Shown: positions 1-57,362 of the stretch, in pieces
How the letters are laid out: every line of letters begins with the position of its first letter
Numbering within the stretch: position 1 is the stretch's first letter
From: Thermovibrio guaymasensis
GTDB taxonomy: Bacteria; Aquificota; Aquificia; Desulfurobacteriales; Desulfurobacteriaceae
DNA length: 57,362 bases
NCBI RefSeq assembly: GCF_003633715.1
Contig: NZ_RBIE01000005.1
Coordinates: 1-57,362, forward strand
Reading direction: 5' to 3'
Notes under the pieces: model-generated
Databases searched by the model: none
The model's input: only the letters and a program-made list of their open reading frames with translations
Told to the model about the DNA's origin: nothing
Program-made: the position numbers and the translations under genes

Positions 1-83
1 CCATTCCGAACTCGGAAGTTAAGCCCGCCAGCGCCGATGATACTGCCCGCGGGAGCGGGTGGGAAAGTAGGGCGGTGCCAGGC
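1..83 (+). rRNA. rrf: 5S ribosomal RNA, 3' part (truncated by window start)
   Basis: The first 83 bases read as the 3' two-thirds of a bacterial 5S rRNA: the CCATTCCGAACTCGGAAGTT core of helix III/loop C, then AAGCCCGCCAGCGCCGATGATACTGCC, the helix IV hairpin and a closing 3' strand GGTGCCAGGC. The 5' strand of helix I lies outside the window. An rRNA operon therefore probably ends here, with 23S and 16S to the left. The 3' end is set by the start of the T-run. Confidence 0.95.
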
Positions 84-95
84 TTTTTTTATTTT
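84..95 (+). terminator. T-rich tract ending the rRNA operon
   Basis: A run of seven T, then ATTTT, follows the last base of 5S rRNA directly. There is no hairpin other than the 5S helices, so if this ends transcription it uses the 5S 3' structure as its stem. The next gene begins only 31 bases after the rRNA. Confidence 0.45.
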
Positions 96-99
96 CGTT

Positions 100-105
100 T
101 ATAAT
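100..105 (+). promoter_or_regulatory. Possible -10 box for a leaderless M23 peptidase mRNA
   Basis: A perfect TATAAT lies eight bases before the ATG at 114. No Shine-Dalgarno sequence lies between them, and no good -35 is visible inside the 5S gene end. If used, transcription would start about at the start codon. Confidence 0.4.
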
Positions 106-113
106 TAAAAATT

Positions 114-941
114 ATGGCTGCTAGATTAATCACGCTATTCCTTCTTTTATTTCTCTTTCCTCTTAAAGCTTTTCCTCTTTCCCTCTATTTACCCTATAAG
201 TATCCAGGGACTGTAGGCTACTTTAAGCTTGATTCCGATCTACCGGCAAAAGCCGTCTTAGGCTACAGGGGAAGAAAATGGTTTTTTAGAAACTTAAAGG
301 GAAGTAAGGAGCTTTACTTTTCTATTCCCTATTTTGTCAAAGGGAATTTTACTTTGACCCTATATCAGGGGGATAAGAAACTGTTCCTCAGGACTTTTCC
401 CATTTGGAAAAAGAGGTATAGGATATCAAGAATATGGGTAAAGGAGAGGCCTTTAAGGGGAAAGCTTTTAGAGAGGGTGAAGAGAGAGGGTAGGCTTTTA
501 AGGAAAGTTCTTTCTGAGATAACTCCGAAGAAATTTAAAGAAACTCATCTATATCCACCCCTTAGGAGGCTTATCGTTACGACTCCTTTTGGAGCAAGGA
601 GGATAATTAACGGTAAGAGGCGTTCAATTCATTGGGGAACAGATTTTAGAGCTCCAAGAGGTACTCCTGTTTATGCTTCTCTTTCTGGGAAAGTCGTACT
701 TGCTCGGAACTTATACTTTACTGGAAATACTGTTATTATTGATCACGGATTAGGAGTTCACACCCTTTACGCCCACCTTTCAAAAATTAAAGTTAAAGAA
801 GGTCAATCTGTAAGGGCCGGCCAGGTTATAGGAGAGGTCGGTTCAACTGGAAGGAGTACCGGACCTCACCTTCATTTTGGTTTTTACGTTCAGGGAGAGA
901 GGGCTGATCCTATGATCGTTCTTAAGGAGAGACTTCAGTAG
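114..941 (+). CDS. M23 (LytM-type) metallopeptidase, exported
   Basis: Predicted zinc peptidoglycan endopeptidase of 275 aa. The N-terminus is a signal peptide or anchor (hydrophobic stretch LITLFLLLFLFPLKAF). The middle is a beta-rich region of about 120 residues. The C-terminal M23 domain (about residues 150-270) carries the zinc motifs HWGTD (HxxxD) and HLHF (HxH), plus the GNTVIIDHG and YAHL segments usual in active members. It probably trims cell-wall cross-links in the periplasm. It ends ten bases before the next gene and is likely co-transcribed with it. The ATG is preceded by TATAAT instead of a ribosome binding site, so translation may be leaderless. Confidence 0.9.
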   Translation: MAARLITLFLLLFLFPLKAFPLSLYLPYKYPGTVGYFKLDSDLPAKAVLGYRGRKWFFRNLKGSKELYFSIPYFVKGNFTLTLYQGDKKLFLRTFPIWKKRYRISRIWVKERPLRGKLLERVKREGRLLRKVLSEITPKKFKETHLYPPLRRLIVTTPFGARRIINGKRRSIHWGTDFRAPRGTPVYASLSGKVVLARNLYFTGNTVIIDHGLGVHTLYAHLSKIKVKEGQSVRAGQVIGEVGSTGRSTGPHLHFGFYVQGERADPMIVLKERLQ

Positions 942-951
942 TGAGGGAGCT

Positions 952-1446
952 TTGAGAAAGGCAGTTTTCTTAGATAGGGATAATACTCTCATTTACGACC
1001 CAGGTTACATTCATGAGGTAGATAAGGTGAAGCTTCTTGATGGAGTAGGTGAAGGGTTAAAGCTCCTGAAAGAAGCAGGCTATTTATTAATTGTGGTTTC
1101 AAATCAGTCGGGAATAGGGAGAGGTTATTTTACAGAGAGAGAGTTTTGGGAAGTTAACTATAGACTTCAGGAGCTCCTTGAACACTTTAATGTCCAGATA
1201 GATGATTTCTTCTTCTGTCCCCACAGGCCTGGTGAAGGCTGCAAGTGTAGAAAACCCGGGACCCTTATGGTGGAAAAGGCCGTTGAAAAGTGGAAAATTG
1301 ATGTGAAAGAGAGTTTTGTAATAGGAGATAAGGACATTGACGTTGAGCTTGCTTTTAGGGCAGGCTGTAGAGGGGGTATAAAGGTGGGAGTGCCTTGTTT
1401 TGAGAACTTCTTAAAGGCGGCTAGTTTTATAGTGGGGGAAAAGTGA
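952..1446 (+). CDS. gmhB: HAD-family heptose bisphosphate phosphatase (GmhB-like)
   Basis: 164 aa HAD phosphatase of the histidinol-phosphate/GmhB group. Seen: nucleophile motif FLDRDNTL near residue 7, the SNQSG motif II segment, a zinc loop CPHRPGEGCKC, the RKP lysine segment, and the VIGDKDIDVE acidic motif. The family removes the 7-phosphate of D-glycero-D-manno-heptose 1,7-bisphosphate for lipopolysaccharide core heptose. A histidinol-phosphate phosphatase role cannot be excluded. The start is TTG at 952 behind GAGGGAGC. Its stop overlaps the GTG start of the next gene (GTGA), which indicates translational coupling. Confidence 0.8.
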   Translation: MRKAVFLDRDNTLIYDPGYIHEVDKVKLLDGVGEGLKLLKEAGYLLIVVSNQSGIGRGYFTEREFWEVNYRLQELLEHFNVQIDDFFFCPHRPGEGCKCRKPGTLMVEKAVEKWKIDVKESFVIGDKDIDVELAFRAGCRGGIKVGVPCFENFLKAASFIVGEK

Positions 1447-2618
1447 AGCTTTACAGTAAGATAAAAACGAGGCCCGAAGATTTTGTAGTTGAGGAAGTTC
1501 CCCTTTTAAAACCGGAAGATGAGGGAAAGTACCATTTATTAGAACTTAAAAAGAGAGATGTATCCACTCTTGAAGCTTTAAGGATTATCTCCCGCCTTGA
1601 GAAAATTCCCCTTAAGGATATAGGTTTTGCAGGTCTTAAAGACCGTTACGCCGTAACTACCCAGTACTTGACAGTTCCTGTTGAGTATTCCCTTGAGGAG
1701 TCCTGTTACAAAATCGTTAGGAACAGGTGGGTGAAAGTTGATAAGGTCAACTTTGATAAGGAGATGGGCTTCTGCATTAAGCCTATTGGGAAAGTTAATA
1801 GGCCTTTAGGATTGGGGGATTTAAAGGGTAATAAGTTTACCGTGGTTGTAAGGAACTTTGAGAAGAACTTAAGGGAGAGGTTTTACAGGAACTATGAAGT
1901 GGTAAGGAGGTACGGTTTTCCAAACTACTTTGGAGAACAGAGATTTGGAAGCGTTAAGAGTAGGGATGATTTTGTTTTGAGATACCTTCTCAGAGGGGAC
2001 TTTGATGGAGCTCTTAAGAGCTACTTTTTCGGTAAATCCCAAATTGACTTTTGGGGAGACTGGAAGAAGTTGTATAAGACTCTTTCTCCTGCTCTTGAAG
2101 AGTATGAGAAGGACCTCATAAGAGGACTTATGAGAGGCCTTACTCCTGAGAAAGCCTTTAGGATCCTTCCTAAAAACGTTAGACTTATGTTCAATTTTGC
2201 ATTTCAGAGCTTCCTCTGGAATGAGTTTTTAAGGGAGTACGTTGAAGAGAAGTATCCCTTCGTTAGAGTTCCTTTCATAAATAAGTGGAAACTTTCTTAC
2301 TTTTTGGAAGTTTACGATGTTGATTACCTGATTCAACTCCAGATTCCCTATACTGGTAGGGAGTTTCGGGTTAATGATGAAGTTTTAAAGGGCATAATGA
2401 AAAAGGTTTTTAGGAAGTACGGAATTAAAGAGGAGTGGTTTGACAAGGAAGTCGGTGGAATTATTGTTATGACAGATGGTTTAAGAAAAGCCGTTGTCTT
2501 TCCCGAAGGGTTTAAGATTTTGGAGAAGACGAAGAGGAGCATGAAGTTAACCTTCACGCTCCCACCAGGTTCATATGCAACTGTTCTTTTAAGGTTCTTA
2601 CTTAAAGGTAAGATATGA
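1443..2618 (+). CDS. truD: tRNA pseudouridine(13) synthase TruD
   Basis: 391 aa. It carries the TruD family signatures: the GFAGLKDRYAVTTQ motif near residue 62 with the catalytic Asp of LKDR, the NYFGEQRFG motif near residue 160, and a C-terminal PPGSYATVLLR segment. The family isomerises U13 of tRNA-Glu in bacteria and U13 or U35 in archaeal/eukaryal Pus7 relatives. The start is GTG, overlapping the previous stop by four bases. The end overlaps the convergent HDOD gene by 17 bases. A second, shorter TruD-like gene sits at 42427. This longer copy has the complete set of motifs and is the better candidate for the housekeeping enzyme. Confidence 0.92.
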   Translation: MKLYSKIKTRPEDFVVEEVPLLKPEDEGKYHLLELKKRDVSTLEALRIISRLEKIPLKDIGFAGLKDRYAVTTQYLTVPVEYSLEESCYKIVRNRWVKVDKVNFDKEMGFCIKPIGKVNRPLGLGDLKGNKFTVVVRNFEKNLRERFYRNYEVVRRYGFPNYFGEQRFGSVKSRDDFVLRYLLRGDFDGALKSYFFGKSQIDFWGDWKKLYKTLSPALEEYEKDLIRGLMRGLTPEKAFRILPKNVRLMFNFAFQSFLWNEFLREYVEEKYPFVRVPFINKWKLSYFLEVYDVDYLIQLQIPYTGREFRVNDEVLKGIMKKVFRKYGIKEEWFDKEVGGIIVMTDGLRKAVVFPEGFKILEKTKRSMKLTFTLPPGSYATVLLRFLLKGKI

Positions 2619-3252
2619 GGGATTGAGCGTTATCTTCGGCTAGTATGTAGCTTTCAATTAACTCCTCTTTGCTGAGTTGGGAGAGGAGAGGAGGTAATTG
2701 TACGTTGTCGCCTTTTTCTAACTTATCGTAGACTTTCATAAGCTGCTTTACCTCTTCCTTAAGTCTTCCAAGTTTACTTTCAGGGTCGAGGAGACCGTAA
2801 ATAACGGTTTCTGATACTCCGGCCCTTTCAAGGAGCTCTTTAATTTCATCTCCTACTTTTTCCCTGACGGGCTCAAGAATTCCGACCATGTAGGCTTCAT
2901 CTTCGTACTCTGGGAAAAGCCTTTTTGCTAATTCTCTCATTAAGAAGGCAAATTTTAAGATTTCCTTAATTTCTTCCTTATTTGCTTTTTTTAGGAAAGA
3001 CGAGGTTAAGAGGACAAATATGTAATCTTTTAAGTTCCTGTATCCTAAGTAAGCTATTGCTTGAATTATTGATCTAATTTCCTTTCTGAGTCCAAAGTAG
3101 GGAGAGTTTATAAACTTTAAAAGCCGTGCAGAGAGGTTAGGGTCCATGCTTATTATCTTAGCTATCTCTTCAAGCTCCTCACCGTCAAGGAGAGCTCTTA
3201 TTAACCTTAGCATAACCTCCCTTTTTAGTTCTAAGCTCTCAATCTCAGACAT
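2602..3252 (-). CDS. HDOD-domain protein, tandem copy 2
   Basis: 216 aa with one HDOD domain (metal-dependent-hydrolase-related output domain). Seen: an IISMDPNLSARLLKFINSP segment followed by IIQAIAYLGYRNLKD, the characteristic core of the family. There is no receiver, EAL or GGDEF partner. HDOD proteins usually act in signalling, often with two-component or c-di-GMP proteins; the specific role is unknown. The start was placed at the ATG at 3252 because AAAGGAGG lies just upstream; an ATG at 3285, overlapping the previous stop, is possible but has no such site. It is a clear paralogue of the gene directly upstream. Confidence 0.8.
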   Translation of the reverse strand: MSEIESLELKREVMLRLIRALLDGEELEEIAKIISMDPNLSARLLKFINSPYFGLRKEIRSIIQAIAYLGYRNLKDYIFVLLTSSFLKKANKEEIKEILKFAFLMRELAKRLFPEYEDEAYMVGILEPVREKVGDEIKELLERAGVSETVIYGLLDPESKLGRLKEEVKQLMKVYDKLEKGDNVQLPPLLSQLSKEELIESYILAEDNAQSLISYL

Positions 3253-3284
3253 GGATCCTCCTTTAGCTAAAAATTCTGGGTTCA

Positions 3285-3923
3285 TTATAGCAGGTCAATA
3301 ATCTTTTCGGCTTCTAAGGTTGCGCTTAGACAAATGTTTATTAAAAATTCTTTTTTAAACTTTTCAGTTTTTACGGAGATTTCAACTTCTTCTTTGTTGT
3401 TTAGTTTTTCACAGTAAGGAAGGAGCTTCTCCGCAAAAACTCTTAGGATTCCTAGAGGGCTTTTAGGGTCTTTGAGACCTTCAATTACAACTTTTGACAC
3501 GTTCGCTTCCTTAAGCATTTTTAAGGTTTCCTCTTTATTTTCTTTATAAATAGGCCATAAGATTCCTACCATGAATGCCTCTTCTGCAAGTTCTGGCACA
3601 CTTCTTTGGGCTGTTAATTTCATTATATAAGCAAAAGTAAGAAGTTTTAATATCTCCTCTCTAGGCTTATTTACTAAAATGGATGAGAGAAGAATTGAGA
3701 AGGCCACTTCCCTCAGTTTCCTGTATCCTAAGTATGCTACCGCGTCCTCAATAGAATCTATTTCTCTTTTTAAACTAAAGTAGGCAGAATTGACGAATTT
3801 AAGTAATTTAGCAGTGAGAGCTGGATCGGTAGAGATTATTTTGGATATGATTGAGAGTTCCTCCTCATCATTTAGAGCCTTAATTAACCTAAGGATGGTT
3901 TGCCTGTTGACTTTTTCCTCCAT
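3285..3923 (-). CDS. HDOD-domain protein, tandem copy 1
   Basis: 212 aa single HDOD domain. The core IISTDPALTAKLLKFVNSA, then the AVAYLGYRKLRE helix, aligns position by position with the downstream copy. The C-terminal part shares a pattern as well (VVIEGLKDPKSPLG here, VIYGLLDPESKLG in the partner), so the pair arose by duplication of a whole gene. No catalytic HD pair is visible, as usual for HDOD. It lies 18 bases downstream of rsmB and probably belongs to the kinase-rsmB-HDOD-HDOD minus-strand operon. Function not known. Confidence 0.8.
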   Translation of the reverse strand: MEEKVNRQTILRLIKALNDEEELSIISKIISTDPALTAKLLKFVNSAYFSLKREIDSIEDAVAYLGYRKLREVAFSILLSSILVNKPREEILKLLTFAYIMKLTAQRSVPELAEEAFMVGILWPIYKENKEETLKMLKEANVSKVVIEGLKDPKSPLGILRVFAEKLLPYCEKLNNKEEVEISVKTEKFKKEFLINICLSATLEAEKIIDLL

Positions 3924-3941
3924 TTTGTTCTCCCAGCAAAA

Positions 3942-5279
3942 TTAACAGGTTAGTTTTGTGTAGAAAAATCCATCTGTATCGTTTTTATGTGGAAACAGCC
4001 TTAATCCCCCATCCTTAAATTGATGTTTAAGTTCTTTAGGTAGGTTATTAAACGGTAAAGTTTTAAAGCCTTCTTTGAGGGCAAATTCCAGGTTATTTTC
4101 TCCCTCCTCCCTCTCTAAGGAGCAAACACTAAATAGAAGTTTCCCCCCTTCTTTTAGTAGATCCTTGGCTGCTCTTATTAGGCGGCACTGGACTTTCTGA
4201 TTGTGTTTTATGAGCTCTATTGACTTGTTCCACTTACCTTCTGGGTGGCGCCTTATTACTCCAGTTGCAGAGCATGGAGCGTCAATTAAAATCCTGTCAA
4301 AACTCTTGTAGTAGCGTTTTATAAAGTCCTCATCCTTAGAAATGTCGGTTACAACTAGTTCCAGGTTCTCTACTCCCAACCTTTCGGCGTTTTTCTTTAA
4401 CAGGTTCATTCTCTCTGGATTAACGTCAACTGCGACTATTTTCGCTCCGTTTTTAGTCAATGAGGCTATTGCAGTTGTCTTCCCTCCAGGTGCTGCTCCA
4501 ACGTCCAGAATTAGTTCTCCCGGTTTAGGCTCTAAAAGGTAAGCTGCAAGGTATGAGGCAGGGTCTTGGATGTAAAAATAGCCCTCTTTGTAGCCTGGGA
4601 GCTCCTCAATTAAAACCCTACCCTTAACCCTAATCATATCTGGGATGAAAGGGTGAGGCTCAACTTCTATTTTCCTTTCCCTTAACACTTTTATGAGTTC
4701 TTTTTGGTCTATCTTTATCCTGTTTACCCTTAAAAAGAGGGGAGCTACCCTGTTTAGTCCTTCAAGGAGAGGTTGGAGCTCCTCCTTTCCATAAAAGTTT
4801 TCCCACCTCTTAACCATCCAGGTTTCAAAGGAGTAGAGTGTAGAGATCCTTTCGTAGTAGTCCTCTATCCTTTTAACTTCCCTTTTATAGTCAAATCCTA
4901 CGAGCTTTTTTGAGACGGCGTTAACAAACCCTGCAGATTTCCTGTTAAGGAGCCTCTTTACTGCTTCTACAGTTTCATTTACTGCAGCGTAGGGAGGAAC
5001 TCCCGTAAAGAAGAGTTGGTAGGCGATTAACCTTAGGGCATTTCTGACTATTGGACACTGTTTCTTTAACTTCTTTCCGGTTGCTCTCTCAACCGAGAAA
5101 TCAAGAAGTTTTAAGTAGCGGACTGTTCCAGCGGTTATTTCCCTTATGAAGGCTCTATCTTGGGGATCAACCCCTGAAGTCTCCTTCTCTAAGTGCTCCC
5201 TTAACTTTTTGTCCTTCTCAAAGAGAGTTAGGATTTTTATTGCCTTTGCCCTTTCACTCCAGCCAGTCAACTTCTTCAA
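3942..5279 (-). CDS. rsmB: 16S rRNA (cytosine 967-C5)-methyltransferase RsmB
   Basis: 445 aa. An N-terminal NusB-like RNA-binding region (about 1-140) is followed by the Rossmann SAM methyltransferase: motif I LDVGAAPGGKTT, the motif IV cysteine in DAPCSATGVIRRHPE, and the catalytic motif VI cysteine in SVCSLEREEGE. RsmB makes m5C967 in helix 31 of 16S rRNA. The best start is TTG at 5279, six bases after GGAGG; it overlaps the upstream kinase gene by 26 bases. The two are therefore translated as a coupled pair, which is notable because the kinase family itself is linked to small-subunit rRNA maturation. Confidence 0.93.
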   Translation of the reverse strand: MKKLTGWSERAKAIKILTLFEKDKKLREHLEKETSGVDPQDRAFIREITAGTVRYLKLLDFSVERATGKKLKKQCPIVRNALRLIAYQLFFTGVPPYAAVNETVEAVKRLLNRKSAGFVNAVSKKLVGFDYKREVKRIEDYYERISTLYSFETWMVKRWENFYGKEELQPLLEGLNRVAPLFLRVNRIKIDQKELIKVLRERKIEVEPHPFIPDMIRVKGRVLIEELPGYKEGYFYIQDPASYLAAYLLEPKPGELILDVGAAPGGKTTAIASLTKNGAKIVAVDVNPERMNLLKKNAERLGVENLELVVTDISKDEDFIKRYYKSFDRILIDAPCSATGVIRRHPEGKWNKSIELIKHNQKVQCRLIRAAKDLLKEGGKLLFSVCSLEREEGENNLEFALKEGFKTLPFNNLPKELKHQFKDGGLRLFPHKNDTDGFFYTKLTC

Positions 5280-5757
5280 AGAGTTCCTCCCCTTTACTTA
5301 CTGTCCTCTCTACAATCTCGGCAACCTCTTCAGGACTCCTATTTGTAGTGTCAATGTGAATTACTCTTTTAAAGTTTGGATTCTCAAAGGCTTCAGTTGC
5401 TATTACTGCTAACCTCTCTGCCTCTACGTTTTCCTCAACTTTCCTTTGGGAGTATGGCCTCTCCTTTAACCTTTCTCTAACAACTTCCGGCTCTGCCCTT
5501 AAAATTACAAGGTAATCTACAGGTATGTAGTGAGCAACTAGACCTTCTGCTATGAAACTTTCCTTTCCCTCAAAGAACTTCCTGAGTTTCTCAGGTTCAA
5601 CCTCGTAAGCGTTCCTTTCTTTATCGTAGGATGAGTAAAGCCTCTCTTCTCTGATTAGCTTGCTCAGGTTATATAGGGGGAGGTTTAACCTTTTGGACAA
5701 GATCTTTCCTACAGTTGTTTTACCTACTCCGGGGGTTCCTGTAATTCCTATTCTCAA
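5254..5757 (-). CDS. Archaeal/eukaryal-type adenylate kinase (AK6/Fap7 family)
   Basis: 167 aa P-loop NMP kinase. Seen: Walker [10 protein letters not shown] at residues 7-15, the NLSKLI segment, [24 protein letters not shown], and a terminal [13 protein letters not shown]. This order and wording matches the AK6/Fap7 (archaeal putative adenylate kinase) family, not bacterial Adk, which is longer and has a LID domain. Known family roles are a broad NMP kinase activity and, for yeast Fap7 and archaeal relatives, late small-subunit rRNA processing with uS11. The start is TTG at 5757 after GAGGG. It is divergent from carB. I infer acquisition from archaea; the housekeeping adk must lie elsewhere. 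Confidence 0.8.
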
Positions 5758-5842
5758 TTTACCCTCTCAGAATTTCCTTTTTAACAAAATTAGCCTCTCT
5801 TCTGGTAATATTCCAGTTAACAAGGAGGTTAAGGAGGCTCCC

Positions 5843-8800
5843 TTGCCTAAGAGAACCGACCTAAAGAAGATTTTGATAATTGGTTCAGGGCCTATTGTTA
5901 TAGGTCAGGCGGCTGAGTTTGACTACTCTGGAACTCAGGCTTGTAAAGCTTTAAAGGAAGAAGGTTATCAGGTAGTACTTGTTAACTCAAACCCTGCAAC
6001 TATCATGACAGACCCCGACGTTGCCGATAGAACCTACATTGAGCCTTTAACCGTTGAGGTCCTTGAAAAAGTTATTGAGAGGGAGAGGCCGGACGCTCTC
6101 CTTCCGACAGTTGGAGGACAGACTGCCCTTAACCTTGCAGTTAAACTTCATGAAGCAGGTATACTGGAGAAGTACGGAGTTGAGCTCATTGGGGCAAAAG
6201 TTGAGGCTATAAAGAAGGCCGAGGATAGGGAGCTCTTTAAAGAGGCAATGCTGAGAATCGGCCTTGAAGTTCCCAAGAGCGGAGTTGCCCATTCCCTTGA
6301 AGAGGCCATGGAAGTCCTTGAGTACGTCGGCCTTCCTGCAATTATCCGTCCTGCATTTACCCTCGGTGGAGAGGGTGGAGGAGTTGCCTACAACGTTGAG
6401 GAGTTTAAGGAGATTGTTCGTAAAGGGCTTGCGGCTTCTCCTGTAAGCGAGGTCTTGATTGAGGAGAGCGTTTTAGGCTGGAAAGAGTTTGAGCTTGAGG
6501 TAATGAGGGACCTTAACGATAACGTTGTGATAATCTGTTCTATTGAAAACTTTGACCCGATGGGAGTTCACACTGGAGACTCAATTACAGTAGCTCCTGC
6601 CCAAACTTTAACGGATAAGGAGTATCAGCTCTTAAGGGATGCGGCAATTGCAATAATAAGGGAGATTGGCGTAGAGACCGGGGGTTCAAACGTTCAGTTT
6701 GCAGTTAACCCCGAAAATGGAAGGTTCATCGTAATTGAGATGAACCCGAGGGTTTCCCGTTCTTCAGCCCTTGCTTCAAAGGCCACAGGTTTTCCAATTG
6801 CAAAGATTGCTGCAAAGCTTGCAGTTGGCTATACCTTAGATGAGCTTCCAAACGATATTACTAAGAAAACACCGGCCTCCTTTGAGCCAGCGATAGACTA
6901 CTGCGTTGTTAAGTTTCCAAGGTGGGCCTTTGAGAAGTTCCCCGAAGCAGACCCTACCCTTACGACCAGAATGAAGTCTGTCGGTGAGGTTATGGCCATA
7001 GGCAGGACCTTTAAAGAGGCCCTAAATAAGGCCATTCGTTCCTTAGAAATCGGAAGGTACGGTCTAAGTTTAAGGGGGGCTTCTGAGGTTTCAGATTCTG
7101 AGCTTGAGACAAAGCTTGCAGTTCCAAACGCCGATAGGGTTTGGTTTATAGCTGAAGCCTTTAGAAGGAATTGGAGCTTAGATAGGGTCTATGAGCTAAC
7201 AAAGATAGACCGTTGGTTCCTCAACAACCTTAAACAGCTTATTGAATTAGAAGGGGAGCTTAAAAAACACACTATAGAAACTCTCCCCTCTGACCTTTTA
7301 AAGTGGGCTAAGAAATGGGGCTTTTCAGATAGGGAGATTGCCAATTTAGTAGGAGCTACTGAGAAGGAAGTTAGGGAGAAGAGGAAAGAGCTATCTCCGG
7401 TTCTCTACAAGACGGTTGATACCTGTGCTGGAGAGTTTGAGGCTTACACCCCTTACTACTACTCAACTTACGACGGTAGAGAGTGTGAGGCCAACCCTAC
7501 TAACAGAGAGAAAGTTATAGTCTTTGGTTCTGGGCCAAACAGGATCGGTCAAGGAGTAGAGTTTGACTACTGCTGCGTTCACGCAGTTTGGGCTTTAAGG
7601 GACTTAGGGTATGAGGCCCACATGGTTAACTGTAACCCTGAGACCGTCTCAACTGACTACGACACTTCCGATAAGCTCTTCTTTGAGCCTTTAACCCTAG
7701 AAGATGCCCTTAACGTTGTTGAGAAGGAAAGACCGCTGGGAGTAATTGTTCAGTTTGGAGGTCAAACTCCTTTAAAACTTTCAGTTCCCCTTGAAAGGGA
7801 AGGGGTGAGGATCCTTGGAACTTCATCTGAAAGTATTGATATTGCAGAGGATAGGGAGAGGTTTAGGGAGTTACTCAACAAATTGGGCTTAAAGCAACCT
7901 CCTTCTGGTATTGCCCGTTCCCTTGAGGAGGCTGAGAGGATTGCCCAGGAGATTGGATTTCCAGTTTTAATGAGGCCTTCCTACGTTCTCGGCGGAAGGG
8001 CGATGAGGATCGTTTACTCTCTTGATGAGCTCCGCCAGTACATGGCTGAGGCAGTGGAGGTTTCTGAGGAAAAGCCGGTTCTGATAGATAAGTTCCTTGA
8101 GGATGCTGTAGAGTTTGACGTTGATGCTGTTGCTGACGGGGAGAGCGTTGTCATTGGTGGAGTGATGGAGCACATAGAGGAGGCTGGAATCCACTCTGGA
8201 GACAGTGCCTGCGTCCTTCCAACTTTCTCAGTCAGTAAAGAGGTTATTGAGGAGATTAAGGAGATAACGAGGAAAATAGCCCTTGAGCTGAAAGTTAAGG
8301 GTCTTATAAACATTCAGTTTGCAGTTAAGGATGATGAGATCTACATAATTGAGGTAAACCCGAGGGCTTCAAGGACTGTTCCTTTCGTTAGTAAGGCTAC
8401 AGGAATTCCACTTGCAAAAGTTGCCACAAAGGTTGCAATGGGTAAAACCCTTAAAGAGTTGGGAGTTAAAGAGGTAGAACCAAAGTACTACTCCGTTAAA
8501 GAGGCAGTCTTTCCGTTTGACCGCTTTCCAGAGGTTGACCCTGTCTTGGGTCCTGAGATGAAGTCAACCGGTGAGGTTATGGGAATAGATAAGGATTTAG
8601 GAGTTGCCTTTTATAAGGCTCAGCTTGCAGCAGGTTCAAGGCTACCCCTTGATCCAAACTGCGGTAAGGTCTTTATAAGTGTCAAGGATAAGGACAAACC
8701 GAAGATTTACGGAATTGCAAAGAAACTTTCAGATATGGGCTTTAAGGTAGTTTCAACTGAGGGAACTTACAGGTTCCTAAAGGAGAGGGGAATTCCCGTT

Positions 8801-9064
8801 GAGCTTGTCTATAAGATCCAGGAAGGAAGGCGTCCCAACGTTGGAGACCTTATAAAGAACGGTGAAATCTGCTTGATAATAAACACCCCTACTGGAAGTA
8901 AATCAAAGAAGGACGCCTACAGTATAAGGCGCTTGGCTGTTAACTATAAGATTCCCTACTATACCACTGTAAGAGGGGCTCAGGCAGCCGTCATGGCAAT
9001 TGAGTCTATGAGGAGAGAGAGGTTGTGCGTTAAACCACTTCAGGAGTACTACGGAGGTAAATAA
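5843..9064 (+). CDS. carB: Carbamoyl-phosphate synthase large subunit
   Basis: 1073 aa, the standard CarB length. The two homologous ATP-grasp halves are visible: [19 protein letters not shown] at the start of the first, [18 protein letters not shown] at the start of the second, each followed by an [13 protein letters not shown] or [13 protein letters not shown] segment. A C-terminal MGS-like allosteric domain follows (about 930-1073). It makes carbamoyl phosphate from bicarbonate, ATP and glutamine-derived ammonia for pyrimidines and arginine. The start is TTG at 5843, five bases after AAGGAGG. A longer frame runs back over the divergent kinase gene but has no family homology there. carA is not adjacent. 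The stop overlaps the next ATG (TAATG). Confidence 0.97.
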
Positions 9065-9621
9065 TGGCTGAAGAGAAAAAGGAGCAGCAACCTCAGGTTA
9101 TTGTTGGAAGTATGCCCTACAGGGTTTCAATGGCTGAGGTTGATGCCTATGGAGTAATGTACTATTCAAGGTTCTTTGAGCTCTTTGAGAGGGGAAGAAC
9201 AGAGCTCTTTAGGGCTTTAGGTATTGAATACAGAAAGGTTTTACAGCAGGAAGGTGTTTTAATGCCGGTTGTTGAGGCTGCTTGCCGATACATGGCGCCT
9301 GTGGTCTATGATGACCTTATAACCCTTGAGACTGCGATAACTAACATCGGAACAAGGGGAATAAGGTTTGATTATAGAGTTATAAGGGATGGGGCCGTTC
9401 TGGCCGTTGGATTTACCCAGCACATCTTTATTGACCCTCAGGGAAGGCCGGTTTCCTATGGAAAGAAAGTCTTTGAAATCCTTAAAGAGAAGGGGATAAT
9501 AAAGGAAGGAGAGCTCCAGGATAAACCCCAGGAAGAGGCAAAGGAAGACATATCTAAGAAACTTAAGAAGCTCATTGTTGAGAGGGTTGAGGAGAGTAAA
9601 CCTTCATCGGAGGATAACTAA
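9064..9621 (+). CDS. YbgC-like 4-hydroxybenzoyl-CoA thioesterase-fold protein
   Basis: 185 aa hot-dog-fold acyl-CoA thioesterase. The signature EVDAYGVMYYSRFFELFERGRTE near residue 25 contains the catalytic Asp of the DxxGVMYY motif. The final 40 residues are a Lys/Glu-rich tail not typical of the family. Members hydrolyse short acyl-CoAs or acyl-ACPs; E. coli YbgC associates with the Tol-Pal system, but no tol genes are present here. It is coupled to carB by a TAATG overlap, an arrangement that suggests co-expression without implying a shared pathway. Confidence 0.8.
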   Translation: MAEEKKEQQPQVIVGSMPYRVSMAEVDAYGVMYYSRFFELFERGRTELFRALGIEYRKVLQQEGVLMPVVEAACRYMAPVVYDDLITLETAITNIGTRGIRFDYRVIRDGAVLAVGFTQHIFIDPQGRPVSYGKKVFEILKEKGIIKEGELQDKPQEEAKEDISKKLKKLIVERVEESKPSSEDN

Positions 9622-9623
9622 TA

Positions 9624-9641
9624 GGGGGCTTTGCCCCCTTT
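9624..9641. terminator. Bidirectional terminator hairpin between convergent genes
   Basis: GGGGGC-TTT-GCCCCC is a perfect six-pair stem with a three-base loop, followed by TTT on the plus strand. It lies between the thioesterase stop and the stop of the minus-strand M14/M99-like gene, and can serve both. Confidence 0.7.
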
Positions 9642-10725
9642 AACCAACGATAAATCTTATAGAGAATAGCTCTTTAAAGTCGTCTTTTACCTTGAATGAT
9701 ATTCTCTTCCTGATTCCTACTTTTCTCAAGTTTGAGTTTAAATCTTCAGTTATTGCGTTCGTTCCTCCTGTTCCGTTGAAGGTGAGGAACTTTACTCTAC
9801 TTCCCTTTGGGATTTTGAAGGTCTTGCTGTCTGAAACTGTGACTTTCCTTCCGTTTATTAGGAGCTCTGCACTGTAGTAAACTTTCGGCTCTAGAAGTTC
9901 TTCAACGTTTTCAATTACCCAGTCTAAGGAAGGTTCTGTTTCAACTCCATGAACTTTAAAGAACTCCCTTAACATAAGGAGGTGAAACCTTACTTTGTGG
10001 TAAAGGTCAGGTAGCTGTTTTGATACCTCAAGGCACACTGCAGGGACGGAACACTCTTTGAGGCAGAAGTAGGTTAGTGATTTCCTCTGTTCAGGGTGTT
10101 TTGTGTTCTTACTAAAGGTGTGGGTGTTAAATACCGGTATTTTCCACTTCCTACGTTTAATTAACCTGTTTACCCTCTCTGAAACTAACCTAACTTCCCT
10201 TCCAAGCTCTATCTCGCCGTACCTCTCCTCGTCTATTACGATACATTGGCCCCAAGCTTTAGGGTTTAAGGAGTGGAAGCCGAATCCATCGTGTAACGTG
10301 AGGAGGAGGTCAGGTTTGTAGTCCTTGATTAGGCTTTTAAGCCTTTTAACTGCCGGATAGTCAGGGTCTTTAGGAGAGATAGAGGCGAACTTCCTGTTCA
10401 TATCCCCATTGTAGCCCCTTTTGTTTGTAAGGATTGAGACGAAGTTTGTTCTTGGGGCTACTAAGATTTCCCCCTTCTTTACTTTGAGGTTCCTCAAAAT
10501 CTCTGCTGCCTTGTAAGCTCCCGGTTCGTTCCCGTGGATTCCTCCAACTACTAAAATTCTTCCTCCCTTTTCCTCTCCGGTTATTAGACTTTCCTGGAAA
10601 GGTAAGGGAGGAAGCTCTATAACAGCGTTTACCCTACCTGCTAAAGCTTCTTCCCACTTTAAAATGGGTAAAAAAGAAGCAATTCCAAGGAGTTTTATAA
10701 ATTCTCTTCTCCTATAATTTTCCAT
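9640..10725 (-). CDS. Tat-exported M14/M99-like carboxypeptidase (Csd4-like)
   Basis: 361 aa. The N-terminus YRRREFIKLLGIA is a twin-arginine (Tat) signal. The zinc peptidase domain shows GGIHGNEPGAYKAAE (HxxE ligands), the NxDMNRKF substrate segment, and the third ligand in LLLTLHDGFGFH. The order matches the M14/M99 group that includes Helicobacter Csd4 and Campylobacter Pgp1, DL-carboxypeptidases that trim peptidoglycan tripeptides and set helical shape. Csd4 itself is reported to use Gln for the first His, which is His here. It overlaps the upstream L,D-transpeptidase-fold gene by 31 bases. That partnership supports a cell-wall role; a different deacylase of the family is possible. Confidence 0.75.
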   Translation of the reverse strand: MENYRRREFIKLLGIASFLPILKWEEALAGRVNAVIELPPLPFQESLITGEEKGGRILVVGGIHGNEPGAYKAAEILRNLKVKKGEILVAPRTNFVSILTNKRGYNGDMNRKFASISPKDPDYPAVKRLKSLIKDYKPDLLLTLHDGFGFHSLNPKAWGQCIVIDEERYGEIELGREVRLVSERVNRLIKRRKWKIPVFNTHTFSKNTKHPEQRKSLTYFCLKECSVPAVCLEVSKQLPDLYHKVRFHLLMLREFFKVHGVETEPSLDWVIENVEELLEPKVYYSAELLINGRKVTVSDSKTFKIPKGSRVKFLTFNGTGGTNAITEDLNSNLRKVGIRKRISFKVKDDFKELFSIRFIVG

Positions 10726-11759
10726 CTGTTCCCCTCTTTAATTATATAGAGGACTTTGTTGCTTATAGACCTGTAGTTGTTTGAATCGTATTTTACTTTT
10801 AACCTTACTACGTAGAGGTTTCCAAACTTTAAGAGCCTACCGTCCTTTACAGCCGTAATGTCTGAGAGCTTTATCCTTATCCACCTCTTGTGCCTTGAGA
10901 TCCTTTTTTTATACCTTTCCCAGCTTCTGTAGTCTCCTCCCTTCCACACAAACTCCTTTGAGTAGCAGTTTAAGTAGGGTTTTATATCGCTGGTAGTTCC
11001 TTCCCAGGCTTTTTTCCAGTGGAGAATAAAGTTTAATATAGACCTCTGTTCTTTCAGGAACTCATTTCTTGAGGATAGTGATAGTTTTGAAACTATTACG
11101 ACGGGCGTCCTTTTAGGGACTATTAGCCTTTTAACTTCCTTTAAGTATTCATTTTTTAAAACTATGCACCCGTTGGTGCTATGGGGAGGGCGGTTAGGGT
11201 TATTTGTTCCGTGTATCCATATTCCGTGGCCGTCCTTCTTTAGGATTTTCCTGTCTATGATGTTTGGATAGTTGAGGGGAAACGCTCCAAGCCCGTAGAT
11301 TGGCGGTAAGTGAGACTTCCAGTAGAGGGGGAAGTAGATTCCTTCAGGGGTTCTTAGGTCCCCCTCTTCAAGCTTGTCTCCCGGCCTCTTTCCAGTTATA
11401 CAGGGGAACTTCCTAACGATGAAGGGAGCTCCTTTAACCATCTTTACTACGTAAAGAACTTCGTTTGTCTTGTCAACGACTATTGCCGGTAGGTCCTTAG
11501 GGAGTTCCAAAATGTTCGTTATCAACTTTCCGCTGTAGAGCTTATCTATGAGTTCCTTAACTTTCCTGTCCTCTCCAGAGTAGCTCAGTAAAAGGATTTC
11601 AAGCTTAATCTTTTCTTCCTGAGGTAACTTCTCTATTTTCCTGGAGAGTTCGTCAGGGGATATCGTTCCTATCTCAGATAGGATTTGATTCAAGGTCTCA
11701 CTATGGGCACCTATAAAAGTAAAAACTACTATGAGCAGTAAGTTTAAAATAGTTCTCAT
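10695..11759 (-). CDS. YkuD-domain protein with C-terminal NTF2-like domain (Csd6-like)
   Basis: 354 aa. Signal peptide at 1-20 (ILNLLLIVVFTFIGAHS), a helical region to about 95, then a YkuD L,D-transpeptidase-fold domain with active-site block HGTNNPNRPPHSTNGC (His and Cys). From about residue 225 there is an NTF2-like module (ending NRWKIIGEENL). This YkuD plus NTF2 architecture is that of Helicobacter Csd6 and Campylobacter Pgp2, which act as L,D-carboxypeptidases, not cross-linking enzymes. The start ATG follows GGGGGAAAAGA. It is the first gene of a two-gene operon with the Csd4-like gene. Confidence 0.8.
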   Translation of the reverse strand: MRTILNLLLIVVFTFIGAHSETLNQILSEIGTISPDELSRKIEKLPQEEKIKLEILLLSYSGEDRKVKELIDKLYSGKLITNILELPKDLPAIVVDKTNEVLYVVKMVKGAPFIVRKFPCITGKRPGDKLEEGDLRTPEGIYFPLYWKSHLPPIYGLGAFPLNYPNIIDRKILKKDGHGIWIHGTNNPNRPPHSTNGCIVLKNEYLKEVKRLIVPKRTPVVIVSKLSLSSRNEFLKEQRSILNFILHWKKAWEGTTSDIKPYLNCYSKEFVWKGGDYRSWERYKKRISRHKRWIRIKLSDITAVKDGRLLKFGNLYVVRLKVKYDSNNYRSISNKVLYIIKEGNRWKIIGEENL

Positions 11760-11816
11760 TCTTTTCCCCCTTGCCTTAGCTAGAGGGCTATTTTAAAAAA
11801 TTTTTTCTAAATTCAA

Positions 11817-11833
11817 TTGTACTTCACGTACAA
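11817..11833. promoter_or_regulatory. Inverted repeat in divergent intergenic region
   Basis: TTGTAC-TTCAC-GTACAA, perfect six-base arms around a five-base spacer, sits between the start of the Csd6-like gene and the GGDEF-EAL gene. It is a possible operator for either. No regulator gene lies nearby. Confidence 0.35.
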
Positions 11834-11882
11834 ATTAATTAAATTTAGTGTAAACCTGAACTAATAGCATGGGGAGGTTGTT

Positions 11883-13487
11883 TTGGAGCTCTCTTTTGAG
11901 TTTTCCATAGATTCTTCGGAGAAATTTCCTATAGTTAGGCGTCTTGAGACTGAAGCCTTTTTTTCAAAGCTACTTTCTCTCATAGAAGGCAGTAAAGGGC
12001 TTTCCCTTGAGCAGTTCAAGAAAGAGCTATCCAAACTTCTAAATTCCCTGTGGTTAGTGGAGGAGGAGAGTTTCTTCGTTTCTGAAAGTATAGAGGGAGA
12101 AATTGAAAAGGTAAACTTGTGTAAGCTTTCCTTTAAAAAGAGGGGAAATTCCCTAGAAGTTGAAATTAAGTTTGAATTAGTTGTTGGGGGGAATTCTTTA
12201 GAGTTTAGGGGTGTTTTCATTACGTCAAAGTACCTAAACGGTGATTTACTCTTTAAAGCTTTGAAAGAGGGGAACGAGGCCGATTTTGTTAAAGAACTTA
12301 TATCTCAAGGGGAAAAGTTTGCCGTTTTAGTTGTTGATATTCAAGATTTTTCAAAGATAAACGATGTTTTCGGTATAGTTAACGGAGACAAAATTCTGAA
12401 CGATGTTTTGAGGCGTTTAAAACATAAGTTTGAAGGTGAAAAGTGTAAGGTCTTTAGATCCTACTCAGACAAATTTATACTCGTTTGTAAAGATGGTAGA
12501 AAGGATATTTTGAATTTTGTTGAAGAGGTCCTTTCTGTCTTTAACCATCCCTTTGAGGTTAAAGGGGAAAAGGTTTATCTATCTGTTAATGTAGGGGTAG
12601 CCTTTTTCCCAGAGCACGGCAGGAACGTAATATCAAAGGCAGAAATAGCCCAGAGGGAAGCTTTAAAGAGAAAAAGGCCTTTTTTAATCTTCTCTGCAGA
12701 ACTTGATGTTCCAAACAAGGTTATTGAAATTCTGACTAAAGTTAAAGATGACTTAAATGAAGGAAGGATTGAGGTTATCTTCCAGCCAAAGGTGGAACTT
12801 CAGACTTTTAAAATTGTTGGTGCTGAAGCTCTAATGAGATGCTCAGTTCCTCCTGCTGATGCGATTCCAGTAATAGTTGAGTACAGTCTTATGTACGATG
12901 TTGGAAGAAAGATTCTGGAAAAATCCTTTTACTACACAAAGCTCCTTGAGGAAAAGGGCTTTGGGGTTCCTATTTCTGTAAACATTTCATACGTTCAACT
13001 TGCAGATAGACAGTTTGTTCGCTTTGTTAAAAAACTCCTTAAGAAGTTCTCTCTTGAGGGGAATAGGTTCATTTTTGAGATTACCGAGTCGGAAGCCTCC
13101 CTTGATGATGAATGTATAGTAGAGACTATTTCCCAGTTGAGGAAGATGGGGATAGGAATCTCAATAGATGACTTTGGTATGGGATACTCTTCCCTTTCAA
13201 GGCTGAAGCTTTTAAAGGCTTGTGAGTTAAAAATTGATAGGGCCTTTATCAAGGACGTTGACAAAGACCCGGAAATTCTCGGTATTGTAAAGTTTGCCGT
13301 TGATGTAGCTTCGCTTCTTTCCATGAGAACCGTTGCCGAAGGTATAGAGAGGAAAGATCAGGTTCCAATTTTGAGGAGGGTAGGATGTAGTGAAGGGCAG
13401 GGATTTCTCTTTTCCCCACCCGTTGAGTTTAGAGAGTTTGTGGAGCTTTTAAAGAAAGGATATTTAAGGCCAAAGGGAGTTAAGTAA
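11883..13487 (+). CDS. GGDEF-EAL protein, degenerate GGDEF with intact EAL phosphodiesterase
   Basis: 534 aa. The N-terminal 130 residues are of unknown type. The GGDEF domain (about 140-270) keeps DIQDFSKINDVFGI, but the signature loop reads SYSDKF instead of GGDEF, so cyclase activity is unlikely. The EAL domain (about 280-530) keeps every visible catalytic position: GAEALMR, NIS, EITESE, IDDFGMGYSSLSR, LKIDR, AEGIE and GQGFLFS. Prediction: a c-di-GMP phosphodiesterase in which the GGDEF may act as a GTP sensor. The start is TTG after GGGGAGG. The end overlaps the convergent nrdD fragment by eight bases. Confidence 0.88.
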   Translation: MELSFEFSIDSSEKFPIVRRLETEAFFSKLLSLIEGSKGLSLEQFKKELSKLLNSLWLVEEESFFVSESIEGEIEKVNLCKLSFKKRGNSLEVEIKFELVVGGNSLEFRGVFITSKYLNGDLLFKALKEGNEADFVKELISQGEKFAVLVVDIQDFSKINDVFGIVNGDKILNDVLRRLKHKFEGEKCKVFRSYSDKFILVCKDGRKDILNFVEEVLSVFNHPFEVKGEKVYLSVNVGVAFFPEHGRNVISKAEIAQREALKRKRPFLIFSAELDVPNKVIEILTKVKDDLNEGRIEVIFQPKVELQTFKIVGAEALMRCSVPPADAIPVIVEYSLMYDVGRKILEKSFYYTKLLEEKGFGVPISVNISYVQLADRQFVRFVKKLLKKFSLEGNRFIFEITESEASLDDECIVETISQLRKMGIGISIDDFGMGYSSLSRLKLLKACELKIDRAFIKDVDKDPEILGIVKFAVDVASLLSMRTVAEGIERKDQVPILRRVGCSEGQGFLFSPPVEFREFVELLKKGYLRPKGVK

Positions 13488-14019
13488 TTGAGGAGATTTC
13501 CCTTACAATCTCTTCAACGTCATCTTTCCTAACTTCCTTCCTTGTGGCAAAGTCCTCAACCCTTCCAGAGAGCCAAAAGAGGTACTTGGCGCCTTTAAAG
13601 TCCTTCCTCACTTTTCCCCTCATTACTGGTCTAAAGTAACCTATTGGCCTGCTCCAGAGAGTAACGTCTTCTGAACCGCAAACTTCACACTCTGTTTTCC
13701 TTCCGACCATCTTGTGGCCACAGGAGTTACATGTTGTTAAAAAGGGAGTTTTTGTTAAGTATTGAATTGGAAAGTTCTTTATTATTGAAAAGATTAACCT
13801 TTCCTGTTCTTCAGGCTTCATCTCCTCTGCGGTGAACAGGTGCATGATACTTCCGCCTGTAGCGTAGCTCTGGAAGTGAGAGTTTACGTCAATCTGCTTA
13901 AGGAGATCTCCTTCCTGAAAAGGAGCTTGAAACCCTGATGTTAGGAAGACCTTGCCACTATTTGGATCTCCGTTTACAAAGATTCTGGCTTTAACTCTCT
14001 TCTTACTAACAGTATTCAT
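13480..14019 (-). CDS. nrdD: Anaerobic ribonucleotide reductase NrdD, C-terminal chain (glycyl radical domain)
   Basis: 179 aa, equivalent to the C-terminus of class III RNR. Seen: ATGGSIMHLF (barrel finger region), a zinc site of two CxxC pairs (CNSCGH and CEVCGS), then SRPIGYFRPV, whose Gly is at the glycyl radical position. It has its own ATG at 14019 preceded by GGTGGAGG, and overlaps the upstream chain by 14 bases in another frame. A single-frame extension to 14055 exists but has no better start signal. Together the two chains give about 700 residues, the size of a one-piece NrdD without an ATP cone. The enzyme would have to assemble from two polypeptides or via a frameshift. Confidence 0.85.
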   Translation of the reverse strand: MNTVSKKRVKARIFVNGDPNSGKVFLTSGFQAPFQEGDLLKQIDVNSHFQSYATGGSIMHLFTAEEMKPEEQERLIFSIIKNFPIQYLTKTPFLTTCNSCGHKMVGRKTECEVCGSEDVTLWSRPIGYFRPVMRGKVRKDFKGAKYLFWLSGRVEDFATRKEVRKDDVEEIVREISSIT

Positions 14020-15562
14020 CTTCAACCTCCACCCTTTCAAAGAGATCTTCCCCAAACTTTGTTATTGCTTCCTTAACGAACAGGTTCAGGTAGGGGTCTT
14101 TAGAGATTTCTGGTTTCCTTTCGCCGTTGAGTATCTCTGCAACTGCGTTTGCAAAGGATATGTCCTTCTCTGCCATTTTGCAGGCAGCGTTTTCGCTGGG
14201 TGCGTATTCCAGGGAGTAGAGGACCCTGTCCTTTTCCATGAACTCGTGGAGTTTTTTATACAAGTACTGAGCAATCTGATGGGCGTAGTCCTTTGCCTCT
14301 TCGTTAAAGAGTCCACCTTTAAAACCTGCATTTACCATTCCTTCGTGGACTCCAACTACCGAGAAGATGTTAAAGAGCGATTTATCGTCCTTTTGGTAGA
14401 AGGAAAGGTAAGGAAAGAGGTCGTTCCAGTGTTTTCTTAGCCACTCTCTCTTCCTCTGGAGGGCTTTTGCTCCAACTTCCATTGTGTAATCAATCATCCT
14501 CTTTAAGAACTCAAAGTCGTCTTTTGCTAAAAAGAGGAGCCTGTTCATATTAATTGCGTAAACTCCTACTCCACCGACGCCGCTTCCAGAGTGAAACGGG
14601 TTTGAGCCGGTTACTGCCTCTACCTGGGAAATGTCAAAGAGCATTCTACAGCAGTTACTGTAGATCATTCCCTCGTCAAAAGGTTTTATGAATGGGTTTT
14701 TCTCTTTGTACTTTGAAGGTTTTGTGAAGGGTTCCTTAAGGTAGTTCTGAACGTAGAACCCTCCGAAGAATTCGCTCTCTTTAAGCAGTAGTTTCCAGGC
14801 TGGGTTGTTGCTGTCAAAGTCTTCAGTTATGTTTACCGTTATCAGCGGGAAGGTGAACGGGTTTCCGTCTGCATCTCCCCTTCTCATTGCCTTTATAAAG
14901 GCGGTGTTGATCCTGTCAAAGTAGTGGGAAGGGATTTTTTCATAGGTTATATTCAGTAATTTTCCTGCGTAGACTACCGGTTCGTACCTCAGACGGCTGT
15001 TTGGTTTTCCAAAGTCAAGTGTAATGTTTGAAAATGGAGAGTTTCCACTTCTAAATGGAAGGTTTATGTTGTAGAGGAATTCCTGCCACAGGTTTTCAAG
15101 CTCATAGTCGGAGTAGCTCTTCTTTCCCTCTTTTTCCAAGTAGTACAGGTAACCTGCAGCTACGGTTGATAGGTCGTTAAGGGAAGTAGCTCCGGAAACC
15201 TCCTGAGCTATGAGGCATATTAAGTTTGCACACTGCATAAAGAGAGTTTCCAGTCTCTTTGGAGGAGCCGCCTTCCTTTCGTTCTTTGCGTTGCTTTGAA
15301 GTCCATGGTATGCAATGTCCTTTGCGGATAATCCTATACAGTAAGCAGATAGCCTGTAGGTCTGGTGGTGGTATGCCCACCCCTCTTCATGGTGTATTCT
15401 CACTGGAAGGCCTTTATAGATAATGTCAAATAGGTAGTCTTTCATTACTTCGCCAACTACAACGTGCTCAAGGACGGGAACTCCTCTAACGAAGTTAGCG
15501 TTGTTCCTTGAGATGTCGTCGTTGTCTATGAAGAGCTCTATCAGTTTGAAGTACTTGTTCAT
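14006..15562 (-). CDS. nrdD: Anaerobic ribonucleotide reductase NrdD, N-terminal chain
   Basis: 518 aa, the ten-stranded barrel part of class III RNR. Seen: IHHEEGWAYHHQTYRLSAYC, SGATSLNDLS, FTFPLITVNITEDF (the metal/substrate loop), and MIYSNCCRMLFD, which holds the thiyl-radical Cys candidate. There is no N-terminal ATP cone, so dATP control through a cone is absent. The chain stops with VEVEDEYC just before the zinc/glycyl-radical segment, which is encoded in the next frame downstream. It is coupled to nrdG by a TAATG overlap. It reduces ribonucleoside triphosphates under anaerobic conditions, using formate or another reductant. Confidence 0.88.
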   Translation of the reverse strand: MNKYFKLIELFIDNDDISRNNANFVRGVPVLEHVVVGEVMKDYLFDIIYKGLPVRIHHEEGWAYHHQTYRLSAYCIGLSAKDIAYHGLQSNAKNERKAAPPKRLETLFMQCANLICLIAQEVSGATSLNDLSTVAAGYLYYLEKEGKKSYSDYELENLWQEFLYNINLPFRSGNSPFSNITLDFGKPNSRLRYEPVVYAGKLLNITYEKIPSHYFDRINTAFIKAMRRGDADGNPFTFPLITVNITEDFDSNNPAWKLLLKESEFFGGFYVQNYLKEPFTKPSKYKEKNPFIKPFDEGMIYSNCCRMLFDISQVEAVTGSNPFHSGSGVGGVGVYAINMNRLLFLAKDDFEFLKRMIDYTMEVGAKALQRKREWLRKHWNDLFPYLSFYQKDDKSLFNIFSVVGVHEGMVNAGFKGGLFNEEAKDYAHQIAQYLYKKLHEFMEKDRVLYSLEYAPSENAACKMAEKDISFANAVAEILNGERKPEISKDPYLNLFVKEAITKFGEDLFERVEVEDEYC

Positions 15563-16215
15563 TACTCCTCCACGGGGTAGAACGGGTTAACCTGATGTGG
15601 AAAAGATTTTAGCTCCTTCCTTATCAGCTCAATTTCTGATTCGGTAAGGAGAGGGTATTTAACAGTTCTGAAGATGGTGTAAGGCAAAGTGTATCTCTTT
15701 ATTATTTCTATTGTAATTCTCAGTTTCTTTGAATAGTTATAAACTGCCGAAGGTTCTAAATCTTCTCTTGAAAAGAGAATCCTCATAAAGCGTTTTAGCT
15801 GGTCGGGGGTGTAGTCATCTAGGAGTGGAATTTTCACGTCAACGGCTAGTCCATCTATTAACCTATTTTTTATCAGTTTTTCAACCCTTTCTGGGCAGGT
15901 TCCGTTTGTATCAACCCTCACGGGGAAGTTTTCTTCCTTGATTACTCTTAGCCCTTCTTCAAGCCTATCTTCTAAGGTAGGTTCTCCTCCTGAAACTATT
16001 ACCAGTTCCACCCCTAGGAGTTTTAGCATTTTAAGTTTTTCCCTCAGTTCTTTTTCGGTGAAGAACTCTTCTTCTCCTTTGAAATAGTGACGGTTGTGGC
16101 ACTGGTAGCAGTTGAGGTTGCACTGGTGAATCTTTGTATAGAGGGCTGCTGAAAAGACGCCGGGATGGTCTTTAAAAGTTGTTGGAATTTCAACCTTCAG
16201 GAAGGGAGTTTCCAT
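15562..16215 (-). CDS. nrdG: Anaerobic RNR-activating radical SAM enzyme NrdG
   Basis: 217 aa radical SAM protein. The CNLNCYQCHN motif (CxxxCxxC) near residue 33 binds the 4Fe-4S cluster, and VSGGEPTLE is the SAM-binding GGE segment. NrdG cleaves SAM to place the glycyl radical on NrdD. Gene order nrdG, nrdD N-part, nrdD C-part on the minus strand, all overlapping, makes the assignment secure. The start follows GAGAGAG. Confidence 0.88.
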   Translation of the reverse strand: METPFLKVEIPTTFKDHPGVFSAALYTKIHQCNLNCYQCHNRHYFKGEEEFFTEKELREKLKMLKLLGVELVIVSGGEPTLEDRLEEGLRVIKEENFPVRVDTNGTCPERVEKLIKNRLIDGLAVDVKIPLLDDYTPDQLKRFMRILFSREDLEPSAVYNYSKKLRITIEIIKRYTLPYTIFRTVKYPLLTESEIELIRKELKSFPHQVNPFYPVEE

Positions 16216-16262
16216 TTTCTCTCTCTCAAAAAGTTCATAAAGAATAATAGTGAGTTCCTGAG

Positions 16263-16287
16263 AAAAAGTGGAGGCCGGGAGGCCTCC
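16263..16287 (-). terminator. Intrinsic terminator of metE
   Basis: Read on the minus strand: GGAGGCC-TCCC-GGCCTCC, a perfect seven-pair stem with a four-base loop, then ACTTTTTC. It is 22 bases beyond the metE stop and separates it from nrdG. Confidence 0.75.
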
Positions 16288-16308
16288 CCGGGAGGATGGT
16301 CTTGTTTG

Positions 16309-18468
16309 TTATTGTTTTTCTTCCCTTAACTTAAGGGCAAGTTTAATCAGGTTCCTTAAAGCCGGAATTACCTCTTCCCATCGCCTCGTCTTAAGTCCGC
16401 AGTCTGGGTTTACCCAGAACTTCTCTTTTGGGATTACCCTGAGCGCTCTCTTGACTATCTCTTCCATTTCCTCAACTGAAGGTACGTAGGGGGAGTGGAT
16501 ATCCCAGACTCCAAGGCCTATTTGCCTATCAAAGTTAACCTTTTCAAAGGCCTCCACTATGTCGCCCTTAGAGCGGGTTGCTTCAATGGATATAACGTCA
16601 AAGTCCATCAAGAGTATGTACTCTATAATCTCGCTAAACTCAGAGTAGCACATGTGGGTGTGGATTTGTGTTTCAGGCTTTACGGAGCTGTGGCAGAGTC
16701 TGAAGGCTTTAACTGCCCAGTCAAAGTACTCTTTCCACTCCCTCTTCTTAAGGGGTGCCTTTTCCCTTATTGCCGGTTCGTCTATCTGGACGATTTTTAT
16801 TCCCTCTTTCTCGTAATCTGCTATTTCATCCTTAAGGGCAAGGGCAATCTGGTAGGCAACCTCCCTTAAGGGTAGGTCCTCTCTCACAAAGCTCCAGGCT
16901 ATTATTGTAGTTGGGCCGGTAAGCATTCCCTTTACAGGCTTTTGGGTTAAACTTTGGGCAAAGCCAATTTCCTTAACTGTCATCTGGCCGTCTCTCTCTA
17001 CGTCTCCGTAGATAATCGGAGGTCTATAGCACCTGGTTCCGTAGGAAATTACCCAGCCGTTGCCGGTTGTCGCAATTCCCTTCATCTTTTCTGCAAAGTA
17101 CTCCACCATGTCGCTCCGTTCAAACTCACCGTGGACCAGAACGTCAAGGCCGAGTTCCTCCTGAATCTGAATTGCCTTTGCTATTTCACCCCTGATGAAG
17201 GTGTCGTAGTCCTCCTGGGAGAGTTTCCCCTTTTTCCTTAAAAGCCTTATCCTTCTAACTTCTTCCGTTTGGGGGAATGACCCTATTGTTGTTGTCGGAA
17301 AGAGGGGGAGTTTCAGAGCTTCCTTCTGAACTCTCTCCCTTTCAGGGTAGGCCGGTTTCCTTATGAAGTCCTCCTCTTTAAGGGCTGCCACCCTCTCCCT
17401 AACTCTTTCAATTCTTCCGAAGGGGATTTTTAAACCTTCTACCCACTCCTCTGCTCTCTCAGTTTCCCCTTCTAAGACTTCGACCAGTAGGTTTAGCTCT
17501 TCCAATTTCTCCTGAGCAAAGGCGACTTTCTTTAAGAGTTCCTCAGGAAGAGTTGCTCCGGAAAAGCTTACCGGCAGGTGGAACAGGGGGGCTGCGTTGG
17601 TTATTACGGTATTAAACTTCCATTTCAGCTCCTTTAATTTCTCAGCCGTTTTAAATAGGTCGTTCCTCCATACGTTTCTCCCGTCAACTACTCCCGCAAA
17701 GAGCCTTTTATCGCTCTCAATCTCCCTTAGCTGTTTTAAGTTCTCTCCACCGTCGTGGATTAGGTCAATGCCGATTCCCTTGACTGGAAGTTCAAAGAGT
17801 TCCTTTAGATTATCTATACTGCCGTAGTAGGTAAAGAGGTTTACTGGAATTCCCGTCCCTGCAAGCTCTTCGTAGGCCTCCTTTAAAACTTCCCACTCCT
17901 CCTTTGAGAGCTCCAGAGCAAGTGCAGGCTCGTCAACGTGGAGGCTTTTAAACTCCATCTCTTTAACGAAGCGGGCCGTTAGGGCTGCAACCTCTTTAAC
18001 CCTCTCTTTAAATTCCTCTTCCTTGACTCCCCTGGAGAGCTTTACAAAAGTGAAAGGTCCAATTATGTAGGCGTTTGAAGATCTCCTTTTCCACTTTGGG
18101 TAGGGAAGGTCTGAAAGGGATAGTTCCTTTCCGGTGAAGTCTGGGACGAGGTAGTGGTAGTTAGTGTTAAACCACTTTCTCATGTGGAGGGCATTTTTCC
18201 CTCTACACAGCTCAAAGTACTCTTGAAGGGACTTTGCAGTGTAGAGACCGAAGAGGACTGCCTGGTCAACCATGTGGTCGTACAGCGTCATCTCTCCGGT
18301 TGGATGGCCGTCAACTTTACTGTAGGCTTCTTCCCTCTTCCTGTCTAGCTCCTCAATTCCCTTAAGGAGTTCCTTTTCAGAGAGCTTTCCGTCCCAAAAG
18401 CCCTCTACCAGTCTTTTGAATTCCCTGTTTTTCCCCAGTCTGGGGAAACCGTAAGCGTAGGTTTTCAT
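16309..18468 (-). CDS. metE: Cobalamin-independent methionine synthase MetE
   Basis: 719 aa, close to the usual length of about 750. N-terminal half starts YAYGFPRLGKNREFK. The C-terminal half has TTTIGSFPQTEEVR and zinc ligands in HTHMCYSEF (His, Cys), a Glu region in ISIEATRS, and NPDCGLKTR (Cys). It transfers methyl from 5-methyltetrahydropteroyl-polyglutamate to homocysteine in the cytosol, without B12. A cobalamin riboswitch with a terminator lies in the leader, so the gene should be shut off when B12 is plentiful, implying a B12-dependent MetH elsewhere. The ATG follows GCAGGAGG. Confidence 0.96.
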   Translation of the reverse strand: MKTYAYGFPRLGKNREFKRLVEGFWDGKLSEKELLKGIEELDRKREEAYSKVDGHPTGEMTLYDHMVDQAVLFGLYTAKSLQEYFELCRGKNALHMRKWFNTNYHYLVPDFTGKELSLSDLPYPKWKRRSSNAYIIGPFTFVKLSRGVKEEEFKERVKEVAALTARFVKEMEFKSLHVDEPALALELSKEEWEVLKEAYEELAGTGIPVNLFTYYGSIDNLKELFELPVKGIGIDLIHDGGENLKQLREIESDKRLFAGVVDGRNVWRNDLFKTAEKLKELKWKFNTVITNAAPLFHLPVSFSGATLPEELLKKVAFAQEKLEELNLLVEVLEGETERAEEWVEGLKIPFGRIERVRERVAALKEEDFIRKPAYPERERVQKEALKLPLFPTTTIGSFPQTEEVRRIRLLRKKGKLSQEDYDTFIRGEIAKAIQIQEELGLDVLVHGEFERSDMVEYFAEKMKGIATTGNGWVISYGTRCYRPPIIYGDVERDGQMTVKEIGFAQSLTQKPVKGMLTGPTTIIAWSFVREDLPLREVAYQIALALKDEIADYEKEGIKIVQIDEPAIREKAPLKKREWKEYFDWAVKAFRLCHSSVKPETQIHTHMCYSEFSEIIEYILLMDFDVISIEATRSKGDIVEAFEKVNFDRQIGLGVWDIHSPYVPSVEEMEEIVKRALRVIPKEKFWVNPDCGLKTRRWEEVIPALRNLIKLALKLREEKQ

Positions 18469-18543
18469 TTTTCTACCTCCTGCGGCGTTTTTTTAAACGC
18501 CTGCAGGCGGTTCTTGAAGCGGGAAAAAGAGGAGGCAAAAGAG

Positions 18544-18600
18544 AAAAAAAAGCCCCTTCTTCTTTCCCGCGTCCCGAACCCCCGCAGGACGCGAAGGGGC
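18544..18600 (-). terminator. Riboswitch-controlled terminator in the metE leader
   Basis: On the minus strand, GCCCCTTC (18593-18600) pairs with GAAGGGGC (18552-18559), followed by eight T (18544-18551). Inside the long loop a second hairpin GCGTCC/GGGACGC stacks on. The 5' arm of the terminator shares bases with the 3' arm of the preceding CACCTGCCC hairpin (18609-18617 with 18597-18605), giving two mutually exclusive structures. The ATG of metE lies about 75 bases further downstream. Confidence 0.75.
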
Positions 18601-18614
18601 AGGTGTTTCACCTG

Positions 18615-18790
18615 CCCATCTCGGGCCGGTCTCCCGGCTCGCAGGCTTTTTGAAGCTGTAAACCTTCCCAGGGTGGAGGCCTTTAACCTTTCCACCCCAG
18701 TGGTTTACAGCCCTTTATTAATGCCTGCTCACGGTTGCGAGGACAGCGCCGGACTTTCACCGGACTTCCCGTTCACCCGAGACAGGCTAA
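18615..18790 (-). ncRNA. Cobalamin riboswitch aptamer upstream of metE
   Basis: Read on the minus strand, the conserved B12 box appears as GGGAAGTCCGGTGAAAGTCC, then GGCGCTGTCCTCGCAACCGT, then GAGCAGGC. P1 forms from CTGTCTCGGG (near 18780) and CCCGAGA (18620-18626). GCCTGC (18641-18646) pairs with GCAGGC (18723-18728). A peripheral arm forms from GCTGTAAACC and GGTTTACAGC (18655-18711) with an inner GGGTGGA/TCCACCC stem. The GGTGAAAGTCCGG and CTGTCCTCGCAACTGT-like parts are the most conserved elements of this class. Regulates metE by transcription attenuation. Confidence 0.92.
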
Positions 18791-18809
18791 TTTTAGGAAA
18801 ATCTTCCCG

Positions 18810-18914
18810 TTAGGAAAAGGGAAGTTTTCTGTAGAGCTTTTCAAGCTGAAGCCAGAAGAAGGCCATTAAGCCAACTATTGCTATTATTTCCTAGAGGAGG
18901 AAAGAATCCGACAT
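18810..18914 (-). pseudogene. Tiny membrane-protein ORF interrupted by an in-frame TAG
   Basis: Minus-strand frame beginning ATG at 18914 after GAGGAAAGAGT reads MSDSFLL, then TAG, then EIIAIVGLMAFFWLQLEK and a basic tail ending LYRKLPFS at a TAA 23 bases before the riboswitch. Ignoring the amber it would be a 34-residue single-pass membrane peptide similar in layout to its neighbour at 18943 (hydrophobic segment, then LEKLYRKL versus LEEFYDKI). It could be a broken duplicate, a readthrough gene, or chance. No known family recognised. Confidence 0.35.
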
Positions 18915-18942
18915 ACTCTTTCCTCACAATTAGGTTAGCTCT

Positions 18943-19038
18943 TTAGATGATCCTATCTATTTTGTCGTAAAACTCCTCAAGGATGTACCAGATAAAACCA
19001 AAGAAGACTATTAAGAGGAACAGGTCCCTGAGGCCCAA
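18943..19038 (-). CDS. Tiny single-pass membrane protein (31 aa), hypothetical
   Basis: TTG start at 19038, five bases after a run of six G and AAACG that can act as ribosome binding site; stop TAA at 18943. The product begins with a short polar start, LGLRDLF, has a membrane segment LLIVFFGFIWYIL, and ends with an acidic/basic tail EEFYDKIDRII. It resembles the short single-helix subunits of membrane complexes, but I do not recognise a family. It reads in the same direction as metE and lies between the divergent acetyltransferase promoter and the riboswitch, so it may be on the same transcript. Confidence 0.4.
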   Translation of the reverse strand: MGLRDLFLLIVFFGFIWYILEEFYDKIDRII

Positions 19039-19050
19039 CGTTTCCCCCCG

Positions 19051-19079
19051 CTGTTATTTTGGAATTTTGCGCGTATAAT
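19051..19079 (+). promoter_or_regulatory. Putative promoter of the acetyltransferase-methyltransferase pair
   Basis: A perfect TATAAT at 19074-19079 lies 17 bases after CTGTTA (19051-19056), a poor -35. It is 20 bases before the ATG at 19099. Confidence 0.45.
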
Positions 19080-19098
19080 AATACCACAACTATATAGG

Positions 19099-19380
19099 AT
19101 GGGGTCTAGTTTGGAAGTTAAGGTAGAGGCAGGTAGGGTCTATATTAAGTTAAACTCTGAGGAAGAGGCTTTTATAACCTTTGGAGTAGACGACGAGAAA
19201 AAGGTGTTGGTTGTTAGTACTACTTACGTTCCTGAAAGCCACAGGGGTAAAGGAATTGCAGGTAAGTTAACTGCCAAACTCGTTGACTATGCCCAGGAGA
19301 ACGGTTATAAGATCTATCCTCTCTGTTCCTACACTCTCAAGTACCTCCAGAGGAACAGGCCTGATCTTCTAGTGGAGTAG
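19099..19380 (+). CDS. Small GNAT-fold acetyltransferase (YidJ/YjdJ-type)
   Basis: 93 aa, the minimal single-domain GNAT family. The acetyl-CoA loop is VPESHRGKGIAGKLT and the family's PLCSYTLKYLQRN segment (Cys-Ser-Tyr) follows. Substrate unknown for this group. ATG at 19099 has little ribosome binding signal; a TTG at 19111, preceded by AGGATGGGG, is an equally good start and would shorten the protein by four residues. The next gene begins four bases after the stop region, so they are probably co-expressed. Confidence 0.8.
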   Translation: MGSSLEVKVEAGRVYIKLNSEEEAFITFGVDDEKKVLVVSTTYVPESHRGKGIAGKLTAKLVDYAQENGYKIYPLCSYTLKYLQRNRPDLLVE

Positions 19381-19383
19381 TTC

Positions 19384-20166
19384 ATGGAGGTTGTTGTAAC
19401 TACCGATAGAAGGCCTACTCCCGAGATGATAGCTGAGGCCCAAAGGCTTTCTTCTGAGCTTGGAGCTCCCTTAGTTAAGCGTCGCCACAGGACCCTTTCA
19501 TCTATAAAGAGGGAGTATAAGAGGCCGGTCTTAGTTGTTGGAAAGGACCTTAACCTAACCCTTCACACCCTTAAGGGACAGAAGCTCTTCTTTCACCCCG
19601 GTCTTTTTAAGATCAGGCTGATTAACTACCTTGAAAGTGGAAAGGAGTCAATGGTTGAGGCTATGGACTTAAAGGAGGGTGAGACTGTCCTTGACTGTAA
19701 CCTCGGCCTTGCTCAGGACGCACTCATGGCTGCCTTTGTAAGTAAAATGCCTGTGGTCGGTCTTGAGAAGGAACCTGTAATCTATGAGATTGTTAAGAGG
19801 GGGCTTGAGACCTTTAAGCCTAAAGGGAGGTTAAAGGTTGCAGAGTTTGCCTACTCTCTAGTTAGGCCTGTTCTAGCCGATAACTATCAATTCCTAAAGG
19901 CCCAGCCTGATAAATCTTACGATATCGTCTATTTTTCCCCGATGTTTGTAAAGCCAAAGTGGAAGGACGGCGTTATGATGCCCTTTAGGGAGGTTGCTCC
20001 GAAGGACTTCGTTTCCCCGGAAGTCCTCAGAGAAGCTGAAAGGGTTGCAAGGAAGAGGGTCGTTATAAAGGTAAACAAAGGTGTTAAGGAGCTCTTTCCT
20101 TTCCTCTCCGACTACTTATCTCTTCCTTCCTCAACCAGGATTGAGTACCTCTATAAGGAAGTTTAA
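19384..20166 (+). CDS. Class I SAM-dependent methyltransferase, YpiP/RsmJ-like
   Basis: 260 aa. N-terminal segment VTTDRRPTPEMIAEAQRLSS matches the start of the YpiP-type putative methyltransferases. The Rossmann motif I is VLDCNLGLAQDALMAAF, with Asn-Leu-Gly in place of the usual GxG first Gly, and acidic VVGLEKEP follows as motif II. YSFSPMF-like YFSPMFV occupies the motif IV position. RsmJ relatives methylate G1516 of 16S rRNA, but YpiP members are uncharacterised and the substrate here is open. It lies directly after the acetyltransferase gene. Confidence 0.72.
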   Translation: MEVVVTTDRRPTPEMIAEAQRLSSELGAPLVKRRHRTLSSIKREYKRPVLVVGKDLNLTLHTLKGQKLFFHPGLFKIRLINYLESGKESMVEAMDLKEGETVLDCNLGLAQDALMAAFVSKMPVVGLEKEPVIYEIVKRGLETFKPKGRLKVAEFAYSLVRPVLADNYQFLKAQPDKSYDIVYFSPMFVKPKWKDGVMMPFREVAPKDFVSPEVLREAERVARKRVVIKVNKGVKELFPFLSDYLSLPSSTRIEYLYKEV

Positions 20167-20199
20167 CTTCTTGATAATAGAGGTTAAATGTTGTATTCC

Positions 20200-20236
20200 C
20201 CTTTGAAGGAAGCCCTGTGGGTCCTAAGGTTTTTTT
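20200..20236 (+). terminator. Intrinsic terminator after the methyltransferase gene
   Basis: Imperfect stem: outer CCTT/AAGG, inner GGA/TCC with a bulged A, GCCC/GGGT, loop TGT, followed by seven T. The remaining 160 bases before nrdA show no gene; they contain TTTACA and several weak AT-rich boxes that could form an nrdA promoter, but no clear NrdR repeat. Confidence 0.6.
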
Positions 20237-20395
20237 CTTTCTTTGGTTAAAAATCTTTTCTTATTTAAGAAGATAAGTTTTGCACTTTAGTTCAAATGTT
20301 TAATATGGGTTGTAAATCAGCCCTTTCAAACGGACTGCCTTGAGTTTTAACCCTTTACAGTAGTTAAATACTTCTATCTTCAGCAGGGAGGAGTG

Positions 20396-22690
20396 ATGAA
20401 TAGGATTACCGTGGTAAAGAGGAAAGGAACTAGAGAACCTTTAAACATTGAGAAGATCAGAAAAGTTATTAACTGGGCTGCTGAAGGTTTAGATCTCAAT
20501 CCATTGAAACTTGAGGCAAAGCTAAAACTTCACTTCTTTGATGGAATTACGACGCGTCAAATTCATGAAGCTGTTATAAATACCGCTCTCCAGCTTACAA
20601 CTCCTGAGGAGCCAGACTGGAGGATACTTGCCGGAAGGCTCTTCATCTTTAACCTCTACAAAGAAGTGGCAATCAGAAGGGGAACAAGTAAGCTGGCCTA
20701 CGTTGGGGGAGGAAGAGAGTACTTAAAGGTTGTGAGGGATTTAGTTAGTAAGGGGCTTTATATTCCTGAGATCCTTGAAAGTTATACGGAGAGTGAAATT
20801 GTTGAGGCGGGGGATTACCTAAAGCTTAAGTATGACTTCCTCTACGACTATGCCGGAGCTAACCTTTTAGCAAAGAGATACCTCTGCATCTACGAGGACT
20901 TCCCCATAGAGCTCCCTCAAGAGATGTACATGACGATTTCCCTGATGCTTGCAAAGAACGAGCCGAAGGAGACGAGGCTTAAAACTGCTAAGAAGTTCTA
21001 TGATCTCATAGCCGGAAAGAAGCTCTCACTTGCCACTCCGATTCTCATTAACCTCCGCCGTCCCAACGGAAACCTCTCTTCCTGCTTCATCACCGCAATG
21101 GACGATAACCTTGACTCAATTATGTACACTGCAAACCAGGTTGCCCAGATTTCAAAGAGGGCGGGAGGCGTTGGAGTTAACCTTTCAAGAATTAGGGCTC
21201 AGGGTTCCTGGATAAAGAAAGTCTTTGGGGCAAGCGGCGGAATAGTTCCCTGGGCAAAAATCCTAAACGACGTTGCAGTTGCAGTGAACCAGGAAGGTAA
21301 GAGGGCAGGGGCTGTTACTGTAGCCCTTGACGTCTGGCACCTTGATATTTACGACTTCTTGGAGCTCAAAACCGAAAACGGAGACTTGAGGAGAAAGGCC
21401 TTTGACATCTTCCCTCAAGTAGTAATCCCTGACCTCTTTATGGAGAGGGTGAAGTTCAACCAGGAGTGGCTTCTGGTTGACCCTTACGAGGTTGAGAGGA
21501 AATTCGGCTACAGACTCTACGAGCTGTGGGGAGACGAGTTTGAAAAGGCCTACATTCATATAGAGGCCGAGGCCGACAGGCTAAAACTAAAGAAGAGGGT
21601 AAGGGCTAGGGAGCTCCTTAAAGAGATTTTGAAAACGCAGGTTGCAACTGGTCTACCCTACATCTTTTTCAAGGATACCGCCAATCGGCTAAATCCTTTA
21701 AAGCACGACGGCTACATAGGGAACGGAAACCTCTGTATGGAGAGTTTCTCAAACTTTAGGCCTTCTAAGGGCTTTAAAACCTATATGAGGGACGGGAAGA
21801 TAGTCAGCGAAATTGAGGAGCCTGGCCTCGTCCACACCTGCAACCTCCTCTCAATAAACCTTGCAAACATAGAAAACGACGCCGAGCTTGAAGATGCGGT
21901 GAGGACTGCAGTAAGAATCCTTGACAACACTATAGAGCTAACCTCTCCCCCGATCCTTGAGAGTAAGCTCCACAACGACCGTTACAGAACTATAGGTATT
22001 GGAACTCTTGGCCTTGCCGACTACCTTGCAAAGAGAGAAATTCCCTACGGAAGGCAGTCATTAAAGGTTATTGACGAGCTCTACGAGAAAATTGCCTACT
22101 ACGGAATTGATGAGAGCGTCAACCTTGCCAAGGAGAGGGGAGTCTTCCCTGCCTACGAGGGTTCAGACTGGAGCAAGGGAATAGTAATAGGTAAAGACGC
22201 TGAATACTTAAGCGAAAAGACTACCTTAAAAGAGAAGTGGCTGGAACTCTTAGCCAAGCTTAAGAAGTACGGAATTAGGAACGGTCAGCTCTTTGCTATT
22301 GCTCCAAACACCAGCTCTGGCCTTTTACAGGGAGCAACCCCGGGAGTCCTACCTCCCTTTAGCCGATTTTACATAGATAAGAACCAGAAGCAGGCGGTTC
22401 CGATTTGTCCCCCTTTCATTAAGGAGAGGTTCTGGTTCTACAGGGAGAGCAAGTTTATGAACCAGAAGGAGGTTATAGACGTAATATCAATGATTCAGAA
22501 GTGGGTTGACAGCGGGATTTCAATGGAGCTCCTTTTCAACCTAAACCTTGGAATTAGGGCTAAGGACATCTACGAAACCGTCCTCTACGCCTGGGAGAAG
22601 GGTATTAAGACGATTTACTACGTTAGGACCGTTCAGAAGGACAGCCAGGGAGCCCTCAAGAAAGAGGAGTGTATTGCCTGTGCCAATTAA
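20396..22690 (+). CDS. nrdA: Class I ribonucleotide reductase alpha subunit
   Basis: 764 aa. An N-terminal ATP cone (KRKGTREPLNIEKIRKVINW) gives dATP control. The catalytic residues can all be located: SSCFI (Cys of the redox pair), NLCME (radical Cys with Asn and Glu), HTCNLLSINL (second redox Cys), IYYVRT (the Tyr pair of the radical path) and a C-terminal CIAC thioredoxin shuttle. ATG at 20396 is chosen because AGGGAGG is four to five bases away; the GTG three bases upstream is too close. It reduces ribonucleoside diphosphates and needs the radical subunit encoded 17 kb away at 40109. The organism thus has class I and class III enzymes. Confidence 0.95.
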   Translation: MNRITVVKRKGTREPLNIEKIRKVINWAAEGLDLNPLKLEAKLKLHFFDGITTRQIHEAVINTALQLTTPEEPDWRILAGRLFIFNLYKEVAIRRGTSKLAYVGGGREYLKVVRDLVSKGLYIPEILESYTESEIVEAGDYLKLKYDFLYDYAGANLLAKRYLCIYEDFPIELPQEMYMTISLMLAKNEPKETRLKTAKKFYDLIAGKKLSLATPILINLRRPNGNLSSCFITAMDDNLDSIMYTANQVAQISKRAGGVGVNLSRIRAQGSWIKKVFGASGGIVPWAKILNDVAVAVNQEGKRAGAVTVALDVWHLDIYDFLELKTENGDLRRKAFDIFPQVVIPDLFMERVKFNQEWLLVDPYEVERKFGYRLYELWGDEFEKAYIHIEAEADRLKLKKRVRARELLKEILKTQVATGLPYIFFKDTANRLNPLKHDGYIGNGNLCMESFSNFRPSKGFKTYMRDGKIVSEIEEPGLVHTCNLLSINLANIENDAELEDAVRTAVRILDNTIELTSPPILESKLHNDRYRTIGIGTLGLADYLAKREIPYGRQSLKVIDELYEKIAYYGIDESVNLAKERGVFPAYEGSDWSKGIVIGKDAEYLSEKTTLKEKWLELLAKLKKYGIRNGQLFAIAPNTSSGLLQGATPGVLPPFSRFYIDKNQKQAVPICPPFIKERFWFYRESKFMNQKEVIDVISMIQKWVDSGISMELLFNLNLGIRAKDIYETVLYAWEKGIKTIYYVRTVQKDSQGALKKEECIACAN

Positions 22691-22693
22691 CTT

Positions 22694-22712
22694 AAGGGGC
22701 CTTAGGGCCCTT
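22694..22712. terminator. Bidirectional hairpin between nrdA and nikO
   Basis: AAGGGGCC-TTA-GGGCCCTT forms a stem with one G-G mismatch. It lies between convergent stops and overlaps the last codons of nikO. Confidence 0.55.
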
Positions 22713-23334
22713 CTATCCTAACTACTCTCCAACCTAAGTGTTCAATTAACTCTTTTTCGTGTGTAATTAGTAGAACCGGTATTTCGGTTTCCTTCAAAAA
22801 TGAGGAGAGTATCTGAAACCTCTTCCTATCAAGTCCGAGGGTCGGTTCGTCAAGTATTAAAACTTCAGGATCCATAGAGAGGACGGCAGCAACTGAGACT
22901 ATCCTCTTTTCACCTCCAGAGAGCTTATGGGTAGGCCTTTCCCTTAGGTGTTCTATCTGAAACGTTTTGAGGAGCTCCTTAACGATTTCCTCTACCTCTT
23001 CCCTTTTCTTTCCAAGTGCAAGGGGAGCGAAAGCAATTTCCTCCTCAACTGTTGGACAAAAGAGCTGTTCGTCGGGATTTTGAAAACAGTAGCCTATTTT
23101 CCTCCTTATCTGATTAAAGTCCTCCTCTCCTTTTAACTCCTTTCCCTTAAAGAGTATCCTTCCCCTATCAGGCCTTATAAAGCCCATTATAGTTTCGGCC
23201 AAAGTTGTCTTTCCGCTTCCGTTGTCGCCTACTATAAGTACCTTTTCCCTCTCTTTTATTGAGAAGTTGACTCCTTTAAGGACTTCTCTACCTTCAACCT
23301 TTACCCACAGGTCTTCAACCCTTAAAACTTCCAT
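22702..23334 (-). CDS. nikO: Nickel ECF transporter ATPase NikO (CbiO-like)
   Basis: 210 aa ABC ATPase: Walker A GDNGSGKTT, Q-loop YCFQNPDEQLF, signature LSGGEKR, Walker B VLILDEP, and switch His in LITHEKE. This is the energising subunit of an energy-coupling-factor importer for nickel or cobalt. Shorter than usual CbiO, lacking the C-terminal extension. It is last in a five-gene operon with nikK, nikM, nikL and nikQ and overlaps nikQ by 13 bases. Confidence 0.88.
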   Translation of the reverse strand: MEVLRVEDLWVKVEGREVLKGVNFSIKEREKVLIVGDNGSGKTTLAETIMGFIRPDRGRILFKGKELKGEEDFNQIRRKIGYCFQNPDEQLFCPTVEEEIAFAPLALGKKREEVEEIVKELLKTFQIEHLRERPTHKLSGGEKRIVSVAAVLSMDPEVLILDEPTLGLDRKRFQILSSFLKETEIPVLLITHEKELIEHLGWRVVRIEGP

Positions 23335-23981
23335 ACTACTACCGCTCCGTAGGCTACTGTTAAGGCTAGAAAGATAAAGTCTTTAGGTGAAGCTTTAAAG
23401 TGTCTGTAGACGGGGAAGTAACCGGAAAACCCCCTGCAGAGCATTGCCCTGTAAACCCTCTCAGACTTAAGGAAACTATAGGTTAGGAGGTTACCTATCA
23501 AGTTTCCGTAGGTTTGGTAGGTGAACTTATCGGTTCTCGCCTTAAAACCTCTGCTCTTTGCAGACTTTACCGCAGCCGTGTACCTGCTCCTTACTTCGTG
23601 TAAGTACCTGTAGGTTAGGAAGGCTATCTGAAGGAGTGAGTTTGGAACTTTAAGGTGGTGGAGGGCGTGGAGGAGCTCAAAAGTTGGAGTTGTACTCAGT
23701 AAGGAGAGGGAGAGAAGTAGGATGAGGTTTGACCTTAAAAAGACCTCAAGGGCAACTTCTGGTGAACCTAACAGGAGCTGGGAAAGGACTACTAAGAGGA
23801 GGAAGGAGTCGGCAAAGAGGAGGATTTTCCAAATTCTTTTAAAGTTCTTAAAGAGGGGTAACGAGAGGAAAGTTACCAGAGGGAGGAAGGAGATAGTCTC
23901 CCTGATTGAGGAGAGAGCTATAAGCCACGCTAAAATTAAAAATGAGACGATCTTAAACCTGGGGTCAACTTTCTCAACCAC
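23322..23981 (-). CDS. nikQ: ECF transporter T component NikQ (CbiQ-like)
   Basis: 219 aa integral membrane protein with several hydrophobic helices, a family-typical N-terminal VDPRFKI, and the coupling helices with SAKSRGFKART and RAMLCRGF (two Ala/Arg-Gly motifs that contact the ATPase). I chose the GTG at 23981 because AGGAGG precedes it and it overlaps the nikL stop by eight bases; a TTG at 24014 gives 11 more residues. It links NikM to NikO in metal import. Confidence 0.85.
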   Translation of the reverse strand: MVEKVDPRFKIVSFLILAWLIALSSIRETISFLPLVTFLSLPLFKNFKRIWKILLFADSFLLLVVLSQLLLGSPEVALEVFLRSNLILLLSLSLLSTTPTFELLHALHHLKVPNSLLQIAFLTYRYLHEVRSRYTAAVKSAKSRGFKARTDKFTYQTYGNLIGNLLTYSFLKSERVYRAMLCRGFSGYFPVYRHFKASPKDFIFLALTVAYGAVVVWKF

Positions 23982-24489
23982 CTCTCCTCCTGCTAAGAAG
24001 AACTGCTCCTCCAAAAATACCCAGGATCCAGCCGATTCCTCCTATAGCGTCCCTTAGGGAAGGCTTTGAGTTCTCCTCTTCAATTTTTAAGAGCTCTTCT
24101 TTTATAGGTTTAAGTTCTTCCCTTATAACCTCCCTGAGTTCCTGTGTATCCTTCATATTTCCTTTTATGTTTTCCTCTTTACGTTCTCCGTTAACTTTAA
24201 ACGTTGCTTCGGCTCTGTGCCCGAGTTCTGCAAGTACAACGGCTTTGTAGGTTCCCGGTTTTTTCAGTGTAAAGTGGAGTTCCCCCTCTTTATTTGTTCT
24301 CCCTTCAAACACAGCCTTTCCTAAGGAGTCGTAAACCTTTACATCTCCGCCCTTTACCGGCGTTCCATCGCTAAAGTAGGAGGAGAGCTCTATTTCATTC
24401 CCGCTAACGTCAACAAAAAGGCTTACTTTATGGGCAAAGCTAACTGAAGGTATTAAAAGGAGTAGAGAGATTAGGGCTAACCTTTTCAT
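23974..24489 (-). CDS. nikL: Nickel transporter auxiliary protein NikL
   Basis: 171 aa. Signal peptide ending VSFAHKV, so the mature protein may begin near the His. A beta-rich extracytoplasmic domain follows (VKGGDVKVYDSLGKAVFEG, KPGTYKAVVLAE), then a Glu-rich coiled segment (about 110-145), and a C-terminal membrane helix IGWILGIFGGAVLLSRRR. NikL proteins occur only with NikM-type nickel importers and are thought to help present the metal. Position between nikM and nikQ fits exactly. Confidence 0.82.
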   Translation of the reverse strand: MKRLALISLLLLIPSVSFAHKVSLFVDVSGNEIELSSYFSDGTPVKGGDVKVYDSLGKAVFEGRTNKEGELHFTLKKPGTYKAVVLAELGHRAEATFKVNGERKEENIKGNMKDTQELREVIREELKPIKEELLKIEEENSKPSLRDAIGGIGWILGIFGGAVLLSRRRGG

Positions 24490-25088
24490 TTTACCTCCAG
24501 CAGTTCGGGGGCGTTTTTGAGGAGGAAGACTAAGGAAAAGGAGTTTATTACTGCTTCAACGCTGGCAACTGGTAGGTGGGCAAGGAATGCAAGGGTTGCC
24601 GTTGAGCGAAAAGAGTTTCCGCAGCTTAAAAGCTCAAGGCTCAGTAAAAGTCCCGATGTAAGAACTACAGAGAGGGCCCCTAAGGTCCCCGCTCCTATCA
24701 GCTTTAGCTTTGTAGGCCTCTTAAGGAGAGGCTTTGTTAAGTAGTAGGCTGTGAGAGCCCCGCTAGCCATGTTAAAGGTATTAACTCCCAAAACTGTGAT
24801 TCCTCCAAACTGGAAGAGGAGGGCCTGAAAGAGTAGGCCAACGAAGATTGCCGGATAAGCAGACCATCCTAAACAGATTCCTATCAGTCCATTAAGTAGA
24901 AGGTGGACGCTTGTTATTCCGACCGGAACGTGAATTAGGGAGGCGACGAAGAAAACAGACGATAGTAGGGCCACAAAGGGAAGCCTTTCTTGATTCGTTT
25001 TCTTCATTCCTATCCAGAGGCCTAAAGTGGTAGCTACCCAGCCTGCCGAAAGTAGCCACCCAGGTAAGACACCTTCAGATATGTGCAT
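24486..25088 (-). CDS. nikM: Nickel ECF transporter substrate-binding subunit NikM (CbiM-like)
   Basis: 200 aa with about six membrane helices. The N-terminus MHISEGVLPGW is the diagnostic CbiM/NikM motif; the Met-His amino end coordinates the metal. NMASGALTAYYL and VPVGITSVHLLLNG are further conserved segments. Nickel rather than cobalt is inferred from the presence of NikK and NikL, which replace CbiN in nickel systems. It overlaps nikL by four bases. Confidence 0.88.
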   Translation of the reverse strand: MHISEGVLPGWLLSAGWVATTLGLWIGMKKTNQERLPFVALLSSVFFVASLIHVPVGITSVHLLLNGLIGICLGWSAYPAIFVGLLFQALLFQFGGITVLGVNTFNMASGALTAYYLTKPLLKRPTKLKLIGAGTLGALSVVLTSGLLLSLELLSCGNSFRSTATLAFLAHLPVASVEAVINSFSLVFLLKNAPELLEVK

Positions 25089-25870
25089 TACTTAACTCCT
25101 TTAGGTTTCTCGTAGGCTTTAACCCAAATTACTGCATCAAGTTCAACCGGGTAAATCTTTCCGTCCTTGTACTTCCTTTTACCTCCGTAGCCAATTGCTG
25201 AAAATCCCCACCAGCCTGCCCAGGGGATTGTGTAGTAAAAGTAACCGTCCTTATCAGTTTTTACAGTTTGTTTAATGAAAGGTGATGCAGGAACTTCTAT
25301 TCCTTCTTCGTTTAAGTGTTCAACCTCTACGGTGATATTTGGGGCAGGCTTTCCGTTTATGTAAACTCTCCCAACGAAAGTGTTTCCTTCCCAGATTCCA
25401 AAGGGTCTGGTAAGTGGAACTATTTCCGCCTCAAGGCCTACTGGTTTATCCCAACCCCTTTCAACTCCGTAGGCCTCAACGTACACCTTCGTAACCTGTT
25501 TTATGAACTTCTCCTCAGCCGGTTCAAAGTAGTAGTTTGGAACTACGAAGAACTGATAAACTCCGGGCCTTTTCAGCTTGAACTCTGCGGTGTAGTAAGG
25601 AACTTTAACTTTGCTTCCCCTTTCTGCAGGAACTTCTTCCCTTTTCCAGTTTAGAGGAATTGCTCTTCCGTTAACGAAAGCTCCGCTTTTAACCGGTTTG
25701 AATGGCATGTTGGGTCCGCCTTCCATCGGGTGAGTAAAGATGGCTTTAACTTCTATTTTCTTTGCGCTACTTCCTTCAACTATGTCAGTTGAGGGTTTCA
25801 GGAGGAGAAAGTGGGCTTGAGCTGAGAGGGGAATTAAGGCTGCGGTTAAGGCTGAAAGGGTCTTCTTCAT
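25088..25870 (-). CDS. nikK: DUF4198-family nickel-uptake protein NikK
   Basis: 260 aa with signal peptide (LSALTAALIPLSAQAH), leaving a mature His-first domain; HFLLLKPS is the standard opening of the DUF4198 family, and HPMEGGPNM is a likely metal-binding segment. It is extracytoplasmic and associated with nickel ECF importers of the NikKMLQO type. It is the first gene of the operon; its ATG follows AAGGAGGGCGAA, and a candidate operator and promoter lie immediately upstream. Confidence 0.85.
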   Translation of the reverse strand: MKKTLSALTAALIPLSAQAHFLLLKPSTDIVEGSSAKKIEVKAIFTHPMEGGPNMPFKPVKSGAFVNGRAIPLNWKREEVPAERGSKVKVPYYTAEFKLKRPGVYQFFVVPNYYFEPAEEKFIKQVTKVYVEAYGVERGWDKPVGLEAEIVPLTRPFGIWEGNTFVGRVYINGKPAPNITVEVEHLNEEGIEVPASPFIKQTVKTDKDGYFYYTIPWAGWWGFSAIGYGGKRKYKDGKIYPVELDAVIWVKAYEKPKGVK

Positions 25871-25882
25871 TTCGCCCTCCTT

Positions 25883-25910
25883 GTATTAAATTTCTTTTAG
25901 ATTTTATTAC
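25883..25910 (-). promoter_or_regulatory. Candidate operator over the nikK promoter
   Basis: On the minus strand the block reads GTAATAAA-N12-TTTAATAC, inverted arms matching at seven of eight positions. A promoter with TTGATA at 25925-25930 and TAAAAT at 25901-25906 (spacing 18) overlaps its upstream arm, so a bound regulator would block RNA polymerase. NikR or another nickel sensor is the obvious candidate, but the sequence differs from the E. coli NikR site. Confidence 0.5.
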
Positions 25911-26017
25911 AAGATCAGTTTAAATATCAATAAATTTCTGAAAAAAAGCTTCATGAATCTGAGTTTTTTGATACCAACTATCTTTTAAAATTACCTCTTA
26001 AAAGGAGGTCTTTTACT

Positions 26018-26470
26018 GTGAACTGGTTTATGGAGTTTTTAGCTACCGGATTTTATTCGGGTAAGCTCCCAAAGATGCCGGGAACCTGGGGCTCAATCTT
26101 TGCTGCCGTCCTTGCGTACTTTCTATGGCCGAGTAATCCTGACTTTCAGGTATTGGTTATTCTGATAACCTTCTTTCTAAGCGTAGTCTCCTCCGACTAT
26201 CTTGCACGTAAGTTGGGAGATAAGGACCCTGACCAGGTTGTAATAGATGAGGTTCTCGGAGTGGAGATTACCTTTTTCTTACTGAATCCCCAAGGGGACT
26301 TAGAGCTTACCTTGGCCGGTCTAATACTATTTAGAATTATTGATATAATGAAACCGTTTCCGATTCGTCTGTTTGAAAGGCTCCCCGGAGGTTGGGGAAT
26401 TACCGTAGATGACGCTGTTGCTGGAGTTTTAGCCAATATTCTCCTTAGAGTTATCGGAGGTTTCCTTTAA
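26018..26470 (+). CDS. pgpA: Phosphatidylglycerophosphatase A
   Basis: 150 aa membrane phosphatase. N-terminal ATGFYSGKLPKMPGTWGS is the PgpA signature; DPDQVVIDEVLG and DIMKPFPIRLFERLPGGWGI with VDDAVAG complete the conserved acidic motifs. It removes phosphate from phosphatidylglycerophosphate in the inner membrane. GTG start at 26018 follows AAAGGAGG at 26001. It is joined to the next gene by an overlapping stop and start (TAATG), with no functional link apparent. Confidence 0.88.
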   Translation: MNWFMEFLATGFYSGKLPKMPGTWGSIFAAVLAYFLWPSNPDFQVLVILITFFLSVVSSDYLARKLGDKDPDQVVIDEVLGVEITFFLLNPQGDLELTLAGLILFRIIDIMKPFPIRLFERLPGGWGITVDDAVAGVLANILLRVIGGFL

Positions 26471-27888
26471 TGTTTAAGAAGGTTTTGGTCGCTAATAGGG
26501 GTGAAGTTGCAACGAGGGTGATAAGGGCGTGTAAAGAGCTGGGAATTCAAACTGTAGCTATCTACTCTGAGGCCGACGTTAACTCCCTCCACGTTAAGAA
26601 GGCAGATGAGGCGTACCTCATTCACGGAGATCCTATAAAAGCTTACCTCAACTACTATAAGATAGTTGACATAGCAAAAAGGGCTGGAGCTCAGGCGATA
26701 CATCCCGGATACGGCTTTCTGTCTGAAAGGGCCGACTTTGCCGAGTACGCTAGGAAGCACGGAATTGAGTTTATAGGTCCTTCCGTTGAGCACTTAAAGG
26801 TCTTTGGAAGTAAGATTGAAGCAAAGAAGCTAATGAAGGAGCTCGGAGTTCCTGTTGCTGAGGGGAGCGATGAGCCGGTTTCGGACCTTGAAGAGGCAAA
26901 GAGGATAGCAAGGGAAATCGGCTATCCCGTGATGATAAAAGCTGCTCACGGTGGCGGTGGTAGAGGTTTGAGGGTTGCAAGGAGTGAAGGGGAGCTTATC
27001 TCCCAGTTTCAGATAGCTGTAAAGGAGGCTGAAGCTTCCTTCGGTAAGGGGGAGGTATTCATTGAAAAGTTTATTGAAAACCCGAGGCACATTGAGATTC
27101 AGATAGTTGCCGATAAACACGGAAACGTGGTTCACCTTGGAGAGAGAGACTGTTCTCTTCAGAGGAGACACCAGAAGGTCCTTGAGATAGCCCCATCTCC
27201 CGTTCTTACGAGGAGGCAGAGGGAGAAGCTTGGGAAGATTTGTGTTGAAGCTGCGAGGAAGATTGGTTACTACGGCGTCGGAACTTGGGAATTCTTGATG
27301 GATAAGTACGGTAACTTCTATTTTATGGAAGTCAACCCCCGCCTTCAGGTTGAACACACTGTAACTGAGGAAGTTACAGGAATAGACATAGTTCAGGAGC
27401 AGATAAGGATAGCTGCGGGAATGGGACTCTCCTTCTCTCAAAAGAGCGTTCAAATTAACGGCTTTGCAATACAGTTTAGGGTAAATGCAGAAGATCCGAA
27501 GAGGGATTTCGTTCCAGTTCCGGGAACCATTACCGCTTACTACTCTCCTGGTGGAATAGGAGTAAGGATAGACGGTGTGGTTTATAAAGGTTATACGATA
27601 CCTCCTTACTACGACTCAATGGTAGCTAAGCTGATAGTGAGGGGTAGAAGTTGGGATGAGGTTATAAGGCGTTCAAGGAGAGCTCTCGGTGAATTCGTCA
27701 TTAGGGGAGTTCCAACTACTATTCCCTTCTTTAAGAAAATTCTCAACGACCCTGAGTTCGTTAAGGGGCAGTTTGATACCTCATTTATAGATAGGAAGAT
27801 TAAGGACTTTACCTTTATTGAGGAAACAGACCCTGAAGTCCTTGCGCTTGCAATATCTGCAGCGATTGCTGCACACCACGGACTGTAA
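26470..27888 (+). CDS. Biotin carboxylase subunit of pyruvate (or 2-oxoglutarate) carboxylase
   Basis: 472 aa. Seen: KKVLVANRGEVATRVIRAC, IHPGYGFLSE, HGGGGRGLRV (ATP-grasp glycine loop), EKFIENPRHIEIQI, and EVNPRLQVEHTVTEEV with GRSWDEVIRR. It carboxylates biotin on the partner subunit. The gene directly downstream encodes the carboxyltransferase with a biotinyl domain, so this is a two-chain carboxylase. PycA is the usual name; in reductive-TCA bacteria the same architecture also serves as 2-oxoglutarate carboxylase (CfiB), and sequence alone here does not decide. Confidence 0.88.
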   Translation: MFKKVLVANRGEVATRVIRACKELGIQTVAIYSEADVNSLHVKKADEAYLIHGDPIKAYLNYYKIVDIAKRAGAQAIHPGYGFLSERADFAEYARKHGIEFIGPSVEHLKVFGSKIEAKKLMKELGVPVAEGSDEPVSDLEEAKRIAREIGYPVMIKAAHGGGGRGLRVARSEGELISQFQIAVKEAEASFGKGEVFIEKFIENPRHIEIQIVADKHGNVVHLGERDCSLQRRHQKVLEIAPSPVLTRRQREKLGKICVEAARKIGYYGVGTWEFLMDKYGNFYFMEVNPRLQVEHTVTEEVTGIDIVQEQIRIAAGMGLSFSQKSVQINGFAIQFRVNAEDPKRDFVPVPGTITAYYSPGGIGVRIDGVVYKGYTIPPYYDSMVAKLIVRGRSWDEVIRRSRRALGEFVIRGVPTTIPFFKKILNDPEFVKGQFDTSFIDRKIKDFTFIEETDPEVLALAISAAIAAHHGL

Positions 27889-27903
27889 TACTTGGAGGAG
27901 TGA

Positions 27904-29760
27904 ATGGGAAGGAAGATTCAGTTTACGGATGTAACCTTAAGGGATGCCCATCAGTCCCTCTTTGCTACTAGAATGAAGACGAGGGATATGGTTGATATAG
28001 CTCCCGTCATAGATAAGGCAGGCTTTTGGTCTGTTGAAATGTGGGGCGGGGCAACCTTTGACGTCTGTCTCCGATTTTTACGGGAGGACCCTTGGGAGAG
28101 GCTGAGAGTCTTAAGGAAGTTAATGCCTAACTCCCGCCTTCAGATGCTCTTAAGGGGACAGAACTTAGTAGGTTATCGCCACTATCCGGATGACGTCGTT
28201 AGGGCCTTTGTTAGAAAGGCTGCAGAGAACGGTATAGACGTTTTCAGGATTTTTGACGCCCTCAACGATTTAAGGAATGTTGAGGTTGCAGTTGAGACTG
28301 CGAAGGAGATGGGAAAGGTAGTTGAGGGGGCCCTCTCTTACACGATAAGTCCCGTTCATACCGAGGACCTATACATAGAGTTGGCCCTCCAGTTTAAAGA
28401 GATGGGAGCAGACATAATTGCAATTAAGGATATGGCAGGTCTCCTCTCCCCTGAAAAGGCCTATTCCTTAGTTAAGGCTTTAAAAGAGGAGGTCGGCCTT
28501 CCAGTTCACGTTCATACCCACTGTACCAGTGGCCTTGCTGAGATGGCTCAGCTAAAGGCTGCCGAAGCCGGAGCGGACATTTTTGACGTTGCAATTTCTC
28601 CTATGGCTTCAGATACCTCCCATCCGGCAGTTGAAACTATGGCCTATGCCTTTGGAGAGTTTGGGTTTGAGATAGGCCTTGATAAGAAAGCCTTAAAGAG
28701 GATGGCTCAGCATTTTAAAGAAGTTAGGAAGAAGTACAAGAAGTACGATATAGACTTTAAGGGAATTGATGCTGCCGTTCTTGAACACCAGATACCCGGT
28801 GGAATGATCTCTAACCTTATAAATCAGCTTAAGGAGCAGGGAGCTCTTGATAAACTAGAAGAAGTCCTTGAGGAAGTTCCAAGGGTCAGGGAAGACTTTG
28901 GTTATCCTCCCCTCGTTACTCCAACGAGTCAAATAGTCGGAACTCAGGCGGTTCTCAACGTTCTTGCCGGCGAACGCTACAAGATGATCACTCAGGAGAC
29001 GAAGAACTACGTTAAGGGGCTTTACGGAAGGCCTCCTGCTCCTATTAAGGAGGAGATTATAAAGAAGGTTTTAGGAGACGAGGAGCCTATTACCTGCCGC
29101 CCTGCAGACCTCCTACAGCCTGAACTTGACAAGTGCAGGGAAGAGATTAAGGACCTTGCAAGGAGCGAGGAGGACGTTCTCTCCTACTGCCTCTTTCCCA
29201 AAGTTGCTAAGGAGTTCTTTGAGTGGAGGGAGAAGGTTGAAAGGGGAGAAATTCCCGCCATTTCGGAAGAGGACCTTCACGATATGGAGGAGGAAGAAAG
29301 GAAGTGTCCTCAGCCCCTTGCTCCAACAGAGTTTATAGTTAACGTTCACGGCGAGAGTTACCACGTTAAGATTGCGGGAGTCGGTCACAAGAAAGAGGGT
29401 AAGAAGCCTTACTTTATAAAGATTGACGGAAGACTTGAAGAGGTTGTTGTTGAGCCTCTCGTTGAGGTTGTTCCAACAGGTGAGGAAGTTGAAATTGCTG
29501 GGGAGCTTACCGCTGCCTCAAAGAGGCCGAGGGCCTCAAAGGAAGGTGACGTTACTTCTCCAATGCCTGCAAAGGTAGTTGAGATTAAGGTTAAAGAAGG
29601 CGATAGAGTTAATGAGGGTGATGTAGTTGCCGTTGTTGAAGCAATGAAGATGCAGAATGAGGTTCACGCTCCAATTGCTGGGGTTGTAAAGGCTATCTAC
29701 GTTAAACCGGGTGATAACGTCAATCCAGATGAAGCTATAATGACGATTGAGCCTGAATAG
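27904..29760 (+). CDS. Carboxyltransferase/biotinyl subunit of pyruvate (or 2-oxoglutarate) carboxylase
   Basis: 618 aa. N-terminal aldolase-type barrel (about 1-300): DVTLRDAHQSLFATR, MWGGATFDV, AIKDMAGLLSP, and VHTHCTSG metal ligands. A connecting region to about 530, then a biotinyl domain ending near residue 615 with the lysine of VVEAMKMQNEV. It transfers CO2 from carboxybiotin to pyruvate, giving oxaloacetate, or to 2-oxoglutarate. ATG follows TTGGAGGAGTGA. Paired with the biotin carboxylase 15 bases upstream. Supports anaplerosis or reductive-TCA CO2 fixation. Confidence 0.9.
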   Translation: MGRKIQFTDVTLRDAHQSLFATRMKTRDMVDIAPVIDKAGFWSVEMWGGATFDVCLRFLREDPWERLRVLRKLMPNSRLQMLLRGQNLVGYRHYPDDVVRAFVRKAAENGIDVFRIFDALNDLRNVEVAVETAKEMGKVVEGALSYTISPVHTEDLYIELALQFKEMGADIIAIKDMAGLLSPEKAYSLVKALKEEVGLPVHVHTHCTSGLAEMAQLKAAEAGADIFDVAISPMASDTSHPAVETMAYAFGEFGFEIGLDKKALKRMAQHFKEVRKKYKKYDIDFKGIDAAVLEHQIPGGMISNLINQLKEQGALDKLEEVLEEVPRVREDFGYPPLVTPTSQIVGTQAVLNVLAGERYKMITQETKNYVKGLYGRPPAPIKEEIIKKVLGDEEPITCRPADLLQPELDKCREEIKDLARSEEDVLSYCLFPKVAKEFFEWREKVERGEIPAISEEDLHDMEEEERKCPQPLAPTEFIVNVHGESYHVKIAGVGHKKEGKKPYFIKIDGRLEEVVVEPLVEVVPTGEEVEIAGELTAASKRPRASKEGDVTSPMPAKVVEIKVKEGDRVNEGDVVAVVEAMKMQNEVHAPIAGVVKAIYVKPGDNVNPDEAIMTIEPE

Positions 29761-29788
29761 TTGATTTTTTTAACATTACTCCTATATT
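29761..29788 (+). promoter_or_regulatory. Putative promoter of tRNA-Pro
   Basis: TTGATT at 29761-29766 and TATATT at 29783-29788, spacing 16, twelve bases before the tRNA. Position is right for a tRNA promoter. Confidence 0.5.
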
Positions 29789-29799
29789 AATTCCTGCGT

Positions 29800-29876
29800 C
29801 GGGGCGTGGCGTAGCCTGGTAGCGCGCTGGCATGGGGGGCCAGAGGTCGCCCGTTCAAGTCGGGTCGCCCCGACCA
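29800..29876 (+). tRNA. tRNA-Pro (anticodon GGG)
   Basis: Full cloverleaf of 77 bases: acceptor CGGGGCG/CGCCCCG, anticodon arm CTGGC-ATGGGGG-GCCAG giving anticodon GGG, T arm GCCCG-TTCAAGT-CGGGT, discriminator A, and an encoded CCA. Reads CCC and probably CCU codons. Confidence 0.95.
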
Positions 29877-29899
29877 TTTAAAATTACCGTTCTTTAGTA

Positions 29900-29905
29900 T
29901 ATAAT
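29900..29905 (+). promoter_or_regulatory. Possible -10 box for a near-leaderless mRNA
   Basis: TATAAT lies nine bases before the ATG at 29915 and no Shine-Dalgarno is present. As in the M23 gene at 114, the gene directly follows a stable RNA gene. Confidence 0.4.
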
Positions 29906-29914
29906 CGTTCCATT

Positions 29915-30244
29915 ATGAGACTTCTCATAAATCTATTTCTGACGACCTTGATGTTTTTCTTCTCTTCAAGTTACACCTATTCGTCCATAAAGTGTGGATG
30001 GGTTACAAAAGGGGAATTTTATAAACCTTTCGTTGTCTTAAACCGTCCTTCAAATAAAATTGTTCTCTTTGTAACCTCAGACGGTAGAGTGTATAAGGGC
30101 AGGTGTAGAAAGAAAGGAGTTAATAGGTGTACGATCTACCCTGGTAAGAGGTTCAGAACAAGAGAGTCGGTAAAGTATATAATCCTGAGACTGGGGTGTT
30201 CTGCTCCGGAGATTGTCGGTAATGGGGTTATAGTTGGTTTCTAA
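29915..30244 (+). CDS. Small exported cysteine-containing protein, hypothetical
   Basis: 109 aa. N-terminal 24 residues form a signal peptide (LLINLFLTTLMFFFSSS). The remainder has four Cys, in KCGW, GRCRK, NRCTI and LGCSA, suggesting two disulfides in the periplasm. It is rich in Lys/Arg, with no recognised domain. The tail overlaps the start of comM by 11 bases. Confidence 0.65.
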   Translation: MRLLINLFLTTLMFFFSSSYTYSSIKCGWVTKGEFYKPFVVLNRPSNKIVLFVTSDGRVYKGRCRKKGVNRCTIYPGKRFRTRESVKYIILRLGCSAPEIVGNGVIVGF

Positions 30245-31736
30245 GGTTATTAGTTATGCTACTTTGGGAATTGATGGAGTTAAGGTTGTAGTTGAAGTTG
30301 ACTCCTCAAGGGGACTCCCTTCAGTAGCAATTGTTGGTCTTCCAGATAGCGCTGTTAAGGAGAGCAAGGAAAGGGTAAGGGCTGCTGTAGTTAACTCCGG
30401 CTTTCCTTTTCCTCTAAGGAAGATTGTGGTTAACCTTGCTCCTGCAGATTTGAGGAAAGAGGGAACAGTTTATGACCTGCCTATAGCTTTGGGGATTCTT
30501 GCTTCCTCTGGAATCCTCAGCGGGGAGAAGCTTGGGAATTACATTATTGCCGGCGAGCTCGGGCTTGGTGGTGAGCTCCACCCGGTAAAGGGAGTTCTCC
30601 CTGCTGCAGTCTTAGTGAAGGAACTGAGTTTAAAGGGGTTAATCATTCCAGAGGATAACGTTGAGGAAGCCCTTTTAATAGAAGGGATTGATGTAATTCC
30701 TGTAAAGAGTTTGAAGGAGGCGGTTAATTTCCTCAATGGAGAGGTTGAGATAGAGCCGGCTAAGGGGAGTTCCCTACCTTCAAATCCTTCTTACTCTGTT
30801 GATATGGCAGATGTTGTAGGACAGTTTCAGGCAAAGAGGGCCCTTGAAATAGCTGCAGCAGGGAGGCACAACGTTTTTATGGTAGGTCCTCCAGGTTCTG
30901 GGAAGACGATGCTTGCAAGGAGGCTTCCTACGATAATGCCTCCGATGAGTTTAGAGGAGGTTATTGAAACCAGCCGAGTATACTCTGTTGCAGGCTTAAC
31001 TTCTGAAGTTCCAGTAGTTCAAAGGCCTTTTAGGGCTCCTCACTCTACTTCCTCAGATGCAGCAATCATCGGAGGAGGAAATGCGGTTAAGCCGGGAGAA
31101 GTAAGCCTTGCCCACAACGGAGTCCTCTTTATGGACGAATTCCCAGAGTTTAAGAGGAGCGTTTTAGAGGCTTTGAGGCAGCCCCTTGAAGATAGAGTAG
31201 TGACAGTTTCAAGAGCCTCTGGTTCTTACACTTTTCCTGCCGATTTCCTCTTAGTTGCAGCAAGTAATCCCTGTCCCTGCGGTTTCTACGGCTTTTCAGA
31301 CGGTAAAAACTACTGCCGGTGCTCTCCCGTCCAGATAAAACGCTATCAAGCAAAGCTTTCAGGCCCTATAATGGACAGGATAGATCTGAAAGTCAGCGTT
31401 CCTGCCGTTAAGCCGGAAGAGTTTAAGGACTCAAAGTCTGAACCTTCTGAAAGGATAAGGGAAAGGGTTATTAAGGCTTATGAAATTCAGAAGAGGCGCT
31501 TTAAGGGTTTAAGAATTTCCTTTAACGGCCAGATGGGTAGGAGGGTGATAAAGAAGTTCTGTAAGCTTGATTTTGAAGCTGAGGAGCTCCTAAATCGTGC
31601 CGTTTCCTCTCTAGGCCTTTCGGCCCGGGCTTACGACAGGGTTTTAAAGGTTGCAAGGACAATTGCGGACCTTGAGAGCTCCGACCTTATCTCCTTCCAC
31701 CACATAGCCGAGGCTTTGAGCTACAGGGAAGTTTAA
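30234..31736 (+). CDS. comM: ComM/YifB-family AAA+ ATPase (Mg chelatase-like)
   Basis: 500 aa. N-terminal part SKVISYATLGIDGVKVVVEVD, GLPSVAIVGLPDSAVKESKERV is diagnostic, followed by the AAA+ core: Walker A VGPPGSGKTMLARRLP, Walker B GVLFMDEFPEF, and the FRAPHSTSSDAAIIGGG arm. A C-terminal Mg_chelatase_C region ends the protein. ComM is a helicase that promotes branch migration during natural transformation. The start is TTG at 30234 and has only a weak ribosome binding site, so it may depend on the overlapping upstream gene. The last 50 bases overlap the convergent Nmad2-like gene. Confidence 0.9.
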   Translation: MVSKVISYATLGIDGVKVVVEVDSSRGLPSVAIVGLPDSAVKESKERVRAAVVNSGFPFPLRKIVVNLAPADLRKEGTVYDLPIALGILASSGILSGEKLGNYIIAGELGLGGELHPVKGVLPAAVLVKELSLKGLIIPEDNVEEALLIEGIDVIPVKSLKEAVNFLNGEVEIEPAKGSSLPSNPSYSVDMADVVGQFQAKRALEIAAAGRHNVFMVGPPGSGKTMLARRLPTIMPPMSLEEVIETSRVYSVAGLTSEVPVVQRPFRAPHSTSSDAAIIGGGNAVKPGEVSLAHNGVLFMDEFPEFKRSVLEALRQPLEDRVVTVSRASGSYTFPADFLLVAASNPCPCGFYGFSDGKNYCRCSPVQIKRYQAKLSGPIMDRIDLKVSVPAVKPEEFKDSKSEPSERIRERVIKAYEIQKRRFKGLRISFNGQMGRRVIKKFCKLDFEAEELLNRAVSSLGLSARAYDRVLKVARTIADLESSDLISFHHIAEALSYREV

Positions 31737-32436
31737 CCTTGTTACACGTATTTTGTTCTTGTTCTTCAAGACGGTTATTTATGGGGTTCCCGTGTTTTCC
31801 AAGTCCATACTCTTTTACAAGGGAGGATATGTAACTTTCTAATTCTGAAAATAGTTCTGGAAAGTTCTCCTGAGTACAATAACGAATGCCACGATTATTT
31901 AGGCAACGTAGGAACTTCTTGTTAAATTCAATGCATTTATCTCCAAAATAGAGGAATTCTTCGCAAATAAAAACCCTATTTCCCCAGATGTCTTGGATTA
32001 TAGCTCCATATTTTTCCTTTAATTTTTCATTCTTGAAAAATTCATCTACTTTAGAGACTGGGATATATGCTTCTTCATCTGGGATAGATTTAATGTCATG
32101 ATCGTGTCCTCTTATCCATTTCCAACTATTATTTTCTATATAGTAAACATTGTCTCCTTGAAGGTTTGAAGGTGAATACTTTTTATTTTCAAATCTTGGA
32201 TCATGGAAATATGAATCTAGGTCTAAAACCTCGCATACTTTCCCAGCATAAATTAAACATTGTTCAATCTCTAGGTGATAACCAGCCTTTTTTCTCTCTT
32301 CAGCTAGAGTTGTACCTTCTACTCCAATAATCCAATCTTCTTTTCCTATGTTTGCTCTTTGGTGATTTGGAGTACATGTAGCTAAAGTAAGGTAGTTTCC
32401 AAAAGGATTTGGAGCAAAACCAGTGTCCGATGTCAT
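31687..32436 (-). CDS. Orphan Nmad2-like protein (nucleotide-modification-associated domain)
   Basis: 249 aa. It starts MTSDTGFAPNPFGNYLTLATC and continues GKEDWIIGVEG, matching what I recall of the Nmad2 family, proteins found beside predicted base-modification systems in phages and bacteria. No methyltransferase, glycosyltransferase or nuclease is adjacent. The reading frame is more AT-rich than its neighbours. The ATG lacks a Shine-Dalgarno. In-frame codons upstream encode KKFLLYK immediately before MTSDTG, a segment that looks like the family's first beta strand, but no standard start lies there. The C-terminus overlaps comM by 50 bases. The gene follows aroC by 35 bases. Function unknown. 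Confidence 0.6.
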   Translation of the reverse strand: MTSDTGFAPNPFGNYLTLATCTPNHQRANIGKEDWIIGVEGTTLAEERKKAGYHLEIEQCLIYAGKVCEVLDLDSYFHDPRFENKKYSPSNLQGDNVYYIENNSWKWIRGHDHDIKSIPDEEAYIPVSKVDEFFKNEKLKEKYGAIIQDIWGNRVFICEEFLYFGDKCIEFNKKFLRCLNNRGIRYCTQENFPELFSELESYISSLVKEYGLGKHGNPINNRLEEQEQNTCNKVKLPCSSKPRLCGGRR

Positions 32437-32471
32437 TTTATAGAGAAGAAATTTTTTTATGATTTTTAATC

Positions 32472-33629
32472 CTAATTTCTAGATTTAAGCAATTTTACTA
32501 AATCGTTGAAGTTATCTGATGGGTACTTTTCAAGGAGAGCTCCCAGTAGCGTTATTGCTAGCATCGCCTCTCCCACAACTGCCGCCGCCGGAACGGCACA
32601 GACGTCAGAGCGCTCAATTGAGGCCACAAAGGGCTCTTTCGTCCTTAGGTCAACGCTCCTTAAAGGTTTGTAGAGGGTCGGAATAGGCTTCATTGCAGCC
32701 TTTACGACGATGGGCTCTCCGTTTGTCATTCCCCCCTCAATTCCTCCTGCCCTGTTTGTTAACCTATAAAAGCCTCTTTCCTCAGAGTAGAAAATCTCGT
32801 CGTGAACTTTTGAGCCGGGAAGTTTTGCCGCTTCAAAGCCGAGGCCAATTTCAACCCCTTTAACTGCTTGGATTGACATTATCGCCTGGGCTATTTTTCC
32901 GTCTAAACGCTTATCCCACTGGGTGTAACTTCCAAGTCCTACCGGAACGCCGGTTGCGTAAACAACGAAAATCCCCCCTAAGCTCTCTCCCCGTTCTTTA
33001 GCCTCGTCAATTTCCCTTTTGAACCTCTCCTCAACCTCTTTGTCTAGAACTGGTATTCTTACCTCAGACTTTTCTGCGTTCTCAAAGAGCTCCCTAAATT
33101 CTCTACCCTCTATTAACTCCCTTGGAACTTCTGCTGAGCCTATTGAGATTACGAAACTTCCAATCTCTACACCTAACCTCCTTAAGATATCCTTACACAA
33201 TGCCCCTGCCGCTACCCTTCCGGCGGTTTCCCTTGCAGAGGAGCGCTCTAGGACGTTTCTAACGTCGCTAAAGCCGTACTTTAAAACTCCCGTTAAGTCT
33301 GCGTGGCCGGGCCTTGGCCTTGTAACCGCTTTCTCCGGCGGGAGCTCCCCCGGTTCCGGTTTCATTATCCCTTCCCAGTTCTTATAATCTCTGTTCCACA
33401 CGGCCATTAAAATTGGAGAGCCTAAGGTCTTTCCAAGCCTAACTCCGCTTAAGAACTCAACCCTGTCCTTCTCAATCTTCATCCTTCCGCCTCTGCCGTA
33501 TCCCTTTTGGCGGCGGGCCATTTCAAAGTTAATGAAGTCAAAGTCTATCTCAAAGTTGGCAGGTATTCCCTCAAGGTAGGCAAAGATTCCCTTTCCGTGG
33601 CTCTCTCCGGCCGTGTAAAACCTTAGCAT
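32472..33629 (-). CDS. aroC: Chorismate synthase
   Basis: 385 aa. It has the AroC signatures: RFYTAGESHGKGIFAYLEG, RRQKGYGRGGRM, SSARETAGRVAAGA, and a C-terminal RSDVCAVPAAAVVGEA. It converts EPSP to chorismate using reduced FMN. It is divergent from tRNA-Arg. The ATG has GGAGGAACTTAG upstream. Confidence 0.96.
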   Translation of the reverse strand: MLRFYTAGESHGKGIFAYLEGIPANFEIDFDFINFEMARRQKGYGRGGRMKIEKDRVEFLSGVRLGKTLGSPILMAVWNRDYKNWEGIMKPEPGELPPEKAVTRPRPGHADLTGVLKYGFSDVRNVLERSSARETAGRVAAGALCKDILRRLGVEIGSFVISIGSAEVPRELIEGREFRELFENAEKSEVRIPVLDKEVEERFKREIDEAKERGESLGGIFVVYATGVPVGLGSYTQWDKRLDGKIAQAIMSIQAVKGVEIGLGFEAAKLPGSKVHDEIFYSEERGFYRLTNRAGGIEGGMTNGEPIVVKAAMKPIPTLYKPLRSVDLRTKEPFVASIERSDVCAVPAAAVVGEAMLAITLLGALLEKYPSDNFNDLVKLLKSRN

Positions 33630-33673
33630 CTAAGTTCCTCCAGTAATTTTTGACAAATTTTAGCCGTTTCTTA

Positions 33674-33702
33674 TTGACACTTCAATTAAAAAGTCCTATC
33701 TT
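33674..33702 (+). promoter_or_regulatory. Promoter of tRNA-Arg
   Basis: TTGACA at 33674-33679, 17 bases, then TATCTT at 33697-33702, twelve bases before the tRNA. Close to the sigma-70 ideal. Confidence 0.75.
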
Positions 33703-33714
33703 ACCTATCGCAGT

Positions 33715-33791
33715 GCGCCCGTAGCTCAGTAGGATAGAGCGCGAGATTCCTAATCTCGAGGTCGCAGGTTCGAATCCTGCCGGGCGCACCA
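33715..33791 (+). tRNA. tRNA-Arg (anticodon CCT)
   Basis: 77 bases including CCA. Acceptor GCGCCCG/CGGGCGC, anticodon arm CGAGA-TTCCTAA-TCTCG giving anticodon CCT (codon AGG), T arm CAGG-TTCGAAT-CCTG, D arm GCTC/GAGC. Followed by a run of T. AGG is very common in the genes of this window, so this is a heavily used isoacceptor. Confidence 0.95.
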
Positions 33792-33804
33792 TTTTTTTTA
33801 TTCC

Positions 33805-33832
33805 TTGACAAAAACAGAAAAACCCATACAAT
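33805..33832 (+). promoter_or_regulatory. Promoter of the rplS operon
   Basis: TTGACA at 33805-33810, 16 bases, TACAAT at 33827-33832, 34 bases before the rplS start codon, right after the tRNA-Arg T-run. Confidence 0.7.
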
Positions 33833-33865
33833 TCCCCTGCACTTTCATAACTTGGGAGGTTCATT

Positions 33866-34237
33866 ATGGCAAGCCTTGACGAGCTCATGAGGGCTGTTCA
33901 GGAGAAGTACGCGAAGAAAGAAATTCCCGATTTTAGGGTTGGAGACACCGTTAGAGTTCACGTAAAAGTCAAAGAGGGCGATAAAGAGAGGGTTCAGGCC
34001 TTTGAAGGCGTCGTTATCAGGAAGAGGGGAAGCGGGACGGATGCTACTTTCACAGTAAGGAAAGTATCCTACGGAATTGGAATTGAGAGGACTTTTCCCC
34101 TTTATGCTCCAGTTGTTGAGAAGATTGAGGTCCTCAAGCGCGGTATCGTAAGAAGGGCAAGGCTCTACTACCTCAGGGAGCGTAAAGGAAAGGCTGCCCG
34201 TATTAAAGAGAAGAAGGAGTGGATGACAAAGAAGTAA
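33866..34237 (+). CDS. rplS: 50S ribosomal protein L19
   Basis: 123 aa, standard length. [22 protein letters not shown] near residue 25, [10 protein letters not shown] and the [20 protein letters not shown] tail are canonical L19. The gene begins the rplS-rnhB-yraN cluster, a common bacterial order. ATG is preceded by GGGAGG. Its end overlaps rnhB. Confidence 0.97.
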
Positions 34238-34923
34238 TCCTTGAGATAGAGAGGAACCTCTGGAATAAAGGCTACTCTCTCGTAGCGGGGATTGACGAGG
34301 CGGGGAGAGGGCCTCTTGCCGGGCCTGTTGTGGCAGCGGCAGTGGTCTTCCCCAAAAACGTCAATCCTTTTTTATTTAGAGATTCAAAAAGGATTTCTCC
34401 TTCTAAAAGGCTCTCCTTGTTTAGAGAGATTTACTCTGAGGCTTTAGCAGTAGGTGTAGGCTTTGCAGACTCTAAAGAGATAGACCAGCTTAATATATAC
34501 AGGGCAACAGTTCTTGCTGCCGAAAGGGCAATTTCTGAGCTCCCCTTCACCCCCGACTTCCTCATAACTGATTACCTGAAGATTCCCTCCTTTTCAAACA
34601 GGATTCTTCCCATACCAAAAGGTGATGAAAGGAGCTTTTCCTGTGCCTGTGCAAGCGTAGTTGCTAAAGTTGTCAGGGATTTTATAATGGAAGAGCTCTC
34701 AAAGTTGTTTCCAGGTTACGGTTTTGAGAGGAATAAAGGCTACCCTACAAAGGAGCACTGTGAAGCAATAAGGAAACTAGGGATAACCCCTATTCACAGG
34801 AGGAGCTTTGGGAGGGTCAAGGGAGAGAGGGAGAATGGGGGAGGAGATTGCATCCCGGCTACTACAGAGGAAAGGCTATCGTATTATCGCCAGAAACTTT
34901 ACGAGCTACTGGGGGGAGATTGA
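34219..34923 (+). CDS. rnhB: Ribonuclease HII
   Basis: 234 aa. [19 protein letters not shown] holds the first two acidic residues; the DYLKIP segment (Asp) and [12 protein letters not shown] give the rest of the active site. It removes RNA from RNA-DNA hybrids and nicks at misincorporated ribonucleotides. The usual protein ends soon after HRRSFGRVK, but this frame continues about 35 residues into yraN. The start overlaps the rplS stop by 19 bases. Confidence 0.9.
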
Positions 34924-35155
34924 CATAGTAGCTCTTGAACCTGAAACGAAAACTCTAGTCTTTGTAGAGGTAAGGCTTAGGAAGAACTCGGATTTCGGCC
35001 ATCCGTTGGAGACAATTGATTCAAGGAAAGTAGAGAGAATAAAGAAAACAGCTCTCCTCTTCCTTGAAAAGAACCCTACTAACTGGGAAAGCGTAAGGTT
35101 TGACGTTATAGTCATTTTAGGTGAGGAAGTTATCCATATACCTAACGCTTTTTAA
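34835..35155 (+). CDS. YraN/UPF0102-family predicted endonuclease-like protein
   Basis: 106 aa if started at ATG 34835 (GGGAGAGAGGGAGA upstream); a TTG at 34808 adds nine residues. Family pattern: [28 protein letters not shown], and VFVEVRLR (ExK-like positions of the PD-(D/E)XK fold). Role unproven; members usually accompany rnhB. It overlaps the rnhB tail by about 89 bases, unusually long. Confidence 0.85.
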   Translation: MGEEIASRLLQRKGYRIIARNFTSYWGEIDIVALEPETKTLVFVEVRLRKNSDFGHPLETIDSRKVERIKKTALLFLEKNPTNWESVRFDVIVILGEEVIHIPNAF

Positions 35156-35163
35156 TTTAATCG

Positions 35164-35191
35164 TTGATATAATTTGCCAACCGTCTATATT
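35164..35191 (+). promoter_or_regulatory. Putative infB promoter
   Basis: TTGATA at 35164-35169 and TATATT at 35186-35191, spacing 16, in the 71-base gap before infB. Confidence 0.55.
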
Positions 35192-35226
35192 AAGAGCAGG
35201 TTTAACCGTAGTAAGGAGGTTTTGTT

Positions 35227-37827
35227 TTGGCTAAAGTAAGAGTACACCAGCTTGCGAAAGAGCTGGGAATTCCTTCAAAGGAGCTCCTTCAGAAGTTAAG
35301 GAACGAACTTGATATGCAAGTTAAGAGTATTCACTCCTCCCTAGATGAAAAGCAGGTTATGCTCGTTAAGGAGTTTATAAAACCTATTGAGGTTAAAGAG
35401 GAAAAGCCTGCTCCTGTTAAAGAGGAAAAGGTAGAGAAAAGGGAAGAGGTTAAGTTAGAAGAGAAGGTTGAGGCTGTTAAGACTCAACCTGTTGAAGTTC
35501 AAAAAGAAGCTCCTTCACCTAAAGGAGAGGTGAAGAGAGAAGAGAAGGTGGAAAAGAGCGAAGAAAGGGAGAGGAAGAGAGAGGAGAAGAGGCGCTCAGA
35601 CGTTAGAATCCTATCTCCTGAAGAGCTTGCAAGGAGGAGAAGAAGGAGGAGGAAGCCCCAGCGTAGAGAAGAGGCAAGGGAAAGAGGAGAGAAGAAGGAA
35701 AGGAGAGATAGGAGAGGAAAGCCTCCCGTAAGGAAGGAGAGGTTTAAGAAAGAAGAGGAGAAGGTAACTAGAGAACAGCTTGAGAAGTTGGTTGCCTCTA
35801 CTAAGGAGAGCACCCAGAAAGAGAAGGAAAAGCCAAGGACTGAAGAGGAGATCCGTGCTCAGAAGAAAAGAGAACAGAAGGAACTTGAGGACCAGAAGCG
35901 CTTTGAAGAGCTCATGAGGAAGATTGAGGAGAAGAACAGGGCTAAGAAGAAAAAGAGGAAGAAGAAGAAAGAGGAAGTTAAAGAGGAAGTTCCTTTTGAA
36001 GAGCTTAGCGAAGAGGAGCAGCTACAGAGGTTAATTGAAGAGGAAGAGAGGGCAAAGACCGTTATTATCCCCGAAGTTATCTCCGTTAGGGAATTTGCGG
36101 AGAAATTGGGAGTTGAACCTAACCAGCTACTTCAGGACCTTATTGCCCTTGGTAAGTTTGTTGCTATAAATCAGCCTATAGACTTTGAGACTGCTAAGAA
36201 GGTTGCCGAGAAGTACGGTAAAGTTGTTAAGCTTGAAGGTGCTGAGGAGGAAGAGGCCGTTCTTGAAGCTGAGCTTGAAGAGACCCCCGACAGGGAAGAG
36301 GACCTAAGACCGCGTCCTCCTGTAATTACAGTCATGGGACACGTTGACCACGGTAAGACAACACTCCTTGACTACATAAGGAATACAAAAGTTGCTGAAA
36401 GGGAAGCAGGTGGAATCACTCAGCACATTGGTGCTTCAGTAGTTGAAGCCGATACAAGTGAAGGCAAGAAAACTTTAGTGTTCCTTGATACTCCTGGCCA
36501 CGAAGCCTTTACGGCGATGAGGGCAAGGGGTGCTCAGGCTACGGATATTGTTGTCCTTGTAGTAGCCGCCGATGACGGTGTTATGCCCCAGACTGTTGAA
36601 GCTATAAACCACGCAAAGGCTGCTGGAGTTCCGATAATTGTTGCGATTAACAAAATTGATAAGCCTGGGGCTAACCCAGATAGAGTTAAACAGGAACTTA
36701 CACAGCACGGCCTTATACCTGAGGATTGGGGTGGTGATACTGTAATGGTCCCCGTCTCTGCAAAGACCGGACAGGGAGTTGACGAACTTCTTGAGATGAT
36801 TGCCCTTCAGGCTGAACTTATGGAGCTAAAGGCCAATCCAAATAAGCCTGCAAGGGGTGTAGTCCTTGAGGCCAAGCTTGATAAGAAGAGGGGACCTGTT
36901 GCGACCTTCTTAGTTCAGAGTGGAACCTTAAAGGTTGGTGATGCTGTAGTTGCAGGCCTTTACGCTGGAAAGATAAGGGCAATGTTTGACGATAAGGGCC
37001 GCCAGGTGAAGGAGGCCGGTCCCTCTATGCCGGTTGAGGTTTTAGGCCTTGAAGGCGTTCCTATGGCCGGTGATAAGTTCTACGTGGTTGAGAGTTTGGA
37101 AAAGGCAAGGAAGATTGCCGAGAAGCGTCAGGAGCTTGCCAGAGAGTCTGCCCTTGAGAAGGAAAAGAGGGTTTCCCTTGAAGACCTCTTCTCAAGGATG
37201 CAGTCTGGGGAGGTTAAGGAGCTTAACATCGTCCTTAAGGCTGATGCTCAAGGTTCAATAGAGGCAATAAGGAAGTCCCTTGAGGAACTTTCTACAGATG
37301 AGGTTAAGGTAAACGTTATCCACGCAGGAGTTGGACCGATAACTGAGAACGACATTATGCTTGCCGCAGCTTCAAATGCGATTGTTATAGGGTTTAACGT
37401 CCGTCCCGATAGTGCTGCAAGGCAGGCAGCTGAGAGGGAGAAGGTAGATGTCAGGACTTACAGGGTTATTTACGACATAGTAGACGAAGTTAAAAAGGCT
37501 ATGTCGGGTCTCCTTGAGCCTGAGGAGAAGGAAGTATACCTCGGCTCGGCAGAAGTTAGGGCAACCTTTAAAGTGCCTAAGGTCGGAACGGTTGCCGGCT
37601 GTTACGTGAGGGACGGTGTAATCAGGAGGAATGCAAACGTAAGGCTGGTAAGGGACGGAGTTGTAATTTACGATGGAAAGATTGCTTCCCTTAAAAGATT
37701 TAAAGAGGACGTTAGGGAAGTTCAGGCAGGTTACGAGTGTGGAGTTGGCCTTGAGAACTTTAACGACATCAAAGTAGGTGATATTATTGAGTGCTATACT
37801 ATTGAAAAGGTTGAGAGAGAAGTTTAA
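35227..37827 (+). CDS. infB: Translation initiation factor IF-2
   Basis: 866 aa. N-terminal IF2_N ([21 protein letters not shown]), a long Lys/Glu/Arg-rich flexible linker (about 65-270), a second IF2_N-like segment ([20 protein letters not shown]), then the GTPase domain: [15 protein letters not shown]-type G1 ([11 protein letters not shown]), [12 protein letters not shown] and VSAKTG, and domains II to IV. It places fMet-tRNA on the 30S subunit. TTG start at 35227 behind AAGGAGG. Its stop and the next ATG overlap (TAATG). Confidence 0.97.
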
Positions 37828-38117
37828 TGGAAAGGGCAAAGAAGGACTTAAAAGAGACTTTTGAACATTATTTAAATCAAGGTCTAAGCGAGGGTGAGGC
37901 CCTAAAGAGAACCGTTGAAGAGGTAAAGGAGAGGCATTCGGAAAAGGCCTTTAAGGGAGCTCTCTCGGAGTTTCTGAGGGAGCTCCTTTCATCCTACAAA
38001 CCTGAGAACCTTACAGAGGCAGACCCTCTCCTTACATTTGTTGAATCCCTTTATCAGGAGTATGAGTTCTTGAAGCCCAAGTTAGAGGCCTTCTTAAAGA
38101 AATTAAGGGGGGATTAG
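37827..38117 (+). CDS. Hypothetical helical protein (96 aa)
   Basis: Highly charged and helical, with regular Leu/Lys/Glu spacing (KKDLKETFEHYLNQGLSEGE, EALKRTVEEVKERHSEK). No signal peptide, membrane helix or recognised domain. It overlaps infB by the TAATG junction and is followed four bases later by the PfkB gene. Cytosolic small protein in a translation operon; function not known. Confidence 0.65.
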   Translation: MERAKKDLKETFEHYLNQGLSEGEALKRTVEEVKERHSEKAFKGALSEFLRELLSSYKPENLTEADPLLTFVESLYQEYEFLKPKLEAFLKKLRGD

Positions 38118-38121
38118 CACT

Positions 38122-39054
38122 TTGCTCCTTTCCCTTTGTCCAAATCCTTGTCTTGACGTTTACTACTATACAGGCGTTTTAAAGGAAGACGATACAAACA
38201 GAGTGAATAATCCCCTTATCTCTCCCGGCGGTAAGGGAGTAAATGCTGCAAGGGTCGCAGCAAGGTTCTGCTCTGACGTCTTCCTTGCACTTCCTCTGGG
38301 AGGATGCATCGGAAATTGCGTTAAAGAGGGGCTTGAGAAGGAAGGGCTCTCTTTAATAGTTGTTGAAACGAAGTCTGAGACCAGAGTTAACACCATTCTT
38401 GAGCAGAGGGCTAAGGGGAAGCACATACTCATAGCTTCAAGGGGAGCTCCACTATCAGGTGAGGAAATAGAGAAGTTAAAGTACTCTATCTGTGTGGAGT
38501 GTTCCCCTAAAGTCTTAATCCTTGGAGGGAGCGTTCCTCCCAACTTACCCTCTACGTACTACGCTGAAATTGTGGAACGTTTCAAGGGAACCGATACGAA
38601 GGTTATAGTTGATGCCGATGGAGATCTGCTGAAGAACGCCATAGAAGCCGGTCCCTTTGCCGTTAAACCGAATAAACACGAGCTTGAGAGGTTTGTAGGT
38701 CATCCTCTCTTAAGCCTTGAGGAGATAGTTTCTGCAGCCAGGGAGATATCTAAGTATGGAGTTAAAGTAGTTATAGTCTCCCTTGGAGAGCACGGCGCAA
38801 TTGCCCTTTATGGAGATGAGGTCTTTAGGATTATTCCTCCTAAGGTAGAGGTGAAGAACACCGTCGGGGCTGGTGATTCAGTTGTAGGAGGGTTTGCCTG
38901 TAAGCTATACTTAGACTCTAAAGTTGAAGAAGCTCTGAAGTTTGCAATTGCGTGTGGAACGGCTACTGTAGTTGAGGAGGGAACGAAGCTCTGTAGGCCA
39001 GAGGTGGTTGATGGATTAGTTAAAAGAACAAGAATTTTTACTCTATCTCTCTAA
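38122..39054 (+). CDS. PfkB-family sugar kinase (1-phosphofructokinase-like)
   Basis: 310 aa ribokinase fold. SPGGKGVNAARVAARF is the N-terminal PfkB signature, and NTVGAGDSVVGGF the C-terminal one with the catalytic Asp. The opening LLSLCPNPCLDVYYY matches the FruK/LacC group, suggesting fructose-1-phosphate, fructose-6-phosphate or tagatose-6-phosphate as substrate. No PTS genes are near, so a role as 6-phosphofructokinase in gluconeogenic/glycolytic balance is as likely. TTG start at 38122, about ten bases after AGGGGGG. Confidence 0.82.
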   Translation: MLLSLCPNPCLDVYYYTGVLKEDDTNRVNNPLISPGGKGVNAARVAARFCSDVFLALPLGGCIGNCVKEGLEKEGLSLIVVETKSETRVNTILEQRAKGKHILIASRGAPLSGEEIEKLKYSICVECSPKVLILGGSVPPNLPSTYYAEIVERFKGTDTKVIVDADGDLLKNAIEAGPFAVKPNKHELERFVGHPLLSLEEIVSAAREISKYGVKVVIVSLGEHGAIALYGDEVFRIIPPKVEVKNTVGAGDSVVGGFACKLYLDSKVEEALKFAIACGTATVVEEGTKLCRPEVVDGLVKRTRIFTLSL

Positions 39055-39074
39055 ACAAAATTTTAGGTTCTGAG

Positions 39075-40112
39075 ATGATTAATAGTGGGGAAAAAAAAGA
39101 AAAGAAGGCTTTCGCTATTGGTGTTATTTCTGTAATAACTTTTTTGTTCTTAATTTCATTTGGTTATTACAACTATGCTTTTAACTTAAGGAAGCTCGGT
39201 ATCTTTGAACTTGTTAGCGGATTAGCTGTACTTTTAAACTTTATTGCTTTTCTCTATACAAGAAAATATTCTCTTCATTCTTCAATTTTTCTCTTTATTA
39301 TCAGTATAGTTCTTTCCGTTTTGATCATTACAGGAGGCATCCATAATACTGGAATTTTCTGGATTTACCTATACCCTGCTTTAGTTTTGGTTTTAAAGGA
39401 CTTTAAAAAGGCAGTTTTGTGGAATATTTACTTTGTTGTTCTGTTAGTTTTAATTGTTGTAGCAGATTCTCTATATTTTATTGAACTTCCTTACGATAAA
39501 ACTACCCTGAGACAGGCAATTTTCGTTTACTTTTCCCTTTTGCTTCTTTCCTATTTTCAGTTTAAGTTCTACGCAGAACTTATAGATGATATGAAAGTAC
39601 TTGCAGTCCGCGATCCTCTTACTGGTCTTTACAACAGGGCGTTTGCTTTCTCCTACCTTTCTCAAGAAATTGAGAAGCTTAAAAGAGGGGAAGTGAAAAA
39701 CGTGTGTGTTGCCTACATAGACCTTGATAACTTTAAGTACGTTAACGATACTTTCGGCCATTCGGTAGGAGACAGCGTTTTAAACGATATAGGGGAGCTC
39801 CTTAGTAGACACTTTAGGAAGGAAGACGTTGTAGCCAGGATAGGAGGTGATGAATTTATCGTGATTTTTACAAATTGCGATAGGGAAAAGATTATCGAAA
39901 GGCTTGAACTGCTTAGGGAGGCGATAGAGAGGAAGTTTCAAAGGTTTGGTATTTCGATGAGTTTCGGTATAGCCGAGGCTCCTACGGACTCACTTCTTTC
40001 AAGTTTCCTAATTAGAATGGCAGATGAAAGGATGTACAAGGATAAAGGGGCAAGGAAAAAGGAAAGAGTTGGAAGTATAGATAAAGCCCCGGAAGGGGCT
40101 TCAGACCTTTAA
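39075..40112 (+). CDS. Membrane diguanylate cyclase
   Basis: 345 aa. About six hydrophobic helices in residues 10-165, then a GGDEF domain: DPLTGLYNRAF, DLDNFKYVND, and catalytic loop RIGGDEF. RKED (RxxD) a few residues before is the product-inhibition I-site. It should make c-di-GMP from two GTP, gated by an unidentified membrane signal. The last four bases overlap the convergent nrdB stop. The tail after GGDEF is Lys/Arg-rich. Confidence 0.9.
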   Translation: MINSGEKKEKKAFAIGVISVITFLFLISFGYYNYAFNLRKLGIFELVSGLAVLLNFIAFLYTRKYSLHSSIFLFIISIVLSVLIITGGIHNTGIFWIYLYPALVLVLKDFKKAVLWNIYFVVLLVLIVVADSLYFIELPYDKTTLRQAIFVYFSLLLLSYFQFKFYAELIDDMKVLAVRDPLTGLYNRAFAFSYLSQEIEKLKRGEVKNVCVAYIDLDNFKYVNDTFGHSVGDSVLNDIGELLSRHFRKEDVVARIGGDEFIVIFTNCDREKIIERLELLREAIERKFQRFGISMSFGIAEAPTDSLLSSFLIRMADERMYKDKGARKKERVGSIDKAPEGASDL

Positions 40113-41167
40113 ATTTCGTCCCAGCCTTCAACTGCGCTTGCCTGGTTGTAGCTGGTAACGGTGGCCTCAAAGAAATTTGCCTTAACGTTACCCTCACCGC
40201 CGGTATCGGCAATTCTTTCTAGGTGTTCGTAAGGGTTGGGTCTATCGGGGAAGATTGGTTCTAGTCCGAGGGCCTTTAACCTTTTATTGGCTATGTAGTA
40301 GGTGTAGTCCTCAATAGACTTCTCGTTCATTCCCAAAATTTTGTTCCCTATTACTTTCTTGCTGAACCTCTGTTCCTGTTCAACGGCGATTTTAAACATC
40401 TGATAAATTTTGTCCTTTGTTAAGTACTTCTTGAAGCCCTCGTCTGTTAAGTCCTTCATAAAGTGTTCAAATAGGATCACGTGGGTGAGCTCGTCTCGGT
40501 TAATGTACCTGATTATATCTGCAGTTCCCTGCATTAAGTTCCTTGAGGCTAAGTTGTAGAAGAACATAAATCCGTTGTAGAAGTAGAGTCCTTCAAGGAG
40601 GTAGTTTCCGATTAGTACCTCTCCGTAGTTTTCCATTGTTGGCTCTTCAAGGAACTTCTGGTAGATGTCGGCTATGTACTTGTTCCTCTCAAAAAGGATT
40701 GGGTCCTTCTTCCACCAGTAGTAGACCTCTTCCCTCTTCTCAGCAGGAACTACGCTCTCAATCGTGTAACCGTAGCTCTGTGAGTGGATAGCTTCCTGAT
40801 AGGCGTGGATTGAGAGGTCAATCGTGATTTCGGGAGCTTTAACGTAGGCTGCAATGTTTGGAATGTTCGTTGTCTGGATTGAGTCAAGGAAGACGAGGAA
40901 AGAGAGGATCTCGTCGTAAGCCTGCCTTTCGTCGTCTGTTAGCTCCTTGTAGTCCTGAACGTCCTGTGTAAGGTCAACTGTTTCGGGTATCCAGAAGTTG
41001 GCCATCATTACCCTGTAAAGCTTTGGAGCCCACTCGTACTTAATTACGTTCAAGTTAAAGATGTTTGTTGTATCCCCGTGGAGAATTCCCCTCTTTGCCG
41101 GATCGTCGTTCCCGTTTGGGTTAAATATCGGACGGGGCTTCATTAACTCCTTCCTTATGTCAGACAT
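40109..41167 (-). CDS. nrdB: Class I ribonucleotide reductase beta subunit
   Basis: 352 aa ferritin-like radical subunit. Metal ligands include Asp in VDLTQDVQDYKELT, Glu/His in YQEAIHSQSY, and Glu/His in DELTHV. The Tyr of EAIHSQSY aligns with the radical Tyr of E. coli NrdB (Y122), so a tyrosyl radical is possible. ATG at 41167 preceded by GGAGGAAGA is chosen over an upstream ATG at 41209 with no such site. Works with NrdA encoded at 20396, not adjacent, so the subunits are made from separate transcripts. Confidence 0.94.
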   Translation of the reverse strand: MSDIRKELMKPRPIFNPNGNDDPAKRGILHGDTTNIFNLNVIKYEWAPKLYRVMMANFWIPETVDLTQDVQDYKELTDDERQAYDEILSFLVFLDSIQTTNIPNIAAYVKAPEITIDLSIHAYQEAIHSQSYGYTIESVVPAEKREEVYYWWKKDPILFERNKYIADIYQKFLEEPTMENYGEVLIGNYLLEGLYFYNGFMFFYNLASRNLMQGTADIIRYINRDELTHVILFEHFMKDLTDEGFKKYLTKDKIYQMFKIAVEQEQRFSKKVIGNKILGMNEKSIEDYTYYIANKRLKALGLEPIFPDRPNPYEHLERIADTGGEGNVKANFFEATVTSYNQASAVEGWDEI

Positions 41168-41237
41168 TCTTCCTCCAGAATTGTTTTTCCTCTTTTGATG
41201 GCCTATCAATTATAAGACTCTTTTGGAGGTAGTTAAG

Positions 41238-42440
41238 TTGACGCTCTTTGAGAAGTTCTTCGAAGGAAGGGAGTTCATTTGGAAGCCAGGACTTGAGAGG
41301 GTAAGTTCAGCCGTAAGGGAATTTGGAGGGAAGGAATACCCTTCAGTAATTGTTGCAGGAACTAACGGTAAGGGGAGCACTGCCCTTTTAACTGCCGAGG
41401 CCTTAATGAAACAGGGCTTCCGTGTAGGTCTGTTTACTTCTCCCCACGTTTACAGGTTTAACGAAAGAATCAGAGTAAACCTTAAAGAAGTTAGCACTGA
41501 AGGGCTTGATGAAGCCTTTAAGGGTATTAGACCTTTAGTTGAGAGGTTTGAGCTTACATACTTTGAGGCTTCCCTCCTTTTAGCCCTTGAAGTTTTTAAA
41601 AGGGAAAGTGTTGACTGTGCAGTTTTTGAGGTAGGTCTTGGAGGGAGGCTGGATGCGACTAACGTTCTGGAACATCAGGTTGGACTTTTAACTAAGGTTT
41701 CCCTTGACCACAGAGGTTGGTTAGGGAATAGTCTTAAGGAGATTGCCGGGGAAAAGGTTGCAGTTTTGAAGGAGGGTATGGTTGGAGTATCACTTAGTAA
41801 CCCTTCTGAAGTTTTGAGGGTTTTAAAGGATAACTTTAGGGGAGAACTCCACCTCTACGGAAAGGACTTTTGGGCTGAAGGGGTAAGAGTGGGCCTTAAG
41901 GGAACAGAGTTCTTCTACATGGGGCAAATTCCCATAAGTTTGAGTTTAGTAGGTGACCACTACGCCGAAAACGGGTGTGGGGCTATAAGGGCGGCTCAGG
42001 TTTTGACTGAGAGGTTTTTGGGGAAGAAGTTCCTTATTCCGAGGGAGTTTAGTTCACTTCTTCCGGGAAGGTTTGAGGTTTTTAGAGAGGCTCCTCCCTT
42101 CATCTTTGATGGGGCCCACAACGGCCAGGCCCTGAGAGCTCTCTTTAATACCTTGAAAGAGCTCGGAATAAAGGCTTCGGTAATCTTTGGAGCTTTTAAG
42201 GACAAGGAGCTTGAGGACAACCTGAAGGAGATTAAGTCTTACCTTGACTACTCGGGAGGAGATTTCTTCTCAGTATCCCTTCCTCCTCCCCGGGGCCTTT
42301 CTGCACAGGAGCTCTTAGAGAAGGCCAAAGAGTTAGGTTTAAAAGGAAGAATCCTTAAAGAGGTAAGGGTTTCAGATTTTAAAGATCCTGTAGTTCTAAC
42401 CGGTTCTTTCTACGTTGGAGGTTTAGTTGAGAGAAGTTAA
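41238..42440 (+). CDS. folC: Folylpolyglutamate synthase / dihydrofolate synthase
   Basis: 400 aa Mur-ligase fold. P-loop VIVAGTNGKGSTAL, GLFTSPHVYRFNERIRVN, FEVGLGGRLDATN (catalytic region), and FDGAHN. It adds glutamate to folates and, in many bacteria, to dihydropteroate. I set the start at TTG 41238, seven bases after GGAGGT; a TTG at 41223 lies before that site. It overlaps the next gene by 14 bases. Confidence 0.93.
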   Translation: MTLFEKFFEGREFIWKPGLERVSSAVREFGGKEYPSVIVAGTNGKGSTALLTAEALMKQGFRVGLFTSPHVYRFNERIRVNLKEVSTEGLDEAFKGIRPLVERFELTYFEASLLLALEVFKRESVDCAVFEVGLGGRLDATNVLEHQVGLLTKVSLDHRGWLGNSLKEIAGEKVAVLKEGMVGVSLSNPSEVLRVLKDNFRGELHLYGKDFWAEGVRVGLKGTEFFYMGQIPISLSLVGDHYAENGCGAIRAAQVLTERFLGKKFLIPREFSSLLPGRFEVFREAPPFIFDGAHNGQALRALFNTLKELGIKASVIFGAFKDKELEDNLKEIKSYLDYSGGDFFSVSLPPPRGLSAQELLEKAKELGLKGRILKEVRVSDFKDPVVLTGSFYVGGLVERS

Positions 42441-43308
42441 GTTCCTTTGGAAGAAAAGAGAGGCTGAGGACTTTATAGTTAAAGAGATTTCTGAGTTTGA
42501 AATTGATGAGGAAGGAAGCCACTACCTCTACCTCCTTGCAAAGAGGAATTACACAACGAGGGAAGTTTCAAAGAGGTTTAACCTTTCCTATGCAGGTATG
42601 AAGGATAAATTTGCATTGACCTTTCAGAAGGTATCTTCCTCAGAGTTTTTAGGGAATTTAATTTCAGAGAAAGAAGACCAAAGGTGGTTTATTCTAAAGT
42701 TCTTAGGGAAGATTAGAAGGAAAGTTAAGATCGGACAGCTAAAGGGTAACAAGTTCGCCGTAAAGGTTGAAGGTTTTAACTTTAAAGAGAGGAAAGCCTT
42801 TATAAACTACTACGACGTTCAGAGGATAGGTGGAAACTGGTTTAGGGGAAAGGAGCTCCTTAAGAGGCTCCTTGATAAACCGAGAAGGAGGTTAAAGTGG
42901 AGTGAAAACCTCCTCCTTGACTCTTACCTATCTTACCTTTGGAACAGGAGTTTGGAGCTCTACCTCATTGATAGGTTTACAGGCTATTACATTTTTGACG
43001 GAGAGGAAAGGTTCTTCATACCTGAAAGTTTAGAAGAGAGAATTGATGGACTTCCGAAGTTCTGGACTGTTCTGGGCTATAAGAAAAAGCTCCTAACTTC
43101 TGCTCTTTACTACCGGGAGGTTTTAAAAGGGGAAGGGTTCAGTCTAGATGAAGTTTTGGAGGGCTTGAGGGCTTTGGGAATTAAAGGGGACTACCGTATG
43201 ACCTACGTCCTTGTTAAGGACTTTAAAGTAATTGGGAAGTACGCCTTCTTTTTCCTTCCCAAGGGATCTTTTGCTACCATGTTCTTAAAACACATTCAGG
43301 CGGTTTAA
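42427..43308 (+). CDS. Second TruD-like pseudouridine synthase, shortened
   Basis: 293 aa, about 100 shorter than the truD at 1443. It keeps the core motif YAGMKDKFALTFQ with the catalytic Asp, the QLKGNKFAVKVEGF segment, and the end PKGSFATMFLK, but the NYFGxQRFG motif reads NYYDVQRIGG and the inserted TRUD domain is much reduced. It is a likely paralogue with a different RNA target or an inactive partner. TTG start at 42427 within folC. Neighbours are folC, a PflX-like enzyme and a dihydrouridine synthase, another tRNA modifier. Confidence 0.85.
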   Translation: MREVKFLWKKREAEDFIVKEISEFEIDEEGSHYLYLLAKRNYTTREVSKRFNLSYAGMKDKFALTFQKVSSSEFLGNLISEKEDQRWFILKFLGKIRRKVKIGQLKGNKFAVKVEGFNFKERKAFINYYDVQRIGGNWFRGKELLKRLLDKPRRRLKWSENLLLDSYLSYLWNRSLELYLIDRFTGYYIFDGEERFFIPESLEERIDGLPKFWTVLGYKKKLLTSALYYREVLKGEGFSLDEVLEGLRALGIKGDYRMTYVLVKDFKVIGKYAFFFLPKGSFATMFLKHIQAV

Positions 43309-43309
43309 A

Positions 43310-44170
43310 GTGGAGGGAACGGTAGAGAAACTTTACTCCTTTATATCTCCCTGTAGGCTCTGTCCTAGGGAGTGTTTATCAAAGAGGAGTGAAGGGGAAC
43401 TGGGTTTCTGTAGGGTTACCGATGAACCTATGGTTTCATCCTTTGGCCCCCACTTCGGAGAGGAGCCCGTTTTAGTAGGCTACGGGGGGAGCGGAACTAT
43501 CTTCTTTACAGGTTGCAACTTAGGGTGTGTCTTCTGTCAAAATTACCAAATTTCCCACCTTATGGAAGGGGAGTACATTTCACTTTCAGACTTAGCCGAT
43601 ATTATGCTCCACCTTCAGGAAAGGGGGTGCCACAACATAAACCTGGTTACTCCAACCCATCAGGTTCCCCAGATATTTGCAGCCGTTGATGAGGCAAGGG
43701 GTAAAGGCTTAAAACTTCCAATAGTTTATAACTGTGGAGGTTATGAGAGCCTAGAGGTGCTAAGGGAGCTTGAAGGGCTCGTTCAGATTTACATGCCAGA
43801 TTTTAAAACCTTAAGCAGGGAGTTTGCAGCCAAGTACTTAAAAGCTCCAGATTATCCAGAAGTCGTTAAAGAAGCCCTCCTTGAAATGCACAGACAGGTA
43901 GGGGACCTTGAGGTTAACGAGTTTGGAATAGCGAAAAAGGGCCTGATTGTTAGACACCTTGTAATGCCAAACTGGGCTGAAGACAGTAAGGCCGTCTTAA
44001 AGTGGATTGCGGAAAACCTTGGGAGGAATACCTATACAAACGTTATGGATCAGTACTATCCCTACTACAAGGCCTGCGACTATCCTGAGATATGCAGGAG
44101 GATAACGCCTGAGGAGTTTGAAGAGGTTTACTCCTTCGCTAAGAGGTTGGGATTGAGGCTTGCAGTTTAG
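43310..44170 (+). CDS. PflX-like radical SAM protein (COG1313 type)
   Basis: 286 aa. A first cysteine cluster, CRLCPRECLSKRSEGELGFC, is followed by the radical SAM CxxxCxxC motif in FFTGCNLGCVFCQNYQISH. LVTPTHQVPQI and MDQYYPYYKA are further family segments. Related to pyruvate formate-lyase activating enzymes, but the substrate of this group is unknown. GTG start at 43310, one base after the TruD-like stop. Confidence 0.85.
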   Translation: MEGTVEKLYSFISPCRLCPRECLSKRSEGELGFCRVTDEPMVSSFGPHFGEEPVLVGYGGSGTIFFTGCNLGCVFCQNYQISHLMEGEYISLSDLADIMLHLQERGCHNINLVTPTHQVPQIFAAVDEARGKGLKLPIVYNCGGYESLEVLRELEGLVQIYMPDFKTLSREFAAKYLKAPDYPEVVKEALLEMHRQVGDLEVNEFGIAKKGLIVRHLVMPNWAEDSKAVLKWIAENLGRNTYTNVMDQYYPYYKACDYPEICRRITPEEFEEVYSFAKRLGLRLAV

Positions 44171-44179
44171 GAGGTTTCT

Positions 44180-45127
44180 GTGCTTAAGATAGAGAGGGAA
44201 GTTATCCTTGCTCCTATGGCAGGTTACACTCACTCGGCCTTCAGGCGTCTTGCCAGGGAGCTGGGGGCAGATAGAACCTACTCGGAGCTCATGAACGCAA
44301 CCGGAATTATCCATAGGGGAGATGAGAGGGAGCTCTCCTACTTCACCGATTTAGAAAGGCCCATTCACCTTCAAGTTTACGGCAGGAATCCCGAAGAGGT
44401 GGCCCAAGCTTCAGAGATTCTCGTTAAGAAGTACAGGCCGGATGCGATAGACATAAACTTTGGGTGTTCAGTTAAGAAGGTCCTAAAGGCAAAGGCTGCA
44501 GGTTATCTCCTTCAGTTCCCAAAGGAAATGGGCAGGATCGTTGAGGAGACAGTTAAGGCCTTAAAACCCTATAAAGTTCTGGTAACCGCCAAGATAAGAC
44601 TCGGGTTTTACGAGGACAACTTAGAGGAGATTGCAGAGAACCTCCTGTCTGCTGGAGTTTCTGCAATAGCCCTTCACGGAAGGACCGCTAAGCAAGGTTT
44701 TTCAGGTAAGGCCAACTGGGATAGAGTAAGGGACCTTAAAGAGATGGCTGGAAAGGTTCCGGTGATAGGAAGTGGTGATGTGAGGGACTGGAAAGAGGTG
44801 GACGTAAAGTTTGAAGAAACAGGTTGCGACGGTATAATGATTGGAAGGGCTGCAGTTTCAAATCCCTGGATATTTAAGGAGTACAGGGAGAAGAGGGACA
44901 TTGAAGTTAAACTTCCCGAAAGGGTTGACTTTATCCTTAGGGAACTTAGTATGATGTGGGAGTTCTTTGAGAGGGAGAGGGCTTGTAAAGTGATAAAGGC
45001 CCACATTACTCAGTTATTTAAAGGCATAAGGGGAAAGGCCAAGCTGAACGACTCTGTTATGAGGAGTAAGAGCTGTGACGAGCTTATAAGCAACCTTTTA
45101 AGGATAAAGGAGGAATTTTCGCCTTAA
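44180..45127 (+). CDS. dusB: tRNA-dihydrouridine synthase (DusB-like)
   Basis: 315 aa FMN-dependent barrel. APMAGYTHSAFRRLARELGA opens the domain; DINFGCSVKKVLKAKAAGYLL carries the catalytic Cys, with Ser instead of the usual Pro after it; VTAKIRLG, LHGRTAKQGFSG, GSGDV and MIGRAAVSNPWIF are FMN and RNA contacts. It reduces uridine to dihydrouridine in the tRNA D loop. GTG start follows TTTAGGAGG. Confidence 0.93.
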   Translation: MLKIEREVILAPMAGYTHSAFRRLARELGADRTYSELMNATGIIHRGDERELSYFTDLERPIHLQVYGRNPEEVAQASEILVKKYRPDAIDINFGCSVKKVLKAKAAGYLLQFPKEMGRIVEETVKALKPYKVLVTAKIRLGFYEDNLEEIAENLLSAGVSAIALHGRTAKQGFSGKANWDRVRDLKEMAGKVPVIGSGDVRDWKEVDVKFEETGCDGIMIGRAAVSNPWIFKEYREKRDIEVKLPERVDFILRELSMMWEFFERERACKVIKAHITQLFKGIRGKAKLNDSVMRSKSCDELISNLLRIKEEFSP

Positions 45128-45206
45128 CCACTTTACAAATTTACCTACCTTTGATAAATTTCCACTTGCCTTTTGCCACCGGTGAAACAGTAATGGGAGG
45201 TCTTAA

Positions 45207-45476
45207 ATGCCACTAGATAAGGATGTAGTTCAGGAAATCGTTAAGAAGTACGGGTTCCACGAGAAAGATACAGGTTCTCCTGAGGTTCAGATTGCTATTC
45301 TTACAGAGAGGATTAAAAACCTTACTGAACACTTTAAAGAGCACAAGCACGATAACTACAACAAGAGGGCCCTTCAGAGATTAGTAGGTCGCAGGAAGAA
45401 ACTCCTTAAGTACTTGAGGGAAAAGGACTTTAACAGGTACAGGAACATCGTTCTTAAGCTCGGTCTCAGGAAGTAA
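45207..45476 (+). CDS. rpsO: 30S ribosomal protein S15
   Basis: 89 aa, exact standard length. Contains [41 protein letters not shown] and LKYLREKD, the uS15 rRNA-binding core. Followed by a terminator and then pnp, the classical rpsO-pnp order. A possible promoter TTTACA-N17-TAAATT lies at 45133-45161. ATG preceded by GGGAGG. Confidence 0.98.
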
Positions 45477-45482
45477 TCTTTC

Positions 45483-45500
45483 GGGGCTTTCTGCCCCTTT
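45483..45500 (+). terminator. Terminator after rpsO
   Basis: GGGGC-TTTCT-GCCCC stem of five pairs followed by TTT. It separates rpsO from pnp, which begins about 90 bases later and may have its own promoter. Confidence 0.7.
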
Positions 45501-45592
45501 CCTTCTCTCCCGCCCTTTCCTTCCCTGTGATATTATTCCTTAATCTGTATTAAATTTCTAATTAAGAAAAACACAATTTTTGGAGGTTTTCT

Positions 45593-47731
45593 ATGCCAAT
45601 ATCCGAAGTTGCAGTTGAAGTTGGAGGTCGTCCTCTGCGTTTTCAGACGGGAAAAGTCGCTAAACAGGCCGACGGTTCTGTTGTCGTTTCTCAGGGCGAT
45701 ACTATGGTCTTAGTTACTGCTGTTATGAGCGATGAGCCGAGGGAGGATATAGACTTCTTTCCCCTATTGGTAGAGTACAGGGAGAGGGCTTACGCTGCAG
45801 GTAAGATTCCTGGTGGTTTCATAAAGAGGGAAGGAAAGCCTACGGACGAAGAAGTTTTAAAGTCTAGGGTTACTGATCGTTCAATTAGACCTATTTTTCC
45901 TAAAGGCTTTAGGAATGACGTTCAAGTTGTCGCCTTCGTAATTTCCGCCGATCAGGAGAACGATCCGGCAGTTCTGGCTATAAACGGAGCATCTGCTGCC
46001 CTTCACATCTCAAGAATTCCTTTTGAAAAGCCAGTCGGAGCAGTTAGGGTTGCCCGGGTTAAGGGAGAGTGGAAGATAAACCCTTCCTATCAAGAGCTCC
46101 AAGAGGCAGATATTAACCTTATTGTTTCAGGAACCGAGGACGCCGTCGTTATGGTTGAAGGGGGTGCAGATCAGGTTCCTGAAGAGGAAGTCCTTGATGC
46201 AATTATGATTGCCCATGAAGAAATAAAGAAGATCGTTAAAGCTCAAGAAGAGCTCCGCCAGCTTGCAGGAAAACCTAAGTACCAGTTTGTTGCACCTTCA
46301 CTTGATGAGGAGACGAAGGAAAGGATAAAACAGTGGGTCTTTGAGAGGATTGAACCTGTTATTACCATATCTGATAAGCACGAGCGAAGGGAGAAGTTAA
46401 GGGAGCTTAAAGAGCTTATGCTTATAGAACTGAAGATCCCTGAAGAGGATCACGCCCTTGCCAAGGAAGTGTTTAACGAGGCTGAGAAAGAGTTTGTAAG
46501 GAAGATGGTTCTTGAGAAGGGAATTAGGATTGATGGAAGGAAGCCCGATGAAATTAGACCAATTACGATAGAGGTTGGACTACTGCCGAGGGCCCACGGT
46601 TCAGCTCTCTTTACGAGGGGTCAGACCCAGGCCCTAGTTACTACAACTTTGGGAACTCCTGAAGAGTACCAAATCGTTGAGGGCCTTCTACCTGAAGAGC
46701 AAAAGAGGTTTATGCTTCACTACAACTTCCCTCCATTCTCAGTTGGTGAAATTGCCCCTATGAGAGGGCCTGGAAGGAGGGAGATTGGACACGGAGCCCT
46801 TGCAGAGAGGGCCCTTGCTCCTGTGATTCCTCCGGAGGAGGAGTTCCCCTACGTTATAAGGATCGTTTCGGACATCTTAGAGTCAAACGGTTCTTCCTCA
46901 ATGGCAACAGTCTGTGGAGGTTCCCTCTCCCTTATGGACGCTGGAGTTCCTATAAAGGCTCAGGTTGCAGGTATTGCTATGGGCCTCATTATGGAAGGGG
47001 ATAAGTTCGTTGTCCTTTCTGACATTCTCGGGGATGAGGACCACCTTGGAGATATGGACTTTAAGGTGGCTGGAACGAGGAAGGGCGTTACGGCAATCCA
47101 GATGGACTTGAAGGTTAAGGGTATAAGCAGAGAAGTCCTCTCAAAGGCACTTGAACAGGCACGGAGGGGAAGGCTCTACATCCTTGATAAGATGGATGAA
47201 GTTATAAGTCAACCGAGGAAAGAAATTTCCCCTTACGCCCCAAGGATTGTTACGACTAAGATTGAGCCTGAGAAGACGAGAGACCTTATCGGTCCCTCAG
47301 GTAAGACCATTAAAACGATAATAGATAAGGCCGGGGTTAAGATTACGATTAAGGAGGATGGAACGGTTCTAGTATCCGCTCCTTCAGAGGAGGCAGCGGC
47401 ACAGGCCTTGAAGATGATTGAGGACGTTACGAGGGACCTTGAAGTTGGAAACACTTACCTAGGAAAGGTTACGAGGGTTGAAAACTACGGAGCCTTTGTT
47501 GAGCTTGCTCCCGGAAAGGTCGGCCTTATACACATATCAAAACTCCCTCCTGAGGTTAGGGAGAACATATTTGAGCACATTAAGGTCTCCGATGTCATTC
47601 CTGTTAAAATCGTTGAGTTTGATCAGATGGGTAGGCCTAAGCTTAGCCGCATAGACGTTACTCCCGAGGAAGAGAAGAGGTTAAGGGAGCAGGGAGGTTT
47701 CTACTCTGAGCCGGAGAAGGACAATGAGTAG
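45593..47731 (+). CDS. pnp: Polyribonucleotide nucleotidyltransferase
   Basis: 712 aa. Two RNase PH domains (about 5-235 and 310-555; PGGFIKREGKPT, TRGQTQALVTTTLGT, EIGHGALAERAL), then KH (VTTKIEPEKTRDLIGPSGKT) and S1 (TYLGKVTRVENYGAFVEL). It degrades mRNA from the 3' end with phosphate. ATG preceded by TTGGAGG. Its end overlaps the dUTPase-like gene by eight bases. Confidence 0.97.
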   Translation: MPISEVAVEVGGRPLRFQTGKVAKQADGSVVVSQGDTMVLVTAVMSDEPREDIDFFPLLVEYRERAYAAGKIPGGFIKREGKPTDEEVLKSRVTDRSIRPIFPKGFRNDVQVVAFVISADQENDPAVLAINGASAALHISRIPFEKPVGAVRVARVKGEWKINPSYQELQEADINLIVSGTEDAVVMVEGGADQVPEEEVLDAIMIAHEEIKKIVKAQEELRQLAGKPKYQFVAPSLDEETKERIKQWVFERIEPVITISDKHERREKLRELKELMLIELKIPEEDHALAKEVFNEAEKEFVRKMVLEKGIRIDGRKPDEIRPITIEVGLLPRAHGSALFTRGQTQALVTTTLGTPEEYQIVEGLLPEEQKRFMLHYNFPPFSVGEIAPMRGPGRREIGHGALAERALAPVIPPEEEFPYVIRIVSDILESNGSSSMATVCGGSLSLMDAGVPIKAQVAGIAMGLIMEGDKFVVLSDILGDEDHLGDMDFKVAGTRKGVTAIQMDLKVKGISREVLSKALEQARRGRLYILDKMDEVISQPRKEISPYAPRIVTTKIEPEKTRDLIGPSGKTIKTIIDKAGVKITIKEDGTVLVSAPSEEAAAQALKMIEDVTRDLEVGNTYLGKVTRVENYGAFVELAPGKVGLIHISKLPPEVRENIFEHIKVSDVIPVKIVEFDQMGRPKLSRIDVTPEEEKRLREQGGFYSEPEKDNE

Positions 47732-48578
47732 TTGGGCTTGCGGTTGGGTCTTTTTAAAGGGAACGGAGATAGAGTTTAGTGAGGATTTCCTTGACGTTGC
47801 CGTTAAGCTCTATAACCTGCTAGGTGGGGAGTTAAAGAAGGAAGGGAGCTCCTTTAAGCTCCTCCTTCCTTCCCTACCAAATTTGGAAGAGGTTAACCTT
47901 GACTTCGTTAGGGGCCTTTTGGAGGCTGGAGGAGTTTTTGGTGAGGGAACCCTCTTCATTCCGAAGGTAAGGGGCTTTGAGGAAGAGCTGAGGGAGCTCC
48001 TAAATCCCTTTAACCCTTCAGAAACTGAGGAAGGGTTTTACTTTACGGGTGAAGGAGCTAATCTCTTAGCCCATGCCCTTTACGATGAAGAGAGCCAGGA
48101 GCGTTCGGAGCTCTTCTTTGAGAAGTTCCTTAAGTTTATAGCTGGGAGTGATTGGGAAAGGACCTTCTTTAAGTACTCTCTTGAGGGGGGAGCCCTTCCT
48201 CCCTTTAAAAAGAGAACTTCAGACAGTGGATTTGACCTTCACCTTGTTAAACTCATAAAGAAAGAGAGAAACCTCTACTTCTTTGATACAGGAGTTAGGG
48301 TTTCTCCTCCTCCCGGTTACTACTTTGATCTAGTTCCTCGTTCTTCAATCTTTAAAAGCGGTTTCATCCTTGCAAACTCCGTTGGGATAATAGATATGAC
48401 TTATAGGGGGACGATTAAAGTTCCTCTGATTAAGATTAATCCTGGGGCTCCAGAGCCTCAACTTCCGTGGAGGGCCGTTCAGCTCATACCAAGGCGATTC
48501 TTCCCGCTTGAAGGAAAAGAGGTTAAAACCCTTGACCCTACGTTAAGGGGAGAGGGAGGATTTGGAAGTACTGGGTAA
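47724..48578 (+). CDS. dUTPase with an N-terminal degenerate LAGLIDADG/WhiA-like domain
   Basis: 284 aa. Residues 150-284 are a complete trimeric dUTPase: motif 1 SDSGFDLHL, motif 2 PRSSIF, motif 3 GIIDMTYRGTIKV, motif 4 RAVQLIP, motif 5 RGEGGFGSTG. It would hydrolyse dUTP to dUMP. The extra N-terminal 145 residues end in FVRGLLEAGGVF...LFIPK and FYFTGEGANLLAHALY, a spacing like one LAGLIDADG repeat; EAGG replaces DADG, similar to the LAGG of WhiA, so no nuclease activity is expected. Standard bacterial dUTPases lack this part. ATG overlaps the pnp stop. Confidence 0.78.
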   Translation: MSSWACGWVFLKGTEIEFSEDFLDVAVKLYNLLGGELKKEGSSFKLLLPSLPNLEEVNLDFVRGLLEAGGVFGEGTLFIPKVRGFEEELRELLNPFNPSETEEGFYFTGEGANLLAHALYDEESQERSELFFEKFLKFIAGSDWERTFFKYSLEGGALPPFKKRTSDSGFDLHLVKLIKKERNLYFFDTGVRVSPPPGYYFDLVPRSSIFKSGFILANSVGIIDMTYRGTIKVPLIKINPGAPEPQLPWRAVQLIPRRFFPLEGKEVKTLDPTLRGEGGFGSTG

Positions 48579-48649
48579 ACCTACTCGGTTTCTTCCTATT
48601 CTTATTATTCTCTTGATATACTTCTTTAAACTACCAAATCAGGAAAGGG

Positions 48650-51073
48650 ATGGTATTTCGAAAAAATTCCTTTAGTATTGGTATTCCCGATATAGACGGG
48701 GAACGTGAGTTATTATTGAAAATCTTCAAAAAGGTTTTAGAAGCCTTAGATCATGGAAAAAAAGATCACGTTTTTGCCTTAATTAAGGAGAAGTTTATTC
48801 CTCTTATAGAAAAATACAGAGAGCGTGAAGAAAGCTTAATGAGGAAGATCGGTTATCCGGATCTTGAGAAGCATAAAGAAGAACATGAGAATTTGCTTAA
48901 AAGGTTGCGTTTACTCGCAGATCTTGAAGATTTGGATCAATTAAGAAAGGAGTTAAGTTTTTTTTGTTTTAGGGTCGTGAGACATTTGTTGAAAGAAGAT
49001 ATGAAATTTAGGAGATTTTATAAGAAAAATTTTTCAAATAAAACGACTTTAGATTCTGAGTTAGAGAGGATTTTTGAAGAACTCCTTTTAACAAAATCCA
49101 GGGATTTTACTAAATATGTGAAGGACGAGTTTCATGTGGCAGAAATTGTAAGAAAACAGGTAGAAATAACGAAAGATTTCTTGTATTCATCACAAGATAA
49201 GAAAATTCAAGCTATTAAATCTTATATCTTATCTGTTTTTGAGAATCATGCAAAGTTAGGAATTTGCCTCGATGATTTAGTAGATTTTATTGAAAACCTC
49301 TCAAAGAAAATTTTAAACTTGCATAAGTTGGGAATTTTGGAAGGAATTCCTGAAAGGAGAGTGGATGATTTTATTTCTTTTTTAAAACAAGCAGCCTATA
49401 GGAAATATTTAGAGAATAATCTTGAGTATTTAAATCGTGTTTCTCGTTTTAAATTTAAAGAATTGGATAAGGAGTTTGAAGTAATTGGGCAAGTTTTAGA
49501 AAGTTTGTATAATCATTTTATTTCTGATGAGATAAAAGAATTTGATTTGGATTTATACGATTTTAGTAAAATAGAAAATTATCTACACAGTTTGAAGTTT
49601 ATGCTTCAAAGCTATGTTGTCAATAATTATGCCAATTTGTTAATAGTTTCTTATTATAGATTTTTAGATAATCTCCAGGAGTTAGTGTCTGATTTAAAGA
49701 GTAAATCTTTTGAAAAAGCCTTTTTCTTAACAACTTCCCTAATCAAGGAAGTTGATGTTTTTGGTAGTTTACTTTTCTATGTTAAGAGTTTATGGCAAAA
49801 AAATCCTCAGGACCTTTTGTTTAAGTTGCTTGCTGATCCAGTCAATGTTGATAAAGTTGTAGGTGTTATTTTTCTGAAAGGACCTAGTACGACAACTTCT
49901 AGAAATATTTTTCTGAATTTCTGTGAGAATTTACATGGAAGTATTCCTGAATCACTAAAATCGAATTTACTTTTTTTTGAATTCATCGATTTTAAAAAAG
50001 ATGTTTATAGAGGTTACATAATAGCTTATCCGCTTAAAGAAGAAGAAAAGAAGTATAGGCAGATTGTTTTATCTATTTTTACCGAGGCTAAAGAAAAAAC
50101 AGAGAAGAATTTGTTAATAGGAGATATAGTTGATGATTACATTAGTTTGGTTTTCTTAGATATGAAGAAGTTGTTAGAAAATTTTAAGTTTGATGAGGCA
50201 GCAGTTTCTCTGTTTATTGAAGAATTAGAGATTTTTTTAAAAAGTGAGCAAGAGAACAGAACGCTAACAGAAAAGGATTATGAAAAATTAATATCTTTAG
50301 TTAAGATTGATTTGGAAGTTTTAAAATTTTTTAAAAATAAAAAGGATCTAGATTTTCTTCTGCTGTTCTGTCAACCTATCTTTGAGGCAAATAGTGGTTC
50401 TATTATAGGCGTAGAAGTTCTATCTCGCATAAAATTAGGAAATAATTTAGTCTCAGCTGGGAAATTTATTAACGTTATAAAAAGAGAAAAGTTAATGACT
50501 GATTTTGATTTATTAGTATTGGAGAAGTTGAGATCGCTTATAGAGGGAATTTGTAAGCCTAGGGATTTTAAAATTTTCTTGAACTTATTTCCATCTTCGT
50601 ATTTCGATCCTACTATTCATCGGTCTCTCGAAGAACTTAAGGAACTTGCTAAGGAGAAGACGGGAGGACTTGTTTTGGAGGTAACCGAACAGGAGAACTT
50701 TGACTTTACGCAGATGGTAAATTACTTAACTAAGTACGAAGTAGACATTGCTTTAGATGATTTTGGAAGTGGATATGCTAACCTTGATAAGTTTTTAACT
50801 ATGATTAGGTATGAAAAAACAAAATTTCTAAAACTTAGTTCTGCATTTTCAAAAAATATAAGAGATCCTATTACTCGGGGAATTGTAGAAAGTGTTTGTA
50901 GTATGGCAAGCAAGTTGGGAAAGTATGTTATCTTTGAAGCTATAGAGGATAAGGAAACTTTAGAAGAGGTGATGAAAATTTCTGAAAAAATTCCTGGTTC
51001 TATTCTTATCCAAGGTTTTTACTTAAGTAAACCTAAACCTTTAGTCGATTTTTTAAAGTATTCCTCCAGTTAG
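48650..51073 (+). CDS. Hemerythrin-like / helical / EAL-domain protein, partly degenerate
   Basis: 807 aa. Residues 1-125 have the bacteriohemerythrin pattern (SIGIPDIDGERELL, EESLMRKIGYPDLEKHKEEHENLL, RHLLKEDMKF) but lack the first two iron His (DGER and YRER instead of DxxH and HF). Residues 130-540 are mostly helical; the segment around 190-240 (HAKLGICLDDLVDFIENL) might be a degenerate sensor globin. No GGDEF is recognisable. The C-terminal EAL domain keeps VEVLSR, LDDFGSGYANL and IQGFYLSKP, but has FLKLSS for KID and EAIE for EGVE. The coding region is visibly more AT-rich than its neighbours. Confidence 0.75.
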   Translation: MVFRKNSFSIGIPDIDGERELLLKIFKKVLEALDHGKKDHVFALIKEKFIPLIEKYREREESLMRKIGYPDLEKHKEEHENLLKRLRLLADLEDLDQLRKELSFFCFRVVRHLLKEDMKFRRFYKKNFSNKTTLDSELERIFEELLLTKSRDFTKYVKDEFHVAEIVRKQVEITKDFLYSSQDKKIQAIKSYILSVFENHAKLGICLDDLVDFIENLSKKILNLHKLGILEGIPERRVDDFISFLKQAAYRKYLENNLEYLNRVSRFKFKELDKEFEVIGQVLESLYNHFISDEIKEFDLDLYDFSKIENYLHSLKFMLQSYVVNNYANLLIVSYYRFLDNLQELVSDLKSKSFEKAFFLTTSLIKEVDVFGSLLFYVKSLWQKNPQDLLFKLLADPVNVDKVVGVIFLKGPSTTTSRNIFLNFCENLHGSIPESLKSNLLFFEFIDFKKDVYRGYIIAYPLKEEEKKYRQIVLSIFTEAKEKTEKNLLIGDIVDDYISLVFLDMKKLLENFKFDEAAVSLFIEELEIFLKSEQENRTLTEKDYEKLISLVKIDLEVLKFFKNKKDLDFLLLFCQPIFEANSGSIIGVEVLSRIKLGNNLVSAGKFINVIKREKLMTDFDLLVLEKLRSLIEGICKPRDFKIFLNLFPSSYFDPTIHRSLEELKELAKEKTGGLVLEVTEQENFDFTQMVNYLTKYEVDIALDDFGSGYANLDKFLTMIRYEKTKFLKLSSAFSKNIRDPITRGIVESVCSMASKLGKYVIFEAIEDKETLEEVMKISEKIPGSILIQGFYLSKPKPLVDFLKYSSS

Positions 51074-51083
51074 GGAGAGAAAA

Positions 51084-51752
51084 TTGATTCCCCTAAAGGA
51101 TATTAATCCTAGTAGGACTACGCCGGTTGTTACTATTTTAATAATAATAATCTGTTTTTTTGTTTTTCTCTACGAAGTAATTCTTCCTCCTGATTTAAGG
51201 AAAGTCTTTATTTCAATGTTTGCTGTAATTCCATACGAGATAACCCACGGAGTTGACATTCCTCCTCCAGATCCCCTTACTCCTTACGGAAACCTCGTTT
51301 CTTACCAGTACCTCCACGGTAGTTGGATGCACATTTTAGGAAACATGCTCTTCCTTTGGGTCTTTGGTGATAACGTTGAGGATAAGCTTGGTAAATTAAA
51401 GTATTTTATTTTCTACACTGTTTGCGGAATAGTTGCTGCGCTTATTCAGGTTCTAGTTTACCCGAACTCTAACATACCTTTAATAGGAGCTTCAGGAGCA
51501 ATAAGTGGAGTTCTGGGAGCTTATGCAGTTCTCTTCCCGAGGGCTCAGATAATTACCCTCGTTTTCATTTTCTTCTTAGTTGATATAGTTGCCGTTCCGG
51601 CTGCCGTCTGGATTGCTGCTTGGTTTACGATTCAGTTTATTAGTGCTATGGTTTCGGCTACTCACCTCTCGATGGGAGGCGTTGCCTGGTTTGCCCACAT
51701 AGGAGGTTTCATAGCGGGCATTGTTTTAGTTAAGCTCATGAGAGTCAAGTAG
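51084..51752 (+). CDS. Rhomboid-family intramembrane serine protease
   Basis: 222 aa with about six membrane helices. The catalytic Ser lies in IGASGAISGVLGAY and the His in FAHIGGFIAG; YLHGSWMHILGNMLFLWVFG is the conserved HxxxHxxxN region. It cleaves membrane proteins within the bilayer; the substrate is unknown. TTG start at 51084 after TTAGGGAGAGAAAA, eleven bases after the EAL gene, suggesting co-transcription. Confidence 0.92.
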   Translation: MIPLKDINPSRTTPVVTILIIIICFFVFLYEVILPPDLRKVFISMFAVIPYEITHGVDIPPPDPLTPYGNLVSYQYLHGSWMHILGNMLFLWVFGDNVEDKLGKLKYFIFYTVCGIVAALIQVLVYPNSNIPLIGASGAISGVLGAYAVLFPRAQIITLVFIFFLVDIVAVPAAVWIAAWFTIQFISAMVSATHLSMGGVAWFAHIGGFIAGIVLVKLMRVK

Positions 51753-51789
51753 AGTGTTGAAATTTTACGTTTTCACCTATAAGTTTAAT

Positions 51790-51804
51790 TGCAAATAATT
51801 TGCA
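51790..51804. promoter_or_regulatory. Perfect 15-base palindrome before leuA
   Basis: TGCAAAT-A-ATTTGCA is a perfect inverted repeat ending three bases before the leuA Shine-Dalgarno. It could be an operator; the region shows no leucine leader peptide or T-box. Confidence 0.45.
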
Positions 51805-51817
51805 TTTGGAGGAAAAG

Positions 51818-53362
51818 TTGAATAGGGAGAAGCTGTACATATTTGATACTACTTTGAGGGATGGAGAGCAGACTCCCGGGGTTAATCTAACGGTAGATGA
51901 AAAAGTTCAAATAGCTAAGCAGCTTGAGAGGCTCGGGATTGACGTTATAGAGGCCGGCTTTGCAGTTAGTTCTCCAGCCGACTTTGAGGCTGTTAGGAGA
52001 ATTGCAAAGGAAGTAAAAAACTCTACCGTCTGTTCCCTTGCAAGGGCAGTTGAGCTTGATATAAAAACGGCCTGGGATGCTTTGAAGGAGGGAAACAGGG
52101 TAAGGATTCACACTTTCATAGCTACCTCTGATATTCACTTAAAGTACAAGTTGAAGATGAGCCGTGAAGAAGCTCTAAAGAGGGCCGTTAATGCTGTTAA
52201 ACTGATTAAGGAAATAAGCGAGGGAAGGGCGGAAGTTGAGTTCTCTGCCGAGGATGCAGGAAGGACGGACCTTAAATACTTGTGTGAGGTTGTAGAGGCC
52301 GTAATAGAGGCAGGGGCTCAGGTAGTGAACATTCCCGATACTGTAGGTTATGCCATTCCTGACGAGTGGTACGAGAAGATCCTCTACATAAAGGAGAACG
52401 TACCAAACATAAAGAAAGCGATAATTAGCGTCCACTGCCACAACGACCTTGGTCTTGCAACTGCAAACTCACTGATGGCGGTTAAGGCAGGTGCTCGTCA
52501 AGTTGAGTGTACTGTAAACGGAATTGGTGAGAGAGCGGGGAATGCTGCCCTTGAGGAAGTTGTTATGGCCATTAAAGTTCGTTCTGATCAGTTTCCCGTC
52601 TACACAGATATTGACACCACTCAAATTTACAAGACTTCTCAGCTTGTAAGCAGGTTAACCGGCGTTCTGATTTCAAAGACTAAACCGATCGTTGGTGATA
52701 ACGCTTTTGCTCATGAATCTGGAATTCACCAGCACGGAGTTCTTGAGTGCCCTGAAACCTACGAAATTATGAGGCCATCCGACATAGGTTTAACGGAGAG
52801 TAAGATCGTTTTAGGTAAACACTCAGGAAGGCACGCTTTTAAGAAAAAGCTGGAAGAGATGGGGGTGGAGCTCTCTCCTGAGAAGTTTGAAGAGGCTTTT
52901 AAGAAGTTTAAAGAACTTGCCTCAAGGAAGAAGGAGATTTACGACGTTGACCTTGAGCTTATAATTGAAGGCCTTGAAGGGGAGAAAGAGAGGACGTATC
53001 AGCTCCTATACAACCAGGCAGTTAGCGGCGAAGGAGTAATTCCCTCTGCAACTGTAAAGATAAAGACTCCGGAAGGAGAGAAGTTGGGCCTTGCAGTTGG
53101 CAACGGACCTGTTGATGCAACTTACAGGGCTATTAAGAACGCTTTAGGATTGGGGGACGAAATTCAGCTAAGGGACTTTAAGATTAGGGCCTTGACTGCC
53201 GGAACTGATGCTTTAGCAGAAGTTTTTGTAACGATTGAAGGCGACGGTTACAGGGTTAGCGGTAGAGGAGTTGACCCTGATATTGTCAGGGCCTCAGCCC
53301 TCGCCTTTATAGAGGCCCTCAACAGACTTGAGAGGAGAAAGTTAAAGAAGAAGGGCGTTTAA
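51818..53362 (+). CDS. leuA: 2-isopropylmalate synthase
   Basis: 514 aa, the usual type I length. DTTLRDGEQTPGVN opens the TIM barrel; HCHNDLGLATANSL (metal ligands) and GIGERAGNAALEE follow, with the C-terminal LeuA regulatory domain (about 390-510) for leucine feedback. It condenses acetyl-CoA with 2-oxoisovalerate. Citramalate synthase of the same fold is a possible alternative. The start is TTG at 51818 after TTTGGAGGAAAAG; an upstream TTG at 51800 precedes the Shine-Dalgarno. Confidence 0.92.
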   Translation: MNREKLYIFDTTLRDGEQTPGVNLTVDEKVQIAKQLERLGIDVIEAGFAVSSPADFEAVRRIAKEVKNSTVCSLARAVELDIKTAWDALKEGNRVRIHTFIATSDIHLKYKLKMSREEALKRAVNAVKLIKEISEGRAEVEFSAEDAGRTDLKYLCEVVEAVIEAGAQVVNIPDTVGYAIPDEWYEKILYIKENVPNIKKAIISVHCHNDLGLATANSLMAVKAGARQVECTVNGIGERAGNAALEEVVMAIKVRSDQFPVYTDIDTTQIYKTSQLVSRLTGVLISKTKPIVGDNAFAHESGIHQHGVLECPETYEIMRPSDIGLTESKIVLGKHSGRHAFKKKLEEMGVELSPEKFEEAFKKFKELASRKKEIYDVDLELIIEGLEGEKERTYQLLYNQAVSGEGVIPSATVKIKTPEGEKLGLAVGNGPVDATYRAIKNALGLGDEIQLRDFKIRALTAGTDALAEVFVTIEGDGYRVSGRGVDPDIVRASALAFIEALNRLERRKLKKKGV

Positions 53363-53364
53363 CC

Positions 53365-53382
53365 GGGGCTTTGCCCCTTTTT
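53365..53382 (+). terminator. leuA terminator
   Basis: GGGGC-TTT-GCCCC followed by five T, immediately after the stop. Confidence 0.85.
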
Positions 53383-53475
53383 CTCTCTTCCCTGAATAAT
53401 TAACTCCTTATAGAAGAAATAAAACCTTTTAAAACGTTTATCTGTTCTGAATTCCGAATATTTTTAAGGTATTTC

Positions 53476-53503
53476 TTGAAATTTAAATTTATGAAACTAT
53501 AAT
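53476..53503 (+). promoter_or_regulatory. Promoter of the HAMP-like gene
   Basis: TTGAAA at 53476-53481, 16 bases, TATAAT at 53498-53503; start codon 27 bases downstream. Confidence 0.7.
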
Positions 53504-53530
53504 TTTCTTAAGGGTTCTAAAGGGGAGGTT

Positions 53531-53959
53531 ATGAAAAGGGTTTTAAGGTTCTTTTTCCTTTCGGACTTGAGAATAAATCTTTCCTATCCTTTGAGAATGG
53601 GAATCCTTTACTGGCTCGTTGCCCTCTCTTTACTTGTTCTTTCTTACACCGTTTTAAAAAGTCAGATTTCAGATTCACACCTCGTACTTAGACTTTTGAA
53701 AGAGCTCTTTATCTATGAGCTTGTTTTAGGTTTTATTCTCTTCCTCATTACATCTATCTACGCTGTTGTTTCCTCTTCAGATTATAGGAAGATTCAGAGG
53801 TTTGCTGATGAAATTGCAAAGGGGAACTTTGAGTTCAATCCTGAGCTCAGTCCTATTGCCGATAAAGACCTAATTAGTATGAAGGAGTCTTTGAATAAGC
53901 TCCGAAAGAGTCTTATAATTTCAAGGGAGCTCCTAAAGAAACGATCTGAGAAGATTTAG
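53531..53959 (+). CDS. Small two-helix membrane protein with a lone HAMP-like domain
   Basis: 142 aa. Two hydrophobic helices (around residues 24-42 and 60-82) are followed by a region resembling a HAMP linker: RFADEIAKGNFEFNPEL, then a helix with MKESLNKLRKSL. No kinase, methyl-accepting or cyclase output follows. Possibly the membrane half of a receptor working with a separate partner, or a truncated receptor. ATG preceded by GGGGAGG. It is followed by the rpsL promoter, so it is probably monocistronic. Confidence 0.6.
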   Translation: MKRVLRFFFLSDLRINLSYPLRMGILYWLVALSLLVLSYTVLKSQISDSHLVLRLLKELFIYELVLGFILFLITSIYAVVSSSDYRKIQRFADEIAKGNFEFNPELSPIADKDLISMKESLNKLRKSLIISRELLKKRSEKI

Positions 53960-54008
53960 AAGGACTCCCTTTCTCTTGCCCTTTCCCTCTTTCTCCATAT
54001 TATTTTCC

Positions 54009-54038
54009 TTGACAAACTCTTTTCCCTTTGCTTATATT
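54009..54038 (+). promoter_or_regulatory. Promoter of the rpsL-rpsG-fusA operon
   Basis: TTGACA at 54009-54014 and TATATT at 54033-54038 (spacing 18; TTATAT gives 17), 31 bases before the rpsL start codon. Confidence 0.75.
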
Positions 54039-54069
54039 CAGCCCGTCAAACTATATCAGGAGGAGTAGT

Positions 54070-54453
54070 ATGCCCACAATTAACCAGCTGGTTAGGAAGG
54101 GGCGCGAGAAGAAGGTTAAGCGCTCAAAGGCCCCTGCTCTACAGGGTAACCCTCAGAAGAGGGGTGTTTGTGTAAGGGTTTTCACGACTACACCTAAGAA
54201 GCCAAACTCAGCCCTTCGTAAAGTTGCAAGGGTGAGGCTTTCAAACGGTATTTCCGTTACAGCTTACATTCCCGGTATCGGTCACAACCTTCAGGAACAC
54301 TCAGTTGTTCTTGTAAGGGGTGGAAGGGTTAAGGACCTTCCAGGTGTTAGGTACAAAATTATCCGTGGAGCTCTTGATGCTGCCGGAGTTGAAGGAAGAA
54401 GGCAGTCCCGTTCCAAGTACGGAACAAAGAGACCTAAAGATCAGAAAAAATAA
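54070..54453 (+). CDS. rpsL: 30S ribosomal protein S12
   Basis: 127 aa. [14 protein letters not shown] opens it, and the decoding-site segment [37 protein letters not shown] is canonical. The wild-type Lys43/Lys88-equivalent region ([21 protein letters not shown]) shows no obvious streptomycin-resistance change. Start is the ATG at 54070 after AGGAGG; an ATG 42 bases upstream has no family homology. Confidence 0.98.
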
Positions 54454-54457
54454 TTAG

Positions 54458-54940
<483 letters not shown>

Positions 54941-54964
54941 TTAACAGTAATTTAGGAGGATGCC

Positions 54965-57067
54965 TTGAGCAAACAGCAGGCTCTTATTAAGAAGATTAAA
55001 GTTCCCCTTGAAAAAGTTAGGAATATCGGAATTATTGCCCACATTGATGCCGGTAAGACAACAACTACCGAGCGTATTCTTTATTACACCGGCCGTATCC
55101 ACAAAATTGGTGAGGTTCACGAAGGTGCGGCCGAGATGGACTGGATGGAGCAGGAGAAGGAGAGGGGTATTACAATTACCTCCGCTACAACTACCTGCTT
55201 CTGGAGAGACCATAGGATTAACATCGTTGACACTCCCGGACACGTTGACTTCACAATTGAAGTTGAACGTTCCCTAAGGGTTCTTGACGGTGCTGTAACG
55301 ATCCTCTGTTCAGTAGGTGGTGTTCAACCTCAGACTGAGACTGTTTGGCGTCAAGCAGACAAGTACAGGGTTCCCCGTATTATCTTCGTTAACAAGATGG
55401 ACAGAATAGGTGCCGACTTCTTCAAGGTAGTTGCCGACGTTGAAGAGAAGTTAGGTGCTAAGCCCGTTCCTGTTCAGATTCCTATCGGCGCCGAGGATGA
55501 GTTTAAAGGCGTAGTTGACCTTATCACAATGAAGGCAATTGTTTGGGAAGAGGAAACCCTCGGAGCAAAGTACCACTACGAAGAGATTCCAGAGGACCTC
55601 AAGGACCTTGCCGAAGAGTGGCGTGAGAAGATGCTTGAGGCTATTGCCGATGTTGATGAAGAGATAATGATGAAGTACCTTGAGGGCGAAGAGATTACTG
55701 AAGATGAAATTAAAGCTGCCCTCAGGAAAGGAACAATTGAGCTTAAGTTCTTCCCAATGCTCTGTGGTTCAGCGTTTAAGAACAAGGGTGTTCAGCCCCT
55801 TCTTGATGCGATCGTAGATTACCTTCCATCTCCGCTTGACATTCCACCGGTTAAAGGGATTAATCCAAAGACCGGAGAGGAGGAAGAGAGACCTGCTTCT
55901 TACGACGCTCCATTTGCTGCACTTGCCTTTAAGATCCTTACAGACCCATACGTAGGCCAGCTTACCTTTATTAGGGTTTACTCCGGACTTATGGAGTCAG
56001 GTTCTTACGTTTACAACGCTACAAGGGACAAGAAAGAGAGGCTTGCAAGGATCCTCCGTATGCACGCGAACAAGCGTGAGGAGATTCCAGTTCTAGGTGC
56101 TGGAGATATAGCTGCAGCCGTTGGTTTAAGGGAGACTTACACTGGAGATACTCTCTGTGACCCTGAACACCCTATTCTCCTTGAAGCAATGGAGTTCCCA
56201 GAGCCGGTTATCTCTATTGCCGTTGAGCCTAAGACTAAAGCTGACCAGGAAAAGCTTTCAATAGCTCTCCAGAAGTTGGCTAAGGAAGACCCATCCTTTA
56301 GAGTGGCTACTGACCATGAAACAGGTCAGACGATTATCTCCGGTATGGGAGAGCTCCACCTTGAAATTATCGTTGACCGTCTAAAGAGGGAGTTTGGAGT
56401 TGAGGTTAACGTAGGTAAGCCTCAGGTTGCTTACAGGGAGACTATTAGGAGCGAGGTTACTCAAGAGGGTAAATTCATCAAGCAGACCGGTGGTCGCGGT
56501 CAGTACGGACACGTATGGCTCAAGATTGAGCCCCTTGAAAGGGGTAAAGGATTTGAGTTCCACGAGACAATTAAAGGTGGAGTTGTTCCTAAGGAGTACA
56601 TCCCAGCTGTTGAAGCAGGCGTTAGAGAGGCAATGGAGACTGGAGTAGTTGCCGGCTATCCAATGACCGACATCAAGGTAACCCTCTTTGATGGTTCCTA
56701 CCACGAGGTTGACTCATCAGAGCTTGCTTTTAAGATTGCAGGCTCCATTGCCTTTAAAGAGGGTGCTAAGAAGGCTAACCCTGTTCTCCTTGAGCCTATT
56801 ATGGAGGTTGAGGTTACAACCCCAGAAGAGTTCATGGGAGACGTAATCGGTGACCTTAACAAGAGGCGTGGTAGGGTTCAGGGAATGGAAGCCCGCGGAA
56901 ACGCTCAAGTTATTAGAGCTCTCGTTCCACTTGCCGAGATGTTCGGATACGCTACAGATTTACGTTCAATGACTCAAGGTCGTGCTACCTACATTATGAA
57001 GTTCAGCCACTACGAGGAAGTTCCTCCAAACGTTGCTGAGCAGATAATAGGCGAGAGGAATAAGTAA
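54965..57067 (+). CDS. fusA: Translation elongation factor G
   Basis: 700 aa. GTPase motifs [25 protein letters not shown] and GSAFKNKG, then domains II-V with GRGQYGHVW and [11 protein letters not shown]. It drives translocation on the ribosome. TTG start at 54965 behind TTTAGGAGG; an ATG just upstream runs into TGA after one codon. It is the last gene of the str transcript before a terminator. Confidence 0.98.
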
Positions 57068-57073
57068 CGGTCT

Positions 57074-57094
57074 GGCCCCTCTGGGGCCTCTTTT
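57074..57094 (+). terminator. Terminator between fusA and tuf
   Basis: GGCCCC-TCT-GGGGCC, perfect six-pair stem, then TCTTTT. It splits tuf from the rest of the str operon. Confidence 0.8.
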
Positions 57095-57099
57095 AACCC

Positions 57100-57127
57100 T
57101 TTACATTTTGGGCTCTTTGCATATAAT
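57100..57127 (+). promoter_or_regulatory. tuf promoter
   Basis: TTTACA at 57100-57105, 16 bases, TATAAT at 57122-57127; about 59 bases of leader before the tuf ATG. Confidence 0.75.
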
Positions 57128-57186
57128 ACCAGCCTGCAAGAGTAGGTCTTTTAAAACTCAATACGGCTATTTATAGGAGGATAGAG

Positions 57187-57362
57187 ATGGCAAAGCAGAA
57201 GTTTGAAAGGACGAAGCCCCACAAGAACGTGGGAACAATTGGCCACGTTGACCACGGAAAAACAACCCTCACAGCAGCGATCACCCACTGCCTATCCTTA
57301 ACAGGAAAGGCCCAAGAAGTATCCTACGACCAAATTGACAAAGCCCCAGAAGAGAGGGAAAG
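57187..57362 (+). CDS. tuf: Translation elongation factor Tu, 5' part (truncated by window end)
   Basis: 58 codons seen: [20 protein letters not shown] holds the G1 P-loop, and DKAPEERE is the following conserved segment. EF-Tu delivers aminoacyl-tRNA to the ribosome. ATG preceded by GGAGGATAGAG. The visible codons end in C or A much more often than those of fusA next door, fitting strong expression selection or a different history. The rest lies to the right. Confidence 0.95.

Follow-up and report, generated by a model that had tools for sequence, protein, structure and literature searches.

The window analysed here, the whole 57,362-nucleotide stretch of DNA from Thermovibrio guaymasensis, carries on its forward strand (positions 42427..43308) a gene for a compact TruD-superfamily protein, a predicted pseudouridine synthase of 293 amino acids that is designated S below. 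This assignment is based on the match of S to the Pfam TruD profile, a structural model, its orthologues and a set of invariant residues. We infer that S is active, acts on RNA without a partner and has a separate site; the complete reading, in which S is an active, stand-alone, compact RNA pseudouridine synthase with its own site, is held with about even confidence. Activity and stand-alone action, taken by themselves, seem quite probable, and the leading guess is that S would modify another RNA site than the long TruD. Known TruD/PUS7 enzymes act on uridine in a UNUAR context, and E. coli has one TruD gene and one tRNA site for it, Psi13 of tRNA-Glu. No paper on such a compact TruD gene appeared among the open-licence PMC papers listed.

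The reading frame of S begins with a TTG codon immediately 3' of an in-frame TAG, and a probable ribosome-binding site, GGAGG (42417..42421, + strand), was read directly five bases 5' of this TTG. The upstream gene, folC (41223..42440, +; 268 bits against TIGR01499, cut-off 162.65), overlaps S by 14 nt. Directly 3' of S lies a gene for an AmmeMemoRadiSam/NrdG2-like radical SAM protein (43310..44170, +), which scores 41.5 bits against TIGR04337, far under the cut-off of 220, followed by a gene for a DusB-like tRNA dihydrouridine synthase (44180..45127, +; 253.9 bits against TIGR00737, cut-off 293.3). Besides dusB, the neighbourhood of S in the window includes infB and, as judged by their sequences, rpsO and pnp. 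By net charge, S ranks third among the 42 ORFs of the window. Two other products of the window, both encoded on the reverse strand, are a short NRDD-type ribonucleotide reductase of 518 amino acids (14006-15562), which is under every NCBIfam equivalog cut-off, and a protein with an Nmad2 nucleotide-modification-associated domain (31687-32436; 108.7 bits), which has no NCBIfam match.

Two TruD-like genes had been recognized in the window by the sequence-only reading, and both are present; counting S as the second was nevertheless too few, since the entire 1.6-Mb genome, at 99.98% completeness, was found to hold three, encoding proteins of 391 (A), 366 (B) and 293 (S) amino acids. A is the long TruD of the window (1443..2618, +); it contains NYFGEQRFG and scores 229.5 bits against the Pfam profile and 190.5 bits against TIGR00094 (cut-off 172.2). 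B, which contains NYYGEQRF and was found by the genome search, lies outside the window at ~244.9-246.0 kb of contig C2 (G000; loci L002 and L127), on a stretch that also carries an IMP-dehydrogenase-like ORF. Both long proteins belong to the same superfamily as S and have the same motif residues, but they form separate clades. Each retains the segment that follows the QR motif, and at the marker position discussed below each carries Gly. S scores 81.4 bits against the Pfam TruD profile (PF01142; cut-off 27), well within the superfamily, and 83.2 bits against the NCBIfam Psi13-synthase equivalog TIGR00094, under its cut-off of 172.2. S is therefore not filed as a Psi13 enzyme, and to name it after E. 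coli TruD would, given this score, mis-state its function.

The distribution of S was counted by hand in 121 genomes, including T. guaymasensis, from five families (f1-f5), of which f1 and f3 probably correspond to Desulfurobacteriaceae and Hydrogenothermaceae and f4 is, at a guess, Aquificaceae. The nearest named S records come from MAGs of Desulfurobacteriaceae, Thermovibrio, Desulfurobacterium, Persephonella and other Hydrogenothermaceae. S was found in 50 of the 121 genomes: 20/22 in f1 (one a fragment), 2/2 in f2, 21/34 in f3, 0/56 in f4 and 7/7 in f5, where the count includes G098, represented by a fragment only. Phylogeny had been proposed as a check for a clade-wide duplication, and the results support S as a distinct TruD type that forms one clade and is conserved clade-wide among these heat-loving bacteria. 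A long TruD accompanies S in 43 of the 50 genomes, and S is the sole TruD found in the other seven, four of them 97-99% complete (G025, G066, G082, G096) and three 71-89% complete (G078, G106, G117); G100 carries a short C-terminal piece that was left without a TruD type. B-type genes were recognized by score in 18 of 22 f1 genomes, nine of them represented on the tree. Both f2 genomes have a B-like gene, and in one of the two (G022) there are four TruD-like ORFs, of which three are long and the other is S (L136, L137, L138, L139). Eleven of the 56 f4 genomes have a long TruD without S. With a profile search across 136 genomes of the phylum, six more S-bearing f3 genomes came to light; the f4 matches listed in that search reached at most 74 bits and lay inside long TruDs. 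One of the six additions, from a Persephonella MAG (G134; L062:4382-5238), has a broken reading frame and represents either a pseudogene or a sequencing error. Two different S genes in a Desulfurobacterium MAG (G019, 85% complete, 3% contamination; L045:7001-7873 and L046:2549-3337) reflect either a true duplication or mixed strains. S is missing from 13 of the 34 f3 genomes and from the entire f4 set of 56, so the site that it serves must be dispensable.

The order folC, S, radical SAM gene is conserved in 8 of 11 f1 loci (L037-L044); the exceptions are L064, with an S fragment and the radical SAM gene ~0.9 kb off, L045, without either neighbour, and L046, a short contig. Twelve neighbours from the window were sought at 17 S loci outside f1 and none was detected there, apart from a weak match to a GGDEF protein in L055, while ten neighbours of S identified in f2 and f3 are mutually unrelated genes. 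A fixed partner gene of S was rejected on these grounds.

The sequence-only reading had described a retained catalytic Asp motif and NYYDVQRIGG at the place of NYFG, and both are present in S, which contains the motifs AGMKDKFALTFQ and NYYDVQRIGG. The landmarks of the protein are D60 in AGMKDK, N127-YYD-QR133, KGDYR257 and LPKGS-AT284; D60, N127 and Y129 correspond to D80, N129 and F131 of E. coli TruD. Across 31 aligned proteins, 27 of them S and 4 from f5, residues E20, K59, D60, Q67, N127, Q132, R133 and R257 are invariant (31/31), so that all aligned proteins have the catalytic Asp in GxKD as well as the conserved N and QR. At the marker position, 130, Asp is present in 25/27 S and 4/4 f5 proteins; the remaining two S carry Gly there, as do 42/42 A, B, f2-long, archaeal, E. 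coli and Xanthomonas rows. The NYFG glycine is accordingly missing from S of the window and from 29/31 S proteins overall; in our view it is a motif letter and does not define the superfamily.

An AlphaFold2 model of S, built from 22 sequences, has a mean pLDDT of 94.0, a pTM of 0.87 and no residue below 70. A lack of folded-domain integrity, which had been named as grounds for refutation, is thus not seen in the model. Structural alignment with VIA-align gave a Z of 17.4 for each of human PUS7, E. coli TruD and M. mazei TruD (258-261 residues, rmsd 3.5-4.0), and the match to E. coli TruD (1sb7) covers 258 residues at chain positions 17-340 with an rmsd of 3.8. The predicted structure contains both domains of the two-domain TruD fold, and S would therefore be a compact TruD rather than an insert-less one. 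The earlier statement that it lacks most of the inserted domain proved largely wrong, because the model can be aligned with E. coli TruD over its full length. In the stretch from the QR motif to the WN helix, S is missing ~53 amino acids relative to A (10+5+38) but only ~12 relative to E. coli TruD. Elsewhere, S is without segments of 9, 17, 12 and 5 amino acids present in A, and the remaining differences from E. coli TruD are gaps of 5-10 amino acids and longer tails.

Comparison with the known enzymes places this trimming in context. E. coli TruD (1sb7, 1si7, 1szw) shares with S the whole fold, the GxKD, Q, N and QR residues and a comparably short stretch following the QR motif. It differs in having NYFG where S has NYYD, in being neutral where S is basic, and in possessing 9 amino acids after residue 51, 10 after 119, 12 after 159 and several smaller pieces that S does not have. 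The top PDB sequence matches of S are M. mazei TruD (1z2z) and human PUS7 (5kkp), with E values of 4e-20 and 7e-18. Human PUS7 and the archaeal TruD/Pus7 proteins are much longer than S, which is missing segments of 16-38 amino acids found in the archaeal row. Argonaute and ACT-domain PDB rows that appeared at low Z are unrelated and were set aside.

In a tree of 76 TruD rows, S forms one clade (95/82), which is joined with f5 at 100/99; B forms another (100/98), and the A rows group with one another, two f2 genes being nested among them. The position of S in one clade apart from both long types indicates that it is old and is no recent shortened or degenerate copy of A. S is also a real gene, with an ORF, a ribosome-binding site and evidence of purifying selection: comparison with the G001 orthologue (75% identity) gave a pN of 0.161 and a pS of 0.73, similar comparisons gave 0.164 and 0.68 for A (G003 orthologue) and 0.247 and 0.64 for B (G001 orthologue), and in all of these the direction alone counts, because synonymous sites are near saturation.

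In 43 of the 50 S genomes a long TruD from a different ancient lineage is also retained, and on this ground S is taken most likely to have a site of its own. Retaining a two-domain TruD fold from which several peripheral segments have been trimmed, it would bind structured RNA, most likely tRNA, and would turn one uridine into pseudouridine via Asp60 with no help from the long TruD; its site would most likely not be U13 of tRNA-Glu. ARAGORN, applied to loci around 42 tRNA matches, identified 41 distinct tRNA genes in T. guaymasensis, among which UNUAR at positions 11-15 is restricted to the two tRNA-Glu genes. The same sequence occurs in the anticodon arm of tRNA Tyr, Arg(UCU), Thr(UGU) and two Lys genes, and one tRNA-Met has it in the acceptor arm. 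The candidate sites of S that fit UNUAR are U35 of tRNA-Tyr and U36 of tRNA-Lys, tRNA-Arg(UCU) and tRNA-Thr(UGU). Passages of a review attribute Psi13 to TruD and Psi35 of tRNA-Tyr to archaeal Pus7 in general (PMC6313347). A selenocysteine tRNA gene near a tRNA cluster (L185, contig C2 of G000) indicates that the organism probably uses selenocysteine.

The pI of S proteins is 9.38-9.90 and that of A and B is likewise high, compared with 7.8-8.3 for a pair of plasmid TruDs considered below, 6.4 for E. coli TruD and a median of 6.2 for eight archaeal TruDs. Basic charge was rejected as a sign of an RNA substrate, as E. coli TruD acts on tRNA at a pI of 6.4; it is a trait of the lineage, since the long Aquificota TruDs are basic as well. 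The idea that S stands in for another pseudouridine synthase was likewise rejected: TruB (PF01509) is present in 114/121 genomes and in 88/88 near-complete ones, and in f3 each genome has 3-5 matches to PF00849 (RluA/RsuA family) whether S is present (21 genomes) or absent (13 genomes).

Against the preferred reading stand the score of S under the Psi13 equivalog cut-off, the altered motif (Asp130 in 29/31) and the dispensability of its site. It is possible, though on balance unlikely, that S performs the usual TruD function of making Psi13 in tRNA-Glu, being redundant with the long TruD or interchangeable for it. The single tRNA modified by TruD in E. coli is tRNA-Glu, the UCUAG context at positions 11-15 of this tRNA is intact in all six S-only genomes read, and loss of the long type from such genomes would fit interchangeability. 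For Vibrio, too, passages of one report name tRNA-Glu as the single tRNA modified by TruD (PMC12588516). U13 is, however, present in 28/28 genomes read for tRNA-Glu, including 11/11 TruD-less ones (a 29th, G031, had no tRNA-Glu in the examined locus), which made it uninformative as a co-evolving target. Since U13 stays intact without any TruD, it is no sign of the enzyme, and gene sequence cannot show Psi13 formation by S. Retention of the long TruD in 43/50 S genomes and the distinct motif and segment structure of S also argue against the ordinary role. That S binds RNA and has lost modification, serving as an accessory subunit, RNA chaperone or assembly factor, is very doubtful. Its trimmed segments and altered motif would suit such a function, and TruD homologues were matched as chains in trypanosomatid mitoribosome assembly intermediates (Z 11.7-13.3); yet the motif residues are all retained in the 31 aligned S proteins, and no long partner was found in seven of the 50 S genomes, four of them at least 97% complete. 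These same observations disfavour the accessory subunit offered by the sequence-only reading.

A role outside RNA modification has to be considered in view of the possible relatives of S. The tree joins S to plasmid TruDs of Gloeothece and Mesorhizobium at 99/92 and, less surely, a second divergent TruD of Methanolobus psychrotolerans (400 aa, NYFDSQRFG, L065:6983-8185) to this group at 92/86; among 100 genomes of its phylum, M. psychrotolerans is the sole one with two separate TruD genes at an E of 1e-10. Both plasmid TruDs compared and the second Methanolobus TruD share the Asp-for-Gly marker with 25/27 S and 4/4 f5 proteins, versus 0/42 other TruDs, and the plasmid pair shares FINYYDxQR and ATM near the C-terminus with most S. 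The pair differs from S in retaining segments that S does not have, in being nearly neutral and in its gene surroundings. On two Mesorhizobium plasmids (L171:10231-18241, L173:8246-15623), truD lies beside genes for an aminotransferase, a radical SAM protein and a 2OG-Fe(II) oxygenase, with a methyltransferase named in one record and a carbamoyltransferase-domain protein in the other, and these clusters have a malayamycin-like C-nucleoside look. As far as an excerpt shows, the pathway proposed for malayamycin uses TruD, and the enzyme kinds listed for it include those of the Mesorhizobium clusters (PMC8724604). Around the Gloeothece gene are genes for glycosyltransferase, phosphatase and sulfotransferase proteins. 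PumJ of the pseudouridimycin pathway is termed TruD-like and said to occur in diverse microbes in part of one source (PMC7955054), and part of another treats its substrate as an open question (PMC10127198). The TruDs of C-nucleoside pathways were represented here only by the Mesorhizobium and Gloeothece plasmid proteins. No viral relatives were detected in two scans of viral contigs, one with S and one with the NYYD trio, and the Gloeothece TruD had no match in a phages collection.

Such a kinship might mean that S belongs to a TruD lineage whose substrate is free or small-molecule uridine, as with the TruD-like enzymes of pseudouridimycin and malayamycin, but this is highly improbable. A clade of all Aquificota TruDs is not rejected (AU p 0.178), a result compatible with an origin of S by local duplication of A inside Aquificota even though S is grouped elsewhere in the tree; because the plasmid and Methanolobus rows are also long branches, the kinship is unproven. 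In the genomes searched, the Mesorhizobium TruD matches A, a long Aquificota type, better than S. No C-nucleoside cluster surrounds S, which lies beside folC, radical SAM and dus genes in f1 and beside unrelated genes at the sampled f2 and f3 loci, and two S proteins have Gly at position 130. A broader proposal, which unites these observations with a separate RNA site, is that a deep second TruD lineage marked by NY[YF]D, spread over plasmids, thermophiles and a methanogen, left Psi13 of tRNA-Glu for another RNA site in Aquificota and for free or small-molecule uridine in antibiotic clusters. This appears distinctly unlikely; if it were true, S, the smallest member seen here, would show what a minimal TruD is.

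The presence of three TruDs in a 1.6-Mb genome contrasts with the one gene and one tRNA site of E. coli and Vibrio. S is compact and widespread in its phylum, and in some genomes it is the sole TruD found. Should it be active, it would be a small, probably heat-stable enzyme with which to study the choice of uridine by TruD/PUS7 enzymes, and the species in which S is the only TruD make this question testable by a single pseudouridine map.
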